Both the position numbers and the translations under genes were made by a program. Positions 1 through 64,000 of a DNA stretch of 64,000 nt are shown here, piece after piece. Below the pieces are notes generated by a model that saw nothing but the letters and a program-made list of their open reading frames with translations, did not search any database and was not told where the DNA came from. Source of the stretch: Pontibacter mangrovi (lineage in GTDB: Bacteria; Bacteroidota; Bacteroidia; Cytophagales; Hymenobacteraceae). Location of the stretch: contig NZ_VFRQ01000009.1 in assembly GCF_006385705.1 (NCBI RefSeq), positions 62,001 through 126,000 on the forward strand. Reading direction: 5' to 3'. The stretch's first letter is position 1; the number at the start of each line of letters is the position of its first letter.

Positions 1-1136
1 TTTACGGACGCTGCGCCTACTGCGCGTTCCTGGTTTATGTCATCGCGGCTCACACTAAGTATGATGCCGATAGAAATTCCGGTAAAGATGAGCGAGGTGC
101 CTCCCATACTTAACAGCGGCAGCGGCAGCCCCGTGATAGGCCCTAACCCCACGGCCACGGCCATGTTGATCATACCCTGTAGCACTAAACTAAAGCTAAG
201 GCCGGCAGCCAGCAGGCCGGCAAAGGCGCCCTCGCTTTTACCCACTGTTACCAAGCATCGGTACAGCATGGCCAGGTACAGGAACAGCACAATCACTCCG
301 CCCATCAAGCCGTACTCTTCCAGAATGATGGCATAGATAAAGTCAGAGTATGGGTGCGGGAGGATATCGCGCTGATCGCTATTGCCCGGGCCTTTGCCCA
401 CGACACCGCCGGTGGCGATGGCGATATAGGACTGCTCCAGCTGAAAAGGGATCTCATCTTCGTCCAGGAAATCTGTTACCCGGCTAACGGCCGTGCCCAT
501 ACGCTGGCCCACAGCCAGGGCACCCGCTCCGAGCACGCCCACCACCAGCATCATGATTGCCAGCTTCTTTAAGGGCACCCGGCCGATAAACATCAACAGC
601 ATGCAGGTGGCAAACAGCAGCACTGCGGTAGAGGTGTTCGTCATGGCGATGAGGCCACAAATCGCACCGGTCCAGCCCAGCATTGGGAACAACGTGCTTT
701 TCCAGTCGTCCAGGTTCTGCTGCCGCTTCGACAGCATACTTGCCAGGTAGGAGATCAAAGCCAGTTTAGCCAAATCCGAAGGCTGAAAAGTCTGGTTGAT
801 TACCGGAATCGTGATCCAGCGGGAAGCATCGTTAATGTTGGCGCCGTAAAAATAGGTGATGATCAGGAGCGGCGCCGAGAAGATGAGCGCCAGCAGCGAC
901 AGCCTGGAGTAGAACCTGTACGGGATCTTGTGCGCCAGCCACATGCAGAACAGGCCAACCAGGATCAGGAAGGTATGCTTAAAGAGAAAGTACTCGGTGT
1001 TTCCCTCCATCTTTTTGTACGCCAAAGTACCGGTGGCAGAGTATACCACAGCCACGCTGATGAGCGAGAACGCGATCACGATGCCCCACAGCACCGGGTC
1101 GCCCTTCAGGTTTTTCTGTAACCACTGCTTTACCAT
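1..1136 (-). CDS. ftsW: Cell division protein FtsW (3' part missing)
   Basis: SEDS-family peptidoglycan polymerase that works with the FtsI transpeptidase at the division septum. Translation from the ATG at 1136 gives about 378 residues of very hydrophobic, multi-span protein before the window edge. Family motifs include QPSDLAKLALISYLAS, the loop SDFIYAIILEEYGLMGG, and GGTSLIFTGISIGIILS near the edge. The C-terminus lies outside the window. It follows murD by 23 bp in the dcw cluster, the usual position in Bacteroidota, and is expected to be co-transcribed from the mraZ promoter. RodA is the only other reasonable family call, and the dcw context argues against it. Confidence 0.95.
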   Translation of the reverse strand, partial: MVKQWLQKNLKGDPVLWGIVIAFSLISVAVVYSATGTLAYKKMEGNTEYFLFKHTFLILVGLFCMWLAHKIPYRFYSRLSLLALIFSAPLLIITYFYGANINDASRWITIPVINQTFQPSDLAKLALISYLASMLSKRQQNLDDWKSTLFPMLGWTGAICGLIAMTNTSTAVLLFATCMLLMFIGRVPLKKLAIMMLVVGVLGAGALAVGQRMGTAVSRVTDFLDEDEIPFQLEQSYIAIATGGVVGKGPGNSDQRDILPHPYSDFIYAIILEEYGLMGGVIVLFLYLAMLYRCLVTVGKSEGAFAGLLAAGLSFSLVLQGMINMAVAVGLGPITGLPLPLLSMGGTSLIFTGISIGIILSVSRDDINQERAVGAASV

Positions 1137-1159
1137 ACCTTTGGCTTATACTTTTATAC

Positions 1160-2503
1160 TTACTTCTTCAACACGATTTTCTCCACGGCTTCTTTAAAGC
1201 GCCTTCCACGGTGTTCATAATTGTCAAAAAGGTCGAAACTGGCGCAGGCCGGCGACAACAGCACCACGTCTCCGGGCGTTGCCAGTGAGCGGCTCAGGCG
1301 CACGGCGTAGTCCATGGAGGTTGTCTCCGCGATGATCGGCACTACGCGCCCAAAGGCCTCTTTCAGTTTCTCGTTGTCTTTGCCCAGGCACACCAGCACT
1401 TTTACCTTCTCCCGGGCCAGGTCTGCCAGGGTGCTGTAGTCATTGCCCTTGTCCACGCCGCCCGCGATCCAGATGATGGGCTGCTTGATGCCTTCCAGGG
1501 CATACCAGACGGCCTCTACATTCGTGGCTTTCGAGTCGTTGATGTAGGATACCTCCTTGGCGATGCCTATCAGCTGCAGCCGGTGCTCAGCGTTCTCAAA
1601 TGTCTCCAGCCCCTTCTCTATCTCCCCATCGTCTACGCCCATCAACTTGGCCACCGCCACCGCCGCCATGGTGTTGTACTGGTTGTGCTTGCCGATCAGG
1701 CCGGATTTTGAGGTATCCACTGCCCCCTCGTAAAACTTGGCGGTAACTTTTATCTTTTTGTCCTCAAAGTATACTTTGGCGCCTTCTGCTCCCTGCAAGG
1801 AGAAAGGAATCGTGGTCCCGCCAAAGCTGGCTGAGTCGAAGGCCTTGCGGATGTTCTCATCATCGGCGTTGAACAGGAAGAAATCCGCCCCGGTCATGTT
1901 CTGGGCGATACGCAGCTTGGAGGCCGCATACTTTTCCATGCTGTACTCGTAGCGGTCCAGGTGGTCGGGGGTGATGTTGGTCAGCACCGCGATGTGCGCC
2001 TTGAACTGGTACATGTCATCGAGCTGAAAGCTGCTCAGCTCCACCACGTAGTAGTCGTGCTTGTTCTCGATCACCTTCTCGGCCAGACTCTCCCCGATGT
2101 TACCGGCCAGCCCCACATTAACACCTGCGTTTTTGAGCAGATGGTAAGTCAGGAGCGTGGTGGTGGTTTTACCGTTCGTGCCCGTGATGCAGATAAACTT
2201 GGCATCAGTGTACCTGCCGGCAAACTCAATCTCAGATATTACTGGTATCTGTTTCTTGTTTGCTTCTTGAATAACTGCAGCTTTACCAGGAATGCCAGGA
2301 CTTTTAATGATTTCATCGGCCTTGAGTATGTTTTCTAAAGTATGCGTACCCTCTTCAAACGGAATGGCAGCCGTGGCCAACTTTGCCTTGTACTGCTCTT
2401 TTATCTCTCCTTTGTCAGACACGAATACCTCCAGGCCCTTTGCCTTTGCCAGCAAAGCTGCCCCTACTCCGCTTTCTCCTGCTCCTAGTATCGCTATCTT
2501 CAT
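1160..2503 (-). CDS. murD: UDP-N-acetylmuramoylalanine--D-glutamate ligase MurD
   Basis: Cytoplasmic Mur ligase that adds D-glutamate to UDP-MurNAc-L-Ala using ATP. The 447 residues match the usual family length. The N-terminal Rossmann-like domain starts with ILGAGESGVGAA. The ATP-binding P-loop GTNGKTTTT is at residues 108-116. The central-domain motif ELSSFQLDD and the C-terminal signature LLSPACASFDLFDNYEHRG are both present. The gene lies between mraY (34 bp upstream) and ftsW (23 bp downstream) on the same strand, consistent with one dcw transcript. No key residue appears to be missing. Confidence 0.97.
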   Translation of the reverse strand: MKIAILGAGESGVGAALLAKAKGLEVFVSDKGEIKEQYKAKLATAAIPFEEGTHTLENILKADEIIKSPGIPGKAAVIQEANKKQIPVISEIEFAGRYTDAKFICITGTNGKTTTTLLTYHLLKNAGVNVGLAGNIGESLAEKVIENKHDYYVVELSSFQLDDMYQFKAHIAVLTNITPDHLDRYEYSMEKYAASKLRIAQNMTGADFFLFNADDENIRKAFDSASFGGTTIPFSLQGAEGAKVYFEDKKIKVTAKFYEGAVDTSKSGLIGKHNQYNTMAAVAVAKLMGVDDGEIEKGLETFENAEHRLQLIGIAKEVSYINDSKATNVEAVWYALEGIKQPIIWIAGGVDKGNDYSTLADLAREKVKVLVCLGKDNEKLKEAFGRVVPIIAETTSMDYAVRLSRSLATPGDVVLLSPACASFDLFDNYEHRGRRFKEAVEKIVLKK

Positions 2504-2537
2504 AGTTTCTTATTCGTTGTTGGTTATTTGCCTGAGC

Positions 2538-3758
2538 TTATCTCAGTTTCAGCGTTGCCAGTGTCAGGATGGCGAGCATGATGCCCACGATCCAGAAGCG
2601 ACCCACAATCTTAGACTCGTGGTAGCCAAGTTTCTGGTAATGGTGGTGCAGCGGCGACATCTTAAAGATGCGGCGGCCTTCGCCATACTTCTTCTTGGTA
2701 TACTTAAAGTAGCTCACCTGCAGCATCACCGACAGGTTCTCAACCAGGAAAATGCCGCAAAGTATCGGAATCAAAAGCTCTTTGCGCACGATCAGGGCCA
2801 GCACCGCAATGATGCCCCCGATGGCCAGACTGCCGGTATCGCCCATGAAAACCTGCGCCGGATAGGTGTTATACCACAAGAAGCCCACGCAGGCCCCCAC
2901 AAAGGCCAGACAGAAAATAGCCAGCTCGCCGGAATTCGGGATGAACATAATATCCAGGTAATCGGCAAAGATGGTGTTACCCGAAACCCACGCGAAAATC
3001 GCCAGCGTCGTGCCGATAATAGCCGAGGTGCCCGCCGCTAAGCCGTCAATACCGTCAGTGATGTTGGCGCCGTTAGACACCGCCGTGATCACCAGGATCA
3101 CGAAAGGAATGTAGAGGTAGCAGGACCAGTTTTCGAACAGGGGCCCGGCAAAGGCAAAGAGGTTGCAGTAGTCCAGCTCATTGTTTTTGCGGAAAGGTAC
3201 GGTGGTGATCATGCTATGCACGTCCACGTAACTGCTGGAGGCGTTCACCGCAGAGGTAGTGCCATCGGCAAACATGTACTGCCGCACCACCACGTCGTCG
3301 TTCAGGTACAGCGTCAGCCCAACGATCAGGCCCAGGCCCACCTGCCCCAAAATCTTAAAGCGGCCGGCCAAACCTTCCTTGTTCTTCTTGAAAACCTTGA
3401 TATAATCGTCCAGGAAGCCGATCAGGCCCAGCCAGATAGTGGAAACGATCATCAGCTGCACGTACACGTTGTCGAGGCGTGCGAACAGCAGCACCGGCAC
3501 GAGAATGGCCAGCAGGATGATAAGCCCGCCCATCGTAGGGGTGCCTTTCTTTTCCAACTGCCCCTCCAGCCCCAGGTCACGGATAGACTCGCCCACCTGC
3601 TTGCGCTGCAGCACTTTTATCAGTTTGCCCCCGAAGATCATGGCAATCAGCAACGACACCAGGGTTGCCATACCCGCCCGAAACGAGATGTACTGGAACA
3701 CGCCTGCCCCAAAAAGGTCAAACTCGCGGTCGAGGTATGTGAAAAGGTGATATAGCAT
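2538..3758 (-). CDS. mraY: Phospho-N-acetylmuramoyl-pentapeptide-transferase MraY
   Basis: Integral membrane enzyme that transfers phospho-MurNAc-pentapeptide to undecaprenyl phosphate, forming lipid I. The 406 residues show the expected many membrane spans. PTMGG is at 74-78, the catalytic-site aspartates are in GFLDDY at 114-119, and [12 protein letters not shown] starts at 232. The His-rich loop PLHHHYQ lies near the C-terminus. The protein is longer than the roughly 360-residue E. coli enzyme because of an extra, mostly polar segment around residues 150-215. Such an insert is known from Bacteroidota MraY proteins. It sits between murE and murD in the dcw cluster. Confidence 0.97.
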
Positions 3759-3801
3759 TTATTCGGTTACCTTTGGCTAAAAATTAATCGTTTGGCTATA
3801 T

Positions 3802-5265
3802 TTATTTGCCGAGCTGCCGGAACATCTCGCTTAAAATCTGTTTGTCATCAAAGTCATACTTCACGCCTTTGATCTCCTGGTATGTCTCGTGCCCCTTGCC
3901 GGCCACCAGTATGATATCGTTCGGCTGGGCCAGCATCACTGCAGTTTTAATGGCCTCCTTACGGTCCAGCACCGAAAGCGTTTTCTTAAAATCCAGCGGT
4001 TTCACGCCTTTCTGCATATCTTCCAATATCGCCTGGGGCTCCTCGAAGCGCGGGTTATCGGAAGTAAGGATGACTTGATCGCTCAGGCGGCAGGCAATAT
4101 CTGCCATGACCGGGCGCTTGGCGGCATCGCGGTTTCCGCCGCAGCCTACCAGCGTAATCACCTTTTGGTTCGGGTTTCGGATCTGCTGGATCGTTTGCAG
4201 CACATTCTCCAATGCGTCGGGTGTGTGGGCATAGTCCACAATGCCAGTTATTTGCGCATCAGACACAACATAGTCGAAACGGCCGGCAGCGGAGCTCAGG
4301 CTCGACAGCACGGTCAACGACTCCGTTGGGTCCTCGCCAAGCAGCACAGCCACCCCGTAGGCGCCCAGCAGGTTGTAAGCGTTAAAGGCACCGATGAGCT
4401 TTGCCCAGATTTCCTGGCCGTTCACCTCCAGGTGCAATCCTTGAATAGTATTATCGATCAGGCGGCCCTTAAACTCCACCATCTTGCGTAAAGCATAAAA
4501 ATGCGCGCTGGCTTTGGTATTTTGTACCATTATCGGCCCGCGTTTGTCGTCTGCGTTTACCAGGGCAAAGGCATTTTTGGGCAACATATCAAAGAAGGAC
4601 TTTTTTGCCTTGATATATTCCTCAAATGACCCGTGGTAATCCAGGTGGTCGTGGGTGATGTTGGTGAAAACGCCACCGGCAAACGTGATGCCTGCCACCC
4701 GGCGCTGCACCATGGCATGCGAGCTCACCTCCATAAAAGCATGTGTGCAGCCGGCTTTTACCATTTGCGCCAGCAGCTCGTTTAGCTTCACGGCATCCGG
4801 AGTGGTATGGGTAGAGGGGATTACCTCCTCATCTATCTGGTTCTGCACCGTCGAGATCATGCCAACGTGGTAGCCTAGTTCCCGGAAAAGCTTATGCAGC
4901 AAGGTTACAGACGTGGTTTTACCATTGGTGCCGGTAACGCCTACCAGTTGCAGCTTCTTGGATGGATGGCCATAGAACGCCGATGCCATTTGCCCCAGCG
5001 CCTCCGCTGAGTCTTTTACCTGCACGTAGGTCATACCCGGCTTCAGTTCCTGCGGCAGCTCCTCGCAAACGATGGCCGCAGCGTGTGCCTCTTCGGCTTT
5101 CGGCATAAAGGCATGTCCGTCCGCCTGCACGCCCCGCACCGCCACAAACAAGCTTCCCTCACGTACCTGCCGCGAGTCGAACACAATGCCTTGCACCGGC
5201 ACCTCCAGGGAGCCGTGGGTGCTTAGCACTTGCACGTGTTGTAGTATGTTCTGCAGTAGCTGCAT
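3802..5265 (-). CDS. murE: UDP-MurNAc-tripeptide synthetase MurE (meso-DAP type)
   Basis: Cytoplasmic Mur ligase that adds the third stem-peptide amino acid. The 487 residues carry the P-loop GTNGKTT at 112-118, the substrate-binding STHTTPDA at 151-158, the lysine region around 220-222 that is carbamylated in this family, and DNPR at 403-406. DNPR is the motif associated with meso-diaminopimelate use rather than lysine, so a DAP-containing wall is inferred. Its start codon overlaps the ftsI stop by one base (TGATG) at 5265, which suggests translational coupling. Confidence 0.97.
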   Translation of the reverse strand: MQLLQNILQHVQVLSTHGSLEVPVQGIVFDSRQVREGSLFVAVRGVQADGHAFMPKAEEAHAAAIVCEELPQELKPGMTYVQVKDSAEALGQMASAFYGHPSKKLQLVGVTGTNGKTTSVTLLHKLFRELGYHVGMISTVQNQIDEEVIPSTHTTPDAVKLNELLAQMVKAGCTHAFMEVSSHAMVQRRVAGITFAGGVFTNITHDHLDYHGSFEEYIKAKKSFFDMLPKNAFALVNADDKRGPIMVQNTKASAHFYALRKMVEFKGRLIDNTIQGLHLEVNGQEIWAKLIGAFNAYNLLGAYGVAVLLGEDPTESLTVLSSLSSAAGRFDYVVSDAQITGIVDYAHTPDALENVLQTIQQIRNPNQKVITLVGCGGNRDAAKRPVMADIACRLSDQVILTSDNPRFEEPQAILEDMQKGVKPLDFKKTLSVLDRKEAIKTAVMLAQPNDIILVAGKGHETYQEIKGVKYDFDDKQILSEMFRQLGK

Positions 5266-7364
5266 CAGCCAAGTATAATGGTTATGGTTTTATCTTCGTT
5301 AATGTCGGTGCCCGGGGCGATCGACTGTCTTCTCACTAATTTGCCTGCGCCTTGCACGTCCACGTTCAGGTGCTGGTTGCCAAGTATGAACAGGGCGTCC
5401 CGCAGAGTCATTCCCACTACATCGGGCACCTTGTTGCGCAGCACCGGGTTTGGCTTAAATTCCAGCGAGCGCCGCTTCGGCTCCACTTTCACCCAATCCT
5501 CATCCGCCGCGCCTAGGTGGGTGCTGATTCCCAGGGTATTGTAGATCATCTTCAGGTCCTCAAAGCTACCGGCCTTTGCCAATGGCAGGCTCTCCTTGTC
5601 CGGCACTACCCTGGCACGCATCGGCTTGTGTATCGCCAGGTCCCGGGCATAGGCCTTATCCGCAAGCTCTTTAAACACCGGCGCCGCCACATCGCTGCCA
5701 TACACGTTCACGCCTCGCGGATTGTCGATGATCACGATGCAGCTATACTTCGGGTTATCTGCCGGAAAATAGCCGGCAAAGGAGGTCGAGTACTCGCGCA
5801 CATAGCGGCCATTCTTCACTTTGCGGGCAGTGCCAGTTTTTCCGGCTATCTTATAGTCCGTGCTGTGGATGTTTCTGGCCGTGCCATGTTCCACCACTCC
5901 TTCCAGCATCGCCTTCAGCTTTTTCAGCGTTTCTTCAGAGCATATCTTCTCGTTCAGCACGCGCGTCTCAAACGACTGCACCACCTCATCCACCTGCCGA
6001 ATCTCTTTCACGATGATCGGCTGGATCTTCACGCCGTTATTTGCCACGGCATTGTAGAAGGCCAGCGTTTGCAGCGGCGACAGCTTCAGCTCGTACCCGA
6101 TGGCCATGGAGGTAAGCGTCGTGCCATACCAGTTCTTGTCCTGCGGGTCCTTCATGTAGGGCCTTGCCTCTCCTTCCATCTGAAAACCCAGTGGGCTGTT
6201 CAACCCAAACTTGTTCAGGTAATCGACATAAACCTGCTGTTCATTGCCGAAATATTGCTCCATGAGCTTCGCCACGCCGATATTGGAGGATTTCTCAAAC
6301 ACCTGCTGCACCGTAATTTTGCCGTAACCGTTGATTTTGGCATCGGTCATGGTGGTGTTTTTGATGCGGTAGCGGCCATCCCCGGTGTCAATCGTGTCGG
6401 TCAGGTTCACTTCCGGGTGGTGCTCAAACAAGGCCATCATAGAGGCCAGCTTAAAGGTAGAGCCCGGCTCGGTTCGTCCCTGGCTGCCTACCGCGTAGTT
6501 GTAATCCTCAATGTAGCCGCCCTTTGTCTTCCCCAGGTTCGCCATCGCTTTTATCTCGCCGGTTTTCACCTCCATCAGGATAACGGTGCCATAATCTGCA
6601 TCTGTTTTCTGCAGTGATTTGTAGAGCGCGTTCTCGGCTACGTCCTGCAGGTTGATGTCGATGGTGGTCTTGATGTCATAGCCATGCTGCGGCTTCACCT
6701 CTGTGCCATCATAAATAGGCTTGCTGCCTCCTGCAATGCGCTCAAACAACGCCTCTCCGTCTGTGCCCGTCAGCTGCCCGTTAAAGCTATACTCCAGGCC
6801 TGCCCCGTTTTTATCTTCGTTGATAAAGCCAATGGTGCGCTCGGCTAGCAGACCAAATGGCTTAAAGCGTTTTTCTACTTTCTCAAAAATCACCCCGCCC
6901 CTGTTTTTTCCCTGCCGGAAAATGGGCCAGTGCGCCATTCTCTTCTTCTCCTGGTAATTGATCTGGCGGCTGTTCAGGCGAATATACCGTCTGCCCGAGT
7001 GGCGCGCATTGATCATCTTGCGGCGGTAATAGTCTTCGCTCCTGTCGCCATAGAACCGCGACAGCAGCAGCGCCAGCGAGTCCACGCTAGCATTAAAGAC
7101 CTCCGCCTTCGCCACCGTAGGGTCAAAAGCCACCCGGTAAAAGGGCAGCGAGGTAGCCAGGATGCTCTCGTTATCCGAAAGGATGTTGCCCCTGGTGGCG
7201 CGCACCGGCTTGTAAAAAATGCGCCGCTCTTTCGAGATGCTCTTCCATTTATCCCCCTGCAGAAACTGGATATGCACGACCTTGTACACGATCGCGCATG
7301 CAAACAGGCAGACCAACAGAAACGCCACCCGTACCCTGATCAGTATGGACTTCTTAATACTCAT
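5265..7364 (-). CDS. ftsI: Septal penicillin-binding protein FtsI/PBP3 with PASTA domain
   Basis: Class B penicillin-binding protein, the D,D-transpeptidase that crosslinks septal peptidoglycan. It has 699 residues with one N-terminal membrane span (about 8-30), a dimerisation/pedestal region, and a transpeptidase domain. The active-site serine is in STFK (302-305), with SSN at 359-361 and KTG at 509-511. A PASTA domain follows at about 640-699, starting KVPDVVGMT. C-terminal PASTA domains are usual in Bacteroidota FtsI/SpoVD-type proteins but absent from E. coli FtsI. The gene overlaps ftsL by 11 bp upstream and murE by 1 bp downstream. Confidence 0.96.
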   Translation of the reverse strand: MSIKKSILIRVRVAFLLVCLFACAIVYKVVHIQFLQGDKWKSISKERRIFYKPVRATRGNILSDNESILATSLPFYRVAFDPTVAKAEVFNASVDSLALLLSRFYGDRSEDYYRRKMINARHSGRRYIRLNSRQINYQEKKRMAHWPIFRQGKNRGGVIFEKVEKRFKPFGLLAERTIGFINEDKNGAGLEYSFNGQLTGTDGEALFERIAGGSKPIYDGTEVKPQHGYDIKTTIDINLQDVAENALYKSLQKTDADYGTVILMEVKTGEIKAMANLGKTKGGYIEDYNYAVGSQGRTEPGSTFKLASMMALFEHHPEVNLTDTIDTGDGRYRIKNTTMTDAKINGYGKITVQQVFEKSSNIGVAKLMEQYFGNEQQVYVDYLNKFGLNSPLGFQMEGEARPYMKDPQDKNWYGTTLTSMAIGYELKLSPLQTLAFYNAVANNGVKIQPIIVKEIRQVDEVVQSFETRVLNEKICSEETLKKLKAMLEGVVEHGTARNIHSTDYKIAGKTGTARKVKNGRYVREYSTSFAGYFPADNPKYSCIVIIDNPRGVNVYGSDVAAPVFKELADKAYARDLAIHKPMRARVVPDKESLPLAKAGSFEDLKMIYNTLGISTHLGAADEDWVKVEPKRRSLEFKPNPVLRNKVPDVVGMTLRDALFILGNQHLNVDVQGAGKLVRRQSIAPGTDINEDKTITIILG

Positions 7365-7785
7365 CTGCAGGCACTACAACTTGGTATGGCGGTGTTGAGC
7401 TCTCCTCCAGCCCCAGCGGCGCCACGTTGCGGGCCACTTCCGACTGTTTGCTTGCTTCCATATACTCCGATTTTAGGGTAGAATAATCGGCGCGAAGGTC
7501 TTCTACCTCCACCTTTACTTTATCAATCTGGCGAACCGTTTTCACGGCAAAATGCGTGTTGCCAATGTATAAAAGCGTAATGCCCGTCAGAAACAGGACG
7601 CGCGGCATGTATTTCAGCGGCACCCCCTCCTCAAACAAGGCATCAACATTGGCGTATTTATCGAGCAGCGTAAAAAGGCTCATCCCCTTTTTCTTAGGCT
7701 TGAGCGGCTCTTCCGCCTCTGGCTTCACGCGCGCCGTATTTACCTTCGGCGCGGCTGCTCTTTTGGTGAGTACATTAGAAGCCAT
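7354..7785 (-). CDS. ftsL: FtsL-like division protein
   Basis: Small bitopic division protein expected to join FtsB/FtsQ-type partners and activate FtsW-FtsI. Its 143 residues comprise a basic cytoplasmic N-tail of about 60, one membrane span at about 64-80, and a periplasmic helix (VRQIDKVKVEVEDLRADYS) with coiled-coil spacing. FtsL proteins diverge so far in sequence that the call rests on topology plus position between rsmH and ftsI. It overlaps ftsI by 11 bp, and the rsmH stop lies 29 bp upstream. Confidence 0.85.
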   Translation of the reverse strand: MASNVLTKRAAAPKVNTARVKPEAEEPLKPKKKGMSLFTLLDKYANVDALFEEGVPLKYMPRVLFLTGITLLYIGNTHFAVKTVRQIDKVKVEVEDLRADYSTLKSEYMEASKQSEVARNVAPLGLEESSTPPYQVVVPADEY

Positions 7786-7814
7786 ACTTATTTTCGTTAG
7801 CTGTGTAGTTTGTT

Positions 7815-8735
7815 TTACTTTCCTTCTCTTTCCTCCCGCTTCTCGGCTACTCTTAGCTTGGCACTCCTGGAGCGGCTGTTCTGCAGCAGCTCCTCCTCTG
7901 TGGGGGTGATCGGCTTGCGATGCACCGCCTCCAGCGGCTTAATCTCGTTTCCGAACAGGTCTTTCTCCACCTCCCCGAAAAACTTCCCCTTGGCGATGTA
8001 GTTCTTCACCATCCGGTCTTCCAGCGAGTGATACGAGATCACCGAGAGCCTTCCGCCGGGCCTGAGCACCTCCGCCGCCTGCTCCAGCATCTCCTCCAGC
8101 GCCTTCATCTCGTCGTTCACCTCGATGCGGAGCGCCTGAAACACCTGGGCCAGGTACTTGTTCTCTTTCCCTTTCGGGGTGCAGGAGCTGATGGCCTGCT
8201 TAAAATCGGCAATCGTCTCCAGCGGCTGCCGGTTGCGCTTCTCCACCACCGTCCGGGCCAGGGTCTTGGCGTTTTTCACCTCCCCGTAAATCCCGAAGAT
8301 GCGGTGCAGCTGCTCCTCGGAATAGGTCTCGAGCACCTCCTGCGCGGTTATGCCCGCATCGGGGTTCATGCGCATGTCCAATGGCCCGTCGAAGCGGGTA
8401 GAGAAACCACGCGCCGGCACGTCAAACTGGTGCGAGGAAACCCCTAGATCCGCCAGAATACCATCCACCTTCTTCACGCCGTACAGGCGCAGGTACTTCT
8501 TCAGGTCACGGAAGTTGGCGCGCACGAACTGAAAGGTCGGCCCTTCCAGCTTCTTCGACTGCTCCTGCGCGTCACTGTCCTGGTCAAAACTGTAGAGCTT
8601 GCCTGTTGTAAGCTCTTTGAGGATGCGGGCTGAGTGGCCTCCGCCACCAAACGTCACATCCACGTATATTCCGTCCGGCTTTATGGCCAGCGCCGCTACC
8701 GACTCCTCCAGTAATACTGGGCGATGATATTCCAT
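7815..8735 (-). CDS. rsmH: 16S rRNA (cytosine1402-N4)-methyltransferase RsmH (MraW)
   Basis: S-adenosylmethionine-dependent methyltransferase that modifies the ribosomal P-site nucleotide C1402 of 16S rRNA. Its 306 residues start with the family signature HRPVLLEESV. The SAM-binding motif DVTFGGGGHS is at about 27-36, followed by DLGVSSHQFD, FSTRFDGPLDMRM and the C-terminal VISYHSLEDR. The length is normal. The start codon overlaps the mraZ stop by one base at 8735 (TAATG), as in many mraZ-rsmH pairs, so coupled translation is likely. Confidence 0.97.
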   Translation of the reverse strand: MEYHRPVLLEESVAALAIKPDGIYVDVTFGGGGHSARILKELTTGKLYSFDQDSDAQEQSKKLEGPTFQFVRANFRDLKKYLRLYGVKKVDGILADLGVSSHQFDVPARGFSTRFDGPLDMRMNPDAGITAQEVLETYSEEQLHRIFGIYGEVKNAKTLARTVVEKRNRQPLETIADFKQAISSCTPKGKENKYLAQVFQALRIEVNDEMKALEEMLEQAAEVLRPGGRLSVISYHSLEDRMVKNYIAKGKFFGEVEKDLFGNEIKPLEAVHRKPITPTEEELLQNSRSRSAKLRVAEKREEREGK

Positions 8736-9202
8736 TACACAAGCGGCTCTTCAGCCGGTTTATCTCCCAAAAACTTCTGGGCAAGCTGCGAGAAATTCTG
8801 CTGATCCTTTATCAGGAACTCCTCATATTTATCCGGGTTCCAGATCTCCACACGGTTACCCAAGCCCACCACAATCGCCTCCTTCTCCAGCTCTGCAAAC
8901 CGGCCCATGGTCTTGGGCACGATAAAACGGCCCGCCCCATCCAGCTCAATCTCGGTGTTGCCCCGGAAGAAGTTCCGCTGAAAGTGGCGGTACTCCTCGT
9001 TGAACTCGTTCAGGCCGGCCACCTTGTCGTAGATCACCTTCCACTCGGCCTTCGGGTACAGCACCAGGCAAGGCTCAAACCCCCTCATCAGCACCACATG
9101 ATTGCCAGACGCCTCCGGCAGGTTGGCTTTTATCTTTGCAGGTAAAACCAACCTTCCCTTCGGATCGATCTTGCACTCATATTCGCCGGAAAGGAAGTTC
9201 AT
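8735..9202 (-). CDS. mraZ: Transcriptional regulator MraZ
   Basis: DNA-binding regulator with two AbrB-like SpoVT folds. It binds direct repeats in its own promoter and controls the dcw operon. The frame is open to 9286, but the ATG at 9202 is preferred: it yields the standard N-terminus MNFLSGEYECKIDPKGRLVLPA and 155 residues, close to the family norm of about 150. The second copy of the fold carries the matching ELDGAGRFIVPKTM. The gene is first in the cluster and lies downstream of a -33/-7 promoter and three decamer boxes (separate entries), so autoregulation is expected. Confidence 0.96.
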   Translation of the reverse strand: MNFLSGEYECKIDPKGRLVLPAKIKANLPEASGNHVVLMRGFEPCLVLYPKAEWKVIYDKVAGLNEFNEEYRHFQRNFFRGNTEIELDGAGRFIVPKTMGRFAELEKEAIVVGLGNRVEIWNPDKYEEFLIKDQQNFSQLAQKFLGDKPAEEPLV

Positions 9203-9214
9203 AGGCTTATGGTG

Positions 9215-9243
9215 GTATAGTCCGTATAGACTTTGGACTATAC
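9215..9243 (-). promoter_or_regulatory. Inverted repeat in the mraZ 5' untranslated region
   Basis: GTATAGTCC at 9215-9223 is exactly complementary to GGACTATAC at 9235-9243, with an 11-base loop. It lies between the predicted transcription start (about 9237) and the mraZ ATG at 9202. Part of the element may therefore form an RNA hairpin, or the whole may be a DNA operator overlapping the transcription start. No trans-factor is known. Confidence 0.45.
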
Positions 9244-9272
9244 AAATGTAGCCAATCAGCAAAATATCGCAA
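9243..9272 (-). promoter_or_regulatory. Predicted mraZ/dcw promoter
   Basis: Read on the minus strand: TTG (plus 9270-9272), a 19-base spacer, then TACATTTG (plus 9243-9250). This fits the Bacteroidota primary sigma consensus of a -33 TTTG/TTG, 19-21 bases, and a -7 TAnnTTTG. Transcription would start near 9237, about 35 bases ahead of the mraZ ATG. The -33 element abuts the MraZ boxes at 9273-9299. Confidence 0.6.
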
Positions 9273-9299
9273 CCACAATCTACCACTTTTTACCACTTT
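9273..9299 (-). promoter_or_regulatory. MraZ operator: three 10-bp-spaced boxes
   Basis: On the minus strand three consecutive decamers read CAAAGTGGTA, AAAAGTGGTA and GATTGTGGTT. This fits the AAAGTG(T/G)-N3 repeat described for Mycoplasma MraZ and the roughly 10-bp periodic MraZ boxes of other bacteria. The boxes sit directly upstream of the predicted -33 element of the mraZ promoter, the expected place for MraZ autoregulation. Binding is inferred. Confidence 0.7.
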
Positions 9300-9345
9300 G
9301 TGGATAAATTATGGTAATCCACACCACTTATCCACATTATCCACA
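9299..9345. promoter_or_regulatory. Cluster of four DnaA boxes
   Basis: TTATCCACA, the strict DnaA-box consensus, occurs exactly at 9328-9336 and again directly adjacent at 9337-9345. Its complement TGTGGATAA is at 9299-9307, and a one-mismatch copy TAATCCACA is at 9315-9323. Four boxes in 47 bp is far beyond chance. The cluster could be part of a replication origin, a DnaA-titrating site, or a link between DnaA level and division-gene transcription. The first box overlaps the end of the MraZ operator by one base. Confidence 0.65.
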
Positions 9346-9360
9346 CCACCGGCCCCTCAT

Positions 9361-9490
9361 TTTGGGTATAACTAAATTTGCAGCGAATCTCTAAATTCCT
9401 TAAAATACGAGACCTAAAACACATAAACATTTGATTACCAAATGATTATTGCAAAAGGATAGAACATAGTCTATTTTTTATACTTAATAA
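9361..9490. other. AT-rich stretch between DnaA boxes and AAGTGG array
   Basis: About 130 bp of markedly AT-rich sequence without a credible reading frame. It has A/T runs such as CTATTTTTTATACTTAATAA and follows the DnaA-box cluster. Its composition and position resemble a DNA-unwinding element, but this is inference. It also contains a TATACTT heptamer at about 9480. Confidence 0.4.
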
Positions 9491-9495
9491 CTCTG

Positions 9496-9564
9496 AAAGT
9501 GGGACGAAGTGGCAAAAGTGGGAGAAAGTGGAAGGGATTTAACTAAGGTGGAGCAAAGTGGAGG
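9496..9564 (+). repeat. Array of AAGTGG decamers (second MraZ-type box array)
   Basis: GTGG cores on the plus strand begin at 9499, 9509, 9518, 9528, 9548 and 9558, that is, every 9-10 bp with one unit missing at 9538 and a decayed unit (AAAGTTCC) near 9566. Most units read AAAGTGG or GAAGTGG, the same core as the MraZ operator at 9273-9299 but in the opposite orientation and about 200 bp farther from mraZ. No gene starts downstream on the plus strand. The array is therefore not an ordinary promoter operator for a plus-strand gene. Confidence 0.65.
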
Positions 9565-9657
9565 CAAAGTTCCTCTAGAAAAACGATCAGTTGGATAGGT
9601 TCCTGTGGCTGTGGGGATTACTGATAAAGCAAAGCCGAAGCCAGGTTCAAAGAAAAC

Positions 9658-9683
9658 AAAAAAGGAGCTGTTTAAAGCCCCTT
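9658..9683 (-). terminator. Terminator of the outer-membrane barrel gene
   Basis: On the minus strand AAGGGGCT (plus 9676-9683) pairs with AGCTCCTT (plus 9662-9669), with one mismatch and a 6-base loop. A run of T (plus 9658-9663 is all A) follows. It lies 25 bp past the stop codon at 9708. Confidence 0.6.
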
Positions 9684-9707
9684 CCTCATACTCTGATCGA
9701 CCTGTAC

Positions 9708-10307
9708 TCAAAACTTGAATCCCATGTGCACCCCAATAGACAGCACCGGCGTGCCATCGCTGTAATGAAAGTAGGAGATCCTCCCGCCTGCTATACCGTT
9801 GCGAAAAGCGCCAAAGTCGTTTTCCAGGTAGCCAAAGAAGCCGGTATCAGATGTTTTGATATGGGTAACGGAACCGTCCTGCGTGCCCTGCCCTTCCGGA
9901 TCGGAGTTAACCTCGGCGCGATGCCGGACGCTTGGCCCTGCCCCTAAGCGCAACGTTACCTTTTCGCCCTGCAGGGCATCAAAGGCAGCGCCTAAAGAAG
10001 CCATGTAAAATGTGTTCTGAACGGTGAAGATCTTTTTTGCGTCGTCGTAGCGCTTGGCCGAGAGCAGGCCTACATCCAAGCCCACTGATAGCTTCTTGCT
10101 CAGGTAGTGGCTAAAGTTATTACTAAACAAGAGCCCCTGGCTATCGTTTTCGGAAAGCCAGACAAAGTATACGCCTGCCTTCAGCGCCCCCGGCTCCTTG
10201 CCCGCCCCTCCGTTCACAAAAGTTTGCGCATTCGCATCCAAAGGACTGGATAGTAGAATTAGGCTGGTAAAGGCTCTAAGCGCTGCAGAGGCAAAAAAGC
10301 GGTTCAT
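9708..10307 (-). CDS. Outer-membrane beta-barrel protein, function unknown
   Basis: The frame is open to 10460, but the ATG at 10307 gives a normal signal peptide (MNRFFASAALRAFTSLILL, cleavage near ANAQ) and 199 residues. The rest has alternating hydrophobic/polar strands rich in Gly, Tyr and Phe and ends in GFKF. A C-terminal aromatic residue on an amphipathic strand is typical of BAM-inserted barrels. It looks like the small OMP beta-barrel families common in Bacteroidota; no specific function can be assigned. It stands alone, 106 bp after crtW in the same orientation, with its own terminator at 9658-9683. Confidence 0.75.
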   Translation of the reverse strand: MNRFFASAALRAFTSLILLSSPLDANAQTFVNGGAGKEPGALKAGVYFVWLSENDSQGLLFSNNFSHYLSKKLSVGLDVGLLSAKRYDDAKKIFTVQNTFYMASLGAAFDALQGEKVTLRLGAGPSVRHRAEVNSDPEGQGTQDGSVTHIKTSDTGFFGYLENDFGAFRNGIAGGRISYFHYSDGTPVLSIGVHMGFKF

Positions 10308-10413
10308 GGGCTGGAAAGGCAAAGGGTATAACGTAGCGGTTGATGTACAAGCCCTTTGGCATACGGCTGTTTCACCTCCGTAGTTGCGGAAATTATATAT
10401 CCTTTTAAAGATA

Positions 10414-11106
10414 TTATTTGGTTTTATAAAGCTGCCACCAAGGCAGGAAGGGTTTATCATGATGTTCGTAGTGGTAGCCGAAGAAATAACAGCTTATAAA
10501 AGCCCATAGGTGGTTCTTTGGCTGCGTGCCCGACTTGTGGGGGTTATCCTCCGGGTGCTCGCCCCGATGGGGCCGGTAGGTGCCAAAGTAGAAGAGCTGA
10601 AATGTAGCCAGGACGGCCGGCAGCATCCAGAACAGCACCACATTCTCCACCGGAAAGTATAGCTTCAGCACGTTAAACGTGATAGCCATCAGCAGAAGCT
10701 GCCACCAGGTGATATACTGTTTCAGAAAGCTAAAGTACCAGGGCCAGAAGGAACCATGGTGATAGTCGGGATCCTGGCTGGTGGCTACGTGGCGGTGGTG
10801 CTGGTGGTGGCGCGGCAACAGGCGCGGATACCAGTTATAGGCAAACAGCAAGGCCGTCACCGTACCGATCGCTTTGTTAAGTTTTGGCCTGCCAGGGGCT
10901 GCCACCCCGTGCATGGCATCGTGGGCCGTGATGAAAAGGCCCGTATAAAGGTGCGTCTGCAGCAGCAGGAAAACATACGTAAGCGGCGAGGTGAAACGAA
11001 CAGAATAAGACGTGAGCAGGTATACCAGCAGCAAGCCCCAGAGAACAAGTATACTTGCCGCTACCCCTATTCCCCGGAAATCTTTTCTTCTGTTATAAAT
11101 CATCAT
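10414..11106 (-). CDS. crtW: Beta-carotene 4-ketolase CrtW (di-iron desaturase family)
   Basis: Membrane di-iron oxygenase of the fatty-acid-desaturase superfamily that adds keto groups to the beta-ionone ring at C4/C4'. The 230 residues contain the histidine clusters HDAMH, HHQHHRH and HYEHH, plus FGTYRPHR, a pattern typical of CrtW-type ketolases. Several hydrophobic spans lie between the clusters. The start could be either of two adjacent ATG codons (11106 or 11103). It is the last gene of the carotenoid group, 55 bp after ispH. Together with crtZ at 17.3 kb it implies formation of keto-hydroxy carotenoids. Confidence 0.88.
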   Translation of the reverse strand: MMIYNRRKDFRGIGVAASILVLWGLLLVYLLTSYSVRFTSPLTYVFLLLQTHLYTGLFITAHDAMHGVAAPGRPKLNKAIGTVTALLFAYNWYPRLLPRHHQHHRHVATSQDPDYHHGSFWPWYFSFLKQYITWWQLLLMAITFNVLKLYFPVENVVLFWMLPAVLATFQLFYFGTYRPHRGEHPEDNPHKSGTQPKNHLWAFISCYFFGYHYEHHDKPFLPWWQLYKTK

Positions 11107-11161
11107 GGATTGCCTTACTGGTGCCGCAGGTGTAGTTTCTTAGCCGAAATATCCCGAATAC

Positions 11162-12013
11162 CTAGCACGGAATGGCCAGTAGCGCCGCCCGCACTTCTTC
11201 CATTAGCCACATGGGCGTGGAGGTGGCGCCACAAATACCTATTCTGTCGCCGGCCTTAAACCACTCGGGCTGCAGTTGCTCTACTTTAGACACAAAGTAT
11301 GTTTCGGGGTTGGTATCCTTGCACACCTGGTACAGCACCCGACCGTTGCTGGACTTGGTTCCGGACACGAAGATCACCTTATCGAAATTCGCCGCAAACC
11401 GTCGCAATTCCTTGTCCCGGTTAGATACTTGTCGGCAGATCGTATCGTTGGCGTCTACTTCGTAACCCTGCTGCTCCAGGCGGCTTTTTATACGATAAAA
11501 GCTGTCGGTGCTTTTGGTGGTTTGGCTGTAGAGGGTGATTTTTTGCGGCAATTCGTGCTGCAGCAGCTCCTCCATACTTTCAAACACCACGGCTTGGTTG
11601 CTCGTCTGCCCCAGCAGCCCCATCACCTCCGCGTGGCCATGCTTGCCATAGATAAAGATCTGCTCTTTTTTATCATAGGAGGTTTTGATGCGGTTCTGCA
11701 GCTTCAGCACCACCGGGCAGGAGGCATCCAGCAGCCGGAGGTTGTTTTGCAGCGCTACCTGGTAAGTTTCCGGCGGCTCGCCGTGCGCCCGGATCAGCAC
11801 CGTCTCGTTATGCAGTTGCCGCAGCTCCTCATGGTTTATCACCCGCAGGCCGCGTCGCTGCAGGCGCTCCACCTCCACATCGTTGTGCACAATGTCGCCC
11901 AGGCAATAGAGATACTCCTGCTCATCCAACAGGTCTTCCGCCATCTGGATGGCATATACTACCCCAAAGCAGAAGCCGGAGTTATCATCGATGGTTATTT
12001 GCAGGGTGCTCAT
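11162..12013 (-). CDS. ispH: 4-hydroxy-3-methylbut-2-enyl diphosphate reductase IspH (LytB)
   Basis: Last enzyme of the MEP isoprenoid pathway. It reduces HMBPP to IPP and DMAPP using an iron-sulfur cluster. The 283 residues carry the three cluster cysteines at C15 (GFCFGV), C99 (DASCPVV) and C193 (DTICRQV). The acidic catalytic residue equivalent to E. coli E126 is E129 in GKHGHAEV, and the C-terminal ATSTP is present. It sits within the carotenoid cluster, 5 bp downstream of crtYcd. Isoprenoid supply may thus be co-expressed with pigment synthesis, though a housekeeping role is also certain. Confidence 0.96.
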   Translation of the reverse strand: MSTLQITIDDNSGFCFGVVYAIQMAEDLLDEQEYLYCLGDIVHNDVEVERLQRRGLRVINHEELRQLHNETVLIRAHGEPPETYQVALQNNLRLLDASCPVVLKLQNRIKTSYDKKEQIFIYGKHGHAEVMGLLGQTSNQAVVFESMEELLQHELPQKITLYSQTTKSTDSFYRIKSRLEQQGYEVDANDTICRQVSNRDKELRRFAANFDKVIFVSGTKSSNGRVLYQVCKDTNPETYFVSKVEQLQPEWFKAGDRIGICGATSTPMWLMEEVRAALLAIPC

Positions 12014-12018
12014 ACTTT

Positions 12019-12717
12019 CTATACAACTACCGGTTGATATTGTTTAACGCTTTTTCGCTGTCTAATACCCTCATACACTGATATGGTGAGCAGCAGCATC
12101 AGCATAGAGTACATGGTATCCTCTACAGGTATGGAAACAAGGCGCAGCCCCAGGTTATAGTCGTTGTTATACCACACCACGGGCAAGTAGGTAAGCACGC
12201 CGTTTACAAGCAGGAAGGGAACCAGGTGCACCAGGTAGGCCAGGTAGAAGCGGCCCAAAAAGCGGCTCCCGAAGAAGCGCAGATGCAACAGGAGCATTAT
12301 AGAAAGCAGCACGAAAGTGATGGAGGTGTACAGTCGGCTCATGTTAAAAATGGCCAGCATCGGCAGCAGCACCATCAGCAGCACCGCTACCGGCTTGGCA
12401 TAAGGCTGCAACAGGTCTCTTGTTATATAAGCATTCAGCACATCATAGATAAACACGCAGGCATAAGGCACCGTCAAAAAGAACAGCACCTCCTCCAGCG
12501 GCAGGTTAAACAGGTAAATGCCCGTCAGGTAGGCCTCGTTAAAGCCCCAGACGCCAGCTTTGGTAAACAGCACGTCCCAAACCACAAACAGGACACCGTT
12601 AACCAGTATAGCCGGGAAAAGCGCTCCCCAGTTCTTATAGAAGGCCACTTTCCTATCGAAGGAGAGCAGGAAAGGAAACAGGATGGTAAAAATATTGAGG
12701 TACAGGTAGATGTACAT
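12019..12717 (-). CDS. crtYcd: Lycopene cyclase, fused CrtYc-CrtYd type
   Basis: Membrane lycopene beta-cyclase that forms the beta-ionone rings of beta-carotene. The 232 residues have about six to seven hydrophobic spans arranged as two homologous halves, each with an acidic motif in a span: LPLEEVLFF at about residues 73-81 and IPVEDTMYS at about 197-205. This is the pattern of the small CrtYc and CrtYd subunits joined in one chain, as known in Bacteroidota and archaea. It lies 61 bp downstream of an unknown exported protein gene and 5 bp upstream of ispH. Confidence 0.85.
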   Translation of the reverse strand: MYIYLYLNIFTILFPFLLSFDRKVAFYKNWGALFPAILVNGVLFVVWDVLFTKAGVWGFNEAYLTGIYLFNLPLEEVLFFLTVPYACVFIYDVLNAYITRDLLQPYAKPVAVLLMVLLPMLAIFNMSRLYTSITFVLLSIMLLLHLRFFGSRFLGRFYLAYLVHLVPFLLVNGVLTYLPVVWYNNDYNLGLRLVSIPVEDTMYSMLMLLLTISVYEGIRQRKSVKQYQPVVV

Positions 12718-12778
12718 GGCTTATGGTGTATTCGCTGTAAATTAGGAAATGCGCCGCACAAGCCTTACCCGCCCCGCT

Positions 12779-13312
12779 TTAAATCCGGATAGTACGGATC
12801 TCTTCTTTCTCGGCTTCGGTGCAATGGTCCTTTTTCAGGAGAAAATCGCGTATGGTACGCGCCAACTCCGTAGAAATGCCGGATGCAGGATGCTGTTTCA
12901 GGCTGTCGATCATCACTTGCTTGTCTTCTGCCAGGTGCCCGCTCAGGTTCAGGTAGCGCGGCACGTAATGCTCCACCGTAAACCGCAGGAACCTGATCTC
13001 CGGATGGTCCTTGTCCAGGGCCACCGCCTCGTCAAAAATAGCGGCCGCTGTCCGCAGCTGCTTCAGCTTGCTGTAGGGGTTCCAAAGGTACTTGGCCATC
13101 ACCGCCTCCGACACGGCTTTGTAGGCCAGCACCACCGGGTCCTTCTCGCGATAGGCGGCCATTTTTTTGTTAAACAGCTCTGCAGCGTCTTTGTCCAGGC
13201 TTGCCTGGAGGTACTCGGTTCTTAGCTCTGATAAAGTATAGCTTGTTTTGTTGCCGGCCAGCGCTACCTGCGCCAGCAGCAGTAAAAGTATAAAGGGTAT
13301 TCTGTATTGCAT
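12779..13312 (-). CDS. Exported protein of unknown function in the carotenoid cluster
   Basis: The 177 residues start with a clear signal peptide (hydrophobic about 5-17, cleavage near ALAG). The mature part is predicted all-helical and mixed in charge, with short helices around KAVSEAVMAKYLWNPY and EIRFLRFTVEHYVPRYLNL, resembling a TPR-like or helical-bundle fold. I do not recognise a named family. It abuts crtB (stop/start at 13313/13312), so the two are almost certainly co-transcribed and perhaps translationally coupled. Its role in pigment production or membrane placement is unknown. Confidence 0.8.
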   Translation of the reverse strand: MQYRIPFILLLLLAQVALAGNKTSYTLSELRTEYLQASLDKDAAELFNKKMAAYREKDPVVLAYKAVSEAVMAKYLWNPYSKLKQLRTAAAIFDEAVALDKDHPEIRFLRFTVEHYVPRYLNLSGHLAEDKQVMIDSLKQHPASGISTELARTIRDFLLKKDHCTEAEKEEIRTIRI

Positions 13313-14155
13313 TTAAATCGCGTTAAATCGGTACTTGACGTACGAGCTGAGCAGCAAGGCCAGCTTCGTGTTATCAGGTACTCTTACGCGCTCCTTCAGG
13401 ATGTGTTTTGCCGGCAGGCCCTGTATCTTCCGGAAAAGCTTTCGGTAATACACATAGGCCAGGTACACGCCCATGCGGGCAGAACGCGGCAAAGCCATGA
13501 TCCCGGCGTAGGCGTCTTCGAAGTCCTTCAGGATGTCCTGCTCTATCTCGGCCTTACACGCGTTGCTGAACTTGCGGTACTCCACCTTCGGGAAGTATAC
13601 CCGGCCCCGCTCCTTAAAGTCGCTTTTCATGTCGCGCAGGAAGTTCACTTTCTGGAAGGCCGCGCCCAGGCTGCGCGCCGGCTTCTCCAGCCTGTCGAAC
13701 ATTTCCTGATCGCCCTCGCAAAACACCTTCAGGCACATCAGCCCCACCACCTCCGCAGAGCCATAGATGTACTCGTCGTACAAATCGCGGTCATACACCC
13801 GGTCATCCAGGTCCATTTCCATACTTCTGAGGAAGGCCTCAATATACTTTTTATCGATGCCATACTTGTTTACCACGCATTGGAAGGCGTGCAGCACCGG
13901 GTTCAGGCTCAGCTTCTGGTCGATGGCCTCATAGGTTTGGTTTCTGAACTCGGCGAGCAGCTTGCGCTTGTCATGGCCATGGAAGGTGTCCACAATCTCA
14001 TCGGCGCAGCGCACAAAGCCGTAGATGGCATAGATCGGCAGGTGCAGTTTTTTATCCAGGGACTTAATGCCCAGCGAGAAGGAGGTGCTGTACGCCTGGG
14101 TAATCACTTTGCTGCACTGCATGCAGGTATCTTCAAAAAGCTGCTCCATACGCAA
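13313..14155 (-). CDS. crtB: Phytoene synthase CrtB
   Basis: Condenses two geranylgeranyl diphosphates to phytoene, the first committed step of carotenoid synthesis. The 280 residues have the two Mg2+-binding aspartate motifs of trans-isoprenyl head-to-head synthases: DEIVD at 52-56 and DMKSD at 175-179. YSTSFSLGI lies near the N-terminus. The start may instead be the internal ATG at 14149. It is 15 bp downstream of crtI and immediately upstream of the unknown exported protein gene. Confidence 0.96.
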   Translation of the reverse strand: MRMEQLFEDTCMQCSKVITQAYSTSFSLGIKSLDKKLHLPIYAIYGFVRCADEIVDTFHGHDKRKLLAEFRNQTYEAIDQKLSLNPVLHAFQCVVNKYGIDKKYIEAFLRSMEMDLDDRVYDRDLYDEYIYGSAEVVGLMCLKVFCEGDQEMFDRLEKPARSLGAAFQKVNFLRDMKSDFKERGRVYFPKVEYRKFSNACKAEIEQDILKDFEDAYAGIMALPRSARMGVYLAYVYYRKLFRKIQGLPAKHILKERVRVPDNTKLALLLSSYVKYRFNAI

Positions 14156-14170
14156 ATGGGTTAGTGTTAT

Positions 14171-15667
14171 TTATACGTTTAAGGCTACCGGCGGTGCATA
14201 CTCTTTCTCGATCTCCTTCGCCACCACCTGCCCCGATATTAGCGAGGGCGGCACGCCGGGTCCGGGCACGGTGAGCTGCCCGGTATAGTATAGGTTTCGG
14301 ACTTTTTTGCTCTTGAGGCTTGGCTTCAGGATGGCTGTCTGCAAAAGCGTGTTGGCCAGACCGTAGGCATTTCCCTTAAAGGCATTGTAATCCTGGATAA
14401 AGTCTTTGTGCGCGTAGCTGCGCTTGTATATCATGTGGCTCCGGATGTCCTGCTTTGTCAGGCGCTCCAGGCGGTCCATCACCAGGTTAAAGTATTTCTC
14501 GCGCAGCTCCTCTGTGTCCTGCAGGCCGGGCGCCACGGGTATAAGTATAAACACGTTCTCGCAGCCCTCCGGCGCCACGCTTGGGTCGGTTACGGATGGG
14601 GCAGATACATAGAAAAGCGGTTTCTTGGGCCACTGCGGATGGGTATAGATCTCCTGCGCGTGCGGCCCGAAGTCCTCGTCGAAGAACAGGTTGTGGTGCC
14701 GCAGGTTCTGCAGGCGCTTGCTAACGCCCAGGTAAAACAGCAGCGACGAGGGTGCCATCACGCGGCTTTCCCAGTAGCTGTCGGTGTAGCTTTGGCTGGC
14801 GGGCGGCAGCAGGTTTTTCTCTACGTGATGGTAATCCGCGCTGGCCACCACAATATCAGCCTCAAACGTATCCGTATCCGTCTGCACATGCGATACGCTT
14901 CCCTCCTGCACCTGCAGCCGCTGCACGTTCTGGTTATACTTAAAAGTTACGCCTTTCTCCTCTGCCAGCTGCACCATCCCCTCCACAATCTTATACATGC
15001 CGCCCATCGGGTACCAGGTGCCCAGGCTGATGTCGGCATAGTTCATCAGACTATACAGCGCAGGCGTATTGCGTGGCAGCGCCCCCAGGAAAAGTATGGG
15101 AAACTCCATGAGCTTGATGATCTTCTCGTGCCGGAAGAAGCGGCGGATGTGCTTGTGGAAGGACTGGAACACGTCCATGCGCAGCACATCCAGCAGCAGG
15201 CGCGGGCTCATGAACTCCGAGAGGGAGCGGCCAGGCTTGTACACCAGCTGGTTGATGCCCACCTCATACTTATAGGCCGCCTGGTCCAAAAACAAGTCCA
15301 GCTGCCTGGCGCTGCCCGGCTCCATACGCTCGAAGAGTGCCTGCAGCTCCGGCAGCCGGGCTGGTATGTCTACAAAATCATCCTCCCCAAAAACTACGGT
15401 GTAGGACGGGTCAAGCCGCCTGAGGTCGTAGTAGTCAGCGGTTGATTTTCCGAAACGGTTAAAGTATGACTCGAACACATCGGGCATCCAGTACCAGCTG
15501 GGGCCCATGTCAAAGGTGAAGCCTTCGGCTGAGAAGCTGCGGGCGCGCCCCCCGGGGGTGCTGTTTTTCTCCAGCACCGTTACCTCGTAGCCTTTATCAG
15601 CCAGGCTTGTGGCAGCCGAAAGGCCCGAAAAGCCCGAGCCGATTACTATCACGCGCGTTGCAGCCAT
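14171..15667 (-). CDS. crtI: Phytoene desaturase CrtI
   Basis: FAD-dependent desaturase that converts phytoene to lycopene. The 498 residues begin with the dinucleotide-binding motif GSGFSGLSAA (from residue 10) and EKNSTPGGRARSF. The C-terminal carotenoid-desaturase signature is in TGQLTVPGPGVPPSLISG. The gene is 15 bp downstream of the ECF sigma factor gene and 15 bp upstream of crtB. A related crtD-type enzyme cannot be excluded by eye, but the neighbouring crtB and the absence of a second copy favour CrtI. Confidence 0.94.
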   Translation of the reverse strand: MAATRVIVIGSGFSGLSAATSLADKGYEVTVLEKNSTPGGRARSFSAEGFTFDMGPSWYWMPDVFESYFNRFGKSTADYYDLRRLDPSYTVVFGEDDFVDIPARLPELQALFERMEPGSARQLDLFLDQAAYKYEVGINQLVYKPGRSLSEFMSPRLLLDVLRMDVFQSFHKHIRRFFRHEKIIKLMEFPILFLGALPRNTPALYSLMNYADISLGTWYPMGGMYKIVEGMVQLAEEKGVTFKYNQNVQRLQVQEGSVSHVQTDTDTFEADIVVASADYHHVEKNLLPPASQSYTDSYWESRVMAPSSLLFYLGVSKRLQNLRHHNLFFDEDFGPHAQEIYTHPQWPKKPLFYVSAPSVTDPSVAPEGCENVFILIPVAPGLQDTEELREKYFNLVMDRLERLTKQDIRSHMIYKRSYAHKDFIQDYNAFKGNAYGLANTLLQTAILKPSLKSKKVRNLYYTGQLTVPGPGVPPSLISGQVVAKEIEKEYAPPVALNV

Positions 15668-15682
15668 ACGTTTGTTTTGGGG

Positions 15683-16198
15683 TTAAGCGTCCTGCTTGTA
15701 TACTTTCAGCACCTTCTTCAGCTCCTTGCGGGCAATGTGAATGCGGTTTTTTACCGTACCGATCGGGATCTGCAGTTTCTCTGCGATCTCCAGGTACTTG
15801 TACCCCACATAGTACATCATGAACGGGGTGCGGTGCTCCTCGTTGAGGTTGGCGATCGCTTGGTTAATGTCGTTCATGACGAAGGTTGCCGTGCCTTTGT
15901 TCTGCGTCACGAAGTTTTCGTCGGTATTGAGGTACTGCAGGTACTCGGAGCTATCGATGTTACTGCTGCGCTTGGTTACCTTGTTGTAGTTGTTAATGAA
16001 GGTATTGCGCATGATGGTATAGAGCCAGGCCTTTAAGTTGGTGCCTGCCTTAAATTTATCACGATTCGTCAGTGCCTTCAGCATAGTTTCCTGCACCAGG
16101 TCTTTCGCATCGTCTAAATCGCGGGTCAGGTTCATGGCTGCCGGCCGTAGCGACTGTGCCACATTCTGTACGAGGGTATTGAATTCCAGAGCTGTCAT
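15683..16198 (-). CDS. ECF-family RNA polymerase sigma factor
   Basis: 171 residues with sigma region 2 (DLDDAKDLVQETMLKAL then LKAWLYTIMRNTFINNY, about 25-70) and region 4 (PFMMYYVGYKYLEIAEKL then IPIGTVKNRIHIARKEL, about 120-160). No anti-sigma gene is adjacent. As first gene of the crtI-crtB-crtYcd-ispH-crtW run, 15 bp ahead of crtI, it probably belongs to a regulatory circuit for pigment genes. In several bacteria, light-induced carotenoid synthesis uses an ECF sigma. Two inverted repeats lie just upstream (16211-16229, 16254-16280). Confidence 0.92.
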   Translation of the reverse strand: MTALEFNTLVQNVAQSLRPAAMNLTRDLDDAKDLVQETMLKALTNRDKFKAGTNLKAWLYTIMRNTFINNYNKVTKRSSNIDSSEYLQYLNTDENFVTQNKGTATFVMNDINQAIANLNEEHRTPFMMYYVGYKYLEIAEKLQIPIGTVKNRIHIARKELKKVLKVYKQDA

Positions 16199-16210
16199 TC
16201 TGTTTAAAGT

Positions 16211-16229
16211 TTTATGGTTGAACCATAAA
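16211..16229. promoter_or_regulatory. 19-bp palindrome 12 bp upstream of the sigma/crt operon
   Basis: TTTATGGTT at 16211-16219 and AACCATAAA at 16221-16229 are perfect reverse complements around one central G. The palindrome ends 12 bp from the sigma-factor start codon. It is a good size for a dimeric regulator such as the neighbouring MerR-family protein. Confidence 0.5.
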
Positions 16230-16253
16230 CAAATATACGATGGTATTGGAAAG

Positions 16254-16280
16254 AAAAATAACTTTGTGTAAGTTATTTTT
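16254..16280. promoter_or_regulatory. 11-bp-arm inverted repeat upstream of the sigma/crt operon
   Basis: AAAAATAACTT at 16254-16264 and AAGTTATTTTT at 16270-16280 are perfect complements with a 5-base spacer, 56-82 bp upstream of the sigma-factor start. The position is compatible with a promoter operator. It lacks GC in the stem and is not near a gene end, so it is unlikely to be a terminator. Confidence 0.45.
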
Positions 16281-16379
16281 GTGTTAAGTTAAACAATTTC
16301 GACAAATGAACCCTCACAACCTGTGTATGTACATTTTTTCAGGGTAAACGACAGGAATATAATTGGGAAAGGCACAAAA

Positions 16380-16429
16380 AAATCCGGGCCGCCGTGTCTT
16401 ACAAACGTAAGAGACGACGGCCCGGATTT
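16380..16429 (-). terminator. Strong terminator of the crtZ-carH-like transcript
   Basis: Arms at 16380-16402 and 16407-16429 are 23 bases long with two mismatches and a 4-base loop, and they contain the GC-rich core CCGGGCCG. On the minus strand a run of T follows (plus 16376-16382 is all A). It lies 16 bp past the regulator stop codon and separates that transcript from the sigma/crt operon. Confidence 0.85.
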
Positions 16430-16445
16430 AAAGCAGTGCAAAAAA

Positions 16446-17321
16446 TTACTTAAACTTTGCCATTAGCTCCCGCATGCAGTTTAAACGCACCACATTTACC
16501 GGGAACACCAGGAAGTCGTGCTGTGCCTGATAACCATACACATAAATGGTGCTGTCGGAGAAGCGCTCGGAAAGCTTGTTGAGGTATGCCTGCACCTGCT
16601 CCCGCTCCGGAACGGTGGTCAGCACGGTGCAGAGGAATTTTGCTTTGAACTGCTCATAGGTCAGCTCCAGGTCTTTGAAGGGCAGGTGCTGCCCCATGTA
16701 TACCACCCGCTGGTTGTGCGCCCGCAAGATGTAGAGCATGTAGAGCAGGGCCAACTCATGAAGCTCCCCCTCGGGCAAGTACAGGATGTACACCGGGTCA
16801 TCCTCCTTCCAACGCGCCGGCTGGCCGTCTATGGCCACCAGCAGCTTCTGCCGGATAAGGTTGCTTACAAAATGCTCGTGGGCCGGCGTAATGTTTCCGG
16901 TTTGCCAAAGGATGCCGATCTTGTTGAGAAACGGGTAAACCACCTCCTGCATAGTTTCCTGGAAGCCCATCTGCAGCGTGGCCTTAGAGAGCGCCCGGTC
17001 AAATTTATACTCATCCATGTCCACCATGGCCGCTACCAGCTCGCTCACGTGCTGCGCGCATTCGCAGGGCTGGTCGCAGAGCTGCTGCACCGTATCCAGG
17101 ATCTGCCCCTTGTCCATCTGCGCGATCTTGGAGATCTTATACCCCCGCTCATTCAGCAGCGAGATGTTCAGCAAAGACTTCAGGTCCGCATCGTCGTAGT
17201 AGCGGATGTTCGTCTCGGTGCGTTTGGGGTTCAGGATGCCGTAACGCTGCTCCCATATCCTGATGGTGTGCGCCTTGATACCTGAAAGATGTTCGAGTTC
17301 TTTAATAGTGTACTGAGCCAC
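16446..17321 (-). CDS. MerR-family, cobalamin-binding light-type regulator (CarH/CarA/LitR-like)
   Basis: 291 residues. A MerR winged helix-turn-helix lies at about 1-70 (YTIKELEHLSGIKAHTIRIWEQRYG, with NIRYYDDADL). A helical cap and a cobalamin-binding Rossmann domain follow. The photoreceptor cap motif W-x9-EH is intact: W139, E149, H150. The corrin-ligand segment reads E186-L-H188-E-L-A, keeping the histidine but with Ala where Gly is usual. In CarH, adenosylcobalamin holds a repressor tetramer in the dark and light releases it. The gene overlaps the end of crtZ by 20 bp. It is likely a light-responsive repressor of the adjacent carotenoid genes and of itself; this is inference from family and context. 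Confidence 0.88.
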   Translation of the reverse strand: MAQYTIKELEHLSGIKAHTIRIWEQRYGILNPKRTETNIRYYDDADLKSLLNISLLNERGYKISKIAQMDKGQILDTVQQLCDQPCECAQHVSELVAAMVDMDEYKFDRALSKATLQMGFQETMQEVVYPFLNKIGILWQTGNITPAHEHFVSNLIRQKLLVAIDGQPARWKEDDPVYILYLPEGELHELALLYMLYILRAHNQRVVYMGQHLPFKDLELTYEQFKAKFLCTVLTTVPEREQVQAYLNKLSERFSDSTIYVYGYQAQHDFLVFPVNVVRLNCMRELMAKFK

Positions 17322-17799
17322 GTTTTTCCTGTTCCTGTTTCTTCACAATGTCGTAAGCCAACCGGAAGTACCGCGGCGCTACCCACAGCATCCCAAAAGA
17401 CTCAGAACCATACTTGCCTTGCGCTTTGTGATGCACCTTGTGGGCCATGTTTAAGGCTTTCAGGTAAACGTTAGACGATTTCCCAAAAAACCTTAAGCGC
17501 CTGTGGATGAACACATCATGGATCAGAAAGTAAGCCACCCCGTACAGGGTAATGCCTGCGCCAATCCAGAACCTGTAGTCTAGCGGGTCGGTGCCGAAGA
17601 TGAAAAACAGCATCGCCAGCGTGCCATAGTAGGCAAAAAACAGGTCGTTGAGTTCAAAAGCGTGGTTGTGGTGCGTGTGGTGCGACTTGTGCAGGAACCA
17701 GAGGAACCCGTGCAACACGTACTTGTGCATAACCCACGCCACGCCTTCCATCGCCACAAAAGTCAAAAGCATGATTCCGATGCCTGTTAGCATACACAC
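17302..17799 (-). CDS. crtZ: Beta-carotene hydroxylase CrtZ
   Basis: Membrane di-iron hydroxylase that adds 3-OH groups to beta-ionone rings. The 165 residues (159 if the second ATG at 17793 is used) hold the family's four histidine clusters: HKYVLH, HKSHHTHH, HDVFIHRR and HKVHH, spaced by membrane spans. It is first in a two-gene unit with the MerR regulator, whose start codon lies inside the crtZ 3' end. A 16-bp palindrome at 17818-17833 lies just upstream. With CrtW it would yield astaxanthin-like or related hydroxy-keto products. Confidence 0.93.
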   Translation of the reverse strand: MCMLTGIGIMLLTFVAMEGVAWVMHKYVLHGFLWFLHKSHHTHHNHAFELNDLFFAYYGTLAMLFFIFGTDPLDYRFWIGAGITLYGVAYFLIHDVFIHRRLRFFGKSSNVYLKALNMAHKVHHKAQGKYGSESFGMLWVAPRYFRLAYDIVKKQEQEKRGSVHY

Positions 17800-17817
17800 A
17801 AAACAGCAAGTTTAAGG

Positions 17818-17833
17818 AATAGTTTAAACTATT
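17818..17833. promoter_or_regulatory. Perfect 16-bp palindrome upstream of crtZ-carH
   Basis: AATAGTTTAAACTATT is a perfect palindrome between the enoyl-CoA hydratase stop (17844) and the crtZ start (17799). The position and symmetry suit an operator for the B12-type MerR regulator encoded in the same unit. No GC stem is present, so it is not a terminator. Confidence 0.5.
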
Positions 17834-17843
17834 AAACAAAAGC

Positions 17844-18653
17844 TCACCACTTTATTTGCTCTTTGTTTAAAAAAGCGGCTATACCGCGCTGGCAGTCCTC
17901 GCTGCCCCGGGTTACGGCGTTCATCTCGGTGGCATACTGCAGGCCTTCCTCCAGCGTCATGGCCTGTACCCGCGCTATCATCTCTTTGGTTACTTCCATA
18001 CTTTGCCTGGAGTTCTCCTCGCAGAGCTTTTGGGCAAAGGAGAAAACGCGCTCCTCCAGTTCTCCGGCAGGTACTACGAAATTCACCAGGCCATACTTCT
18101 CGGCTTCCCCGGCCGTAACAAGATCGCCGGTGAGCAGCAGCTGCTTGGCGCGGGCCTCGCCAATCTTGCGCAGCAGGAACACTTTTACGATGGCAGGTAT
18201 GAAGCCGATCTTCACCTCGGTGTAGCCGAACTTTGCCTCCGGCACGGTAAAGCCAAGGTCGCAGATGGCAGCCAGCCCGCAACCGCCGGCAATGGCGTGG
18301 CCGTGTATCTGGGCAATCACGACTTTCTTCAAGGTATAAATCATCCGGAAAAGCTCCATCAGGTGTGTGGAATCGAGCAGGTTCTCGTGGTAATCGTTCT
18401 CCTGCAGCCGCTGTATGTACTCCAGGTCAGCCCCGGCGCAGAACACCTTGCCCTCGGCGCGCAGCACGATCACCTTACAGGCATCGTCGTCCTCGGCCAT
18501 GGCAAAGGCACGCTTCAGCTCGGTTACCACCTCAAAGTTAAGGGCATTGCGTTTATCGGCACGGGCCAAGGTAATGTAGCCTACGCGGCCTTTCACTTCG
18601 TAGTGCACATATTCCATGGTCAGGCTTTCAGCTGTATTTGTCAGGTCAGTCAT
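17844..18653 (-). CDS. Enoyl-CoA hydratase/isomerase family protein
   Basis: Crotonase-fold enzyme that hydrates or rearranges an enoyl-CoA in fatty-acid, amino-acid or aromatic catabolism. Of the 269 residues, the oxyanion-hole segments are FCAGADLEYI (about 69-78) and HGHAIAGGCGLAAICDL. Glu in KFGYTEVKIGFIP fills the position of the catalytic glutamate. The sequence resembles methylglutaconyl-CoA hydratase-like members (leucine breakdown), but substrate cannot be fixed by eye. It diverges from the TetR regulator gene at 18855 across a 201-bp gap. A PaaE-like reductase lies 4 kb away, so a phenylacetate link is possible. Confidence 0.88.
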   Translation of the reverse strand: MTDLTNTAESLTMEYVHYEVKGRVGYITLARADKRNALNFEVVTELKRAFAMAEDDDACKVIVLRAEGKVFCAGADLEYIQRLQENDYHENLLDSTHLMELFRMIYTLKKVVIAQIHGHAIAGGCGLAAICDLGFTVPEAKFGYTEVKIGFIPAIVKVFLLRKIGEARAKQLLLTGDLVTAGEAEKYGLVNFVVPAGELEERVFSFAQKLCEENSRQSMEVTKEMIARVQAMTLEEGLQYATEMNAVTRGSEDCQRGIAAFLNKEQIKW

Positions 18654-18820
18654 GATACGTTATATTGAAGTATGGAGATAAATATAACCTTGTGCTCAGG
18701 TATACGCAAGAAGGCTGGCAACGCTGCATAAATTCCGTCAGCGTATAAACGCCACCAAAGCAGCCAGGATAAAGCAAGTATGGGCCGGAGTTAAAGTATG
18801 CCAGTTATCCAAAAAATAAA

Positions 18821-18852
18821 TTTGCTAACAAACGTTAGGTTGACTATTTTTG
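18821..18852 (+). promoter_or_regulatory. TetR-gene promoter with palindromic operator in its spacer
   Basis: TTTG (18821-18824), exactly 20 bases, then TATTTTTG (18845-18852) is an excellent Bacteroidota promoter. The spacer begins with CTAACAAACGTTAG (18825-18838), two perfect 5-bp arms around AAAC. As I remember it, this is close to the CNAACGNNCGTTNG operator of Thermus PaaR, a TetR-family sensor of phenylacetyl-CoA. The -7 box ends 2 bp ahead of the likely ATG, so the transcript may be leaderless or start at a nearby downstream codon. Confidence 0.6.
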
Positions 18853-18854
18853 AA

Positions 18855-19454
18855 ATGGAAGTGTCCCAGAATCCTTTGAACAGAAAACAACAGATCGAGC
18901 GAACGGCTACCTCTCTTTTTAGAACAAAAGGGTATGCGGCCACATCGATGCGGGATCTGGCGCACGAATTGGGCATAGAGGCTGCCAGCCTTTACTCGCA
19001 CATCAAGTCGAAGGAGGAGATTCTGCAGCGGGTATGCTTTAGGGTGGCGCAGGAGTTTTTTGAAGCCCTGGATGCCGCCGAAGCCAACTCCGGTTGTGCC
19101 ACCAGCAGGCTGAAAAAAGCCATCGCTGCCCATGTGCGGGTGCTGACGCAGAACACGGAGGCCTCAGCGGTTTTTCTCTACGAGTGGCGCCACCTGAGTG
19201 AGCCGATGCACAGCACTTACCGTAACCTGCGCGACAGGTATGAGGCTCGCTTCCGCGACATGATCAGGGAAGGCACTGCTAGCGATGAGTTTCACGTACC
19301 TGACGAGAAGTTTGCCGTCCTGACGATACTCTCGGCGCTGAACTGGATCCATACCTGGTACCGGCCTGACGGAAAGATGAAACCGGCTGAAATTGCCGAG
19401 AACATTTCAAATATGCTACTGCATGGCCTGAGTTACCCAACCCAGCCGCACTGA
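18855..19454 (+). CDS. TetR/AcrR-family transcriptional regulator
   Basis: About 199 residues from the ATG at 18855. An earlier in-frame ATG at 18798 would place the promoter and palindrome inside the gene, so it is disfavoured. The N-terminal HTH reads RKQQIERTATSLFRTKGYAA then LAHELGIEAASLYSHIKSKE, the TetR signature. The C-terminal part is a ligand-binding helical domain. The palindrome in its promoter suggests autorepression. The acyl-CoA enzyme gene divergent to it and the PaaE-like gene nearby suggest an acyl-CoA ligand; that is inference. Confidence 0.92.
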   Translation: MEVSQNPLNRKQQIERTATSLFRTKGYAATSMRDLAHELGIEAASLYSHIKSKEEILQRVCFRVAQEFFEALDAAEANSGCATSRLKKAIAAHVRVLTQNTEASAVFLYEWRHLSEPMHSTYRNLRDRYEARFRDMIREGTASDEFHVPDEKFAVLTILSALNWIHTWYRPDGKMKPAEIAENISNMLLHGLSYPTQPH

Positions 19455-19495
19455 CCTTTTTTCGCTCACCTTAATACCATCTAAACTATCTAACC

Positions 19496-19526
19496 GCCGG
19501 GCTGCCACCACAGCCCGGCATTTTTT
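19496..19526 (+). terminator. Terminator of the TetR gene
   Basis: GCCGGGCTG (19496-19504) and CAGCCCGGC (19511-19519) form a perfect 9-bp stem with a 6-base loop, followed after one A by six T (19521-19526). Confidence 0.9.
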
Positions 19527-19585
19527 CTGGCGCTAAAAAGATCATCCGGCAAGTATAAAAACCTTCGCCCGTTCCGCCGTGATGT

Positions 19586-20383
19586 CTATTTTGAATTCAG
19601 GTAGGTGCCGCAGCCGCTAAATGCCATGCTGTTGGCTTTTACGCGCACCAGGTACGACGATATTTTACCTGACATGGTGTCTTCGCAGGGCTGCTCCAGT
19701 ATCTCTACCTGCAGCTCACCTGCAGCTGATGTAGCGCTGTAAGTCGTTGTGTTCCCTTTTTCGGCCGGGGCTGGCACGGCTGTAACTATGTGTATACTTT
19801 CAGATGGAAGGGTTCTGAAGCGGATACTGTCTTCCAGGTCTATCTCCAGCACCCATCCCGGCTCATTGCCTGTTGCCACAAAGTCTATCCCCCTTTCCCG
19901 CCTTTTGTCCCAGAGAGCGGCATTGTCCTCTATTAAAGCGGTATCACGGCGCAGCCGGTACATGGGCGCCAGCGACGTGGCAAAGGGCTTGCCTTCCGGG
20001 TCCAGCATGTTCAGCTCGCCCTGCGGTGCCAGGCTAAAGCGGGAAATACCTCCGTTTCCCGAATCCCCCAGCAGCTCCAGTGTGCTATCAGCTATGCGCC
20101 AGGTGCCGGTACGGGTATAAGGCTGCACGTCGCGGTCCTGGTACATCAGCGTCTCTGCAAAGGTGTTGTTCTCGCTCAGGCTGAGGCTATAGTTAATGCC
20201 CGGGCAGTCGGCACAGGGAATCACGCCGCGCCAGGTGCCCACCAGGGCCGTAGGCGCAAGTGTTTTAGCCGCACCAACGTCGGTTGGCTCCGTCGAGACA
20301 TCACCTCCGGGACTTGTGGTGCAACTGGCCATATAAAACAGCATCGCCCCGAGCCACAACCCTACCCTATACTTTCTTCTCAT
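19586..20383 (-). CDS. NlpE-like lipoprotein
   Basis: 265 residues starting with a lipoprotein signal peptide that ends at MASC (Cys21). An NlpE-type domain follows with GTWRGVIPCADCPGI, whose CxxC is the metal/redox motif of copper-resistance lipoprotein NlpE. A second domain begins near FVATGNEPGWVLEID. This arrangement, a small barrel then a GNEPGW domain, is common in proteins annotated as NlpE N-terminal/COG3650. It probably sits in the outer or inner membrane facing the periplasm and may sense envelope or metal stress. It stands alone between the TetR terminator and a hairpin at 20441-20474. Confidence 0.8.
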   Translation of the reverse strand: MRRKYRVGLWLGAMLFYMASCTTSPGGDVSTEPTDVGAAKTLAPTALVGTWRGVIPCADCPGINYSLSLSENNTFAETLMYQDRDVQPYTRTGTWRIADSTLELLGDSGNGGISRFSLAPQGELNMLDPEGKPFATSLAPMYRLRRDTALIEDNAALWDKRRERGIDFVATGNEPGWVLEIDLEDSIRFRTLPSESIHIVTAVPAPAEKGNTTTYSATSAAGELQVEILEQPCEDTMSGKISSYLVRVKANSMAFSGCGTYLNSK

Positions 20384-20440
20384 ATTATACTGTACGCGCC
20401 CGCTTTACAGGCTGTTCAGATTAATCAGCGCCTTAACCAC

Positions 20441-20474
20441 AAAGCGCCCCGCTTATGTCTAAACGAGGCGCTTT
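20441..20474 (-). terminator. Hairpin after the M3 peptidase gene
   Basis: AAAGCGCC (20441-20448) pairs with GGCGCTTT (20467-20474), an 8-bp perfect stem 21 bp past the M3 peptidase stop. The T-tract is weak, so efficiency is uncertain. It could also end transcription from the other side. Confidence 0.55.
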
Positions 20475-20494
20475 GCTATACTTTATACGTGAGC

Positions 20495-22228
20495 TTATAC
20501 TTTCTCCATCTCAGTTTTCACAAAATCTACCAGGCTCTTGATGTAGTCTGTGCTGAAGTCGAACTTAATGCCGGCCGCCTCATACACCTCGCCAATGGAA
20601 ACGGTGTAGCCCAGGCTGAGGGCGCGCTTGTAAGCGGCAAGCCCCTCGGCCGGATTCTCCTTGTAGTTTTTCCAGACGGCAATAGCCCCTAGCTGGGCCA
20701 TGGCATATTCAATGTAGTAGAACGGCACCTCGTAGATGTGCAGCTGCTTCTGCCACAAGTAGGGTTTATACTTCTCCAGCCCTTGCCAGCTAACCGTCTT
20801 GTGGTTAAACGTTTCAAAGATCTTCACCCACTCCTCGTGGCGCTGCTCCTGTGTCTGCTCCGGATGCTCGTATATCCAATGCTGAAACTTATCCACGGTG
20901 GCTACCCAAGGAAATGTCTCCAGCACGCTTTCCAGGTGCGTTTTCTTGGCGCGGCGCAGTTCATCCTCATCCTCAAAGAAAGTGTCCCAGTAGTCCATCG
21001 AAATCAGCTCCATCGACATAGAGGCCAGCTCGGCCACCTCTGACGGCGGGTGCTTAAAGGAATTCATCGACAGGTCGCGGGTAAGGAAGGAGTGCACGGC
21101 ATGGCCCCCCTCGTGCAGCATCGTGATCACATCGCGGAGGCTGGAGGTGGCATTCATAAAGATGAAAGGCACCCCGATCTCATCCAGCGGATAGTTATAG
21201 CCGCCCGGCGCCTTGCCCTTGCGCGACTCCAGGTCCAGGTGCCCCATCTCGCGCATCGTCGCCAGGCAGTCGCCCAGGAACACGTCCAGCTTGTAAAACA
21301 CCTGCACCGTCTTGTTCAGCAGCTCCTCGCCAGTTTTAAAAGGCTCCAGCGGCTTCTTGCCGCTTGGGTCAACATCCAGGTCCCAGGGGCGCAGCTGCTC
21401 CAGTCCCAGTTTCTCCTTTCGCTCTTCGTCCACCTGCGTCAGCACGGGCACGATGGTCTCCTTAATGGAAGTATGAAAATCGAAGCAATCCTGGGGTGTA
21501 TAGTCAAAACGGCCCATGGCAGCGAACATATGATCGCGGAAGTTGGCGAAATCAGCGTTGGTGGCTACCTGGTGGCGCAGCTTCAGCAGGTCGTTAAACA
21601 GGTTGTCGAGCTTCTCCCGATCCTGGAAACGGCGCTCCTGTACGGCACGCCATGCTTCCTCCCGCTCGGTGCGGTTGGTGCGCTTCAGGCGGTCGCCGGC
21701 GCGCTGCAGGGTTACTTCCTCACCGTCCAGCGTCACAGTCATGGCGCCGGTAACTGCCGCGTACTGTTGCTGTTTGGTGCTGATCTCGGTCTGCAGTGGG
21801 ATGTTCTCTTCCCGGAAAATTTCCAGCGCGCGCTCCACGCCCCGCAGGTATATTTTATACTTTTCCTGGTCGAGCCCGTTCACGTAAGGCGAGTGCATCA
21901 GCTTCAGGTTCAGTTCATGGTCCAGGGGCGCGATGTTGGGCTCTATTTCCGAGATAAAGTATTGGAAGGCCTGGGTGGTTTCCTCGTTCTGCGTGTCGCA
22001 GGTCATGCGGATGTAGCGCCAGCCCAGGTCTTCGGAAAGCACGCTCTCCAGCTCGCTGCGGTCCTGCATCCACTTTTCCAGCTCTTGTACGCTGTTCAGG
22101 TCCCGGGTCTTCAGTTCTTCAAAGTATGGCTTTATGGTTTCCCATTGCTCTACCTTAAAATCCTCTGAAAGGTAGGTGCGCGGCTTGCGCTTGGGTATAG
22201 TGAGCTCTGTCGTTTGTTTTGTGGTCAT
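20495..22228 (-). CDS. M3-family oligoendopeptidase (PepF-like)
   Basis: Zinc metallopeptidase that cleaves short peptides in the cytoplasm. The 577 residues have no signal peptide. The zinc motif HEGGHAVHSF fits HExxH, and the downstream PSEVAELASMSMELIS holds the third ligand glutamate. Length and the C-terminal segment YYIEYAMAQLGAIAVWKNY are typical of M3 family oligoendopeptidases. Monocistronic, with a hairpin downstream and a 110-bp gap to the PaaE-like gene upstream. Confidence 0.93.
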   Translation of the reverse strand: MTTKQTTELTIPKRKPRTYLSEDFKVEQWETIKPYFEELKTRDLNSVQELEKWMQDRSELESVLSEDLGWRYIRMTCDTQNEETTQAFQYFISEIEPNIAPLDHELNLKLMHSPYVNGLDQEKYKIYLRGVERALEIFREENIPLQTEISTKQQQYAAVTGAMTVTLDGEEVTLQRAGDRLKRTNRTEREEAWRAVQERRFQDREKLDNLFNDLLKLRHQVATNADFANFRDHMFAAMGRFDYTPQDCFDFHTSIKETIVPVLTQVDEERKEKLGLEQLRPWDLDVDPSGKKPLEPFKTGEELLNKTVQVFYKLDVFLGDCLATMREMGHLDLESRKGKAPGGYNYPLDEIGVPFIFMNATSSLRDVITMLHEGGHAVHSFLTRDLSMNSFKHPPSEVAELASMSMELISMDYWDTFFEDEDELRRAKKTHLESVLETFPWVATVDKFQHWIYEHPEQTQEQRHEEWVKIFETFNHKTVSWQGLEKYKPYLWQKQLHIYEVPFYYIEYAMAQLGAIAVWKNYKENPAEGLAAYKRALSLGYTVSIGEVYEAAGIKFDFSTDYIKSLVDFVKTEMEKV

Positions 22229-22338
22229 TGTATCCGTGTGTATTTCAGAAGTACAATATAGCTACTTCTTACGAAAGTGCAAAAGGAATGGGCAGCCAGC
22301 CATAAAAAGCCATGCCGCTGCCCTTAAAAACGTATCGC

Positions 22339-23424
22339 TTAGCCGATCTCTATCACCACATCGGGCGTTAAGGGGTGGCCAACGCAGTTCAGGGTATAGC
22401 CCTCCTCCATCTCTGCCTCCGACAGGCCATCGCTTTCGTCCAGGTATACTTTCCCGCTCAGGCACTTGCCGCGGCAGGCGGTGCAAAGGCCCGCCTGGCA
22501 AGAGTACGGCAGGTCGATGTTCTGCTCCAGGGCCGCTTCCAGAATGGTTTGGTCCGGCTCCACTGTAAAGCTATACTCTGCTCCTTCGTAGATGACCTTT
22601 ACCGTTTGCGTGCTTACCTCACTTCCATCGTCTGCCGAAAGCACAGTGCCGTGCTGCGGCCCCTCCTGTTTATCCTGCGCGCTGCTGCTCACAAAGCTTT
22701 CCCTATAAATGCGGTCTGCGGGTACGTGCAGCACATCCAGCGCATGCCGCACCTCCTCCATCATTCCTGCCGGGCCACACATGTAATACACGGCGTTGTC
22801 GATCCTGGCCAGGCGCAGGCGCTCCAGAATCCGCAGGATCATACTTTGGTTCATGCGCCCGCGGTGCTCGCAGTCATAGGCGGGTTGGCTGTAGATATAC
22901 TCTACGTGCAGTCGCTCCGGGTTACTGGCCTGCAGCTGCTGCAGCTGCTCTTTAAAAATCACCGAATGCTCGTTGCGGTTGCCATAGAGCAGGGTAACCT
23001 TGCTGCCCGGCTCCTCCCGCAGCACAGCCTTCAGGATGGACATGAGCGGCGTGATGCCGCTGCCCGCCCCGAACAGTAGCACCTGGCGCTGGTTGGTTGG
23101 GGCGCAGGTCAGGCAAAAGTTGCCCAACGGCTCCATCACCCTCACTTCCTGCCCCACCTGCAGGGTATCGAGCATGTAGTTCGACACAAGGCCTCCGGCC
23201 ACCCGTTTTACCGTTACCGACAGGCGCGGCGCCTCGGCTGGCGTGCTGCACAGCGAATAAGAGCGGCGCACTTCCTTGCCGTCTATCGGCAGGATCAGCG
23301 TCAGGAACTGGCCTGGCTTGTACGTTATATTCTGTTTATCGGGGTGCTCGAAATGAATGGTGGCGGCATCGGCCGTTTCGTGGGTAATGTCTACAACCTT
23401 CAGGTTTAGATAAGGGCTACTCAT
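22339..23424 (-). CDS. Ferredoxin-NADP reductase-type oxidoreductase (PaaE-like)
   Basis: 361 residues: an FAD-binding domain (RRSYSLCSTP, about 54-63), an NAD(P)-binding domain (GAGSGITPLMSILK and MCGPAGMM), then a C-terminal plant-type 2Fe-2S ferredoxin domain with cysteines spaced C-x4-C-x2-C-x29-C (starting CQAGLCTAC). This order is that of PaaE, the reductase of phenylacetyl-CoA epoxidase, and of related hybrid reductases. No paaABCD genes are in the window, so another electron-transfer role is possible. The PaaR-like operator at 18.8 kb is suggestive. Confidence 0.85.
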   Translation of the reverse strand: MSSPYLNLKVVDITHETADAATIHFEHPDKQNITYKPGQFLTLILPIDGKEVRRSYSLCSTPAEAPRLSVTVKRVAGGLVSNYMLDTLQVGQEVRVMEPLGNFCLTCAPTNQRQVLLFGAGSGITPLMSILKAVLREEPGSKVTLLYGNRNEHSVIFKEQLQQLQASNPERLHVEYIYSQPAYDCEHRGRMNQSMILRILERLRLARIDNAVYYMCGPAGMMEEVRHALDVLHVPADRIYRESFVSSSAQDKQEGPQHGTVLSADDGSEVSTQTVKVIYEGAEYSFTVEPDQTILEAALEQNIDLPYSCQAGLCTACRGKCLSGKVYLDESDGLSEAEMEEGYTLNCVGHPLTPDVVIEIG

Positions 23425-23679
23425 GTCTTGTTATGCTATTGCGCTAATTCGTCTTGGTTTAAAACTGGTTTTGGGGCCGAAAGTTACGAGAATCCCTCCT
23501 GTTACCGGAAAGTGACGTATACTTTTTAGGCTGCCAGCCCCGGCATGCATTAAAAAATTTGAATATTAGTTGTAAAATATATTAAAAAAAAGCTGAACTT
23601 TACCGTATGCCGCACCGGCACACGCAAATGACCGCTGCTGCTTGATTGAACGCTAATACATTAACATGAAAACAACAAC

Positions 23680-24249
23680 ATGCTGTACAAACTAACGCTT
23701 AAAAACTGTGAAAAAACGGTAGTGGTAGACGACACTACATACGACTACATCCAAAACAACGCGTATCTGCAACAAATCGACTTCCTGAAGCACCTCCGCA
23801 TCCACTCCAACGGCTATGCCTTTTTCCAGAAAAACTGGCCCCTGAAGAACGGAAAGTACCGCAACGAAACCATTTACCTGCACAAGATGATTGGGGAACA
23901 GCTACTGGAAAAGCCCGAGAGCGATCTGAAGCTGTATGTTCATTTCAAGAACGGGAACAAACTGGACTGCCGCCGCGAAAATCTAGAGTGGGCACCGCTC
24001 TGCAAGATTGTCCGCAACACGACTAAAACCGAGAACAAGCTCGGCGTGCGCGGCGTGCACAAGGAGGCACAGAAGTACCGTGCCATTATCCACCATAACA
24101 AGCAGCGCATCAACCTCGGCACCTTCGACACCCTGCAGGAAGCGGCGCTGGCCTATAGCAGAAAATCGGAGGAGCTTTTTGGCAAAACCAAGAGCCTGAA
24201 GACCTTTACGAAGGTACTGGAGGATGAAGAGACTGCGCCCGTAAGCTAA
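23680..24249 (+). CDS. HNH-like plus AP2-domain DNA-binding protein
   Basis: 189 residues. The middle (about 60-106) resembles phage/homing HNH nucleases: HKMIGEQLLEKP, then VHFKNGNKLDCRRENLEW, where usual members read DH.NG...DNR..NLR. The aspartate before the first His is Val here. An AP2/ERF-type DNA-binding domain follows (about 120-170: GVRGVHKEAQKYRA, then LGTFDTLQEAALAY). No phage or intron genes are nearby. It may be a former homing endonuclease now used as a DNA-binding protein, or an active mobile nuclease. A 255-bp AT-rich gap precedes it. Confidence 0.78.
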   Translation: MLYKLTLKNCEKTVVVDDTTYDYIQNNAYLQQIDFLKHLRIHSNGYAFFQKNWPLKNGKYRNETIYLHKMIGEQLLEKPESDLKLYVHFKNGNKLDCRRENLEWAPLCKIVRNTTKTENKLGVRGVHKEAQKYRAIIHHNKQRINLGTFDTLQEAALAYSRKSEELFGKTKSLKTFTKVLEDEETAPVS

Positions 24250-24260
24250 ATTCTTTTTAA

Positions 24261-24297
24261 CTTGCATGGCAGGCCTCTAACAGGCCTGCCATGCAAG
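24261..24297 (+). promoter_or_regulatory. Perfect 16-bp inverted repeat directly before the M23 peptidase start
   Basis: CTTGCATGGCAGGCCT (24261-24276) and its exact complement (24282-24297) flank a 5-base loop. The repeat lies 11 bp past the HNH-AP2 stop and 3 bp before the ATG at 24301. No T-run follows on either strand, so a classical intrinsic terminator is doubtful. In an mRNA reading into the peptidase gene it would bury the ribosome-binding region. Confidence 0.7.
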
Positions 24298-24300
24298 CTT

Positions 24301-25008
24301 ATGAACAACACCACAACCCTTAGCGAGCTGCTGAGCCGGCACCGGCACGCCTTTGCCCCTGTGCTGGATGCCGACCTTAACACGGATGCCGTTTGCACGC
24401 TGGACTTCTCCGCTGCCAACCAGCTGCTCCAGCAAACCGACCTGCAGGACACGAATGCCTTTAACGCCGCCGTAAATGAGATGCTGCGCCAGCAGAAGGC
24501 AAGCATTGGCGTGGGCGGGTACCTGGAAGACCGCTTTATCTACCGCCGCAGCCGCCACTTTGATGTGCAGGCCGAAAGCCGCAACCTGCACCTGGGCGTG
24601 GATGTATGGCTGCCTGCCGGAACCGCCGTGTATGCCCCACTCGATGCCACGCTGCACAGCTTTAAAGACAATGACAACTTCGGGGACTATGGCCCCACGA
24701 TCATTCTGCAGCACGAGCTGGAGGGAGTAACCTTTTATACTTTGTACGGGCACCTGAGCCGAACGTCCCTGCATAACCTGCAAGCGGGGCAGTCTTTTGC
24801 CAAAGGCCAGAAAATTGCCGAGGTAGGCCCCTACCCCGAGAACGGCCACTGGCCACCTCACCTGCACTTCCAGATCATCGCTGACATGGGCGACAAGTAT
24901 GGTGACTTTCCAGGCGTGGCCACCACTGCCGAGCGCAGCAAGTATGAACTGCTCTGCCCCAACCCAAACCTCATCCTGCAGTGCAACTGCCTCATGGCCC
25001 CCCGTTAA
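24301..25008 (+). CDS. M23-family (LytM-type) peptidase
   Basis: Zinc peptidase family that cuts peptidoglycan crossbridges or related substrates. 235 residues from the ATG at 24301; an upstream TTG in frame lies within the hairpin and is unlikely. Zinc ligands fit HLGVD (H-x3-D) and HLHF (H-x-H), with YTLYGHLS between them. No signal peptide or membrane segment is apparent, unusual for a wall hydrolase, so the protein may be cytoplasmic or exported by another route. The C-terminus ends with three cysteines near the end (LLCPNPNLILQCNC). Confidence 0.88.
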   Translation: MNNTTTLSELLSRHRHAFAPVLDADLNTDAVCTLDFSAANQLLQQTDLQDTNAFNAAVNEMLRQQKASIGVGGYLEDRFIYRRSRHFDVQAESRNLHLGVDVWLPAGTAVYAPLDATLHSFKDNDNFGDYGPTIILQHELEGVTFYTLYGHLSRTSLHNLQAGQSFAKGQKIAEVGPYPENGHWPPHLHFQIIADMGDKYGDFPGVATTAERSKYELLCPNPNLILQCNCLMAPR

Positions 25009-25095
25009 AACGGAGGTAAACACATAATTCAAGGAACTCAAGCATACAATGGGGCACAGGCCCCGCTAATTTTTACACTTTAACATTTAACTTCT

Positions 25096-25941
25096 ATGGT
25101 TTTGGATTTCGATTCCATCCGCGAAATGATTGTAAACTTTGCCGTGCTGTATGGCTTTAAGCTGTTAGTGGCAGCTGTTATACTGGTCATTGGCACCTGG
25201 GTGATAAAGCGCCTGAAGACCCTTATCAATACCATGATGCTGCGCAAAGGCGTGGACGAGTCACTGCGCCCCTTCCTGACCAGTATCCTGAACATCACGC
25301 TGTGGGTGCTGCTGCTTGTGCTGGTAATCGCGCAGCTAGGCGTGGAGATGACCTCCTTTATTGCCGTGCTGGGCTCTGCCGGTCTGGCCATTGGCCTGGC
25401 GCTGCAGGGCAGCCTCTCCAATTTTGCCGGCGGGGTGCTCATCCTTACCATCAAGCCGTTCCGGGTGGGCGATTATATTGAGGCGCAAGGCCAGGGCGGC
25501 ACCGTGCAGCTCATCAACATCTTCAACACCGTGCTGAAAACGGCCGACAATAAAACGATTTACATGCCCAACGGCCCGCTGGCCTCTACCGTGGTGGTAA
25601 ACTACTCTGTGGAGGCCACACGCCGCGTGGAGTTGCTTTATACGGTTTCTGTGAACAATGACATCGGTAAGGTGCGGCAGCTGCTACAGGAGCTCATCAG
25701 CCAGGATGATCGCATCCTCAAAGAACCGGCTCCGGCCATTGTAGTGACCAATTTTGCCGAGCACTCTATCACCATCAGTACCCGCATCTGGTGCAAGCGC
25801 GAGGATTATTGGGGCCTGTTCTGGGACATGAATGAGCGGGCGAAAGCTGCCTTCGAGCAAAACCACATTGCCTTGCCTGTGCCTCGGCGCGAGGTGCTCT
25901 CGCCAAGCGGCAGCAACGGACAAGTAGCTGCAGGGGTTTAA
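25096..25941 (+). CDS. Small-conductance mechanosensitive channel (MscS family)
   Basis: Inner-membrane channel that opens on membrane tension. 281 residues: three membrane spans (about 10-35, 60-85, 88-115), the pore-lining Gly/Ala-rich helix GSAGLAIGLALQGSLSNFAGG, then the cytoplasmic beta domain starting FRVGDYIEAQGQGGTV. The length equals that of E. coli MscS. Monocistronic, ending at a convergent terminator. Confidence 0.95.
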   Translation: MVLDFDSIREMIVNFAVLYGFKLLVAAVILVIGTWVIKRLKTLINTMMLRKGVDESLRPFLTSILNITLWVLLLVLVIAQLGVEMTSFIAVLGSAGLAIGLALQGSLSNFAGGVLILTIKPFRVGDYIEAQGQGGTVQLINIFNTVLKTADNKTIYMPNGPLASTVVVNYSVEATRRVELLYTVSVNNDIGKVRQLLQELISQDDRILKEPAPAIVVTNFAEHSITISTRIWCKREDYWGLFWDMNERAKAAFEQNHIALPVPRREVLSPSGSNGQVAAGV

Positions 25942-25967
25942 ACAAAGTATACATTAAAAAAAGTTTA

Positions 25968-26003
25968 GGGCTCCTCCTGTTTGGAAGAGCCCCACGCTTT
26001 TTT
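25968..26003. terminator. Convergent terminator
   Basis: GGGCTC (25968-25973) and GAGCCC (25987-25992) pair across a 13-base loop. T-rich sequence follows on the plus strand (25998-26003), and A-rich sequence precedes on the left, giving T on the minus strand. It serves the converging MscS and FtsX-type permease genes. Confidence 0.7.
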
Positions 26004-26018
26004 GCTTTTAGAGCAGCA

Positions 26019-27227
26019 TCAATCAAACTTTATCGCTCTCACCGGCTTAATGCGGGCAATCATGGCGGCAGGAATAAGGATGGCCAGCATCGTAAGCACC
26101 AGCGTCAGCACGTTCAGGATCACCACCATCCCAAAATTCCAGCTGATCGGCACGCGGTCCATGTAGTAGTTTTCCGGGTCCAGCGGTATCAGCTCAAAGT
26201 AGTACTGGATGGCGCAGAAGCCCAGGCCGATAATGTTTCCCCAGAGCATGCCTTTCAGCGTCAGCCGCAGCCCCCGGAAGTAAAACACCTGCCGTATCTG
26301 CGCATCGGTGGCGCCTACCGCTTTCAGCACGCCAATCATGTTAATCCGCTCGATGATCATGATAAACACCGTGGAAACCATGTTAAAGGTCGCCACAAAG
26401 ATAATGAGGATCAGAAAGATCACCACGTTCTTCTGCAGGAGCTTCAGCCAGTCGAACAGCTGCGCGTGCCGGTCGGTGATCTTCTCCAGCTGCAGGTCAT
26501 AGTTCATGCTTTCAAACACGCGGTTGGCCACCTGGTCTATCTCCTGGAAGTCCGTCACCACCACCTCCACGCCACCCGAGAGCGTGTCCGGCCAGTTATT
26601 GAGCTCCCGTATCAGTTTGATGTCGCCAATCACAAACACATCGTCAAACTCTTCCAGGCCGGTTTTATAGATGCCGCTCACCCGCAGCTTTCGCGCCCGG
26701 GGCGGGTTCTGGATAAAGTAAAAGATAGCCTCGTCTCCCACGCCTAAACGTAGCTTATTGGCTATACTTTGGCTCAGCAGCACGTCCAGGGAGGAGGCGG
26801 AGTCGTTAAAGGCGATCAGCTGCCCGTCCTCCAGGTTATGCTGCATGGCCGTCAGGTCATAGTTCTTGCCCACGCCTTTCACCACCACGCCCAGCACCTC
26901 ATCCTCGGTCTTGATGATCGCAGTTTTGCGCGCGAAAGACTGGATTTTTTTAACACCCGCTATCGTATCGGAAACGCCGATGTTATTGCTGATCGGGGCG
27001 CCTTCGTAGGAGTTATTCGTGTCGTACTTGCTGATTTGCAGGTGCGCACCGAAGCTAAAAATCTTCTCACGGATCTCGTTCCGGAACCCCTCCAGTATGG
27101 CAAAAGACACAATCATGATGGCAATGCCTGCGGCTATGCTTATAATTGCTATTTTTGTAACCGACTGCGTAAATGAGCCGGTCTGCACTTCTGATATTTT
27201 ATCGGATATGTATTTGGAGATGTTCAC
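26019..27227 (-). CDS. FtsX/LolCE-family ABC transporter permease
   Basis: 402 residues with one N-terminal span (about 25-47), a large periplasmic MacB-type domain (about 60-270), and three C-terminal spans. The conserved FtsX segment NMIGVLKAVGATDAQIRQVFY is just before the third span. This is the LolC/LolE topology, used for releasing outer-membrane lipoproteins, though related permeases act in other export systems. No ATPase gene is adjacent. It diverges from the NamZ-like gene. Confidence 0.9.
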   Translation of the reverse strand: MNISKYISDKISEVQTGSFTQSVTKIAIISIAAGIAIMIVSFAILEGFRNEIREKIFSFGAHLQISKYDTNNSYEGAPISNNIGVSDTIAGVKKIQSFARKTAIIKTEDEVLGVVVKGVGKNYDLTAMQHNLEDGQLIAFNDSASSLDVLLSQSIANKLRLGVGDEAIFYFIQNPPRARKLRVSGIYKTGLEEFDDVFVIGDIKLIRELNNWPDTLSGGVEVVVTDFQEIDQVANRVFESMNYDLQLEKITDRHAQLFDWLKLLQKNVVIFLILIIFVATFNMVSTVFIMIIERINMIGVLKAVGATDAQIRQVFYFRGLRLTLKGMLWGNIIGLGFCAIQYYFELIPLDPENYYMDRVPISWNFGMVVILNVLTLVLTMLAILIPAAMIARIKPVRAIKFD

Positions 27228-27293
27228 TCGCCTAAAATCAGATTAATGGCCTTAAAGATAGGTATGAATTTTGACTTCTACCTCAGAAAAACA

Positions 27294-28514
27294 ATGACAC
27301 ACCCTTACCTCTTACTCTCAGCTTCGCTGCTGCTGTCGTTTGGCGGCTGCAACCAGAAACAAGTGCCTGCTACGGCACCTTCCCAAACTTCCGCCCCAGC
27401 CACTGCCCCTCAACAGGCCGAACCCCTGCAAATGGGCGCTGAGCAGTTGGATTTATACCTGCCTGCGCTGCAGGGCAAGCGCGTGGGTATGATCGTTAAC
27501 CAAACCTCTACCATTGGCGATACGCACCTGGTCGATACGCTGCTGAGCCGCGGCGTGGAGATAAAAACGATCTTTGCGCCGGAGCACGGGTTCCGGGGTG
27601 AGGCTGACGCGGGCGCCCACATCAATGACGGCAACGACCCCAAGACCGGACTCCCGATCATCTCGCTTTACGGAAGTAACAAAAAACCGCTGCCTGAGCA
27701 GATCAAAGACCTCGACGTGCTCGTGTTCGACATCCAGGACGTGGGCACCCGTTTTTATACGTATATCAGCACCATGCACTACGTGATGGAGGCCGCCGCT
27801 GAGAACGGAAAAGAGGTCCTTATACTTGACCGCCCCAACCCGAACGGCCATTTTGTTGACGGCCCTGTGCTGGAGATGGACCAGAAATCATTTGTGGGCA
27901 TGCACCCAATTCCGATCGTGCACGGCCTTACCGTAGGCGAGCTGGCTAAGATGATTAACTCCGAGAAATGGCTTAAAGGCGGCGTGCAGGCTAAGTTGAC
28001 GGTTATCCCGATGGCCAACTATGACCATACCATGCCTTATGAGCTGCCGGTAAAACCATCCCCGAACCTGCCAAACGCACAGGCCATTGCGCTGTACCCA
28101 TCCATTTGCTGGTTTGAGGGCACGAACGTAAGCGTAGGCCGCGGCACCCCGACGCCATTCCAGTTGATTGGCAGCCCCAGCTACCAGAAAAAAGACTTCA
28201 GCTTTACGCCAGTGAGCACCCCAGGCGCTACCAACCCGCCGCACAAAGACGAGGTGTGCTACGGCAAGGATCTGACAAACGTGGAAGTAGCGGATAAAAT
28301 TGACCTAGCCTATCTGCTGGACATGTACCAAAACTCCACTAACCAGGAGAAGTTCTTCAACAACTTTTTTGAGCGCCTGGCTGGCACCACCAAGCTGCGC
28401 GAGCAGGTGATAGCAGGTAAAACGGAGGCCGAGATCAGGGCCAGCTGGGAGCCGGCTTTATCCAACTATAAAACCATGCGTAAGCAGTACTTGCTATACC
28501 CAGACTTTAACTAA
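27294..28514 (+). CDS. NamZ-like (DUF1343) lipoprotein, probable exo-N-acetylmuramidase
   Basis: DUF1343 proteins include NamZ, an exo-beta-N-acetylmuramidase that removes MurNAc from wall fragments. From the ATG at 27294 there are 406 residues, with a lipobox ending GGC (Cys19), preferred over the earlier in-frame codon at 27246. APEHGFRGE contains Glu97, matching the reported catalytic Glu region, and FDIQDVGTRFYTY has Asp146 and Asp149. A Pro/Ala/Thr linker follows the lipidated Cys. It is 2 bp ahead of fmt and may share its transcript. Envelope location and muropeptide recycling are inferred. Confidence 0.88.
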   Translation: MTHPYLLLSASLLLSFGGCNQKQVPATAPSQTSAPATAPQQAEPLQMGAEQLDLYLPALQGKRVGMIVNQTSTIGDTHLVDTLLSRGVEIKTIFAPEHGFRGEADAGAHINDGNDPKTGLPIISLYGSNKKPLPEQIKDLDVLVFDIQDVGTRFYTYISTMHYVMEAAAENGKEVLILDRPNPNGHFVDGPVLEMDQKSFVGMHPIPIVHGLTVGELAKMINSEKWLKGGVQAKLTVIPMANYDHTMPYELPVKPSPNLPNAQAIALYPSICWFEGTNVSVGRGTPTPFQLIGSPSYQKKDFSFTPVSTPGATNPPHKDEVCYGKDLTNVEVADKIDLAYLLDMYQNSTNQEKFFNNFFERLAGTTKLREQVIAGKTEAEIRASWEPALSNYKTMRKQYLLYPDFN

Positions 28515-28516
28515 GA

Positions 28517-29443
28517 ATGAAAGATTTGCGCATTGTGTTTATGGGTACGCCGGATTTTGCCGTGCCTACCCTGCAGACACTCGTGGAACACAAATATAAG
28601 GTAGTGGCCGTTGTCACCGCACCCGACAAGCCGGCCGGCCGCGGGCAGAAGCTCAACCAGTCGCCGGTAAAGGAATATGCCGTGGCGCAGGGGATTCCGG
28701 TGCTGCAGCCAACTAACCTCAAGTCAGAGGCTTTCCTGGAGGAGCTACGCAGCTACCGGGCGAACCTGCAGATCATCGTGGCTTTCCGGATGCTGCCGGA
28801 GGTGGTATGGGCGATGCCGGAGCTGGGCTCGTTTAACATCCATGCCTCGCTGCTGCCAGCTTACCGCGGAGCCGCGCCTATTAACTGGGCCATCATCAAC
28901 GGCGAGAAAGAAACCGGCGTCACCTCCTTTTTCTTAAAGCACGAGATCGATACCGGCGATTTGATCTACCAGGAGCGGGTGCCGATTCTGGAGGAAGATG
29001 ATTTTGGCTCACTGTATGAGAAACTGAAGTATAAAGGCGCTGACCTGGCGCTGCGCACGGTGCAGGCCATCGAGCGCGGCGACGTGCAGGCACAGCCGCA
29101 GTTTACTTCTGCCGAAACAAAGCATGCACCGAAGATCTTCAAAGACACCTGCCAGATAAACTGGGACCAACCGGCCGGGCAAGTGCGCAACTTTATCCGC
29201 GGCCTCAGTCCCTACCCTGCCGCCTGGACGAAGCTAAGCGGCAAGAACTTTAAGATCTATAAAACCGAACTGCTCGAAAACGCAGCCTATACTTCAGCGC
29301 CGGGCACGGTGCACACCGACAACAAAACCTATCTGCACGTGCAGACAGCGGTCGGGGCTGTTTCTATACTCGACCTGCAGATGGAAGGGAAAAAACGTAT
29401 GCCGGTGCAAGACATGCTGCGTGGATATAAATTTGACGTATAA
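28517..29443 (+). CDS. fmt: Methionyl-tRNA formyltransferase
   Basis: Transfers a formyl group from 10-formyltetrahydrofolate to initiator Met-tRNA. 308 residues with FMGTPDFAVPTL at the start and the catalytic signature SFNIHASLLPAYRGAAPINW (Asn, His) near 105-124, plus HEIDTGDLIYQ. The C-terminal OB-fold region is present and length is normal. Lies 2 bp after the NamZ-like gene and 3 bp before folA. The pairing with a folate enzyme is functionally sensible. Confidence 0.97.
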   Translation: MKDLRIVFMGTPDFAVPTLQTLVEHKYKVVAVVTAPDKPAGRGQKLNQSPVKEYAVAQGIPVLQPTNLKSEAFLEELRSYRANLQIIVAFRMLPEVVWAMPELGSFNIHASLLPAYRGAAPINWAIINGEKETGVTSFFLKHEIDTGDLIYQERVPILEEDDFGSLYEKLKYKGADLALRTVQAIERGDVQAQPQFTSAETKHAPKIFKDTCQINWDQPAGQVRNFIRGLSPYPAAWTKLSGKNFKIYKTELLENAAYTSAPGTVHTDNKTYLHVQTAVGAVSILDLQMEGKKRMPVQDMLRGYKFDV

Positions 29444-29446
29444 AGT

Positions 29447-29932
29447 ATGATCGTCATCGTAGTAGCCGCCGCCGAGAACAACGTGATCGGGAAAGACAAT
29501 GACCTGATCTGGTACCTGCCCGCTGACCTGAAGCACTTCAAGCGCCTCACCATGGGCCACCCGATGATCATGGGCCGCAAGACCTATGAGGCCATTGGAA
29601 AGCCGCTGCCAGGCCGCACCTCCATCATTGTCACCTCGCAAAAAGACTTTACAGCAGAGGGGTGTATCGTGGTGCACTCGCTGGAGGAGGCAATCGCCAA
29701 AGGACAGGAACTGGATCCAGAGCAGGTCAGCATAATCGGAGGGGCCAATGTATACAAGCAGGCGCTTCCGCTAACCGACAAAGTATACCTGACGCGCGTG
29801 CACCATACTTTTGAAGGTGATGCCTATTTCCCGGAACTTCCAGAAGATGAGTGGCAGGTGGAGGCGCAGGAGCACCATGCCCCTGACGAGAAAAACAAGT
29901 ACAGCTATACTTTCCTGACGCTGGAGCGGTAG
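29447..29932 (+). CDS. folA: Dihydrofolate reductase
   Basis: Reduces dihydrofolate to tetrahydrofolate with NADPH. 161 residues with VVAAAENNVIGKDNDLIW at the start, DLKHFKRLTMGHPMIMGRKTYEAIG with the active-site acidic residue, and IIGGANVYKQAL. Standard length and motif order. Last gene of the three-gene run, ending 14 bp before a long perfect inverted-repeat terminator. Confidence 0.97.
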   Translation: MIVIVVAAAENNVIGKDNDLIWYLPADLKHFKRLTMGHPMIMGRKTYEAIGKPLPGRTSIIVTSQKDFTAEGCIVVHSLEEAIAKGQELDPEQVSIIGGANVYKQALPLTDKVYLTRVHHTFEGDAYFPELPEDEWQVEAQEHHAPDEKNKYSYTFLTLER

Positions 29933-29945
29933 GAATTTCGTATAA

Positions 29946-29999
29946 AAGTATAAAAAGAGAGGGGCCGCTTTAATCAGCGGCCCCTCTCTTTTTATACTT
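29946..29999. terminator. 24-bp perfect inverted-repeat bidirectional terminator
   Basis: Arms at 29946-29969 and 29976-29999 are exact complements with a 6-base loop. The GC core is GAGAGGGGCCGCT, and the outer ends are A-rich on the left and T-rich on the right, so both strands have a T-run. It ends folA (plus) and porU (minus). Each arm carries a copy of the iterated heptamer AAGTATA/TATACTT. Confidence 0.95.
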
Positions 30000-30010
30000 G
30001 TGGCTGCAGC

Positions 30011-33000
30011 TTAACGCAGAATGTAGAGTTTACCATAGCCATTTTTAAAGGCGCCGTCGCCAAAGGTGTTGCGGTGCTTCATTTCCTCCGCTCCTTTGCT
30101 CATGATCACGCGGTACAGGTACACGCCGTTCGCCAACTTGTCGCCATACATGTCAGTACCGTCCCAGGCGTAGGCTGTTTTGTTGTTGCCGATGCGCAGC
30201 GGCCCCAACTCCTCCTTCATGATCTCCTTCACCACCTTGCCCGTAATGGTCAGGATCTGGATTTTGATGTGCTCCGGAATGGTGCTCCCGGTAATCGTGA
30301 AGATGAAATTGGTCTTCGTAGAGAACGGATTCGGGAACGGGTAAAAATTCGAAATGCTCGACTCGCTCACAACCTCAAACCCAATCTTATAAGGCGAAAC
30401 ACCCGAATCTCTGCCTGCGGCATCCTGCGCCCGAACCTGCAGCGTATACTTTCCGTCCGGCAAAAGGGCAGGTTTATACTCGAGTTTAAAATCACTTGTC
30501 TCGGTGGCTGGTGTATACACCACCTCAGGGTTATCCATCAACTCAATTTCCTTATCGCCTTCCTCCGGCGTTAGCAGCACCAGCGACATTTTAGACGGGT
30601 CCTGCAGGAATACGTGGCTGTTCTCATCCTTCACCGTCACGCTGATCAGCGGGCTCGGCGACACGATGTCGCCGTCCAGTATATGGATGCCGTCGAAAGC
30701 AACATCCATGATCGGGTGCAGCTTGGACTTTACATTGAAGCTCACCTCATAAATGTTGTTCGTGAATACCTGCTCCGGCAAGAGCTCTGGGTTCACATAC
30801 AGGCTGAGGGTGTAGTTGCCATCTAGCGGCTCGGTCAGCACCTCGTAATCAAAGTACACCGTCTCGCCCGCCTCCACCGGCTTTATTTTAAACCGCGATG
30901 TGGTTGCCGAAATCCCCTCGCCACGAAGCACAGCCTCTACTGTTAGGGAGTCGGTAAAGCTGGTAGTGGATACGTTCTGGAAGGCCATCGGGACCTTTAT
31001 CCTACCGCCACTAGCCTGTTTTGTCAGCTCTTCCTCATCAGCCTTTACAAGGTCTGGCCGCACAATGCCCTCCGGCAGCGGATCATAGAGCACAAACCAC
31101 TCCTTTAGTTGTGGCGCCGTCCGGGCAACGGAGTCTGACACAAACAAGGAGAGCTTCAGGCTCGGATACTGGCTGGCGCTGATCGAGGAGATATCCAACG
31201 ACTTGCTCGTGATGTCTTTCTCCAGCACTTCTTCCTGGCCTGCGGCAGTTATGCCTATCAGGCTTAACGTATATTCGTCCTGGCCACCATCGTAATCCAC
31301 CACGTTGTGGTGCAGCGACTTCCAGCGCAAAGCAGGGCCAATGGTTGTGGATGTGATGGTGCCGGCATTTCTGTTAGATCTTAGCGTCACATCCAGCACG
31401 ATATCCTGGGAATTTCGCGGTGTCCCACCATCGCGCTCAGCCTCTTCCGGAGAATAAGTCATTTCCTGTGCCGTGCCGGGGGCAGCACCTTTTACCCCCA
31501 TTATGGCAAACGGATCACCGGTCTTCAGCTGGTCAATCAGTTCGGAGCCTATACTTCTGAAGGCTGCCTTGGCATCCTCAGGCAGGTTGTCGAAGGGCAC
31601 GTTGTTGATGGACATCACCGCCACGTAATACCCCTCCGGCACCGCATCGATAAACTTCTTTATTTTAGCCACGTTGGCCGCCTTCGTCAGGTTGTTGGTA
31701 TCAAACAAGTACGGCGTGTAGGAACACAGGGGCACCCCGGGCAAATCGGTAACCGGCTCCAGGGTTATATTATTAAACGCCACCAGGAAGAAACGCGGAA
31801 ACGGATGATAAGCAGGATAACCGCAACGCCAGCTCATCTGCTGCGCACCGTCTATAAAGAAACCATGCGGCGGTTCTTTGTAGCGTAATTCCCCGCCCAC
31901 TGTCTTCATACTTATAAACTTCCTGACCGTGCTTAGCTTCCAGATGCCCGTTTGCTGGTCCAGCGAGTCCACGCCCTGCAGGCTGGCTTCCGTAAACTGC
32001 CCCTTGTGGCTCTGCGACCAACCGGCTGTTACCGCCGGGATATGCCGGAAGGAGCTGTTCACCCAAACAGTATCCTCCCCAGGCTGAAACTCCCTGAAAC
32101 GGGCCCGCCAAAAGTATACGGTGCTATCAGGCGGCGTGGAATTGATCATGGGCACCTCCCAGGAAGCGAAACCTGTGTTTGCCACCGTTGTGGACTTCAG
32201 CCACGGACTGCTGAACGTAGCAGAAGTATCTACCTGAAAAAACACATCTCTTTTAGAGCCGAACAAACTTGCCTGCACCGCCAATGTGGCTTTGTCTGTG
32301 CCTACAACGCCATACTTTCGCGGCGAAACAACTGCCAGTCCGCTTTCTGAAATGTACTTCTGGAAAACAGCTGTATTGTTGTCCTCTTTCAGTTCCTCCA
32401 CTGCATCCGGGCTATCCAACTTAACTTCAAAGATATTGATGCCCGCTGATTCAAGGCCTTTGTTGGGCAGTGTCAGACTTACCCTGCTTGTGTGCAGGAT
32501 CGGATCCACAAGTATAGAGTCTGTTTGAACAATCTCACCTGACGGCAAAGTCCTCTTAACAGATGCATAAATAGGCTGCAGAATGGCTTTGCCGAAGTTT
32601 TGTCCGTCAAAGGAAAGCACCAGAGAATCTGAGACAGCACTGCCGGCATCCCCGTTTTTCCCTTTCAGGCTAAAGCTATTCTCTTTTATGAGATAATCTG
32701 GCTTTTCAGGTCCGTACATGCGCACGGCAGGGTCCCCCTGAAGCGCTATCTGGTACACCATGGCTATATTAAGCCAATACCAAGACGTTCCTTTCGCCAG
32801 TTCCCTTTTGATCACCTCCTGCTGTATCTCCCCGATCGTGCTCCCAAAGAAGGGCTCCTCCTGCAGTGCCACCTGGTAAAAGTTCTCCGAATAATAATCA
32901 AGCAACTCGGGATAGCCGGCAGCTACCTGGGCCATAAACGCAATGGCCCCTTTATCAGCAGTGTTTATCCAGTCTTCCCCAAACGAGGGGCTGCTTTTTT

Positions 33001-35029
33001 GATAGCCATTGCCCACGTTACAGCCATTCATCAGGATAATGGGGTATTTCCCTTTGTTCTTGTAATTGCTCACGGCACTCGAAACCAGGCCAATATCCAA
33101 GTCCACGCCTCCTGTTCCGCTGTGCCCAAAAAAAGTAATTAAAGAGAGCCCCTCGTTCACCTCCGGCGCTACATCCAGGCGCTCTGTCACATCGCTTAGG
33201 TTCTGCCTCGTTTTCTCAATTACACGGGCACCCAATAAAGGGCCTTCTGCCATGCTTGTATACTTCGCTATGTATTCAGCGAACTTTTTTATCTCGTCTG
33301 GAGCGTGCCCTCCACTTAAGTGAAGGACATTTTTTCTCCAGGCAAGCCCGTCCGGCGTTGCCTCATACTCTTTTACCTTGTTCAGGTAGCTGATCACCTC
33401 TTCAGGGGAGGTAGAGAAAATACGCCCCGTGGCTATTTTTGGCGCAAAGCTGTTATGCCTGAAATCTGCGGAGAAAAGCACATCAGATGCCGGGAAGCCG
33501 GCTGTGGGCACCAGATCATAGGCTCTATCTTCCGGGTTTCTGTAGTTAAAGAAACTGCGCTCGTGCACTTCCACGCCTTTGCCCATTAAAAGCATGTGCT
33601 TAGGCCGTGCCGATGTAAGCATGAAAGAAGAAAAACGGCGTATCGCATTCGGAGAGAACTCCCCGTAATGGAACTGGTTCACCAAATCGCTTACAAAAAC
33701 CAGCAGCGTATCGTAGCCTCCGCCGGCAGGGGATTTGCGATATACGGCATACTCCTGCGGAGCAGGCAACGAGCTACCCTTGGCTGGTCGCATCAAGCGC
33801 TTATTCGTAACGATCAGGTAGTTAAAGTTTTCTGGCTGTATGTTTCTAAAGCTGATGCCTTTAGCATAGGCAGCAGGCGTTAGCGGTGTGGCCGTGTTGG
33901 AGAGCAAAAGCTTGTGACTGGTTTCTGCCTGCTCCAGCACATAGCCTTTGCCGTTTCCATTGGCATACCCCGAGATTTTAACCACGTTTGAAGGGTCGCT
34001 TACATCATAGGCCACCACAGTGGCGGGCGCTCCGGCAAACTGGTAGTAGAGCGGCGAAGCACGCAAAGAGTCCGTAAACACCACCGTGTTGTTTTGGGTA
34101 TAAATACCCTTTTGCGGGAAGGTAACCTCGGCATAGCTTACCCCATAGTCTGTCGGGCTTTCTGTGTTAACGGCATAAGACACGAACTGCAGCGGCAGCT
34201 TTCCTTCCGCCAGGTTTATATCCGTGAAACTTAAGCTATGGGATGAGCGGCTGTAACTGTTTGCGGGAAATTCTACCGTAGCTAACAAGCGCGCAGTGCC
34301 ATTCACAGAGCTCACTTCCACTTTATGTTTCCCGTCATAGGGCCCAACGATGGTTAAGTCCAGTTTTGGTGCCGGACCGGTGGGTTCTGCGTTTGTGATG
34401 CCGGTTACCGTGAAAGTCTTTTTTTTGTTGTTTATGACGGATGTGAAGCCCTCTGCTTTATCCATCCAGGACATCCTGCTGGAAGAATAGGTTGGGCCAT
34501 AGCTATAGTTGGTTGTCTGCAACAGCAAGGCCTTCGCCCAGTGGTAAGGCTCCGGCGTCAGACCATTGGGGCTGGGGTTCACCTCCCGCATGCGCTTGTT
34601 GTTGCCGGCCGGGTTCACAGTCAGAAAATAAGCAGCTGTATCGGTGTACATGCTGTAGAGCTGGTGCGCCTGGTCCGAAGGATTCTTATACAGTTCCTGG
34701 TCCAGCGCGCCGTCGTTTCGCTCGCCGTAAAACTCCAGGTAGTCCTGCTGGTCCAGCCTGCCATCGGCTTCGCCAGCCACGTAAATGGCCAGCTCCTTCC
34801 CGCGGCGGAAGAGCTGCAGGTGCTGCGGGTTTACGTTAGCCAGGCCCAGCTGCTGCAGGTAATTGTAGTCCAGCTTATACAGGCCCGTTTCGGTTACCTG
34901 CAGCTTATGGTAGGTTTTAGAATAGTCAATCCATTCGTTACCGTATACTTCCTGCGCTTTGGCTGTACCTGCCGTCAAGTATAGCAGAACCAGAAATAGA
35001 GCCGACAGAAATCTTTTCATACTATTCAT
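30011..35029 (-). CDS. porU: Type IX secretion system sortase PorU (C25 peptidase)
   Basis: Gingipain-fold (C25) cysteine protease at the cell surface. It removes the C-terminal signal of T9SS cargo and attaches cargo to A-LPS. The 1672 residues start with a signal peptide ending TAKAQ. The catalytic pair is in FFGHSG (His about 636) and LMNGCNVGN (Cys about 670). Beta-rich domains follow, and a C-terminal T9SS-type domain begins FYPFPNPFS and contains YAWDGTDMYGDKLANGVYLY. It is longer than the Porphyromonas protein (about 1160 residues), as in many Cytophagales. It is 32 bp downstream of porV. Confidence 0.95.
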   Translation of the reverse strand: MNSMKRFLSALFLVLLYLTAGTAKAQEVYGNEWIDYSKTYHKLQVTETGLYKLDYNYLQQLGLANVNPQHLQLFRRGKELAIYVAGEADGRLDQQDYLEFYGERNDGALDQELYKNPSDQAHQLYSMYTDTAAYFLTVNPAGNNKRMREVNPSPNGLTPEPYHWAKALLLQTTNYSYGPTYSSSRMSWMDKAEGFTSVINNKKKTFTVTGITNAEPTGPAPKLDLTIVGPYDGKHKVEVSSVNGTARLLATVEFPANSYSRSSHSLSFTDINLAEGKLPLQFVSYAVNTESPTDYGVSYAEVTFPQKGIYTQNNTVVFTDSLRASPLYYQFAGAPATVVAYDVSDPSNVVKISGYANGNGKGYVLEQAETSHKLLLSNTATPLTPAAYAKGISFRNIQPENFNYLIVTNKRLMRPAKGSSLPAPQEYAVYRKSPAGGGYDTLLVFVSDLVNQFHYGEFSPNAIRRFSSFMLTSARPKHMLLMGKGVEVHERSFFNYRNPEDRAYDLVPTAGFPASDVLFSADFRHNSFAPKIATGRIFSTSPEEVISYLNKVKEYEATPDGLAWRKNVLHLSGGHAPDEIKKFAEYIAKYTSMAEGPLLGARVIEKTRQNLSDVTERLDVAPEVNEGLSLITFFGHSGTGGVDLDIGLVSSAVSNYKNKGKYPIILMNGCNVGNGYQKSSPSFGEDWINTADKGAIAFMAQVAAGYPELLDYYSENFYQVALQEEPFFGSTIGEIQQEVIKRELAKGTSWYWLNIAMVYQIALQGDPAVRMYGPEKPDYLIKENSFSLKGKNGDAGSAVSDSLVLSFDGQNFGKAILQPIYASVKRTLPSGEIVQTDSILVDPILHTSRVSLTLPNKGLESAGINIFEVKLDSPDAVEELKEDNNTAVFQKYISESGLAVVSPRKYGVVGTDKATLAVQASLFGSKRDVFFQVDTSATFSSPWLKSTTVANTGFASWEVPMINSTPPDSTVYFWRARFREFQPGEDTVWVNSSFRHIPAVTAGWSQSHKGQFTEASLQGVDSLDQQTGIWKLSTVRKFISMKTVGGELRYKEPPHGFFIDGAQQMSWRCGYPAYHPFPRFFLVAFNNITLEPVTDLPGVPLCSYTPYLFDTNNLTKAANVAKIKKFIDAVPEGYYVAVMSINNVPFDNLPEDAKAAFRSIGSELIDQLKTGDPFAIMGVKGAAPGTAQEMTYSPEEAERDGGTPRNSQDIVLDVTLRSNRNAGTITSTTIGPALRWKSLHHNVVDYDGGQDEYTLSLIGITAAGQEEVLEKDITSKSLDISSISASQYPSLKLSLFVSDSVARTAPQLKEWFVLYDPLPEGIVRPDLVKADEEELTKQASGGRIKVPMAFQNVSTTSFTDSLTVEAVLRGEGISATTSRFKIKPVEAGETVYFDYEVLTEPLDGNYTLSLYVNPELLPEQVFTNNIYEVSFNVKSKLHPIMDVAFDGIHILDGDIVSPSPLISVTVKDENSHVFLQDPSKMSLVLLTPEEGDKEIELMDNPEVVYTPATETSDFKLEYKPALLPDGKYTLQVRAQDAAGRDSGVSPYKIGFEVVSESSISNFYPFPNPFSTKTNFIFTITGSTIPEHIKIQILTITGKVVKEIMKEELGPLRIGNNKTAYAWDGTDMYGDKLANGVYLYRVIMSKGAEEMKHRNTFGDGAFKNGYGKLYILR

Positions 35030-35061
35030 CTATTCTATGTGCTGATGCGGAACGTTCTAAA

Positions 35062-36159
35062 TTAATCAAAGGAATAACCGAGGGAGACGATGACAGAAGA
35101 GGTATTTTCGCTGCCCACGGCATTGTTTTCTCCGTTATTGATGCGCGAAAGGGCCAAATCCAGGTTTAAGCCACCTGTTTTTATACCCACGCCAAAGTTT
35201 GGCTGCACATGCTTCTGGGTAGTACCGTCAAAGCGCTGCGTCTCCTGTATGTTGTTGAGGCCGGCCCTTACAAAAACAGAATTGGCATAGGCTAGCTCCA
35301 GGCCGATATGCGGGTCTACAGAAACCGGGTCTGACTTTAGCAGCACGTTGCGCTTGCCGTCAAAGGTAAAATCAATGTCCGTGGCCAGCATGGCCGTAAA
35401 ATCATCGGTAAACCGGAAGGAACGGCCCACGCCAAGTATAACGCGCGGCAGGGTGAGCTCGGTGGTATTTTCAGGCAGGTCGTTTCCGGTTTGCAGGTAA
35501 GCCTCCTCCAGTTCGTCCACGTTGTGCGTCCAGGCGGTAAAGGTGGTGGTGATATCTTTGGCCATCAGGCCAAACTGCCAGTTGCCGCGCTGCAGCTGCG
35601 CCCCGGCATCAATGCCAAAGCCGTAGGCATCGGCAAAGTCGCCCACATTGCGGTAAATGATTTTAGCGCTCGCCCCCAATTGAAGCCCCTCGATCAGGTT
35701 GCTCTTGCGGGCATAGGAGAGCAGCATGGCGTAATCGGCCACTGAGAAGAAGCGGATGCTGTCGTATTGAATGTAGCCATACTCGTTCTGCAGGCGGCGG
35801 GTGTCGGCAATATCATCCACCCCTACTCTTATTATGGATACAGCCAGAGCACTGCTGGAGTCCAGGGGCATGGCAAAGCTGCCGAAGTCGTTTTTGGCGA
35901 TGCCGGCAAAGAGCTCCGAGTGCATCAGGCTCACGTTATACTTGTTGGGCAGGCGCAGCAGGCCGGCAGGGTTCCAGTAACCGGCAGTGGCATCCTCGGC
36001 CAGCGCCGACTGCACATTGCCCATCCCCAGCGCCCTGGCGCCTACGCCCAGGTTCAGAAACTCATTGCTATACTTCGGGGTGGATACCTGGGCCTCGGCC
36101 GCCGACCAGGTCAGCAGAAAAAGAGCCGCGAGCAGGCAGCGAAGCAGAAAATCTTTCAT
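35062..36159 (-). CDS. porV: Type IX secretion system outer-membrane protein PorV
   Basis: FadL-like beta-barrel that shuttles folded cargo from the SprA translocon to the PorU sortase complex. 365 residues with a signal peptide (cleavage near AEAQ). The family start GVGARALGMGNVQSALAEDATAGYWNPAGL is followed by alternating barrel strands, and the protein ends in LGYSFD. The porV-porU pairing in one transcript is characteristic of Bacteroidota. It diverges from the PadR gene across 284 bp. Confidence 0.96.
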   Translation of the reverse strand: MKDFLLRCLLAALFLLTWSAAEAQVSTPKYSNEFLNLGVGARALGMGNVQSALAEDATAGYWNPAGLLRLPNKYNVSLMHSELFAGIAKNDFGSFAMPLDSSSALAVSIIRVGVDDIADTRRLQNEYGYIQYDSIRFFSVADYAMLLSYARKSNLIEGLQLGASAKIIYRNVGDFADAYGFGIDAGAQLQRGNWQFGLMAKDITTTFTAWTHNVDELEEAYLQTGNDLPENTTELTLPRVILGVGRSFRFTDDFTAMLATDIDFTFDGKRNVLLKSDPVSVDPHIGLELAYANSVFVRAGLNNIQETQRFDGTTQKHVQPNFGVGIKTGGLNLDLALSRINNGENNAVGSENTSSVIVSLGYSFD

Positions 36160-36382
36160 GCTTGGTAGTAAAGGTTATTATCAGAAATCGGTTTTTTTAT
36201 TTTGTACTTACCAAAGTTGGCCTAAATAAGCTCCTAAGGCATTTTTTGCCCTTCCTTAACACGAGGCGCGATTTTTTAGTTGACTCCGGCTCCATTTTAT
36301 TTTATCCAAAATTAATCATTTAAAATAATAATTGCCCCACCGGCAAAACCATTCTAAAAAAAGGGCGTAAAGAAATTTAAAC

Positions 36383-36419
36383 AGTACCTTGCGTTACATA
36401 GTACCTTATTATATCTTTG
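36383..36419 (+). promoter_or_regulatory. PadR-gene promoter with direct repeats
   Basis: TTG (36389-36391), 20 bases, then TATCTTTG (36412-36419) matches the Bacteroidota promoter consensus. The octamer AGTACCTT occurs at 36383-36390, overlapping the -33 box, and again at 36400-36407 in the spacer, one 17-bp period apart. This layout suits repression by the PadR protein encoded 24 bp downstream. Confidence 0.65.
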
Positions 36420-36443
36420 CCTCAACATTATAACGGAATCATC

Positions 36444-36782
36444 ATGAAAGTAGAAAACACACAAGTGCAGATGCGGAAGGGAATTCTGGAATTCTGCATC
36501 CTGGAGATTATCTCTCGTGGTGAAGTTTATGCGTCTGATATGCTAGAAGAGCTCACAGCGGCCAAAATGATCGTTGTGGAGGGTACGCTCTACCCCCTGC
36601 TCACCCGCCTGAAGAACGCGCAGCTTCTGGAATACAACTGGGTCGAGTCCACCTCCGGCCCGCCACGAAAGTATTACCGCCTCACCGACACCGGCAAAGC
36701 GTTTCTGGACCAACTCCGGCAAACCTGGTCCGAGCTAGTTGACTCCACAGAATACATTATCCGAAACAAGAAAGCCCAGTAA
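36444..36782 (+). CDS. PadR-family transcriptional regulator
   Basis: 112 residues from the ATG at 36444; the frame extends 27 bp upstream only through a TTG inside or next to the promoter. A winged helix-turn-helix reads MRKGILEFCILEIISRGEVYASDM, then VVEGTLYPLLTRLKNAQLL and GPPRKYYRLTDTG, the PadR signature. It lies 2 bp upstream of the PspC-domain gene, the usual Bacteroidota pairing. It is inferred to repress its own operon through the repeats at 36383-36407 until an envelope or ligand signal appears. Confidence 0.94.
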   Translation: MKVENTQVQMRKGILEFCILEIISRGEVYASDMLEELTAAKMIVVEGTLYPLLTRLKNAQLLEYNWVESTSGPPRKYYRLTDTGKAFLDQLRQTWSELVDSTEYIIRNKKAQ

Positions 36783-36784
36783 TC

Positions 36785-39295
36785 ATGAAAAAGAACATAA
36801 GTATAAACTTGCAAGGCATCATTTTCCAGATTGAGGAAGATGGGTATGAGCAGCTTAGCCGCTACCTCGCCTCTATCAGAACATACTTTTCTAACTATGA
36901 GGGCCACGAGGAGATTGTAGCAGACATTGAGGCCCGTATCGCCGAGATCTTTTCTGGCAGGGTCTCGCCGGCAAAGCAGGTGATCACGCAGGAGGACGTG
37001 CAGTACCTGATCGTGCGCATGGGCAATGTAACAGACTTTGAGGTAGAGGAAGCCTTGGAGGAAGAAGCCTATACCTCCGGTAGCGCCGGAACTGGAGCTG
37101 CCGCTGGACCGGAGGCAGCGCAGGCCGCTGCAGGCCCTAAAAAACTGTACCGCGACCTCAACAACAAGGTCATAGCCGGGGTTTCCTCAGGCATTGCCAA
37201 CTATCTGAGTATCGACCCGCTCTGGATACGCCTGTTCTTTGTGTTGCTGGTGCTGTTAGGCATCGCTTCGGCGGGCATTTCTGCCGCCACGGGAGTTATC
37301 ATTTATGTTGTCCTTTGGATTGCCATGCCCGAAAGCGCGGTGCTGCCTGAAACAAAGGTGCGCAAACTCTTCCGCGACCCGGACGACAAAAAGCTGGCCG
37401 GTGTATCCTCTGGCATCGCCAAGTACTTTGGCATCGATGTGGCGGTGGTTCGCCTGCTGTTCCTGATATCGATCTTCCTTGGCGGCTTCGGCATCATCGC
37501 CTACATCGTGCTCTGGATCGCCATGCCCGAGGCCGTTACCCTGACCGAGCGCATGCAAATGCAGGGCGACCCCGTAACGCTGGCGGGCATTGAGAGAACG
37601 CTGAAGGACAACCTGAACATGCGCGACAGCAACGGCGAGGAAAGCACGCTGGCAAAGCTCATCCTACTGCCCATCCGCCTGGTAGCGCAGGTCATTAACT
37701 GGCTTGGCCGTGCGCTGGGCCCAGTGCTGGCTTTTCTGGTAACCCTGATACGTATTTCGGCCGGTGTTATACTTCTGGTGGTGTCTATTGGCCTTACCAT
37801 TGCCCTGTTCACCACGTTTTTCGTTTCACTTGGCCTTGTTGATGAAGCACAGTATGTAAACCTTGGTGATTTTCCGGCCTCCGTGTTTCTCGGGGGCTTT
37901 CCCAGGCTCGGATTGGTGGCAGGCTTCTTTGTAGGGCTCATTCCGCTTCTACTGCTGATCGTGCTGGGGCTAAGCCTGCTGATAAAGCGAACCTTCATGA
38001 AGCCGATTGTAGGCTGGTCGATGTTTGGCGTGTGGCTGGTGGCACTGTTCACCATGATCGCTACGATCGTTATGTTCAGCGGCAATTTCCGCCGCACCGG
38101 CGAAGTGGTAACGACTAAAACCGTGCCGGCAGGAGACATCAAGACGCTTACGCTGGATGCCTACGACACCGGCCTGGACTATGACAATGTATACATTGAA
38201 GTAAAGGAAGGCAATGGACCGGATGTGCAGATCCTGCAGCGAACGGAGGCAAAAGGCCGCACCGAGGAAGAGGCCAAGGAAAACGCCCGCATGATCTCCT
38301 ATAACGTTGTGCTGAAGGACTCGACCCTGCGTTTTGACGACAGCTATGAGTTTAAGCCGGGGGCAACCTTCCGCAAGCAGGAGCTTAGCCTGGTGCTGCA
38401 GTTGCCCAAAGACAAGCCGCTGCGCCTCACCCGCGACTTTACCTACCTGCTGCCCAGCGCCGCGCTGGAAGGCGACTACAGCCGCGAAAAGATTGCTCGT
38501 AACACCTGGCAAGTGAGCGGAGACCGCCTAACCTGCCTTACCTGCGCCTCCGATACCCTGGACACAGACACGGAAGAGGAGTTTAGCATGCATGTGGACA
38601 TGGATGAGGAGCACAGCTCGATTGAGATGAACGGCAGGGTGCTGTTGGACGAGAGCGAGTACAGCAGCAACGTCCGCAGCTTTAACTTCCGCGACTTCAA
38701 CCGCCTTACCATCAGCGGGCCTTACCATGTGCAGCTGCGCCAGGGCAACGACTACAGCGTGCAGGTACGCGCCGAGGACAAAGCGATGAACCGCATCGAA
38801 ATGGACCTGAGCGGGAATGAGCTGGAGATCAGCACGGAGGAGAAGTTCTTCAGCATTTTTGATGACCGCAAGCCTGTGCTGATTCAGATCACTGCTCCCA
38901 ACCTTGATAACATTGAACTGAACGGCGCCATCAAGGCTGACTTGGGAAGCCTGAGGGCAGACGATTTGCGCATGAATTTCTCGGGTGCGATACAGACAGT
39001 GGCCAATGTGGATGTGCGCAACCTGCGCGTGGATGCCTCTGGTGCCACCATCAGCAAGTTTACCGGCAAAGCCGACCGCTTTGAGCTTGATGCCACCGGA
39101 GCCTGCGGCGTAGACGCTGATAACCTGGAAGCTCGCTTTGTTGACGTGGATGTGACCGGAGCCGGGGTGGCCGAAGTATACGCCACCAAAACCCTGCGTG
39201 CCGACGCCTCCGGCACCAGCCGCATCGTGTACCGCGGCAACCCGGAAGATACCATTATCGACACTTCTGGCCCAAGCAGCGTAAAGCGTCGCTAA
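36785..39295 (+). CDS. Tandem PspC-domain membrane protein with GIN/adhesin-head C-terminus
   Basis: 836 residues. A soluble N-terminal region of about 120 precedes two PspC domains (about 120-178 and 188-248), each with KL(Y/F)RD...GVSSGIA.Y and ending in VLWIAMPE. Four or so membrane spans follow between about 300 and 440. The C-terminal part (about 645-835) has the DUF2807 'GIN' beta-solenoid repeats (LTISGPYHVQLRQG and repeated V-DASG-type turns). PspC proteins monitor inner-membrane stress. The solenoid half probably lies in the periplasm. Substrate and trigger are unknown. Forms a two-gene operon with the PadR gene. Confidence 0.88.
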   Translation: MKKNISINLQGIIFQIEEDGYEQLSRYLASIRTYFSNYEGHEEIVADIEARIAEIFSGRVSPAKQVITQEDVQYLIVRMGNVTDFEVEEALEEEAYTSGSAGTGAAAGPEAAQAAAGPKKLYRDLNNKVIAGVSSGIANYLSIDPLWIRLFFVLLVLLGIASAGISAATGVIIYVVLWIAMPESAVLPETKVRKLFRDPDDKKLAGVSSGIAKYFGIDVAVVRLLFLISIFLGGFGIIAYIVLWIAMPEAVTLTERMQMQGDPVTLAGIERTLKDNLNMRDSNGEESTLAKLILLPIRLVAQVINWLGRALGPVLAFLVTLIRISAGVILLVVSIGLTIALFTTFFVSLGLVDEAQYVNLGDFPASVFLGGFPRLGLVAGFFVGLIPLLLLIVLGLSLLIKRTFMKPIVGWSMFGVWLVALFTMIATIVMFSGNFRRTGEVVTTKTVPAGDIKTLTLDAYDTGLDYDNVYIEVKEGNGPDVQILQRTEAKGRTEEEAKENARMISYNVVLKDSTLRFDDSYEFKPGATFRKQELSLVLQLPKDKPLRLTRDFTYLLPSAALEGDYSREKIARNTWQVSGDRLTCLTCASDTLDTDTEEEFSMHVDMDEEHSSIEMNGRVLLDESEYSSNVRSFNFRDFNRLTISGPYHVQLRQGNDYSVQVRAEDKAMNRIEMDLSGNELEISTEEKFFSIFDDRKPVLIQITAPNLDNIELNGAIKADLGSLRADDLRMNFSGAIQTVANVDVRNLRVDASGATISKFTGKADRFELDATGACGVDADNLEARFVDVDVTGAGVAEVYATKTLRADASGTSRIVYRGNPEDTIIDTSGPSSVKRR

Positions 39296-39582
39296 TTTTT
39301 GGAGCAAAGTCAGGCGAGGAAGTATAGTTCTGGTCTGATTTTGCCTCGCAAGTGCCCTTAGTACAAAATAAAACTTTATACTAAAATAATTATACGGCCG
39401 TTATAGCCATACATTGTAGATAATGTTTGTTTAGTTGTTTGAGTGAATTGGCGGAGCCCCGGACTTTTATACTTCATGTAAAAAGGTCTCGGCTCCGTCT
39501 CCCTCTCCTCCCCCGCCTGCTTTTCAGCCGCACCCCTTGCCTTATACTTTCCCTAGTACAGATTTCTTAAAGTAAACACTGC

Positions 39583-40452
39583 ATGAAAAAGCCTATACTT
39601 TTGCTGCTCGCAACAGCAGCTGCCGCTATACTTCCTGAGGCTAAAGTTTGCGCACAAGAAGCACCATGCCACCATAAGATACTGCGTTATAAAACATGGC
39701 AACAAACTCCTGCTACTGCGTGGAATCTAAGCATAGACACGCCCACCGGCGGCAAACTACGCTATTTGGGCGCAGAGCATTCCACTGATACCTCTCACAG
39801 CCAGTTTCAGATCATAAAAGAAAACTGGGAGGCGCTGCATCCCACCATTGCCTTTTTTGAGGGACCAGACAGAGGCATAGCCGCTACAGAACAGGAAACA
39901 ATAAGCCAGTTGGGAGAGTCAGGGTATGTGCGGTATCTAGCTAAAGCCAGCGGCATAAAGACCCGAAGCCTGGAGCCAGGGCCGCAGGAGGAGGTAGACT
40001 ACCTGCTCTCGCTCGAAAAGTTCACGCCAGAGCAGGTCAAACTGTTTTTTATACTTCGGGAGGCCAGCAGGCTGCGCGAGCGCAAGGGCATGAACGAGGA
40101 AGAGATCAAAGAGGCCATCGCCCAGCTACTGCCCAAGGCCGACCAGCTGATTCCGGCATTGGCAGGTGTACTGCCCGACACGGCCTCGCTGCAACCTGCT
40201 TTTGAGAAATATTGGGCAAGGCAAGGCGAATGGTGGCAGGCGCCCGCTCATTGGTTCGATCCCCTCAAAGACGGTAAGGAAACAGGCGGCAACTTTACTA
40301 ACGAAATAAACACCCACAGCAGCGATTTCCGTAACTTACACATGTACAGAATCTTGACGGAAGCAGTACAGCAAGGGGAGCGTGTGTTGGCCGTGGTCGG
40401 CCGGAATCACGTGCCAATGCAGGCCGAGGCAATACGCTGTGAATTAGAGTAA
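39583..40452 (+). CDS. Exported TraB/TIKI-like protein
   Basis: 289 residues with a signal peptide (cleavage near VCAQ). YLGAEHSTDT includes the GxxH motif (His66), AFFEGP holds Glu93, and VVGRNHVP near the C-terminus has a second His (276). These match the spaced GxxH / E / GxxH pattern of the TraB/TIKI superfamily, whose animal members are Wnt-cleaving metalloproteases. Bacterial members are mostly uncharacterised. Activity here is inferred only from these residues. It is followed by a hairpin that overlaps the stop of the converging cca gene. Confidence 0.7.
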   Translation: MKKPILLLLATAAAAILPEAKVCAQEAPCHHKILRYKTWQQTPATAWNLSIDTPTGGKLRYLGAEHSTDTSHSQFQIIKENWEALHPTIAFFEGPDRGIAATEQETISQLGESGYVRYLAKASGIKTRSLEPGPQEEVDYLLSLEKFTPEQVKLFFILREASRLRERKGMNEEEIKEAIAQLLPKADQLIPALAGVLPDTASLQPAFEKYWARQGEWWQAPAHWFDPLKDGKETGGNFTNEINTHSSDFRNLHMYRILTEAVQQGERVLAVVGRNHVPMQAEAIRCELE

Positions 40453-40461
40453 AGCACTAGC

Positions 40462-40491
40462 GGGAGTGGGCGTTAACGCTACTCCCCTTTT
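40462..40491. terminator. Terminator between converging TIKI-like and cca genes
   Basis: GGGAGT (40462-40467) pairs with ACTCCC (40481-40486), and the palindrome GCGTTAACGC (40470-40479) extends the stem. T's follow at 40488-40491. The hairpin overlaps the cca stop codon at 40479-40481. Its main use is for the plus-strand gene. Confidence 0.6.
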
Positions 40492-41924
40492 CCTGACAAA
40501 GCCTTTTTGTTGACGACAACTAGCCCTTTCTGCTCTCCCAGGTTCAGCATAAAAGCATAGGCTTCGTCAAATTCGTTTTTCACCTTGCCTTCCAGTATCG
40601 CCTCCGTCAAGGCTTCCTTAATCTCACCCACCGCCTTGGAAGGCTTTAGCCCAAACGTTTCCATGATAAGCTCGCCTGTGATGACCGGCTGGAAATTTCG
40701 CAGCTTGTCGCTCTCCTCCACCTCCACCAGGCGTTTCTCCACCTTGTCGAAGTTCTGCAGGTAGCGCTTTACCTTGGTGTCGTTTTTGGAGGTGATGTCG
40801 GCGCGGCAAAGCTTCATCAGGGCATCAATATCGTCGCCGGCCTCAAACAGCAGCCTGCGGATGGCCGAGTCGGTCACGGTTTCCTTTACCAGGGCGATAG
40901 GGCGCAGGTGCAGGCGCACGAGCTTCTGCACAAACTTCATGTGCTCGTTCAGGGGCAGCTTCAGGTCGCGGAACAGGCGGGGCACCATGCGGGCGCCACG
41001 GTCCTCGTGGCCATGGAAGGTCCAGCCGGCCTTGGGGTGGTAGCGCTTGGTGTCGGGCTTGGCAATGTCGTGCATGATGGCCGACCAGCGCAGCCACAGG
41101 TCATCCGATACCTGTGCCACATTGTCAAGCACCTGCAAGGTATGGTAGAAGTTATCCTTGTGTGAGTTCCCGTTGATGGTCTCCACGCCCTGCAGCTCCA
41201 CCATTTTCGGGAAGATGAGCTGCAGCAGGCCGGAGGTGAACAGCAGCTTAAAGCCATAGCTAGGGGTAGGCGAAAGTATGATCTTGTTCAGCTCGTCCGT
41301 AATCCGCTCCTGCGACACAATTTTAATGCGCTCTTTATTGTCCATGATCGCATCAAACGTATCCGGGTCGATGTCGAAACCCAGTTGGGAGGCAAAGCGA
41401 ATGGCGCGCATCATGCGCAAGGGATCGTCGGAGAAAGTGATGCCCGGCTCCAGCGGCGTTCGGATGATCTTACGGCGCATGTCTTTGGTGCCGTTAAATT
41501 CATCTATCAGCTCGCCATAGTTGTCTTTGTTCAGGCTGATGCCGAGGGCGTTGATGGTAAAGTCACGGCGTTTCAGGTCGTCGTCCAGCGTGCCCTGCTC
41601 CACCTCCGGCTTGCGCGAGTGCTCACGGTACGACTCCTTGCGGGCTCCCACAAACTCCACCTCCCACTCCCCCGAGCGCAACATGGCCGTTCCGAAGTTC
41701 TTAAAGATGGACACCTTGGGTTTGTGCGGCAGCTTTTGGGCCACCAGCGCCGCCAGCGAAATGCCGTCGCCCACACACACCACGTCTATGTCTTTGGATG
41801 GCCGTTTCAGCACCAGGTCCCTCACAAAACCACCGATTACATAGGCATCTACGCCCAATTCGCCGGCGGCCTCGGCTACAACATTAAAAATCGGGTGTTC
41901 GGGTAACTGTACTTTCTCCATCAT
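40479..41924 (-). CDS. cca: CCA tRNA nucleotidyltransferase / poly(A) polymerase family, with HD domain
   Basis: Adds or repairs the 3' CCA of tRNAs. About 481 residues from the ATG at 41924; the open frame extends to 41993 without a better start. The nucleotidyltransferase domain shows VIGGFVRDLVL, DIDVV and RRDFTINALG. An HD domain follows (YHTLQVL then MHDIAKP and HGHEDRGA). A CCA-adding rather than poly(A) role is inferred because a cca gene is essential and RRDFTINA fits. A 158-bp gap separates it from tsaC upstream. Confidence 0.92.
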   Translation of the reverse strand: MMEKVQLPEHPIFNVVAEAAGELGVDAYVIGGFVRDLVLKRPSKDIDVVCVGDGISLAALVAQKLPHKPKVSIFKNFGTAMLRSGEWEVEFVGARKESYREHSRKPEVEQGTLDDDLKRRDFTINALGISLNKDNYGELIDEFNGTKDMRRKIIRTPLEPGITFSDDPLRMMRAIRFASQLGFDIDPDTFDAIMDNKERIKIVSQERITDELNKIILSPTPSYGFKLLFTSGLLQLIFPKMVELQGVETINGNSHKDNFYHTLQVLDNVAQVSDDLWLRWSAIMHDIAKPDTKRYHPKAGWTFHGHEDRGARMVPRLFRDLKLPLNEHMKFVQKLVRLHLRPIALVKETVTDSAIRRLLFEAGDDIDALMKLCRADITSKNDTKVKRYLQNFDKVEKRLVEVEESDKLRNFQPVITGELIMETFGLKPSKAVGEIKEALTEAILEGKVKNEFDEAYAFMLNLGEQKGLVVVNKKALSGKGE

Positions 41925-42082
41925 AGGTAAAATCAAAAACCTCAGGCTACTGCAGCGCGGCCTGAGGCACAAAAATACGCATAACCGGCTCAATAAAGAA
42001 AACGGCTACACGTTCACCTCGCTATCTATTTAGTATCAACCTTTTATACTTTATCCGCAACGTATACTTGCTGCACCTGGCC

Positions 42083-42658
42083 TTAGTCACGAAGGATACT
42101 TTGGCTGCCATCCGGCTCAATTTTAACGATGCGCGAAGGCTTGGAGGCCATGGCATCGTCCCGGCGCCAGTTCACTACAAAATCAACCCGCTCCTTGATA
42201 CGGTCACTTACATCGGCAAAGGTTTTAGGAGAGGGCTCGCCACTAATATTGGCCGAAGTGGACACGATAGGCCGGGCCAGTTGCCGGATGAGGCGGTGGC
42301 AGAACTCTTCGTTCTGCACGACACGTATGGCCACGGTGCCATCCTGCGAGAGCAGCTCTTTGGGCAGGTTCTGCGGGTTAGGGAACACATAAGTGGTAGG
42401 GCGCTCCTGCTGCTTCACCAGTTCCTCAAATCCATCCGGCAGCTCGCCTACATAGTGTTTCAGCATTTCCAGGTCGGCTACCAGCAGGATCATCGCCTTC
42501 GACTCTTCCCGCTCCTTTATCTTAAATATCTTCCGCACGGCCTCGGCGTTCTCCGCATCGCAACCGATTCCCCATACTGTGTCGGTGGGGTACAGGATCA
42601 CATTGCCCAGCAGCACCTCTTCCTCTGCCGCCTGTATTTCCTTCACTAACTGGCTCAT
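42083..42658 (-). CDS. tsaC: L-threonylcarbamoyladenylate synthase (Sua5/YrdC/YwlC family)
   Basis: Makes threonylcarbamoyl-AMP for the t6A37 modification of ANN-decoding tRNAs. The ATG at 42658 gives 191 residues; the open frame reaches 42754 without family-like sequence. Motifs are ILYPTDTVWGIGCDA at the start, KIKEREESKAMILLV, and RPIVSTSANISGEP. It is the short YrdC-only form. It is not obviously in an operon; cca is downstream on the same strand after 158 bp. Confidence 0.94.
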   Translation of the reverse strand: MSQLVKEIQAAEEEVLLGNVILYPTDTVWGIGCDAENAEAVRKIFKIKEREESKAMILLVADLEMLKHYVGELPDGFEELVKQQERPTTYVFPNPQNLPKELLSQDGTVAIRVVQNEEFCHRLIRQLARPIVSTSANISGEPSPKTFADVSDRIKERVDFVVNWRRDDAMASKPSRIVKIEPDGSQSILRD

Positions 42659-42755
42659 AGTTTTAATTATTAAGTTGTTACATTGTTGATTGCTTTTGCT
42701 GATTGTAGGTCCTATAATTCGGGAACTGAGGACAACAAGGCAGCAATTCAACAAT

Positions 42756-43157
42756 TTACCTGATCTCCTGCGTCAGTTCTACTAACACACCGTTGGCGCT
42801 TTTGGGGTGCACAAAGCACACCAGCTTATTGTCGGCGCCTTTCTTGGGCTGCTCGTTCAGAAGTATGAATCCCTCCCCTTTCAGGCGCTCCATCTCCGCA
42901 TAGATGTCTTCCACCTCAAAGGCAATGTGGTGGATGCCCTCGCCGCGCTTCTCGACAAACTTGCTGATGGCGCTCTCCGGCTTGGTGCCCTCCAGCAGCT
43001 CTATCTTGGTGCCACCCACTTTAAAAAAAGAAGTGTTCACCCCTTCCGACTCCACATACTCCGTTTTGTAGGGCTCCACGCCCAGCAATTTAAAGTATAA
43101 AGCATTAGCCTCAGCAAAATCCTTGACGGCGATTCCTATATGTTCTACGTTTTTCAT
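42756..43157 (-). CDS. mce: Methylmalonyl-CoA epimerase
   Basis: Interconverts (R)- and (S)-methylmalonyl-CoA in propionyl-CoA use. 133 residues of vicinal-oxygen-chelate (glyoxalase) fold: VEHIGIAVKDF with a metal-binding His at 6, ELLEGT, GIHHIAFEV with the second His, and GVLVELTQ with the final Glu. Length is normal. It diverges from iscS across 119 bp. Confidence 0.94.
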   Translation of the reverse strand: MKNVEHIGIAVKDFAEANALYFKLLGVEPYKTEYVESEGVNTSFFKVGGTKIELLEGTKPESAISKFVEKRGEGIHHIAFEVEDIYAEMERLKGEGFILLNEQPKKGADNKLVCFVHPKSANGVLVELTQEIR

Positions 43158-43276
43158 TTCGTGTTTGTAATTAGTCTAAGTAAAGAATTTTTGCTATTTT
43201 TGCACTGGATTCAAAACTAATAATTTCTTCAAACTGTTTAGCTAACAGGATAAAACAAGAAACAGATATAGTTACT

Positions 43277-44491
43277 ATGCTAACACTTCCGATATACCTG
43301 GATAACAATGCCACCACACCGCTTGACCCGCGTGTGTTGGAGGCGATGATGCCTTACATGACAAACATGTTCGGTAATGCGGCGTCCCGTAACCACGCTT
43401 TTGGCTGGCAGGCCGAAGAGGCAGTGGATTACGCCCGTGAGCAGATTGCCTCCCTGATCAATTGTTCTCCAAAGGAAATCATCTTTACTTCCGGCGCCAC
43501 TGAGTCTGACAACCTTGCCTTGAAAGGTGTGTTTGAGATGTACGCCTCAAAAGGAAATCACATCATCACGCTTACCACCGAGCACAAAGCCGTGCTGGAC
43601 CCTTGCAAGCACATCGAAAAAATGGGCGGTAAGGTTACCTACCTGCAGGTGGACGAGAAAGGCCTGATCGACCTGAAAGAACTGGAAGAAGCCATCACGG
43701 ACAAGACCATCCTGATCTCGGTGATGTACGCCAACAACGAGATCGGCGTTATCCAGCCTATTCGCGAGATCTCGGCCATCGCCAAAAAACGCGGTATCCT
43801 GTTCTTCACAGATGCTACGCAGGCAGTAGGCAAGATTCCGGTAGACGTAGAGGCTGACGGAATAGACCTGATGGCGTTCTCTGCCCACAAAATGTATGGC
43901 CCGAAGGGTGTTGGTGCCCTGTACGTGCGCCGCAAGAACCCGCGCGTGAAGGTAACTGCCCAGATGGACGGTGGCGGACACGAGCGCGGCATGCGTTCTG
44001 GTACGCTGAACGTGCCGGGCATCGTTGGCCTGGGTAAAGCCGCTGAGATTGCTAAGCAGGACATGGAAGCCGATACCAAGCGTATCGCCGCCATGCGCGA
44101 CAGACTGGAGCGTGAGCTGACGACGATTGAGGAGTCTTACGTGAACGGTTCTACAGAGCACCGCCTGCCGCACGTGTCTAACATCTCGTTTAAGTATGTA
44201 GAGGGCGAAGGCCTGATGATGGGTGTGAAAGACCTGGCTGTTTCATCCGGATCAGCCTGTACCTCAGCCTCTTTGGAGCCGTCTTACGTATTAAAAGCGT
44301 TAGGCCTGAGCGATGACCTGGCGCATTCTTCGCTGCGTTTCGGCCTGAGCCGGTTCACGACAGATGAGGAGATCGACTATGCCATTGACCATGTGAAAGA
44401 GGCCGTTGCCAAGCTCCGTGAACTCTCTCCGCTATGGGAAATGTTTAAGGAAGGTATCGACCTGAACTCTATTGAGTGGGCGGAACACTAA
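43277..44491 (+). CDS. iscS: Cysteine desulfurase IscS
   Basis: PLP enzyme that mobilises sulfur from cysteine for Fe-S clusters and tRNA thiolation. 404 residues; the PLP lysine is K205 in FSAHKMYGP and the persulfide cysteine is C328 in [17 protein letters not shown]. This long flexible loop marks group I IscS. First gene of an isc cluster, with iscU, an unknown gene and iscA downstream; no iscR, hscA/hscB or fdx genes are present. A TATTTTTG box at 43195-43202 may be its -7 element, but no well-spaced -33 was found. Confidence 0.95.
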
Positions 44492-44560
44492 GAATTAATA
44501 ATGGGGAATGAGTAATAAATAATGGTTCTCTTCCCTTATTAATCATTCATCATTAATAAC
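44492..44560. repeat. Imperfect inverted repeat between iscS and iscU
   Basis: Sequence at about 44493-44517 (GAATTAATAATGGGGAATGA) is largely complementary to 44537-44560 (TTATTAATCATTCATCATTA), leaving a central unpaired segment. It is AT-rich, with stretches of TAATGA/ATTAAT. It fills most of the 87-bp gap. Possibly an mRNA structure that sets iscS:iscU stoichiometry, or a short decayed mobile repeat. Confidence 0.45.
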
Positions 44561-44578
44561 TAGTAATTACAAATAGCT

Positions 44579-44992
44579 ATGGCTTATTCAGATAAAGTAA
44601 TCGACCATTATACCAACCCACGCAACGTTGGTACACTAGATAAAGCAAAGAAAAGTGTTGGAACCGGCCTGGTAGGTGCCCCTGAGTGTGGCGACGTAAT
44701 GCGCCTGCAGATTGAGGTAGATGAGAACCAGGTGATCACTGATGCTAAGTTCAAGACATTCGGCTGCGGCTCTGCCATTGCCTCTTCTTCCCTGGCTACT
44801 GAGTGGCTGAAGGGCAAGACGGTTGACGAGGCCCTGGCTATCGACAACATGGCAATTGTGGAAGAGCTGGCACTGCCGCCGGTGAAGATCCACTGCTCTG
44901 TACTTGCCGAGGATGCCATCAAAACAGCCATCAACGACTACAGAGTAAAGAACGGCCTTCCGGAACTGGAAATGCCTAAGTCTCACCACTAA
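44579..44992 (+). CDS. iscU: Fe-S cluster scaffold protein IscU
   Basis: Scaffold on which 2Fe-2S clusters are built. 137 residues with conserved ligands C37 (in APECGDV, with D39), C63 (in KTFGCGSAIAS) and C106 (in VKIHCSVL). The LPPVK motif at about 99-103 for HscA binding is intact (LPPVKIHC), although no hscA gene is nearby in the window. Second gene of the isc group. Confidence 0.97.
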   Translation: MAYSDKVIDHYTNPRNVGTLDKAKKSVGTGLVGAPECGDVMRLQIEVDENQVITDAKFKTFGCGSAIASSSLATEWLKGKTVDEALAIDNMAIVEELALPPVKIHCSVLAEDAIKTAINDYRVKNGLPELEMPKSHH

Positions 44993-45006
44993 GAAAACCA
45001 GACTCA

Positions 45007-45414
45007 ATGGAGTCAACTACGGATGTACACGTAGCGAGTGCCCGTATTCAAAAGCAGATTGAGCACCACTTAGGCATAAGCGGGAGCAGTCTGCTTTTTG
45101 AATTCCGGCAGCTCGACAACAAAACGCGCCTCGACCTGATCACGGTGAACCCGCGCCACCAGCAGTCGTTCCTGTTCCACTCTGAAACGGGCTATGACAA
45201 ACTGGAGGCACTGCGCAAGATGCTGGCCTACGTGCAAAACTACCGCGACCAGGAAAGCTCGTTCACGATACAGTGGATGGCCCGTGATGATAAGGAGCTG
45301 AACACTTCTTACTTTAGGGCGCGTAACATGTATGAGGCGCTGGATAAGTTATACTTTGGACGGGACATGAACACTATAACGGTTTTCAGTGTTGTATTGA
45401 ACCCAGTATCCTAA
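45007..45414 (+). CDS. Conserved-looking unknown protein in the isc cluster
   Basis: 135 residues, no signal peptide or membrane span, charged and mixed alpha/beta. Features include a helix region (ARIQKQIEHHLG), FEFRQLDNKTRLDLITVN, and an aromatic/charged C-terminal part (YFRARNMYEALDKLYFGRD). No cysteine is present, so it cannot ligate a cluster through thiols. I do not recognise the family. It is 14 bp after iscU and 12 bp before iscA, clearly in the same transcript, suggesting an accessory role in cluster assembly or delivery. Confidence 0.82.
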   Translation: MESTTDVHVASARIQKQIEHHLGISGSSLLFEFRQLDNKTRLDLITVNPRHQQSFLFHSETGYDKLEALRKMLAYVQNYRDQESSFTIQWMARDDKELNTSYFRARNMYEALDKLYFGRDMNTITVFSVVLNPVS

Positions 45415-45426
45415 AATTTAAAGATT

Positions 45427-45753
45427 ATGATCACAGTTTCAGATAAAGCAAAAGAAAAGGTAGAAAAGCTGAAGCAGGAAGCGCAGCTGGATGACTCGTT
45501 CCGTTTGCGTGCCTCTGTTGCGGGTGGTGGCTGCTCCGGCCTGTCCTATAACCTCGACTTTGATGATGAGGTGAAGCCAATGGACCAGGAGTTTGAAGAT
45601 AAAGGCGTGAAGGTGGTGGTAGACATGAAGAGCTTTTTATACCTGGCGGGCACAGAGCTGGATTTCTCCGACGGCCTGAACGGCAAAGGCTTCTTCTTTA
45701 ACAACCCCAATGCAACCCGTACCTGCGGCTGCGGCGACAGCTTCTCGGTATAA
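45427..45753 (+). CDS. iscA: HesB/IscA-family Fe-S assembly protein
   Basis: A-type carrier that accepts or delivers Fe-S clusters. 108 residues with the three conserved cysteines C36 (GGGCSGLSY), C100 and C102 (TCGCGDSF). Standard length. Last gene of the isc cluster, followed by a terminator 27 bp downstream. ErpA or SufA names are also possible; sequence alone does not separate them. Confidence 0.95.
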   Translation: MITVSDKAKEKVEKLKQEAQLDDSFRLRASVAGGGCSGLSYNLDFDDEVKPMDQEFEDKGVKVVVDMKSFLYLAGTELDFSDGLNGKGFFFNNPNATRTCGCGDSFSV

Positions 45754-45780
45754 GTATCAATAAAATTTATACGTACTTAA

Positions 45781-45814
45781 AAGGCTCTGCCACTGCGGCA
45801 GAGCCTTTTTTTAT
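45781..45814 (+). terminator. Terminator of the isc operon (also convergent)
   Basis: AAGGCTCTGCC (45781-45791) and GGCAGAGCCTT (45797-45807) form a perfect 11-bp stem with a 5-base loop, then T's to about 45812. A-rich sequence upstream gives a T-tract on the minus strand for the converging T9SS cargo gene. Confidence 0.92.
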
Positions 45815-45834
45815 GCTATTTCTGCAGCCTTTTG

Positions 45835-47121
45835 CTACTGTTTTATGAATTTCCGGGTGTAGCGCCTGCCAAAGGCATCTATTAAAACAAGGATGTAGTT
45901 GCCAGAGTTAAGCCTGCGGATATCTAGCGTGTGCAGCGGCAAGTTTTGTGAAAGCTCCTGCTGCAGCAGCACTTTTCCGGTCATATCCAGCACCAGCGCC
46001 TGCTGTAGCCCAACACTTGCAGCAACGTGTACCTCATCTGTAGCAATCGTAGGAAATACCTTCATTTCCTGCACCGCCTTGTAACGCACAGCAACCACCG
46101 CAGAAAAAGTATGGCTGTCATCTTCGTCCACCTGTTTCAGGCGATAATAGGAAGCTCCATCCAACGGGCGCTCATCTATATATGAGTAGTCGTTGGTTAA
46201 AACAGTAGTGCCATGCCCGGCAACGCGGCCTATACTTTCAAAAGCGGAGCCGTTTTGGCTGCGCTGTACCTCAAAATAACTATTTTGCTCCTCGCTGGCA
46301 GTCTGCCACTTCAGTTTTACCTGGTCTCCGCTAACTGCCGCTCTGAAAAAAGCAAGCTCAACCGGAAGCGGCGCCGGCATTTCAACTGCCTGTATGTGCC
46401 ACTGCAGGTTAACATCGTCAATCGCCAGTCCGTGGTCCGCCTCCAGTTCATCGGCATCTTTCCAGCGAAGCATCAAGTAATATCCGTTTGGCACTTCAAG
46501 CTGCAATAGCGCCTGTTGCAGGGCACGGTTATCAGGTGCGTTTCCGTCTAGCGCACCGCCTTTAGTATAAAATTTGGGCCCATAGAAGGTGAGTTCAGGC
46601 ACTTCTGTCCAGCCTTTGTCAGAGGAGGGGGATGTGTTAAAGGCATTCGCATCACTGCTGATAGCATACCAGAAGGAAATCACATGCTGCCCGGCTGTAC
46701 TGTTGGAAATGCGCCACTGCTCCCCCACGTAGCTCAGATCAATGCCCTTGATGGTGCTACCTGTGCTATTCTGAAGAAGGAGATTGTAAGTAAACTGCCC
46801 GCCTTTGGTGGAGCTAATGGAGCCCAAGGCTCTATCAGTGGAGCCAACAGATCCATAATTATAAAGCGCACCGGTGTTGGAGTTGCCAGCGTTAGGGACA
46901 AGCGTGGAGTCGCTTTTGGTGCGGAACACTACCCAACCGGGCAGGTAATAGCTGCCACTTTTCCAGGTAACAGTATCTTTAAGCGGGAAATCGTTAAAGT
47001 TTTGAGTATAAGAAGTTTGCTTCGGTCCCATTATAACCTGGGCTTTTGAGGCAGGCGCTGACAGCCATACTAGGCAGCAAAAAGCGATGCAGCGCAAGGT
47101 AAGGGTAAAAGTTGTTTTCAT
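45835..47121 (-). CDS. Secreted protein with T9SS C-terminal sorting domain
   Basis: 428 residues from the ATG at 47121, preferred over 47169 because it begins a signal peptide (cleavage near SKAQ). The N-terminal half is beta-rich and has IKGIDLSYVGEQWRI and DGLAIDDVNLQWH-type sequence resembling Bacteroidota jelly-roll domains. A fibronectin-like segment follows (VELAFFRAAVSGDQVKLKW then NSYFEVQRSQNG). The C-terminal 75 residues match the type A T9SS signal (VFPTIATDEVHV, then RRLNSGNYILVLIDAFGRR). Surface location via PorU is expected. Enzymatic function is unknown. Confidence 0.85.
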   Translation of the reverse strand: MKTTFTLTLRCIAFCCLVWLSAPASKAQVIMGPKQTSYTQNFNDFPLKDTVTWKSGSYYLPGWVVFRTKSDSTLVPNAGNSNTGALYNYGSVGSTDRALGSISSTKGGQFTYNLLLQNSTGSTIKGIDLSYVGEQWRISNSTAGQHVISFWYAISSDANAFNTSPSSDKGWTEVPELTFYGPKFYTKGGALDGNAPDNRALQQALLQLEVPNGYYLMLRWKDADELEADHGLAIDDVNLQWHIQAVEMPAPLPVELAFFRAAVSGDQVKLKWQTASEEQNSYFEVQRSQNGSAFESIGRVAGHGTTVLTNDYSYIDERPLDGASYYRLKQVDEDDSHTFSAVVAVRYKAVQEMKVFPTIATDEVHVAASVGLQQALVLDMTGKVLLQQELSQNLPLHTLDIRRLNSGNYILVLIDAFGRRYTRKFIKQ

Positions 47122-47453
47122 TGGCTCGGAAACGCAGGAATAATTGTACTTTAAGCAGGCATTTGCCATGTAATATTCCCACGAACCAACGGTATCTACA
47201 TAAAGTTCAATACAGCTTATAAAATAATAGATCCTGGTATTGATTTTTAATCATTTTGACAGTTGAATATTAACATAATAGCCTTGTAATGGCTCAGCTC
47301 CTTTTTGGAAAGTATAGAAATACATGCTAGGTAAAGTGTTTTAAGGAAAACTAGATACTTTGTAGGCTCCCCTCTTTTGATGAGCTTCTTTCTCTCGCTA
47401 AACTATTAAAAGTACAAACAGGAACTTAAAGTACCCGCCAGGTGTACTACCTC
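47122..47453. other. Intergenic region upstream of the T9SS cargo and ArsR genes
   Basis: About 330 bp between divergent genes. AT-rich near 47215-47285, with one iterated AAGTATA heptamer at about 47310. It presumably holds the cargo gene promoter. I see no gene or terminator in it. The ArsR operator begins at 47454. Confidence 0.5.
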
Positions 47454-47475
47454 TACATGAACACATGTTCATGTA
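47454..47475. promoter_or_regulatory. ArsR-type operator palindrome
   Basis: TACATGAAC (47454-47462) and GTTCATGTA (47467-47475) are perfect 9-bp arms around ACAT. The palindrome ends 25 bp before the ArsR start codon at 47501. ATGAAC...GTTCAT symmetry with this spacing is typical of SmtB/ArsR family operators. Confidence 0.7.
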
Positions 47476-47500
47476 TTGCAATTACCTTATATTAATTTCC

Positions 47501-47809
47501 ATGAGTACCTTACAGATAAGGCTTGAGCAGAAGGCCTTGGAGAAAACAGCTTATGTGCTTAAGTGCGTGGCCCACCCTGTTCGCATCAGCATCATCGATC
47601 TTTTAACCCAGCGCGACCGCCTGACTGTAAGCCAGTTACAGCGCGTGTTACAGATAGAGCAGTCGCTGCTCTCGCACCACCTGACCAACATGCGCGACAA
47701 GGGCCTGGTGGATACACAGCGCGAAGGCAAAAATGTATTCTACTCCCTCACCGACAGCACCATAACAGACATTATCAGCTGCATTCAAAGCTGCAAACTG
47801 TTCTCCTAA
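47501..47809 (+). CDS. ArsR-family transcriptional regulator
   Basis: 102 residues from the ATG at 47501; the upstream open frame runs through the operator and is not used. The winged helix reads KCVAHPVRISIIDLL, then SQLQRVLQIEQSLLSHHLTNM and GKNVFYSL. Cysteines are C22, C94 and C98. The classic ELCVC metal motif is absent. The C-terminal C-x3-C with C22 could form a thiol or persulfide switch, as in sulfur-sensing family members such as BigR and SqrR, although cysteine positions differ. A rhodanese gene follows after 89 bp, supporting a sulfur link. Confidence 0.93.
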   Translation: MSTLQIRLEQKALEKTAYVLKCVAHPVRISIIDLLTQRDRLTVSQLQRVLQIEQSLLSHHLTNMRDKGLVDTQREGKNVFYSLTDSTITDIISCIQSCKLFS

Positions 47810-47898
47810 ATTGGGCTTTTTTGCTTTAAAGGGGCGGTTTTTCGTATACTTAAAGTAGACATGAGTATATTTACAAATAGAACTCAACGTAAACAACT

Positions 47899-48306
47899 AT
47901 GAGAACCATAATCTTAGCGCTGCTAGCTGCCGTTATGTTTAGCTGCGCCGGCACGCCACAGCAGGAACCGGCACAGGTGCAAAAGCTTACGCCTTCGGAG
48001 TTTAAGCAGCAGAACATGAACCGAAAAACGGTGCTGTTGGATGTACGCACACCCGAAGAGTACGCCGGCGGTCACCTGGATGGGGCCATGCTTTCTGACT
48101 TTAGAGGAGGCGAGTTTGCTAAGGACATGCAGAACTGGGACAAGGACAAAGTCTACTACCTGTACTGCGCCTCCGGCAATCGCAGCGGCAAAGCCTCCGA
48201 AATGCTAAAGCAGGCAGGCTTTAAGCACATCTATGACCTGGGCGGTTATCAGTCTCTGGTGGAGGCTGGCTTGCCAACTGAAACTGGTGCTGCTGAACAG
48301 AAGTAA
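47899..48306 (+). CDS. Rhodanese-domain lipoprotein
   Basis: 135 residues with a lipoprotein signal (MFSC, Cys16), then one rhodanese domain: LLDVRTPEEYAGGHLDGA and the active-site loop starting at Cys90 (CASGNRS). Active Cys and loop Arg are kept, so sulfurtransferase activity is plausible. Exported and lipid-anchored, it would work in the periplasm. Follows the ArsR regulator in the same orientation and ends before a strong terminator at 48327. Confidence 0.9.
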   Translation: MRTIILALLAAVMFSCAGTPQQEPAQVQKLTPSEFKQQNMNRKTVLLDVRTPEEYAGGHLDGAMLSDFRGGEFAKDMQNWDKDKVYYLYCASGNRSGKASEMLKQAGFKHIYDLGGYQSLVEAGLPTETGAAEQK

Positions 48307-48326
48307 AAGTATAAACTGTTTTATAG

Positions 48327-48365
48327 AAAGGGCAGAAATGGCAAAGGAGCTGTTTCTGCCCTTTT
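48327..48365 (+). terminator. Terminator of the ArsR-rhodanese unit
   Basis: AAAGGGCAGAAA (48327-48338) and TTTCTGCCCTTT (48353-48364) form a perfect 12-bp stem with a 14-base loop, 21 bp past the rhodanese stop, ending in four T's. Confidence 0.85.
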
Positions 48366-48501
48366 GCTTTGCCAATAAGTATAAAGTGCCTTCATTGCGG
48401 CTTCTTTTCAATTTCATACTTCAGGAGGATAATCAACAGAAATTCCTTGCCATATTCCTATATTCTGATGTATCTTGAACCGGAATCGGAGAAGAAGAGC
48501 T

Positions 48502-49725
48502 ATGCGCGTACTACACACCTCAGACTGGCACCTGGGCCAGCGCCTTGTTAACCTGGAACGTACTGAAGAACACCAGCATTTTTTGGATTGGCTGCTGCAA
48601 ACCATACAGCAGGAGCAGGTAGAGGTTCTGCTAATGTCCGGCGACGTGTTCGACAACGGCGCCCCCTCCAACACGGCCCTGAAGCTATACTATGATTTCC
48701 TGCGCAAAGTCTGCGCTACCTGCTGCCGCCACATCATCATCACGGGCGGCAACCACGATTCTGTTTCTACGCTAAACGCGCCGAAGGAGCTGCTGCAGTG
48801 CTTCAACATCCACGTCATTGGCGGGGCCTCTTCTGATCCTTTAGACGAACTGATTGAGTTGCACAGCGAGCAGGGTGAGCTGCAACTGGTGGTGTGCGCC
48901 GTGCCTTTCCTCCGCGACCGCGACGTGCGTTTGTCGGTGCCCGGCGAGAGCTTTGAGGAGCGGGAGCAGCGTATTAAGCAAGGTATAGCCGCGCATTACG
49001 AGGCTTTTGTGCCGCACATCCAGAAGTATAAACAGCAAAGTCTACCTGTAGTGGCGATGGGGCATTTGTTTGCCGCCGGCGGCTCTGCCTCCGAAAGTGA
49101 GAAAGAGATCCACGTCGGCAACTTGGGCCAGATCGGGGCCGACCAGTTTCCCCAGGAATTCGACTATGTGGCGCTGGGCCACCTGCACCGCCCGCAGCAG
49201 GTGAACAACCGCCACCACATCCGCTACTCCGGCTCGCCTATTCCGCTCAGCTTTAGCGAGGTAACGGACAAAAAGGTGGTATTTATACTTGATTTGGAGG
49301 AAGGTGAGCTGCAAGACCTGCGCGAAGTGGAGATACCTGTTTGCCGCAAACTGGTGCGTTTTAAAGGGCCGCTGGAGAAGGTAAAGCAGCAACTGGCCAT
49401 TTACGACAACAGCAGCCATACCTTAACGGCCTGGGTTGAAATACAACTGGAACTGGAATCATACTTGCCGGACCTGAACCAGCAGCTGGAAGAGGTGCTG
49501 CGCCTGAAAAAAGACGAACTGCAACTACTCATCCACCGCCCGCCGATCATCCAGAAAGCAAATCAAACTCTGGAGCAACAGGTGCAGCAGGAGGTTGACC
49601 TGCATACCCTCTGCGAGAAAGAGGTGTTCCTCAAACGCTGCCAAAGTGCCTTCCCGGACTCTGATCATGCAGAATTAGTGGCTACTTTTTCGGAGTTGCT
49701 AGAGCTGATGGGGCAGGAAGAATAA
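48502..49725 (+). CDS. sbcD: Nuclease subunit SbcD
   Basis: Mn2+-dependent nuclease that, with the SbcC ATPase, opens DNA hairpins and processes breaks. 407 residues from the ATG at 48502 (the frame extends only via TTG at 48475). Phosphoesterase motifs: SDWHLGQ (D8, H10), MSGDVFDNG, GGNHD, MGHLFAAGG and GHLHRPQ. Normal length. Separated from sbcC by a small membrane protein gene, where a direct overlap is usual. Confidence 0.96.
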   Translation: MRVLHTSDWHLGQRLVNLERTEEHQHFLDWLLQTIQQEQVEVLLMSGDVFDNGAPSNTALKLYYDFLRKVCATCCRHIIITGGNHDSVSTLNAPKELLQCFNIHVIGGASSDPLDELIELHSEQGELQLVVCAVPFLRDRDVRLSVPGESFEEREQRIKQGIAAHYEAFVPHIQKYKQQSLPVVAMGHLFAAGGSASESEKEIHVGNLGQIGADQFPQEFDYVALGHLHRPQQVNNRHHIRYSGSPIPLSFSEVTDKKVVFILDLEEGELQDLREVEIPVCRKLVRFKGPLEKVKQQLAIYDNSSHTLTAWVEIQLELESYLPDLNQQLEEVLRLKKDELQLLIHRPPIIQKANQTLEQQVQQEVDLHTLCEKEVFLKRCQSAFPDSDHAELVATFSELLELMGQEE

Positions 49726-49829
49726 AAAGTATAAAAACCTCGCGGCGCCCGAAGGTCCTGCGAGTGTCTGGTCGATAGCTACGGGATAAACGAAACGCAT
49801 ACTATTTGATTTGCCATCAAGAAGCAAGC

Positions 49830-50312
49830 ATGAAAACAGCTGATAATTTCGAAACCCGATTCCCTAGTGATGTCTATGGTATTGTGCCGAAGACATTGGT
49901 GGTGGCTGCGCTTGTTTTTGCTTTCACAGAAAGCTGGCTAATAAAGATAGCGGTTGGAGTTCCGGCAGGTTTGCTGCTGCACATCATCCCGAATTCATAT
50001 GATTGCAAAGTCTTCCTGAATGGCTCGATGCTTAGCTTTCAATTCTTTCGGCCATGGTTCCGAAAAGAAGTAATCGATCTAACAGAAATTGACAGAGCTG
50101 TTGTTGAGCCAGAAAGAACGGAACAAACATTGAAAGACTTCTGGTGGCGATCTGACATGCTTTGGCCTGTAGGGAACAGTAAGCTAATGCTATACAGGAA
50201 TGGTTACCTTGTGCAAACTATAAATTTCAGAACAAACCCAGAAGATACCCGAAAGCTAGCCGACCTTATCAGCCATCAAATTCCTTCAGAAATACCCACA
50301 GTTCACCCATGA
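49830..50312 (+). CDS. Small membrane protein of unknown function between sbcD and sbcC
   Basis: 160 residues from the ATG at 49830. Two close hydrophobic stretches (about 18-45) form one or two membrane spans, then a soluble part with WFRKEVIDLTEIDRAVVEPER and LKDFWWRSDMLWPVG. I do not recognise the family; the layout (short N-terminal hairpin and PH-like C-terminal domain) is only suggestive. Codon use looks more AT-rich than the flanking genes. Its stop overlaps the sbcC start (ATGA, 50309-50312), so sbcC is probably translationally coupled to it. Confidence 0.75.
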   Translation: MKTADNFETRFPSDVYGIVPKTLVVAALVFAFTESWLIKIAVGVPAGLLLHIIPNSYDCKVFLNGSMLSFQFFRPWFRKEVIDLTEIDRAVVEPERTEQTLKDFWWRSDMLWPVGNSKLMLYRNGYLVQTINFRTNPEDTRKLADLISHQIPSEIPTVHP

Positions 50313-53300
50313 AAATCCTCTCCGTACGCTTCCAGAACCTGAACTCACTGAAAGGTGAGCATGAGATCCGTTTCGACCAGAGTCCGCTGGCGGAGGCGGG
50401 GCTGTTTGCGATTACCGGCCCCACCGGTGCCGGCAAAACCACGATTCTGGACGCCATCACGGTGGGCCTTTACGGACTGGTGCACCGCCACAGCAACGAG
50501 AAGCCGCTGGAACTGATGACGCGCCACACGGCCGAGAGCTTTTCGGAGGTGGAGTTTGAGGCCAACGGCAAGCGCTACCGCTCCAAGTGGCACCTGCGTC
50601 GCAGTCGGGGCAAAGTGGACGGCAACATACAGCCCGTGCACATGGAGCTGTATACTTTTGAGCAGGATGAACTATTCGACCTGAAACCCAGTGAGGTGCC
50701 GGCCAAAGTGGCCGAACTCTGTGGCCTGGACTACAACCAGTTTCTGCGCTCGGTGATGCTCTCGCAGGGCGACTTTGCCCGTTTCCTGAAGGCCAGCCCC
50801 AACGAACGCAGCAGTTTGCTGGAGAAGATCACCGATACGGGCATCTATTCCGAGATTTCCAAATTTGCCTATGAGAAGGCCAAGCAGGAGCGGCAAAAGT
50901 ATGAGGGGCTGGAGCAGTTGCTGCAAAACACCCAGCTGCTGCCCGAGGAGCAGCGGCAGGCCTACGAGCAAAGTATAAATGAGCTGGCCGGGCAGGAGGC
51001 CATACTTCAGGCGAACCTTGCAAAGCTGCAGGAGAAGGTGCAGTGGCTGCAGCAGGTGGCGCAGCTGCAGGCCAGGCAACAACAGCATCAGGCAGCCCTG
51101 CAGGGGCAGGAGCAGAAACTGGCGCAGCTGCAGCCGGACTTTGTGAAGTTGGCGCAGCACGAGCAGGCATATCAGTTTAAAGGGGAGCTGGTACAGATCG
51201 ACAATGCCAGCAGCAAAGTAACAGAGGTACAGGAACAGCTGCAGACACTGCAGAAGCGCGTGCCAGTGCTGGAAACCGAGCTGGAGGCCGCCGGCAATAT
51301 AGCCACCCAGGCCACCAAAGCGCATCAGCAGCAGGAAGAGGCCCTGCAAAAACTGGAGCCCCTGCTGGCGCAGGTTGCTAAACTGGACCATCAACTAAAC
51401 AGCATCCGAGAAGCGTATGGCAAGAACAAAAACGCTTATACAAACTTTGAGCAACAGCTGCAGCATGAGCAGGCATTGTTACAAACAAAGCAACAGGAGC
51501 AGGAGAAGCTCACGCAGGAGGCAACAAGTATAAAAACCTGGCTGGCGCAGCACACGCAGCTGCAGGACCTGAAAGAGCATCTGCCAGAGTTCAAGGCCGC
51601 CCTCCGCGATCTGCAGGAGGTGGAGCAGCGCATCAAACGCAACCGGCAAGAGCAAGAGGAACTGAACCAACAGCGGCAGCGGGAGGCAAAGCAGCTTGCG
51701 GAACTGCAGCAGCAACAGGCGCAGCAGGAAACCCAGCATAAGCAGCTGCAGCAGCAGAAAGAGGAGAAACTTGCCGGGCTCCAAAGTATACTGGCTGATA
51801 AAACTATGGAGGAACTGGAGCAGGCGGCACAGAGCCAGCCAGCGGTGGTGGCCAGGTATGAGCGCCTGCAGGAACTGGCCCAGCAGCACTCGGGGCATCA
51901 GCAGAAACTCCAAGGTATACACGAGCACCTGGCGCAGCTAAGGCAACAGCAGGAAGAAACAAGTAGAAGCCTCCAAGAAAACCAAACAAAGTATAAACAG
52001 GCCGAAGAGCACCTGCAGGCGCTGCAGAAACTCGTGCAGCTACAGCAGCAGATACAGCAGTATGAGGAGGCGCGCCATACTTTGACGAAAGAGGAACCCT
52101 GTCCGCTCTGCGGCTCCACCCACCACCCTTTTGCTGAAGATGGCTATACTTTTGACCTGCCGGAGGAAGTGCAGAAACGCGACCAGCAGCAAATATTGGT
52201 AAAGGAGCTGGAGCGAAGTATAAACCAACAGCAACTGCAGCTTAACTCGCTGGAGCAGCAACAGCAGCTGGGAATCACGGCCAGCTCAGAGACAGAAACC
52301 GAGTTGAAGCGGCTGCGCCACACGTTCGAGCAGCTGGCAGCAGGGCTAACGGAAGGTATCAATATCGCTGATGTAGAGAAGCTGGCGCAGCAACGGCAGG
52401 CGCAGCAGGAGTCGGCCACTGCCTTGCAGCAGCAATTGGCGCAGGCGCGCCACCTGAGCCGTGAACTGGAAAGTATAAGCCAGCAAAGCCAAAAGCATCG
52501 CGAGGCACAGGTGCAGGTGCAGGCTGCCATCAACCAAATAGAAAATACAGACAAAATGCTGCAGGCGCAGCTGCAGAAGCTGCAAATCATACTTGCTGAT
52601 GAGCAGGAGCAGGAGCAGGTTCACACCCAAACCGCCGAATCCTTTGCTGCCACCTTTGGCCTAAAGTATAAACCAGAAGAGCGCCTTGCCTTGCTACAGA
52701 CACTGGAGCAGCAAAGTGTAACGTATGCGCAAAAGCAGCAGGCCCTGGAAAGTATGCGCGAGAAGTATGTGGAGCTGAACGCTGACGTGAAAAACCTGAA
52801 AGCCAATGAAGCGCAGAAACAAAAGGAGCTGGAGGAGCGGAAGCAGGCGCTGAAAGAGGAGCACGAGCAGCTGACACAGCTGAAATCCGAGCGCCATACG
52901 TTGTTTGGGGAGAAGGAGCCGGAGCAGGAACGCATCTCAGCGCAACGGGAACTGAAACTCCGGGCCACGCAGGCGGAGGAAGCAAGGCGTGCGCAGCTGC
53001 AGAAGCAGCAGGAACTGCAGGAGGCCCGCGCCCGCCAGACGGAGTGCCTGCAGAAGCATCAGCAGAACAAATCGGTGCTGGAGGAGCTGCGCCAGGGGCT
53101 GCTGCACGTGCTGCAGCAGAAGGGCATCGAAACCATAGAAGCACTGAGCCAGATGCTACTGCACCGCGACGAAGCTGATCGCCTGGCAAACCTGAAAGCA
53201 CAGACCGAAAAGCACCTGACTGAACTGCGTAAAAGCCTGAGCGATGTACAGCAGGAGTTGGCACAGCTGCAGCAAAAGCAGCTGACCGAAGAAAGTATGG

Positions 53301-53962
53301 ATAGCCTGCAAGAGCAACACCGGCAGAAAACCGAAGAGCAGCGGGAGCTGATCTCGCAGCGGGCCCGCCACCAGCAGCTACTGGAGCAGGACGCACAGCA
53401 GCGGGAGAAGAATAAAGAACTGGCCGAACAACTAAAAACACAGCAGCAGGTTTGCCACCGCTGGTCGCAGCTAGCCGACCTGATTGGCTCTGCCGACGGC
53501 AACAAGTTCAGCCGCTTTGCGCAGGGGCTCACGCTGGCCAGGCTGGTGGAGCTGGCCAACCGCCACCTGCAAAAGCTCAACGACCGCTACCGCATCCTTA
53601 AATCCGCTGCCGAAGACCTGGAGCTGCTGATCGTGGATATGTACCAGGCTGAAGCCGTGCGGCCAATGAATACGCTTTCCGGGGGCGAGAGCTTTTTGGT
53701 GAGCCTGTCGCTGGCGCTGGGCCTGTCGGACCTGGCCGGCCGCCGCACGCAGATCAACTCGCTGTTTATAGACGAGGGCTTCGGTACGCTGGACGCCGAA
53801 ACGCTGGACTCGGCCATCTCTACGCTAGAGAACCTACAGGCCAGCGGCAAGATGATCGGCATTATCTCGCATGTGGAGGCGCTGAAGGAGCGCATCAGCA
53901 CCCAGATAAAAGTGCAGCGGCAGGCTGGAGGCGTAAGCAAGGTAGAAGTGGTAGGTTTCTAG
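50309..53962 (+). CDS. sbcC: ATPase subunit SbcC with long coiled coil and zinc hook
   Basis: SMC-like ATPase partner of SbcD in DNA break processing. 1217 residues. Walker [10 protein letters not shown] at 37-45, Q-loop region [10 protein letters not shown], coiled coils from about 180 to 1050, zinc hook C598-P-L-C601, signature [18 protein letters not shown] near 1124, and Walker [11 protein letters not shown] (D1155, E1156). The coiled coil is extremely rich in Gln, Glu and Leu, with long Q runs. At least nine AAGTATA/TATACTT heptamers lie inside this gene in several reading frames. Confidence 0.96.
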
Positions 53963-54044
53963 CTTTTTAAGCGCTAAGCAGCTACCAAAGCAGGCAAGCT
54001 CCGTACAAAACCCTGAACTTGTATCATCAACATAGCGCTTTAGT

Positions 54045-54260
54045 ATGAGAAATCTCTTGCACAAATTATTTGTAGGCTTTATACTTTGCACGGCCGTGGC
54101 CTGCGGCGGCAACACAGATACCGCTGAAGAGGGAAAAGTCCCTGTGTCTGCCAGTGACCCCAAAGCCCCTACCACTGCCCCGGAGGAACCCACTACCAAA
54201 ATAGGCGCCGACTTGGAAGACTCGCTGCAGGAACGGGAGCAAAGCAGAGACAGTTTATAG
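54045..54260 (+). CDS. Small lipoprotein
   Basis: 71 residues: signal peptide with lipobox AVAC (Cys20) followed by GGN, then a low-complexity Ala/Pro/Thr/Glu-rich tail ending in an acidic segment. No domain recognised. Same strand as sbcC (82 bp upstream) and the thermonuclease gene (89 bp downstream). Small size makes a spurious frame possible, but the good signal sequence supports it. Confidence 0.6.
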   Translation: MRNLLHKLFVGFILCTAVACGGNTDTAEEGKVPVSASDPKAPTTAPEEPTTKIGADLEDSLQEREQSRDSL

Positions 54261-54349
54261 CGTTCTGCTTTTGCAGTGAAGTTAAAAAGGATGCGTAATT
54301 TTATACTTTGCCGGCCAGGGCCGTACCTTTGCCTTAAACCCTTGCATAC

Positions 54350-55177
54350 ATGAAAAAGCTCGCGCCACTCCTGTTCACGCTCCTCTCCCTCCTGCCCTTC
54401 GCCTGCAAGCAAGACGGCAAGGATGCACAGCAGCAGTTCCGGGAGCGACAGCAGGCCATTCTGGAGCGGTCCGGGGCAACGCCTGCTGAACCGGAGGATA
54501 AAGAGGCCGACCAGCAACCTGCGCAGGAGGCCCAGCCTCAAAAATCTGCCACCGTACCCGGCGACAAAGTAGTGGCGATAAAAGACGGAGACACCATGGT
54601 GCTGCTGCGCAACGGCCAGGAAGTGACCGTGCGGCTGTACGGCATTGATACTCCTGAAAAGAACCAAGCCTATGGCCAAAAGGCAAAGCAATACGCCTCC
54701 GACCTGTCTTATGGTAAAAAGGTGCGGCTGATCGTGCACAACACCGACCGCTATGGCCGCACCGTAGGCACCATTATGCTTCCGGATGGCCGCAACCTGA
54801 ACGAGGAGATGGTACGCAACGGCTACGCCTGGCACTACAAAGCTTACTCCAAAGATCAAAACCTGGCCAATGCCGAGGCCGATGCCCGCCGTTTTAAGCG
54901 CGGTTTGTGGCAGGACCCTAATCCTGTTGCCCCCTGGGATTTCCGGAAGGAAAAGCGCAACGGCGGCACATCATCCACGGGCAACCCCGATGCGCCCATC
55001 CCGGCAGGAGCCACCAAACGCATTGTATACCTCTGCAGCAGCAGTAATTCCGCCGTGTATCACCTGGACAGCACCTGCTACGTGCTAAAGCGCTGCAAAG
55101 AAGAGGTTATTAAAACAACAGAGGCCGAGGCGATACGAACCTATGGGCGCAGAGCGGATAAAACCTGCAGCAAGTAA
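54350..55177 (+). CDS. Thermonuclease-family lipoprotein with C-terminal Cys/His domain
   Basis: 275 residues. A lipoprotein signal ends FAC (about Cys19). A Gln/Glu/Ala-rich linker runs to about 70. A staphylococcal-nuclease OB fold follows: VKDGDT-like IKDGDTMVLL, VRLYGIDTPE, a catalytic Arg region (TDRYGRTVGTI), and GYAWHYKAY. The C-terminal 50 residues (from 225) hold C229-x8-H238-x4-C243-x5-C249-x23-C273 ending CSK, a probable small metal-binding or disulfide domain. The same domain recurs in the lipoprotein at 55958. TACCTTTG at 54324 may be its -7 element. Envelope DNA/RNA degradation is inferred. Confidence 0.9.
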   Translation: MKKLAPLLFTLLSLLPFACKQDGKDAQQQFRERQQAILERSGATPAEPEDKEADQQPAQEAQPQKSATVPGDKVVAIKDGDTMVLLRNGQEVTVRLYGIDTPEKNQAYGQKAKQYASDLSYGKKVRLIVHNTDRYGRTVGTIMLPDGRNLNEEMVRNGYAWHYKAYSKDQNLANAEADARRFKRGLWQDPNPVAPWDFRKEKRNGGTSSTGNPDAPIPAGATKRIVYLCSSSNSAVYHLDSTCYVLKRCKEEVIKTTEAEAIRTYGRRADKTCSK

Positions 55178-55339
55178 TCCGCACTCTTGATCGTTTCCTG
55201 CAAGTATAGCTGGCTACTTTCTTTACACTATCTGCTTTAACGTCAACGGTTTGATCTTTTAAGCTAGCCTCTTGCTTTGGTCAGCCATAGTTGCTACTAT
55301 TGCTATACATACCTTTCACTAACATCAAACGATAAAACT

Positions 55340-55837
55340 ATGGCACTAAAAGACGGATTGGCGTCAGAGCTACAGCATGAGGTTATCTCTACGCGCAAAA
55401 TGCTGCAGCGGCTCCCCAAGGACTCGCTTGGCTGGAAACCCCACCCAAAATCTTTCACGTTGGGCACACTGGCCACGCACATCACCGACCTGTTTTCCCT
55501 GCTGAACACGGCGCTTATTTCTGATGACATTGATCTAGCCGCAGGCAAGTCTGCAGATAAAGTAGAGCCTAATCCGGAGGAACTAGTAAGCCGACTGGAT
55601 ACGTATTTGGAGCAAGGCTTGGCCGCACTGAAAAATGCTGCGGACGATGACTTCACAACCATGGTGGCACTGCGGAACGGGGAGCACCTGATCACCACCC
55701 TGCCGCGCAGAGCCCTGCTGCGTACACTGGTCTATAATCACGTGATACACCACCGCGGGCAGCTCTCCGTTTATCTGCGCCTGCTCGACGTACCGGTGCC
55801 TTCCATTTACGGTCCTAGCGCAGACGAGCCTATCTAG
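55340..55837 (+). CDS. DinB-family protein
   Basis: 165 residues from the ATG at 55340; the earlier open frame has no family match. Four-helix DinB/YfiT-like fold with histidines that can bind a metal: ATHITDL near 47 and VYNHVIHHRGQLSVYLRLL near 128. DinB-family proteins include thiol-dependent metalloenzymes of bacillithiol and related pathways; many have unknown roles. A stand-alone gene between two Cys-domain lipoprotein genes. Confidence 0.88.
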   Translation: MALKDGLASELQHEVISTRKMLQRLPKDSLGWKPHPKSFTLGTLATHITDLFSLLNTALISDDIDLAAGKSADKVEPNPEELVSRLDTYLEQGLAALKNAADDDFTTMVALRNGEHLITTLPRRALLRTLVYNHVIHHRGQLSVYLRLLDVPVPSIYGPSADEPI

Positions 55838-55957
55838 CAGGAACGGCTGTAGAGGCAAGGTACTATGGGGCAACTGTTCTATACTTGCCGAGCCCTAAAA
55901 CTGCAGCAAGTATGGCTTTAAATTTATACCTTTGGGTTTGCCCAAGCCATTGCAACC

Positions 55958-56380
55958 ATGAAACCGAACCTACTGAAACACGCCGTGCAGCTTCTTAAAA
56001 CAGCTGCACTTGCCCTTATTGTATGCACAAGCGTTGCCTGCCAATCCCAAGGCACGGAGGAGGAGGCTACCGCCGCAGAAGCACCCGTTGAGGCGACTGC
56101 CACTGCCGTAAGCCAGCCGGCACGCCCTGCCCCGGATTTTTATATTGTTCCGCCTGAGCTGGCAAGCAAGCGTGTGTGGATTTGCGAGGGCACTGGCTCA
56201 GACCTTTTCCACGTGCAACACGATTGCCCGGTGCTGCTGCAGTGCAAAGGCAAAGGCACGTTCCGCAACCTGGTGCTGCCCCGGGCCATCGAAACGTTTG
56301 GCCGCTACAACTGCCAGGAGTGCAGCAAAGACCTGGACCATATCTTTGATGAAGATGCCGTGCGCGACATCGTACAGTAA
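55958..56380 (+). CDS. Lipoprotein with the same C-terminal Cys/His domain
   Basis: 140 residues with a lipoprotein signal (SVAC, Cys28) and an Ala/Glu/Thr-rich linker. From about residue 72 the domain C76-x8-H85-x4-C90-x5-C96-x22-C119-x2-C122 has the same spacing and neighbours (VL..CK, AI.TFGR, CSK) as the thermonuclease C-terminus. It has no nuclease part. Function unknown; metal binding or disulfide stabilisation is plausible. TACCTTTG at 55927-55934 may be its -7 element. Ends at a strong terminator. Confidence 0.82.
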   Translation: MKPNLLKHAVQLLKTAALALIVCTSVACQSQGTEEEATAAEAPVEATATAVSQPARPAPDFYIVPPELASKRVWICEGTGSDLFHVQHDCPVLLQCKGKGTFRNLVLPRAIETFGRYNCQECSKDLDHIFDEDAVRDIVQ

Positions 56381-56384
56381 CTTA

Positions 56385-56420
56385 AATCAAAAAGCCCCGC
56401 TGCAGCGGGGCTTTTTGATT
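56385..56420. terminator. 16-bp perfect bidirectional terminator
   Basis: Arms at 56385-56400 and 56405-56420 are exact complements around TGCA, with GC core GCCCCGC and five A / five T on either side. It serves the Cys-domain lipoprotein (plus) and the universal stress protein (minus). Confidence 0.95.
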
Positions 56421-56431
56421 CGGTCTCATCG

Positions 56432-57283
56432 TTATTTTTTGCCGTGCAGCACCAGAAGCGGCACTTTGGCCTGGTAGGTCATGCGTTCGGCCAAACTCTG
56501 CGAGAAAAGGCTTTTCAGGAATCCCTTCTCTCTGCGTACGATCGCCAGCACATCCCCCGCCGACTGCTGATAATACGCCATTAACCCTTCATCCCGGTGC
56601 TTGTTCATCACTTCATGGAAAGAAAGCGGCACGTTCGGGAAAAGGCCCTGCAACTCCAGCCTGAAGGCCGCGGCGTCCTCGCCGTCCTGCTCCTCTTGCT
56701 GCTTTACCACATGCACCACATCTATATGCGCTCCAAAGCAGCTCCCGAAGTCTACCACGCCCCTCATGGCCTGCAGGTCTTCCGGGCTATAGTCTGATGC
56801 ATAGATAATATGCTCTACTTTAGGCGCAGGGGCACTTTTAGGCACTGATAAAACCGGGCAAGGCACTTCCTCGATAACCGCTTCGGTATTGCTTCCGATC
56901 AAAAGCTCCTCCATGGTACTGTCGCAGCCGGTGGTCCCCATCACGATGAGGTCATACCCCTGCTGGCTGCTCAGCTGCTCGGCCACATCGGTTAGCAAAG
57001 CCTCTTTTAAAAGATAATCGCATGTAAACCCGCCATCTCGGTTAGCACCATACTTCTCCTCTAGCTGCAGCACCGTTGCTTTCAGCTTTTCAGTGGCCGT
57101 GCGCACCTGCTCCCCCAGCAGTTCGCTAGCCACCAAAGCTGTTTCCGATGTGTCTACAATAGGCAGGTGTACCACATGCAGCAGTGTCAAGTGTCCCGCC
57201 GCATGCTGTGCCACATGCACGGCATACTCCACCGCCTTCCCTGAGGTAGCAGAGAAGTCCGTGGGACATAGTATTTTTTTCAT
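56432..57283 (-). CDS. Universal stress protein with two Usp domains
   Basis: 283 residues made of two UspA-type domains (about 1-150 and 155-283). The first starts MKKILCPTDFSA and ends with the nucleotide-binding loop GTTG-x10-GSNTEAV, one residue longer than the usual G-x2-G-x9-G(S/T). The second starts VEHIIYASDYS and lacks a full ATP motif. Single-gene unit, probably stress-induced, with function otherwise unknown. Common in Bacteroidota. Confidence 0.92.
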   Translation of the reverse strand: MKKILCPTDFSATSGKAVEYAVHVAQHAAGHLTLLHVVHLPIVDTSETALVASELLGEQVRTATEKLKATVLQLEEKYGANRDGGFTCDYLLKEALLTDVAEQLSSQQGYDLIVMGTTGCDSTMEELLIGSNTEAVIEEVPCPVLSVPKSAPAPKVEHIIYASDYSPEDLQAMRGVVDFGSCFGAHIDVVHVVKQQEEQDGEDAAAFRLELQGLFPNVPLSFHEVMNKHRDEGLMAYYQQSAGDVLAIVRREKGFLKSLFSQSLAERMTYQAKVPLLVLHGKK

Positions 57284-57465
57284 TTTTGCTGATTGTTGTT
57301 GTTTATATTATCATATTACTATGTATTCGGAACTTTACAAAAAAGTTAGCACTTTATTTTTCCTCCCATCTTGCTCTTATACTATACATTTCCCACAAAG
57401 TATTGTTTTATAAGAATAACATCCTATTTAGATACTATTTCGCGTTCTCGCCATATCAGAAAGGC

Positions 57466-57504
57466 AGAAGCCCCATTCGCTTTCATATTCCGAATGGGGC
57501 TTCT
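57466..57504 (-). terminator. Terminator of the trehalose gene
   Basis: AGAAGCCCCATTCG (57466-57479) and its perfect complement (57491-57504) form a 14-bp stem with an 11-base loop, 21 bp past the stop at 57525. The T-run on the minus strand is short and interrupted. Confidence 0.75.
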
Positions 57505-57524
57505 TATATTACTTTTATACTTTA

Positions 57525-59741
57525 TCAACCTGTCATCAGTGCACTGGAGGCCTGCTCCTGCCGGCCAGCCTGCAGCAGGCGGTCCAGCATCTCGCGGGCT
57601 TCCTGGCAGGTGTCCACGTGGTATCTGGCTACCGAGGAGGCGTTGCCCACTTTTATCGTATAGGAGTTGCGCGGCATGGCCTTAAAAATGTCCTCGTCGC
57701 CCCAGTCATCCCCCACAGCCATCACGAACTTGTGCGGGAACTTGCTGAGCCAGTAGCTGGAGGCTTTGCCTTTGTTTATTTCCTGCGCCTTTACCTCCAC
57801 GGCCATCTGCCCATCCAGCACCTGCAGGTTACTGTTTGAGGCCAGGAAGTTGAGGTGGCTTACCAACTCACGGGCACGCAGCTCGCCTAAACCCGTTTCA
57901 ACGCGGCGGTAGTGCCACACCAGCGAGTACTCCTTCTCTTCGATAAAAGAGCCCGGCGTACGGTCCACGTACAGGTCCAGTATCAGGCGGATGTCTTTTT
58001 TCCAGTCGTCCATCAGGCTCAGCATGGTTTGCCAGCCGGTGCCGCGCTGCTTTATCCAAACGCCGTGTTCGGCAATAATATCGATGTTGAGGTGGCCCAG
58101 CCAGTCCTGCATGGTGGCTTTTTCGCGGCTGCTCATCACCACTACCCTGTTTTTGGGGTTGCTGCTCAGGCGCTCCAGCAGGTCCATCAGTTCATTGTCA
58201 GGGCGTGCCATCAGCGGGCGGTGGCGGTAATCTACCAGGCCGCCGTCATACTCCAGGAAAAACAGGCGCGAGCTGGACGACTCGTAAGCGTTGCTCATCT
58301 CTAGGAAAGTTGACTCGTCGAGGTAAGTGGTAGCCAACGACAGCTGCTTTATCTTCACGTAAGACAGCCGGTCCATAAACATGCTTACCCAGTGGTGTAT
58401 GTTGTAGCGCCGCAGCGACTCCTGCATGTTGCGCATGTGCTGTATCTGCTCCTCCTCCGGCATTACCAGCGCCTGGTAAAGCGCGTCTACCATCTGGTTG
58501 ATATCGTTCGGGTTGATCAGGATGGCATCGGAAAGCTCTTTGGAGGCCCCGGCCATCTCGCTTAGAATCAGCACGCCCTTCTGGTCCAGTTTGCTGGCCA
58601 CGTACTCTTTACACACCAGGTTCATGCCGTCGCGCATCGGTGTTACCAGGGCCACGTCGGCCATGCGGTAGAATGCGGAAAGCGTTTCCAGCGGATAAGA
58701 GCGGTAGAAGTACTGGATCGGGTTCCAGCTGATGTGGCTATACTTGCCGTTGATGCGGCCCACCAGTTCGTCCACTTCCTCTTTCAGCTCTTTATACTTC
58801 TCCACCGCGTCGCGGCTCGGCACCACCAGCATCAGCAGCGTTACCTTCTCATGAAACTCGGGGTGGCGCTCCAGGAAAAGCTCAAATGCCTTCAGGCGCT
58901 GGGCAATGCCTTTAGAGTAATCGAGCCGGTCGATGGAGAGGATGATCTTGTTTGCGTTGAGGTTGCTGCGGTAAAGGCGCTCGCGTTTCTTCACCTCCTC
59001 CAGCGCGGCTGTGCCGGCATACTTTTCATAATCGATGCCCATCGGGAAAGAGTCTACGAGCAAAGATCGGTTAGGGGTGCTGATCCAGCCGTGCGTACTG
59101 CCATAGCCCACAAGGCGGTTCACTGAGCTCAGGAAGTGGCGCATGTCGTCATAGGTATGAAAGCCGACCAGGTCCGATCCCAGCATGCCTTCCAGCAGTT
59201 CCTTGCGCCAGGGCAGCAGGCGGAACACCTCGTAGCTTGGAAACGGGATGTGCTGGAAAAAACCGATGGTGGCATCAGGAAGCTTTTCGCGGAGCATGCT
59301 TGGCAGGAGCAGCAACTGGTAATCGTGTACCCAGATCGTATCTTCCGGGCCGGCCTTGGCCACCACGGCATCGCAGTATTTCTGGTTTACCCGCACATAG
59401 GTCTCCCACAGCTGCTGGTCGTAAATGGCGTACTGGCTGAAGTAGTGGAAAGTGGGCCAAAGGGTCTCGTTGCTGAAGCCTTCATAGAATTCCTTGATCT
59501 CCGTGTCGGTCAGGAAAACAGGGCTCATACTCTCTGCTTTGATGTCTTCGGCTATCCGCTCCTGCTTTTCCTGGTTTGTCACCACCAGTCCGGGCCACCC
59601 TATCCAGAGATTATCCCCCTGCTTGTAAATAGATCCCAGGCCCGTAGCAAGCCCCCCTTCGCTTGTTTTATAACTCAGTTCTCCATCATTTTCTTGCAGC
59701 TTTACAGGTAATCTGTTAGAAACGATAATCAGTTTTGCCAT
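57525..59741 (-). CDS. Trehalose-6-phosphate synthase fused to phosphatase-like domain (OtsA-OtsB)
   Basis: 738 residues from the ATG at 59741; the frame runs further without homology. The N-terminal GT20 synthase domain (1 to about 475) has [35 protein letters not shown] and [11 protein letters not shown], so synthesis of trehalose-6-phosphate is expected. The C-terminal HAD domain (about 488-738) keeps VVVMSSRE, a KG loop and [11 protein letters not shown]. The nucleophile motif normally read as DYDGT is E497-Y-D499-G-G. Loss of the phosphoryl-accepting Asp predicts little or no phosphatase activity. Monocistronic. Confidence 0.93.
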
Positions 59742-60006
59742 GCTCAGTGGTTTTGGCCCGGCAACCAATACAGCCGCTTGGTTTTGGCGCCGCATGCGCC
59801 GCCGCTTCTTATTGCCAGGTAAAGATTTATTTTAGTAGTTGACACACATCAACCTTCCTCACATACGTAAAAAACGGATGCCACGTTCTCTAATATAGCA
59901 AAATATCTATTAATAAATAAACCTTAACACAGGATACGGCACAAACGGCGTTTATAACCATTCGGGCACATCCATAGTATTTGGTTTCAACCTACTGATT
60001 GTACAG

Positions 60007-61104
60007 ATGCCTATGAGATACCTGGAAGCGATACATGACCGCTTGGATTACCTGATGGGAGGCTTGGCCATACTGGCGGTGGCAGTAGCAGCGGGCATAA
60101 TTGTTAAGTTCCTAATTTTTAAATCACTGGAAGCATACAACCGTCGCCAGAACCCGGTTTTCTTCAAGTCGCTGACCGTGCACCTGAGTCGTCCGTTTGG
60201 CTTTTTTATCCCCCTGCTCTTCGTGTCGATTGTACTGCCTGCCTTGCCCTACGGCACCACGCTGGTGGAAAACCTGCGCCGCCTGGTCGAGATTCTTGAC
60301 ATTATTGCCTTTGCCTGGATTTTGGTGGCCTGCACCAACGTGGCCCGCGACCTGGTGCGGCACAAGTATAACATAGAGCAGAAGCCCGACAACATGCGCG
60401 AGCGCCGCCTGATTACGCAGCTGCAGTTTCTGCGCAAGGTCACCGTGGTCACCATCATCTTTATCGCTACTGCCCTCATACTGCTGAGCTTTGACCCCGT
60501 TCGCAAGTTGGGAACCGGCCTGCTTACCTCGGCAGGCGTGGCGGGCGTGGTGGTGGGCTTTGCTGCCCAAACCTCTATTGCTAACCTATTGGCAGGCATG
60601 CAGATCGCCTTTACCCAACCCATCAGGTTGGATGATGTGCTGGTGGTGGAGGGGGAGTTCGGGCGCGTGGAGGAGATTACCCTGACCTATGTGGTGCTGC
60701 GCCTCTGGGACCACCGCCGCCTGATCCTGCCGCTAAACTACTTTATACAGAAGCCTTTTCAGAACTGGACCCGCACCGGCTCCGACATACTGGCCACGGT
60801 GCATTTCTACACAGATTATACCATGCCCATCGAGCCGCTGCGCCAGGAGTTTGACCGGCTGCTGGCAGCCACAGACCTGTGGAACGGTCAGGCCTCGGTA
60901 CTGCAGGTAACCGACTCCAAAGAGCGCACCCTGGAGTTGCGCGCCCTGATGAGCGCTCAAAACTCGGCCCTGGCCTGGGACCTGCGCTGCTACATCCGGG
61001 AGGGGCTGATCTACTTTATCCAGAAAAATTACCCGGACGCGCTGCCTAAGACGCGAAGCGAGTTTACCGGCGAAAAGCTACCACCGCTGGCAGACTTGTC
61101 GTAA
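60007..61104 (+). CDS. MscS-family mechanosensitive channel protein
   Basis: 365 residues (start possibly the second ATG at 60013). About four membrane spans; the pore-helix segment GTGLLTSAGVAGVVVGFAAQTSIANLLAG and the beta domain IRLDDVLVVEGEFGRVEEI identify MscS. Longer than the 25 kb copy, with an extra N-terminal span pair. Starts 265 bp from the divergent trehalose gene; an osmotic-stress link is sensible but unproven. The DUF2179 gene follows after 31 bp. Confidence 0.93.
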   Translation: MPMRYLEAIHDRLDYLMGGLAILAVAVAAGIIVKFLIFKSLEAYNRRQNPVFFKSLTVHLSRPFGFFIPLLFVSIVLPALPYGTTLVENLRRLVEILDIIAFAWILVACTNVARDLVRHKYNIEQKPDNMRERRLITQLQFLRKVTVVTIIFIATALILLSFDPVRKLGTGLLTSAGVAGVVVGFAAQTSIANLLAGMQIAFTQPIRLDDVLVVEGEFGRVEEITLTYVVLRLWDHRRLILPLNYFIQKPFQNWTRTGSDILATVHFYTDYTMPIEPLRQEFDRLLAATDLWNGQASVLQVTDSKERTLELRALMSAQNSALAWDLRCYIREGLIYFIQKNYPDALPKTRSEFTGEKLPPLADLS

Positions 61105-61135
61105 CTTAAGCGCTGCCACTAAAACCTGTAACCGC

Positions 61136-61735
61136 ATGAACTACTTTGAAGGCCTCGACCCTACCCTGGTAGATTGGGTGCTCATACCCGCCCTTATCTT
61201 TTTTGCCCGCATCTGCGACGTAACGCTGGGCACGCTGCGCATTGTTTTTGTATCGAAGGGCAACAAAACGGTGGCGCCCATACTTGGTTTTCTGGAGGTG
61301 CTTATTTGGCTGGTTGCCATTACGCAGGTGATGGAGAACCTGAGCAACGTGGCCTCCTACCTGGCCTGGGCCGGGGGCTTTGCCATGGGTAACTTTCTGG
61401 GCCTGCGCGTGGAGCAGAAGCTGGCGCTTGGGCAAATGGTCGTGCGCGTCATCACCGTTGAGCCTGCCGATGAACTCATCCGCATTCTGACAGAGCACGG
61501 CTACCGCCTCACCTGCATCGATGCCCGCGGCGCGCGCGGCAAAGTAAACCTGCTCTTCCTCATTGTGAAGCGCAAAAAGCTGCAGCACGTGCTCGACATC
61601 ATTCGAAGCTATAACCCGCAGGCATTTTACTCGGTGGAGGATGTACGCTCGGTGGCAGACGTGGATTTGCCGCAGGCCGAGCAGGAGCGCCAGGTAAGTC
61701 TGCGGCGCTTCTTTCCGCTGCGAAAGGGCAAATAA
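61136..61735 (+). CDS. DUF2179/UPF0316 membrane protein
   Basis: 199 residues: three membrane spans in the first 95 (FFARICDVTLGTLRIVFVSKG and VLIWLVAITQVMENLSNVASYLAW are family hallmarks), then a soluble DUF2179 domain (about 100-180, GYRLTCIDARGARGKVNLLFLIVKRK). DUF2179 domains occur with YitT-type membrane proteins. Function is unknown. Probably co-transcribed with the MscS gene. Confidence 0.9.
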   Translation: MNYFEGLDPTLVDWVLIPALIFFARICDVTLGTLRIVFVSKGNKTVAPILGFLEVLIWLVAITQVMENLSNVASYLAWAGGFAMGNFLGLRVEQKLALGQMVVRVITVEPADELIRILTEHGYRLTCIDARGARGKVNLLFLIVKRKKLQHVLDIIRSYNPQAFYSVEDVRSVADVDLPQAEQERQVSLRRFFPLRKGK

Positions 61736-61796
61736 TGCCTATATAGATTAAATAATGCGCTTGGATTGGTTCCACAGTTTAATAACAGCCTAAAAC
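61736..61796. other. Intergenic start of the 380-bp region before glgB
   Basis: The 381 bp between the DUF2179 gene and the glgB stop contain no convincing gene. They hold a palindromic element (61797-61857), AT-rich sequence without a recognisable signal, and a strong terminator (61989-62034). Confidence 0.5.
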
Positions 61797-61857
61797 CCAC
61801 CCCTATGAGCTGCTCGCTAGCTCAAAACTTTCGTTTTGGCTAGTCCAGAGGAGGGGA
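61797..61857. repeat. Palindromic intergenic element (REP-like)
   Basis: The outer ends CACCCCT (from 61798) and AGGAGGGG (61849-61856) are near-complementary. They enclose an inner hairpin: CTAGCTCAAAAC (61817-61828) with GTTTTGGCTAG (61833-61843), one bulged base, loop TTTC. Nested stems with C-rich and G-rich ends resemble the short intergenic palindromes (REP-like) seen in multiple copies in Bacteroidota genomes. Only one copy is seen in this window. Confidence 0.4.
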
Positions 61858-61988
61858 ATCTGCCTGTAGATTTGTAAAAAGGATTGCGCACTAATTAAGT
61901 GATAATGGTATAAGCAGTCAGTAAGTCTCTAAACTATAGAGGCGGACGCTGGGGTAAAAGCTAGATAGCTTAATTGCAAAGGAAAAAG

Positions 61989-62034
61989 AAAAGCGTCCGG
62001 CAAAGTTGCGTTTATACTTTGCCGGACGCTTTTT
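61989..62034. terminator. 18-bp perfect-stem terminator
   Basis: AAAAGCGTCCGGCAAAGT (61989-62006) pairs exactly with ACTTTGCCGGACGCTTTT (62017-62034 within one base), loop about 9 bases, T-run at the right end and A-run at the left. It can end transcription from both the DUF2179 side and glgB. The loop side carries an iterated TATACTT. Confidence 0.9.
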
Positions 62035-62116
62035 GTACTTATACTATGATACTTTTCTGGAGAGCTATTCTTTAGCTACATCCCAGGCAAAATCAAGAAT
62101 ATGGATCTTCATAACC

Positions 62117-64000
62117 TTAATCTCTGGCCAGCTTAAAGTAGACCACCGCCAGCGGCGGTAACTTCACCGTGATGGACTGATCCTGGCCATGGAACGGCTC
62201 CGGGTCGGTCTGGATCGGGTTTGCGTTGTGCACGTCGCTGCCGCCGTAACGGCTGTCGTCGGAGTTAAAGATCTGCACCCACTTGCCGGCATGCGGTGCC
62301 CCTAGCCTGTAGTGCTCGTGCAGCGCCGGCGTAAAGTTGCATACGACCAGCACATCGTCCTGCGGATTGTCGCTCTTGCGCAAGAAGCTCATCACCGAGT
62401 TATGCGCATCGTTCAAATCTATCCACTGGAATCCTTCGGGACTGAAGCTGTGCACATACATGGCTGGCTCTGCTTTGTAGATGGCGTTCAGCTCGCGGAG
62501 CAGCTGCTGTATGCCCTGGTGCGGGTGGTACTGCATCAGGTGCCAGTCCAGGCTGCTGTCGTGGTTCCATTCGCTGCTTTGCGCAATATCGGCCCCCATA
62601 AACAAAAGCTTGGCGCCAGGGTGCGCATACATGTAGGCATATAAGGTGCGCAGGTTGGCAAACCGCTGCCACTCATCGCCCGGCATTTTGCTTAACAAAG
62701 AGCCTTTGCCGTGCACCACCTCATCGTGCGAGAGCGGTAGCATAAACCTTTCGGAGAAGGCATAGACCATGCTGAAGGTAATATCGCCCTGGTGGTAGCG
62801 GCGGTAGATCGGGTCTTTCTCAAAGTAATGCAGCGTGTCGTGCATCCAGCCCATCATCCACTTGAGGTTAAAGCCCAGGCCGCCATGCTCTAGCGGGCCC
62901 GTCACGGCAGGCCAGGCGGTAGACTCTTCGGCAATCGTCAGCACCTCCGGAAAGTTATCGTGCACCGCGTGGTTAAAATCTTTCAGGAAGGAGATCGCCT
63001 CCAGGTTCTCGCGCCCGCCGTGCTCGTTGGGTATCCACTCGCCTGCCTTGCGGCTGTAGTCCAGGTACAGCATCGAGGCCACCGCATCCACGCGCAGGCC
63101 GTCTACATGATACTTGTCCAGCCAGAACAGGGCGTTGCTGATAAGGAAAGAACGCACCTCGTTGCGGCCATAGTTAAAGATGTAGCTGTTCCAGTCAGGG
63201 TGGAAGCCCTTGCGCGGGTCGGCGTGCTCAAACAGGTGCGTACCGTCAAAGTAGGCCAGCCCGTGCTCATCCGACGGAAAATGCGACGGCACCCAGTCCA
63301 TAATTACGCCGATGCCGTGCTGGTGCAGCACATCGATCAGGTGCATCAGGTCAGTTGGGGAGCCCAGCAAACTGTGGGCGGCAAAATAGCCGGTAATCTG
63401 GTAGCCCCAAGACCCACTAAACGGATGGTGCATCACCGGCATGAGTTCCACGTGAGTAAAGCCCAGCTCCTTTACGTAGGCAGGCAGTTCCTCAGCCAGC
63501 TCGCGGTAGGTGAGCGGGCGGTTGTTGTCCTCTGGCTTGCGGCGCCAGGAGCCCAAGTGCACCTCATACACGCTGTAAGGCTGCGGCTTGCCCAGCTTTT
63601 CTTTGCGGGTATCTATCCAGTCCTGGTCCTGCCAGGCATACTTCAGCTCCGACACGATGGAAGCGGTTTGAGGCGGCACTTCGCGGCAGAAGGCAAACGG
63701 GTCGCTCTTCTCTACATGGAACAGGTGGTACTTGGATTTAATGTGATACTTGTACATCATGCCGGTCCGCACATCCGGTATAAATCCCTCCCAAATGCCC
63801 GAATCATCGTGGCGCGCATGCAGTTGATGGTTCTCGCGGCTCCAGCCGTTAAACTCCCCCATCACCGACACCTGCTCGGCGTTAGGCGCCCAGACAGCGA
63901 AGTAAGTGCCGGGGCGATCGTGCAGCTCCATCGGGTGTGAGCCCAACTTCAGGTACAGGTTAAAGTGCTTTCCTTCTTTAAACAGGTAAATATCAAAATC
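62117..64000 (-). CDS. glgB: 1,4-alpha-glucan branching enzyme GlgB (5' end missing)
   Basis: Forms alpha-1,6 branches in glycogen. 627 residues are visible, and the frame continues to the right edge: the TTG at 63946 is an internal Leu codon, and the 18 codons beyond it read [18 protein letters not shown], the normal GlgB N-terminal region. Then comes a CBM48 domain ([21 protein letters not shown]) and a GH13 catalytic domain: DWVPSHFP, the nucleophile Asp in [12 protein letters not shown], acid Glu in [10 protein letters not shown] and [12 protein letters not shown]. The C-terminal beta domain ends VVYFKLARD. The true start lies outside the window. Confidence 0.96.

Follow-up and report, generated by a model that had tools for sequence, protein, structure and literature searches.

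The window analysed here is the whole 64,000-nucleotide stretch of Pontibacter mangrovi DNA, and all coordinates refer to it. The mraZ gene lies on the minus strand, and the region upstream of its start codon contains two arrays of MraZ-type boxes, separated by DnaA boxes and an AT-rich spacer as described in the initial annotation. The features of the region are as follows.

8735-9202, minus strand: mraZ, MraZ transcriptional regulator, first gene of the dcw cluster; ATG at 9200-9202; TIGR00242 (2e-35) and PF02381 (8.8e-31)
9243-9250, minus strand: -7 element of the mraZ promoter, TACATTTG, Bacteroidota type, assigned from the sequence and conserved in a 28-sequence alignment
9273-9299, minus strand: predicted proximal MraZ operator (array A), three boxes in steps of about 10 bp, ending directly at the -33 element
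9299-9345, both strands: block of DnaA boxes, TTATCCACA, at 9299-9307 (minus), 9328-9336 (plus) and 9337-9345 (plus)
9346-9495, no strand: AT-rich spacer, GC 32% compared with 53% in the window, of near-constant length and low sequence conservation
9496-9561, plus strand: predicted distal inverted MraZ operator (array B), boxes at 9496-9502, 9506-9512, 9515-9521, 9525-9531, 9545-9551 and 9555-9561
9562-9707, no strand: site of the divergent HYC_CC_PP promoter and gene start in 40 of 57 relatives; the gene and its -7 element TANNTTTG are absent in the window

A single MraZ match was detected in the genome to which the window belongs, and the TIGR00242 and PF02381 hits identify the product of mraZ as a true MraZ. 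The -33 element of the mraZ promoter, TTG at 9270-9272, is separated by a 19-nt spacer from TACATTTG. Both elements were named according to the Bacteroidota promoter consensus.

Array B begins 293 bp upstream of the mraZ ATG. On the plus strand GTGG starts at 9499, 9509, 9518, 9528, 9548 and 9558, each preceded by AAA, GAA or AAG, and the six units listed in the initial annotation were thus recovered. The description of these units as AAGTGG with 9-10-bp spacing held for five boxes and for most of the steps; the box at 9548 is AGGTGG, and the successive steps are 10, 9, 10, 20 and 10 bp, the run being interrupted by a blank slot at about 9538. A weak seventh box, AAAGTTC, is located past the array at 9566-9572. 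The two arrays were confirmed to lie on opposite strands, array A on that of mraZ, with 196 bp between the facing box ends. When the 500-bp intergenic stretch was shuffled 5000 times with dinucleotides preserved, chains did not exceed 2 boxes, a length reached in 5 shuffles; the observed chain on the plus strand has 6. In 190-bp control windows taken elsewhere in the loci of the 57 relatives, chains of 2 were found in 6 of 7030 windows and longer chains in none. A chance repeat was rejected as the source of array B on the basis of the shuffles and the control windows. An RNA element or riboswitch was rejected as well, as no Rfam match was obtained for positions 8500-10500 at the gathering thresholds.

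The arrays resemble the mraZ/dcw operators of Mycoplasma, Burkholderia and, reportedly, E. coli in having a 7-nt box with a GTG core, a period of about 10 bp and a position upstream of mraZ. According to published accounts, the MraZ site consists of AAAGTG[T/G] repeats in Mollicutes (PMC8475190), and in Burkholderia a 7-nt repeat occurs four times, with 3-nt spacers (PMC7761207). In the same accounts MraZ is reported as a repressor that acts on such repeats and forms octameric rings, and the M. genitalium motif is found at mraZ only (PMC8475190, PMC7761207). Array B, with its AAAGTG(G/T)-like boxes repeated at a period of about 10 bp, corresponds to this type of operator. The known operators comprise, as far as these sources describe them, one array at the mraZ promoter, which in Burkholderia overlaps the transcription start (PMC8475190, PMC7761207). 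Here, in contrast, the -33 element has the proximal array on its upstream side; another array follows after about 196 bp, on the opposite strand, and DnaA boxes lie between the two. No second MraZ array and no MraZ looping were noticed among the titles and abstract openings returned by a literature search.

The strict box pair AAAGTGGNNNAAAGTGG was searched in 50 Pontibacter genomes and gave 96 matches, 50 at the proximal array, 43 at the distal array (in 41 genomes) and 3 elsewhere; 93 of the 96 were thus at the two mraZ-locus arrays, compared with 14 matches of the reversed control. In the genome of the window the pattern AAGTGGN{3,4}AAGTGG occurred 7 times (reversed control, 4), of which 4 were within arrays A and B, and the other three pairs were inside long open frames. 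The off-locus AAAGTGGNNNAAAGTGG matches of two Pontibacter genomes, G004 and G016, were also inside long open frames; the third, in G007, was not. A wider MraZ regulon was rejected, considering that all three other pairs of the own genome and two of the three off-locus matches in the genus are within such frames. The exception, at G007:C12:472721, reproduces the proximal operator pair without a mismatch. The box, its period and its near-exclusive occurrence at the mraZ locus in the 50 genomes give good sequence support to the assignment as an MraZ-type operator made in the initial annotation. A regulator other than MraZ could be supposed to bind both arrays, and among the titles and abstract openings of the literature search no MraZ binding study for Bacteroidota was noticed. 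The agreement of the box with the MraZ sites of Mollicutes and Burkholderia (PMC8475190, PMC7761207) and the near confinement of the strict pair to the mraZ locus make such a regulator very improbable.

The conservation of the arrays was determined in 58 mraZ loci, the window and 57 relatives, of Pontibacter, Botryobacter, Rufibacter, Sabulibacter and Adhaeribacter. The relatives were drawn from the best 80 of 142 mraZ-scan matches in named genomes (79 distinct loci), with L066, a Hymenobacter, and 21 others from beyond these genera excluded. In all 58 loci an inverted chain of 2 or more boxes was observed 230-420 bp upstream of mraZ. The distal inverted pair scored 13 or 14 of 14 in 58/58, which was reached by none of the shuffles, and on the sense strand a score of at least 11 was found in 8/58. 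Close relatives with the proximal operator but without the array had been named earlier as evidence against the proposal; the array was absent in none of the 57 relatives from these five nearest genera.

The distance between the facing box ends of arrays A and B was 193-197 bp in 56 of the 58 loci, when the first distal box was sought only 180-211 bp away, and 186 and 187 bp in the remaining two (L052, L053). Without the range limit the distance was 193-197 bp in 54/58 loci, 186 or 187 bp in two, 236 bp in L004 and 206 bp in L023; in the last two loci the boxes at 196 bp are weaker. The second operator is thus held at a conserved distance by either count. As a yardstick, the ispH-crtW intergenic gap varied from -3 to 505 bp (42 of 57 loci, in which both genes were found). 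The two short distances are about 10 bp, or approximately one helical turn, closer, and are too few to reveal a dependence on helical phase. The sequence of the spacer varied more freely, with pairwise identities mostly of 55-70% (339 of 400 sampled pairs) compared with 57% for shuffled spacers. Within Pontibacter some stretches of the spacer are conserved, and the near-constant spacing could partly reflect shared ancestry. In this genus the short motifs CTCGTATnTTA and TTATACCCAAAA are kept at 9346-9495.

The spacing bears on the possibility that MraZ binds the two arrays independently and without a loop, array B being a sink or a spreading point for titration or for the nucleation of a longer assembly. 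The larger number of boxes in array B (up to six) than in the proximal array, and the variation of this number, would suit such a function. In contrast, a titration site needs no fixed distance, and the 193-197 bp found in 56/58 loci render independent binding rather improbable.

The initial annotation stated that no gene follows array B. This was correct for the plus strand of the window, where the only listed downstream frame is a 118-aa TTG frame at 9591-9947; it is largely antisense to the minus-strand frame 9708-10460 and was not accepted as a gene. The statement did not hold generally, as a divergent HYC_CC_PP-family gene was located directly behind the array in 40/57 relatives. Four of four tested products matched NF047658, of which two passed the curated cut-off and the others fell short of it (E 3e-5 and 1.1e-4). 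No HYC_CC_PP match was obtained in the genome of the window with two queries at E 0.001. A literature search for HYC_CC_PP returned no paper. The Bacteroidota-type -7 element TANNTTTG was present behind the boxes in 40/40 loci with the gene and in 0/18 of the others, compared with 3.7% of shuffled stretches. The distance of TANNTTTG from the first box was 29, 46-48, 68-69, 78-79 or 88-89 bp, that is, it changed in steps of about 10 or 20 bp; in L034 a second TANNTTTG-type motif is located at 56, ahead of that at 88. This directly observed phasing and the strict association with the gene indicate that the array evidently serves the divergent promoter too. In one relative (L002, 2912-5638) a 737-aa frame, recognised by eye as TonB-receptor-like, comes after the divergent HYC_CC_PP gene.

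The adjacent divergent gene is absent in the window and 17 relatives, and the array was kept in all of these 18 loci, at 193-197 bp in 16 and at 186/187 bp in two. One of the 18, L052, was counted as lacking the adjacent gene and has a homologue 1.2 kb upstream. Among those without the gene are all six loci counted from Adhaeribacter, as well as branches with 0.2-0.3 changes per site. On the tree the presence of the gene changed 10 times, with 9 of the changes forced by starred branches. The gene adjoins mraZ in 33 of the 50 Pontibacter genomes, and the strict distal pair was detected equally often with the gene (27/33) and without it (14/17). Array B could be taken as the operator of the HYC_CC_PP gene only, left in the window as a relic of gene loss; the 40/57 relatives with the gene, the presence of TANNTTTG at stepped distances in every one of them and the lack of both gene and TANNTTTG in the window are consistent with this. 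The retention of the array in 18/18 loci without the gene, including Adhaeribacter and the long branches, speaks against the divergent gene as the whole explanation, which we consider unlikely.

Loci of other Cytophagales families were scored for the distal inverted pair at a threshold of at least 11 of 14. The pair was detected, in a weaker form, in 31 of 60 loci and on the sense strand in 6/60, compared with 2.8% of the shuffles; the sense-strand matches include L275 and L276, in which the proximal array itself is inside the scanned part. The 60 loci were hand-picked, in most cases one or a few from each genus, among the matches listed (221 of 390 genomes matched), and lower-scoring matches, such as those of genus g38, are outside the sample. 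L290-L294 had been added on account of a fused DnaA/MraZ motif seen beforehand, with inverted boxes in four, and without them the count is 27/55; when L260, L270 and L271, which are loci seen earlier (L063, L060 and L061), are also dropped, it becomes 24/52. Some further rows of the 60 had been seen beforehand as well. By family, the pair was found in 20/28 loci of f19, 7/15 of f15 and 2/2 of f18, and it was mostly absent elsewhere (1/7 in f4, 1/3 in f8, and 0/5 in f7, f9, f10 and f12 together). The separation of the arrays varies from family to family, so the order as a whole has no single conserved loop geometry. TANNTTTG was present within 90 bp behind the inverted pair in 5 of the 31 positive loci; it was not found in the other 26, four of which had only 32-70 bp to scan. 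Inverted arrays without TANNTTTG in these families form a second argument against an operator of the HYC_CC_PP gene alone.

Hymenobacter, which is less closely related within the family, has a changed proximal operator, and most of its loci have a weak distal pair or none. From a set of 60 Hymenobacter-type loci, three without a recognised proximal operator were dropped; three of the remaining 57 are from a neighbouring genus. The inverted pair reached at least 11 in 10/57 and the sense strand in 2, compared with 4.8% of the shuffles, and nine of the 10 positives were at 57-68 bp from the operator. The presence of an inverted distal pair in Hymenobacter-type loci is, from these sequences, only suggestive. 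In many of the loci (L117-L136, L157-L196) a dyad like TG(A/C)CATT(T/C)TG(G/T)CA was observed by eye, uncounted, upstream of the mraZ operator, and TTATCCACA boxes were not seen by eye where this dyad lies. No mraZ match was obtained in seven genomes of group g4, which are Hymenobacter by context (G060, G062, G094, G118, G139, G147, G174).

The three DnaA boxes between the arrays are perfect, lie within 47 bp and are conserved, and the box at 9299-9307 overlaps the first MraZ box. The resulting fused DnaA/MraZ 15-mer, TTATCCACAAAGTGG at 9293-9307, is present in 58/58 loci of the near genera, once with one MraZ-box base changed. It was detected in 46 of 390 genomes of the order, 17 of which are outside the family; in 8 of the 12 loci read from these 17 it is located just before mraZ. 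The initial annotation had offered a replication-linked control element as an alternative function. The region could be regarded as an origin of replication, or as linked to one, with the boxes and the neighbouring AT-rich stretch as its marks, and the MraZ-fused box is present in every near-genera locus. However, in a complete Pontibacter genome, G035, the lowest cumulative GC skew was at 2.10 and 2.60 Mb and mraZ at 4.43 Mb, the skew having been sampled at 20 points of this one relative and being coarse and noisy (the genome of the window is in 35 contigs). The DnaA boxes moreover end at 9345 and do not include array B. The locus was thus away from the GC-skew minimum, as far as the coarse skew of one relative can tell, and an origin, as one meaning of the replication-linked element, was not supported; we hold it to be most improbable. 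The position of the boxes away from that coarse minimum makes them more likely regulatory than part of oriC, and DnaA may plausibly regulate dcw transcription.

Taken together, array B is probably a distal auxiliary MraZ operator that works jointly with array A in the control of mraZ and dcw, likely by looping, and that is shared with the divergent gene where the latter is present; we hold this explanation with moderate confidence. A role at mraZ/dcw is favoured by the retention of the array without the gene, by a distance that hardly varies apart from two loci in which it is about one turn shorter, and by the occurrence in other families mostly without the promoter element. MraZ, which forms ring-shaped oligomers in other bacteria, would bind array A, which adjoins the -33 element on its upstream side, as well as array B, about 196 bp away. 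The bound arrays would most likely touch, closing a loop around the DnaA boxes and the AT-rich spacer, which may tighten the autoregulation of mraZ and the dcw cluster. Array B would also act at the divergent HYC_CC_PP promoter in most Pontibacter and all sampled Rufibacter loci; in the genome of the window, where this gene is absent, the dcw role alone would remain. The looping by MraZ suggested initially is favoured by the near-fixed separation and the two exceptions about one helical turn shorter. The array, its conservation and spacing, its retention without the gene and the promoter phasing were observed directly, and the binding of MraZ, the looping and the sign of the regulation are inferred from these observations.

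The lac, gal and ara systems are regulated by looping between auxiliary operators. The mraZ locus is similar in that a single multimeric regulator has two operators, the distance between which hardly varies. In contrast to these systems, each operator is here an array of several boxes and the pair is inverted, and the loop is predicted from the sequence. MraZ is a widespread bacterial regulator encoded before the division genes, and the published accounts cited above describe a repressor that uses a single array. That a further, inverted array is conserved at an almost fixed spacing points to regulation over a distance, and would give the ring-shaped MraZ oligomer a natural role. The array is also an example of a regulatory element that apparently serves a neighbouring gene too and is retained where that gene is missing.

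The arrays make a link between replication, through DnaA, and the division genes testable in Bacteroidota. A tentative extension, which we regard as doubtful, is that DnaA at the fused box opens or blocks a fixed-phase MraZ loop, so that the initiation of replication would switch dcw, and that this is general in a part of Cytophagales. The E. coli nrdAB promoter is regulated by DnaA, and as there, the DnaA boxes are clustered in the promoter region; unlike at nrdAB, one of them is fused to an MraZ box (TTATCCACAAAGTGG). A second group of DnaA boxes was observed in G035 at 2.708 Mb (L233, G035:C1:2706500-2710500), just upstream of a gene pair recognised by eye as ribonucleotide-reductase-like. 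Being near the coarse skew minimum, this group could equally belong to the origin as to a DnaA-controlled promoter.
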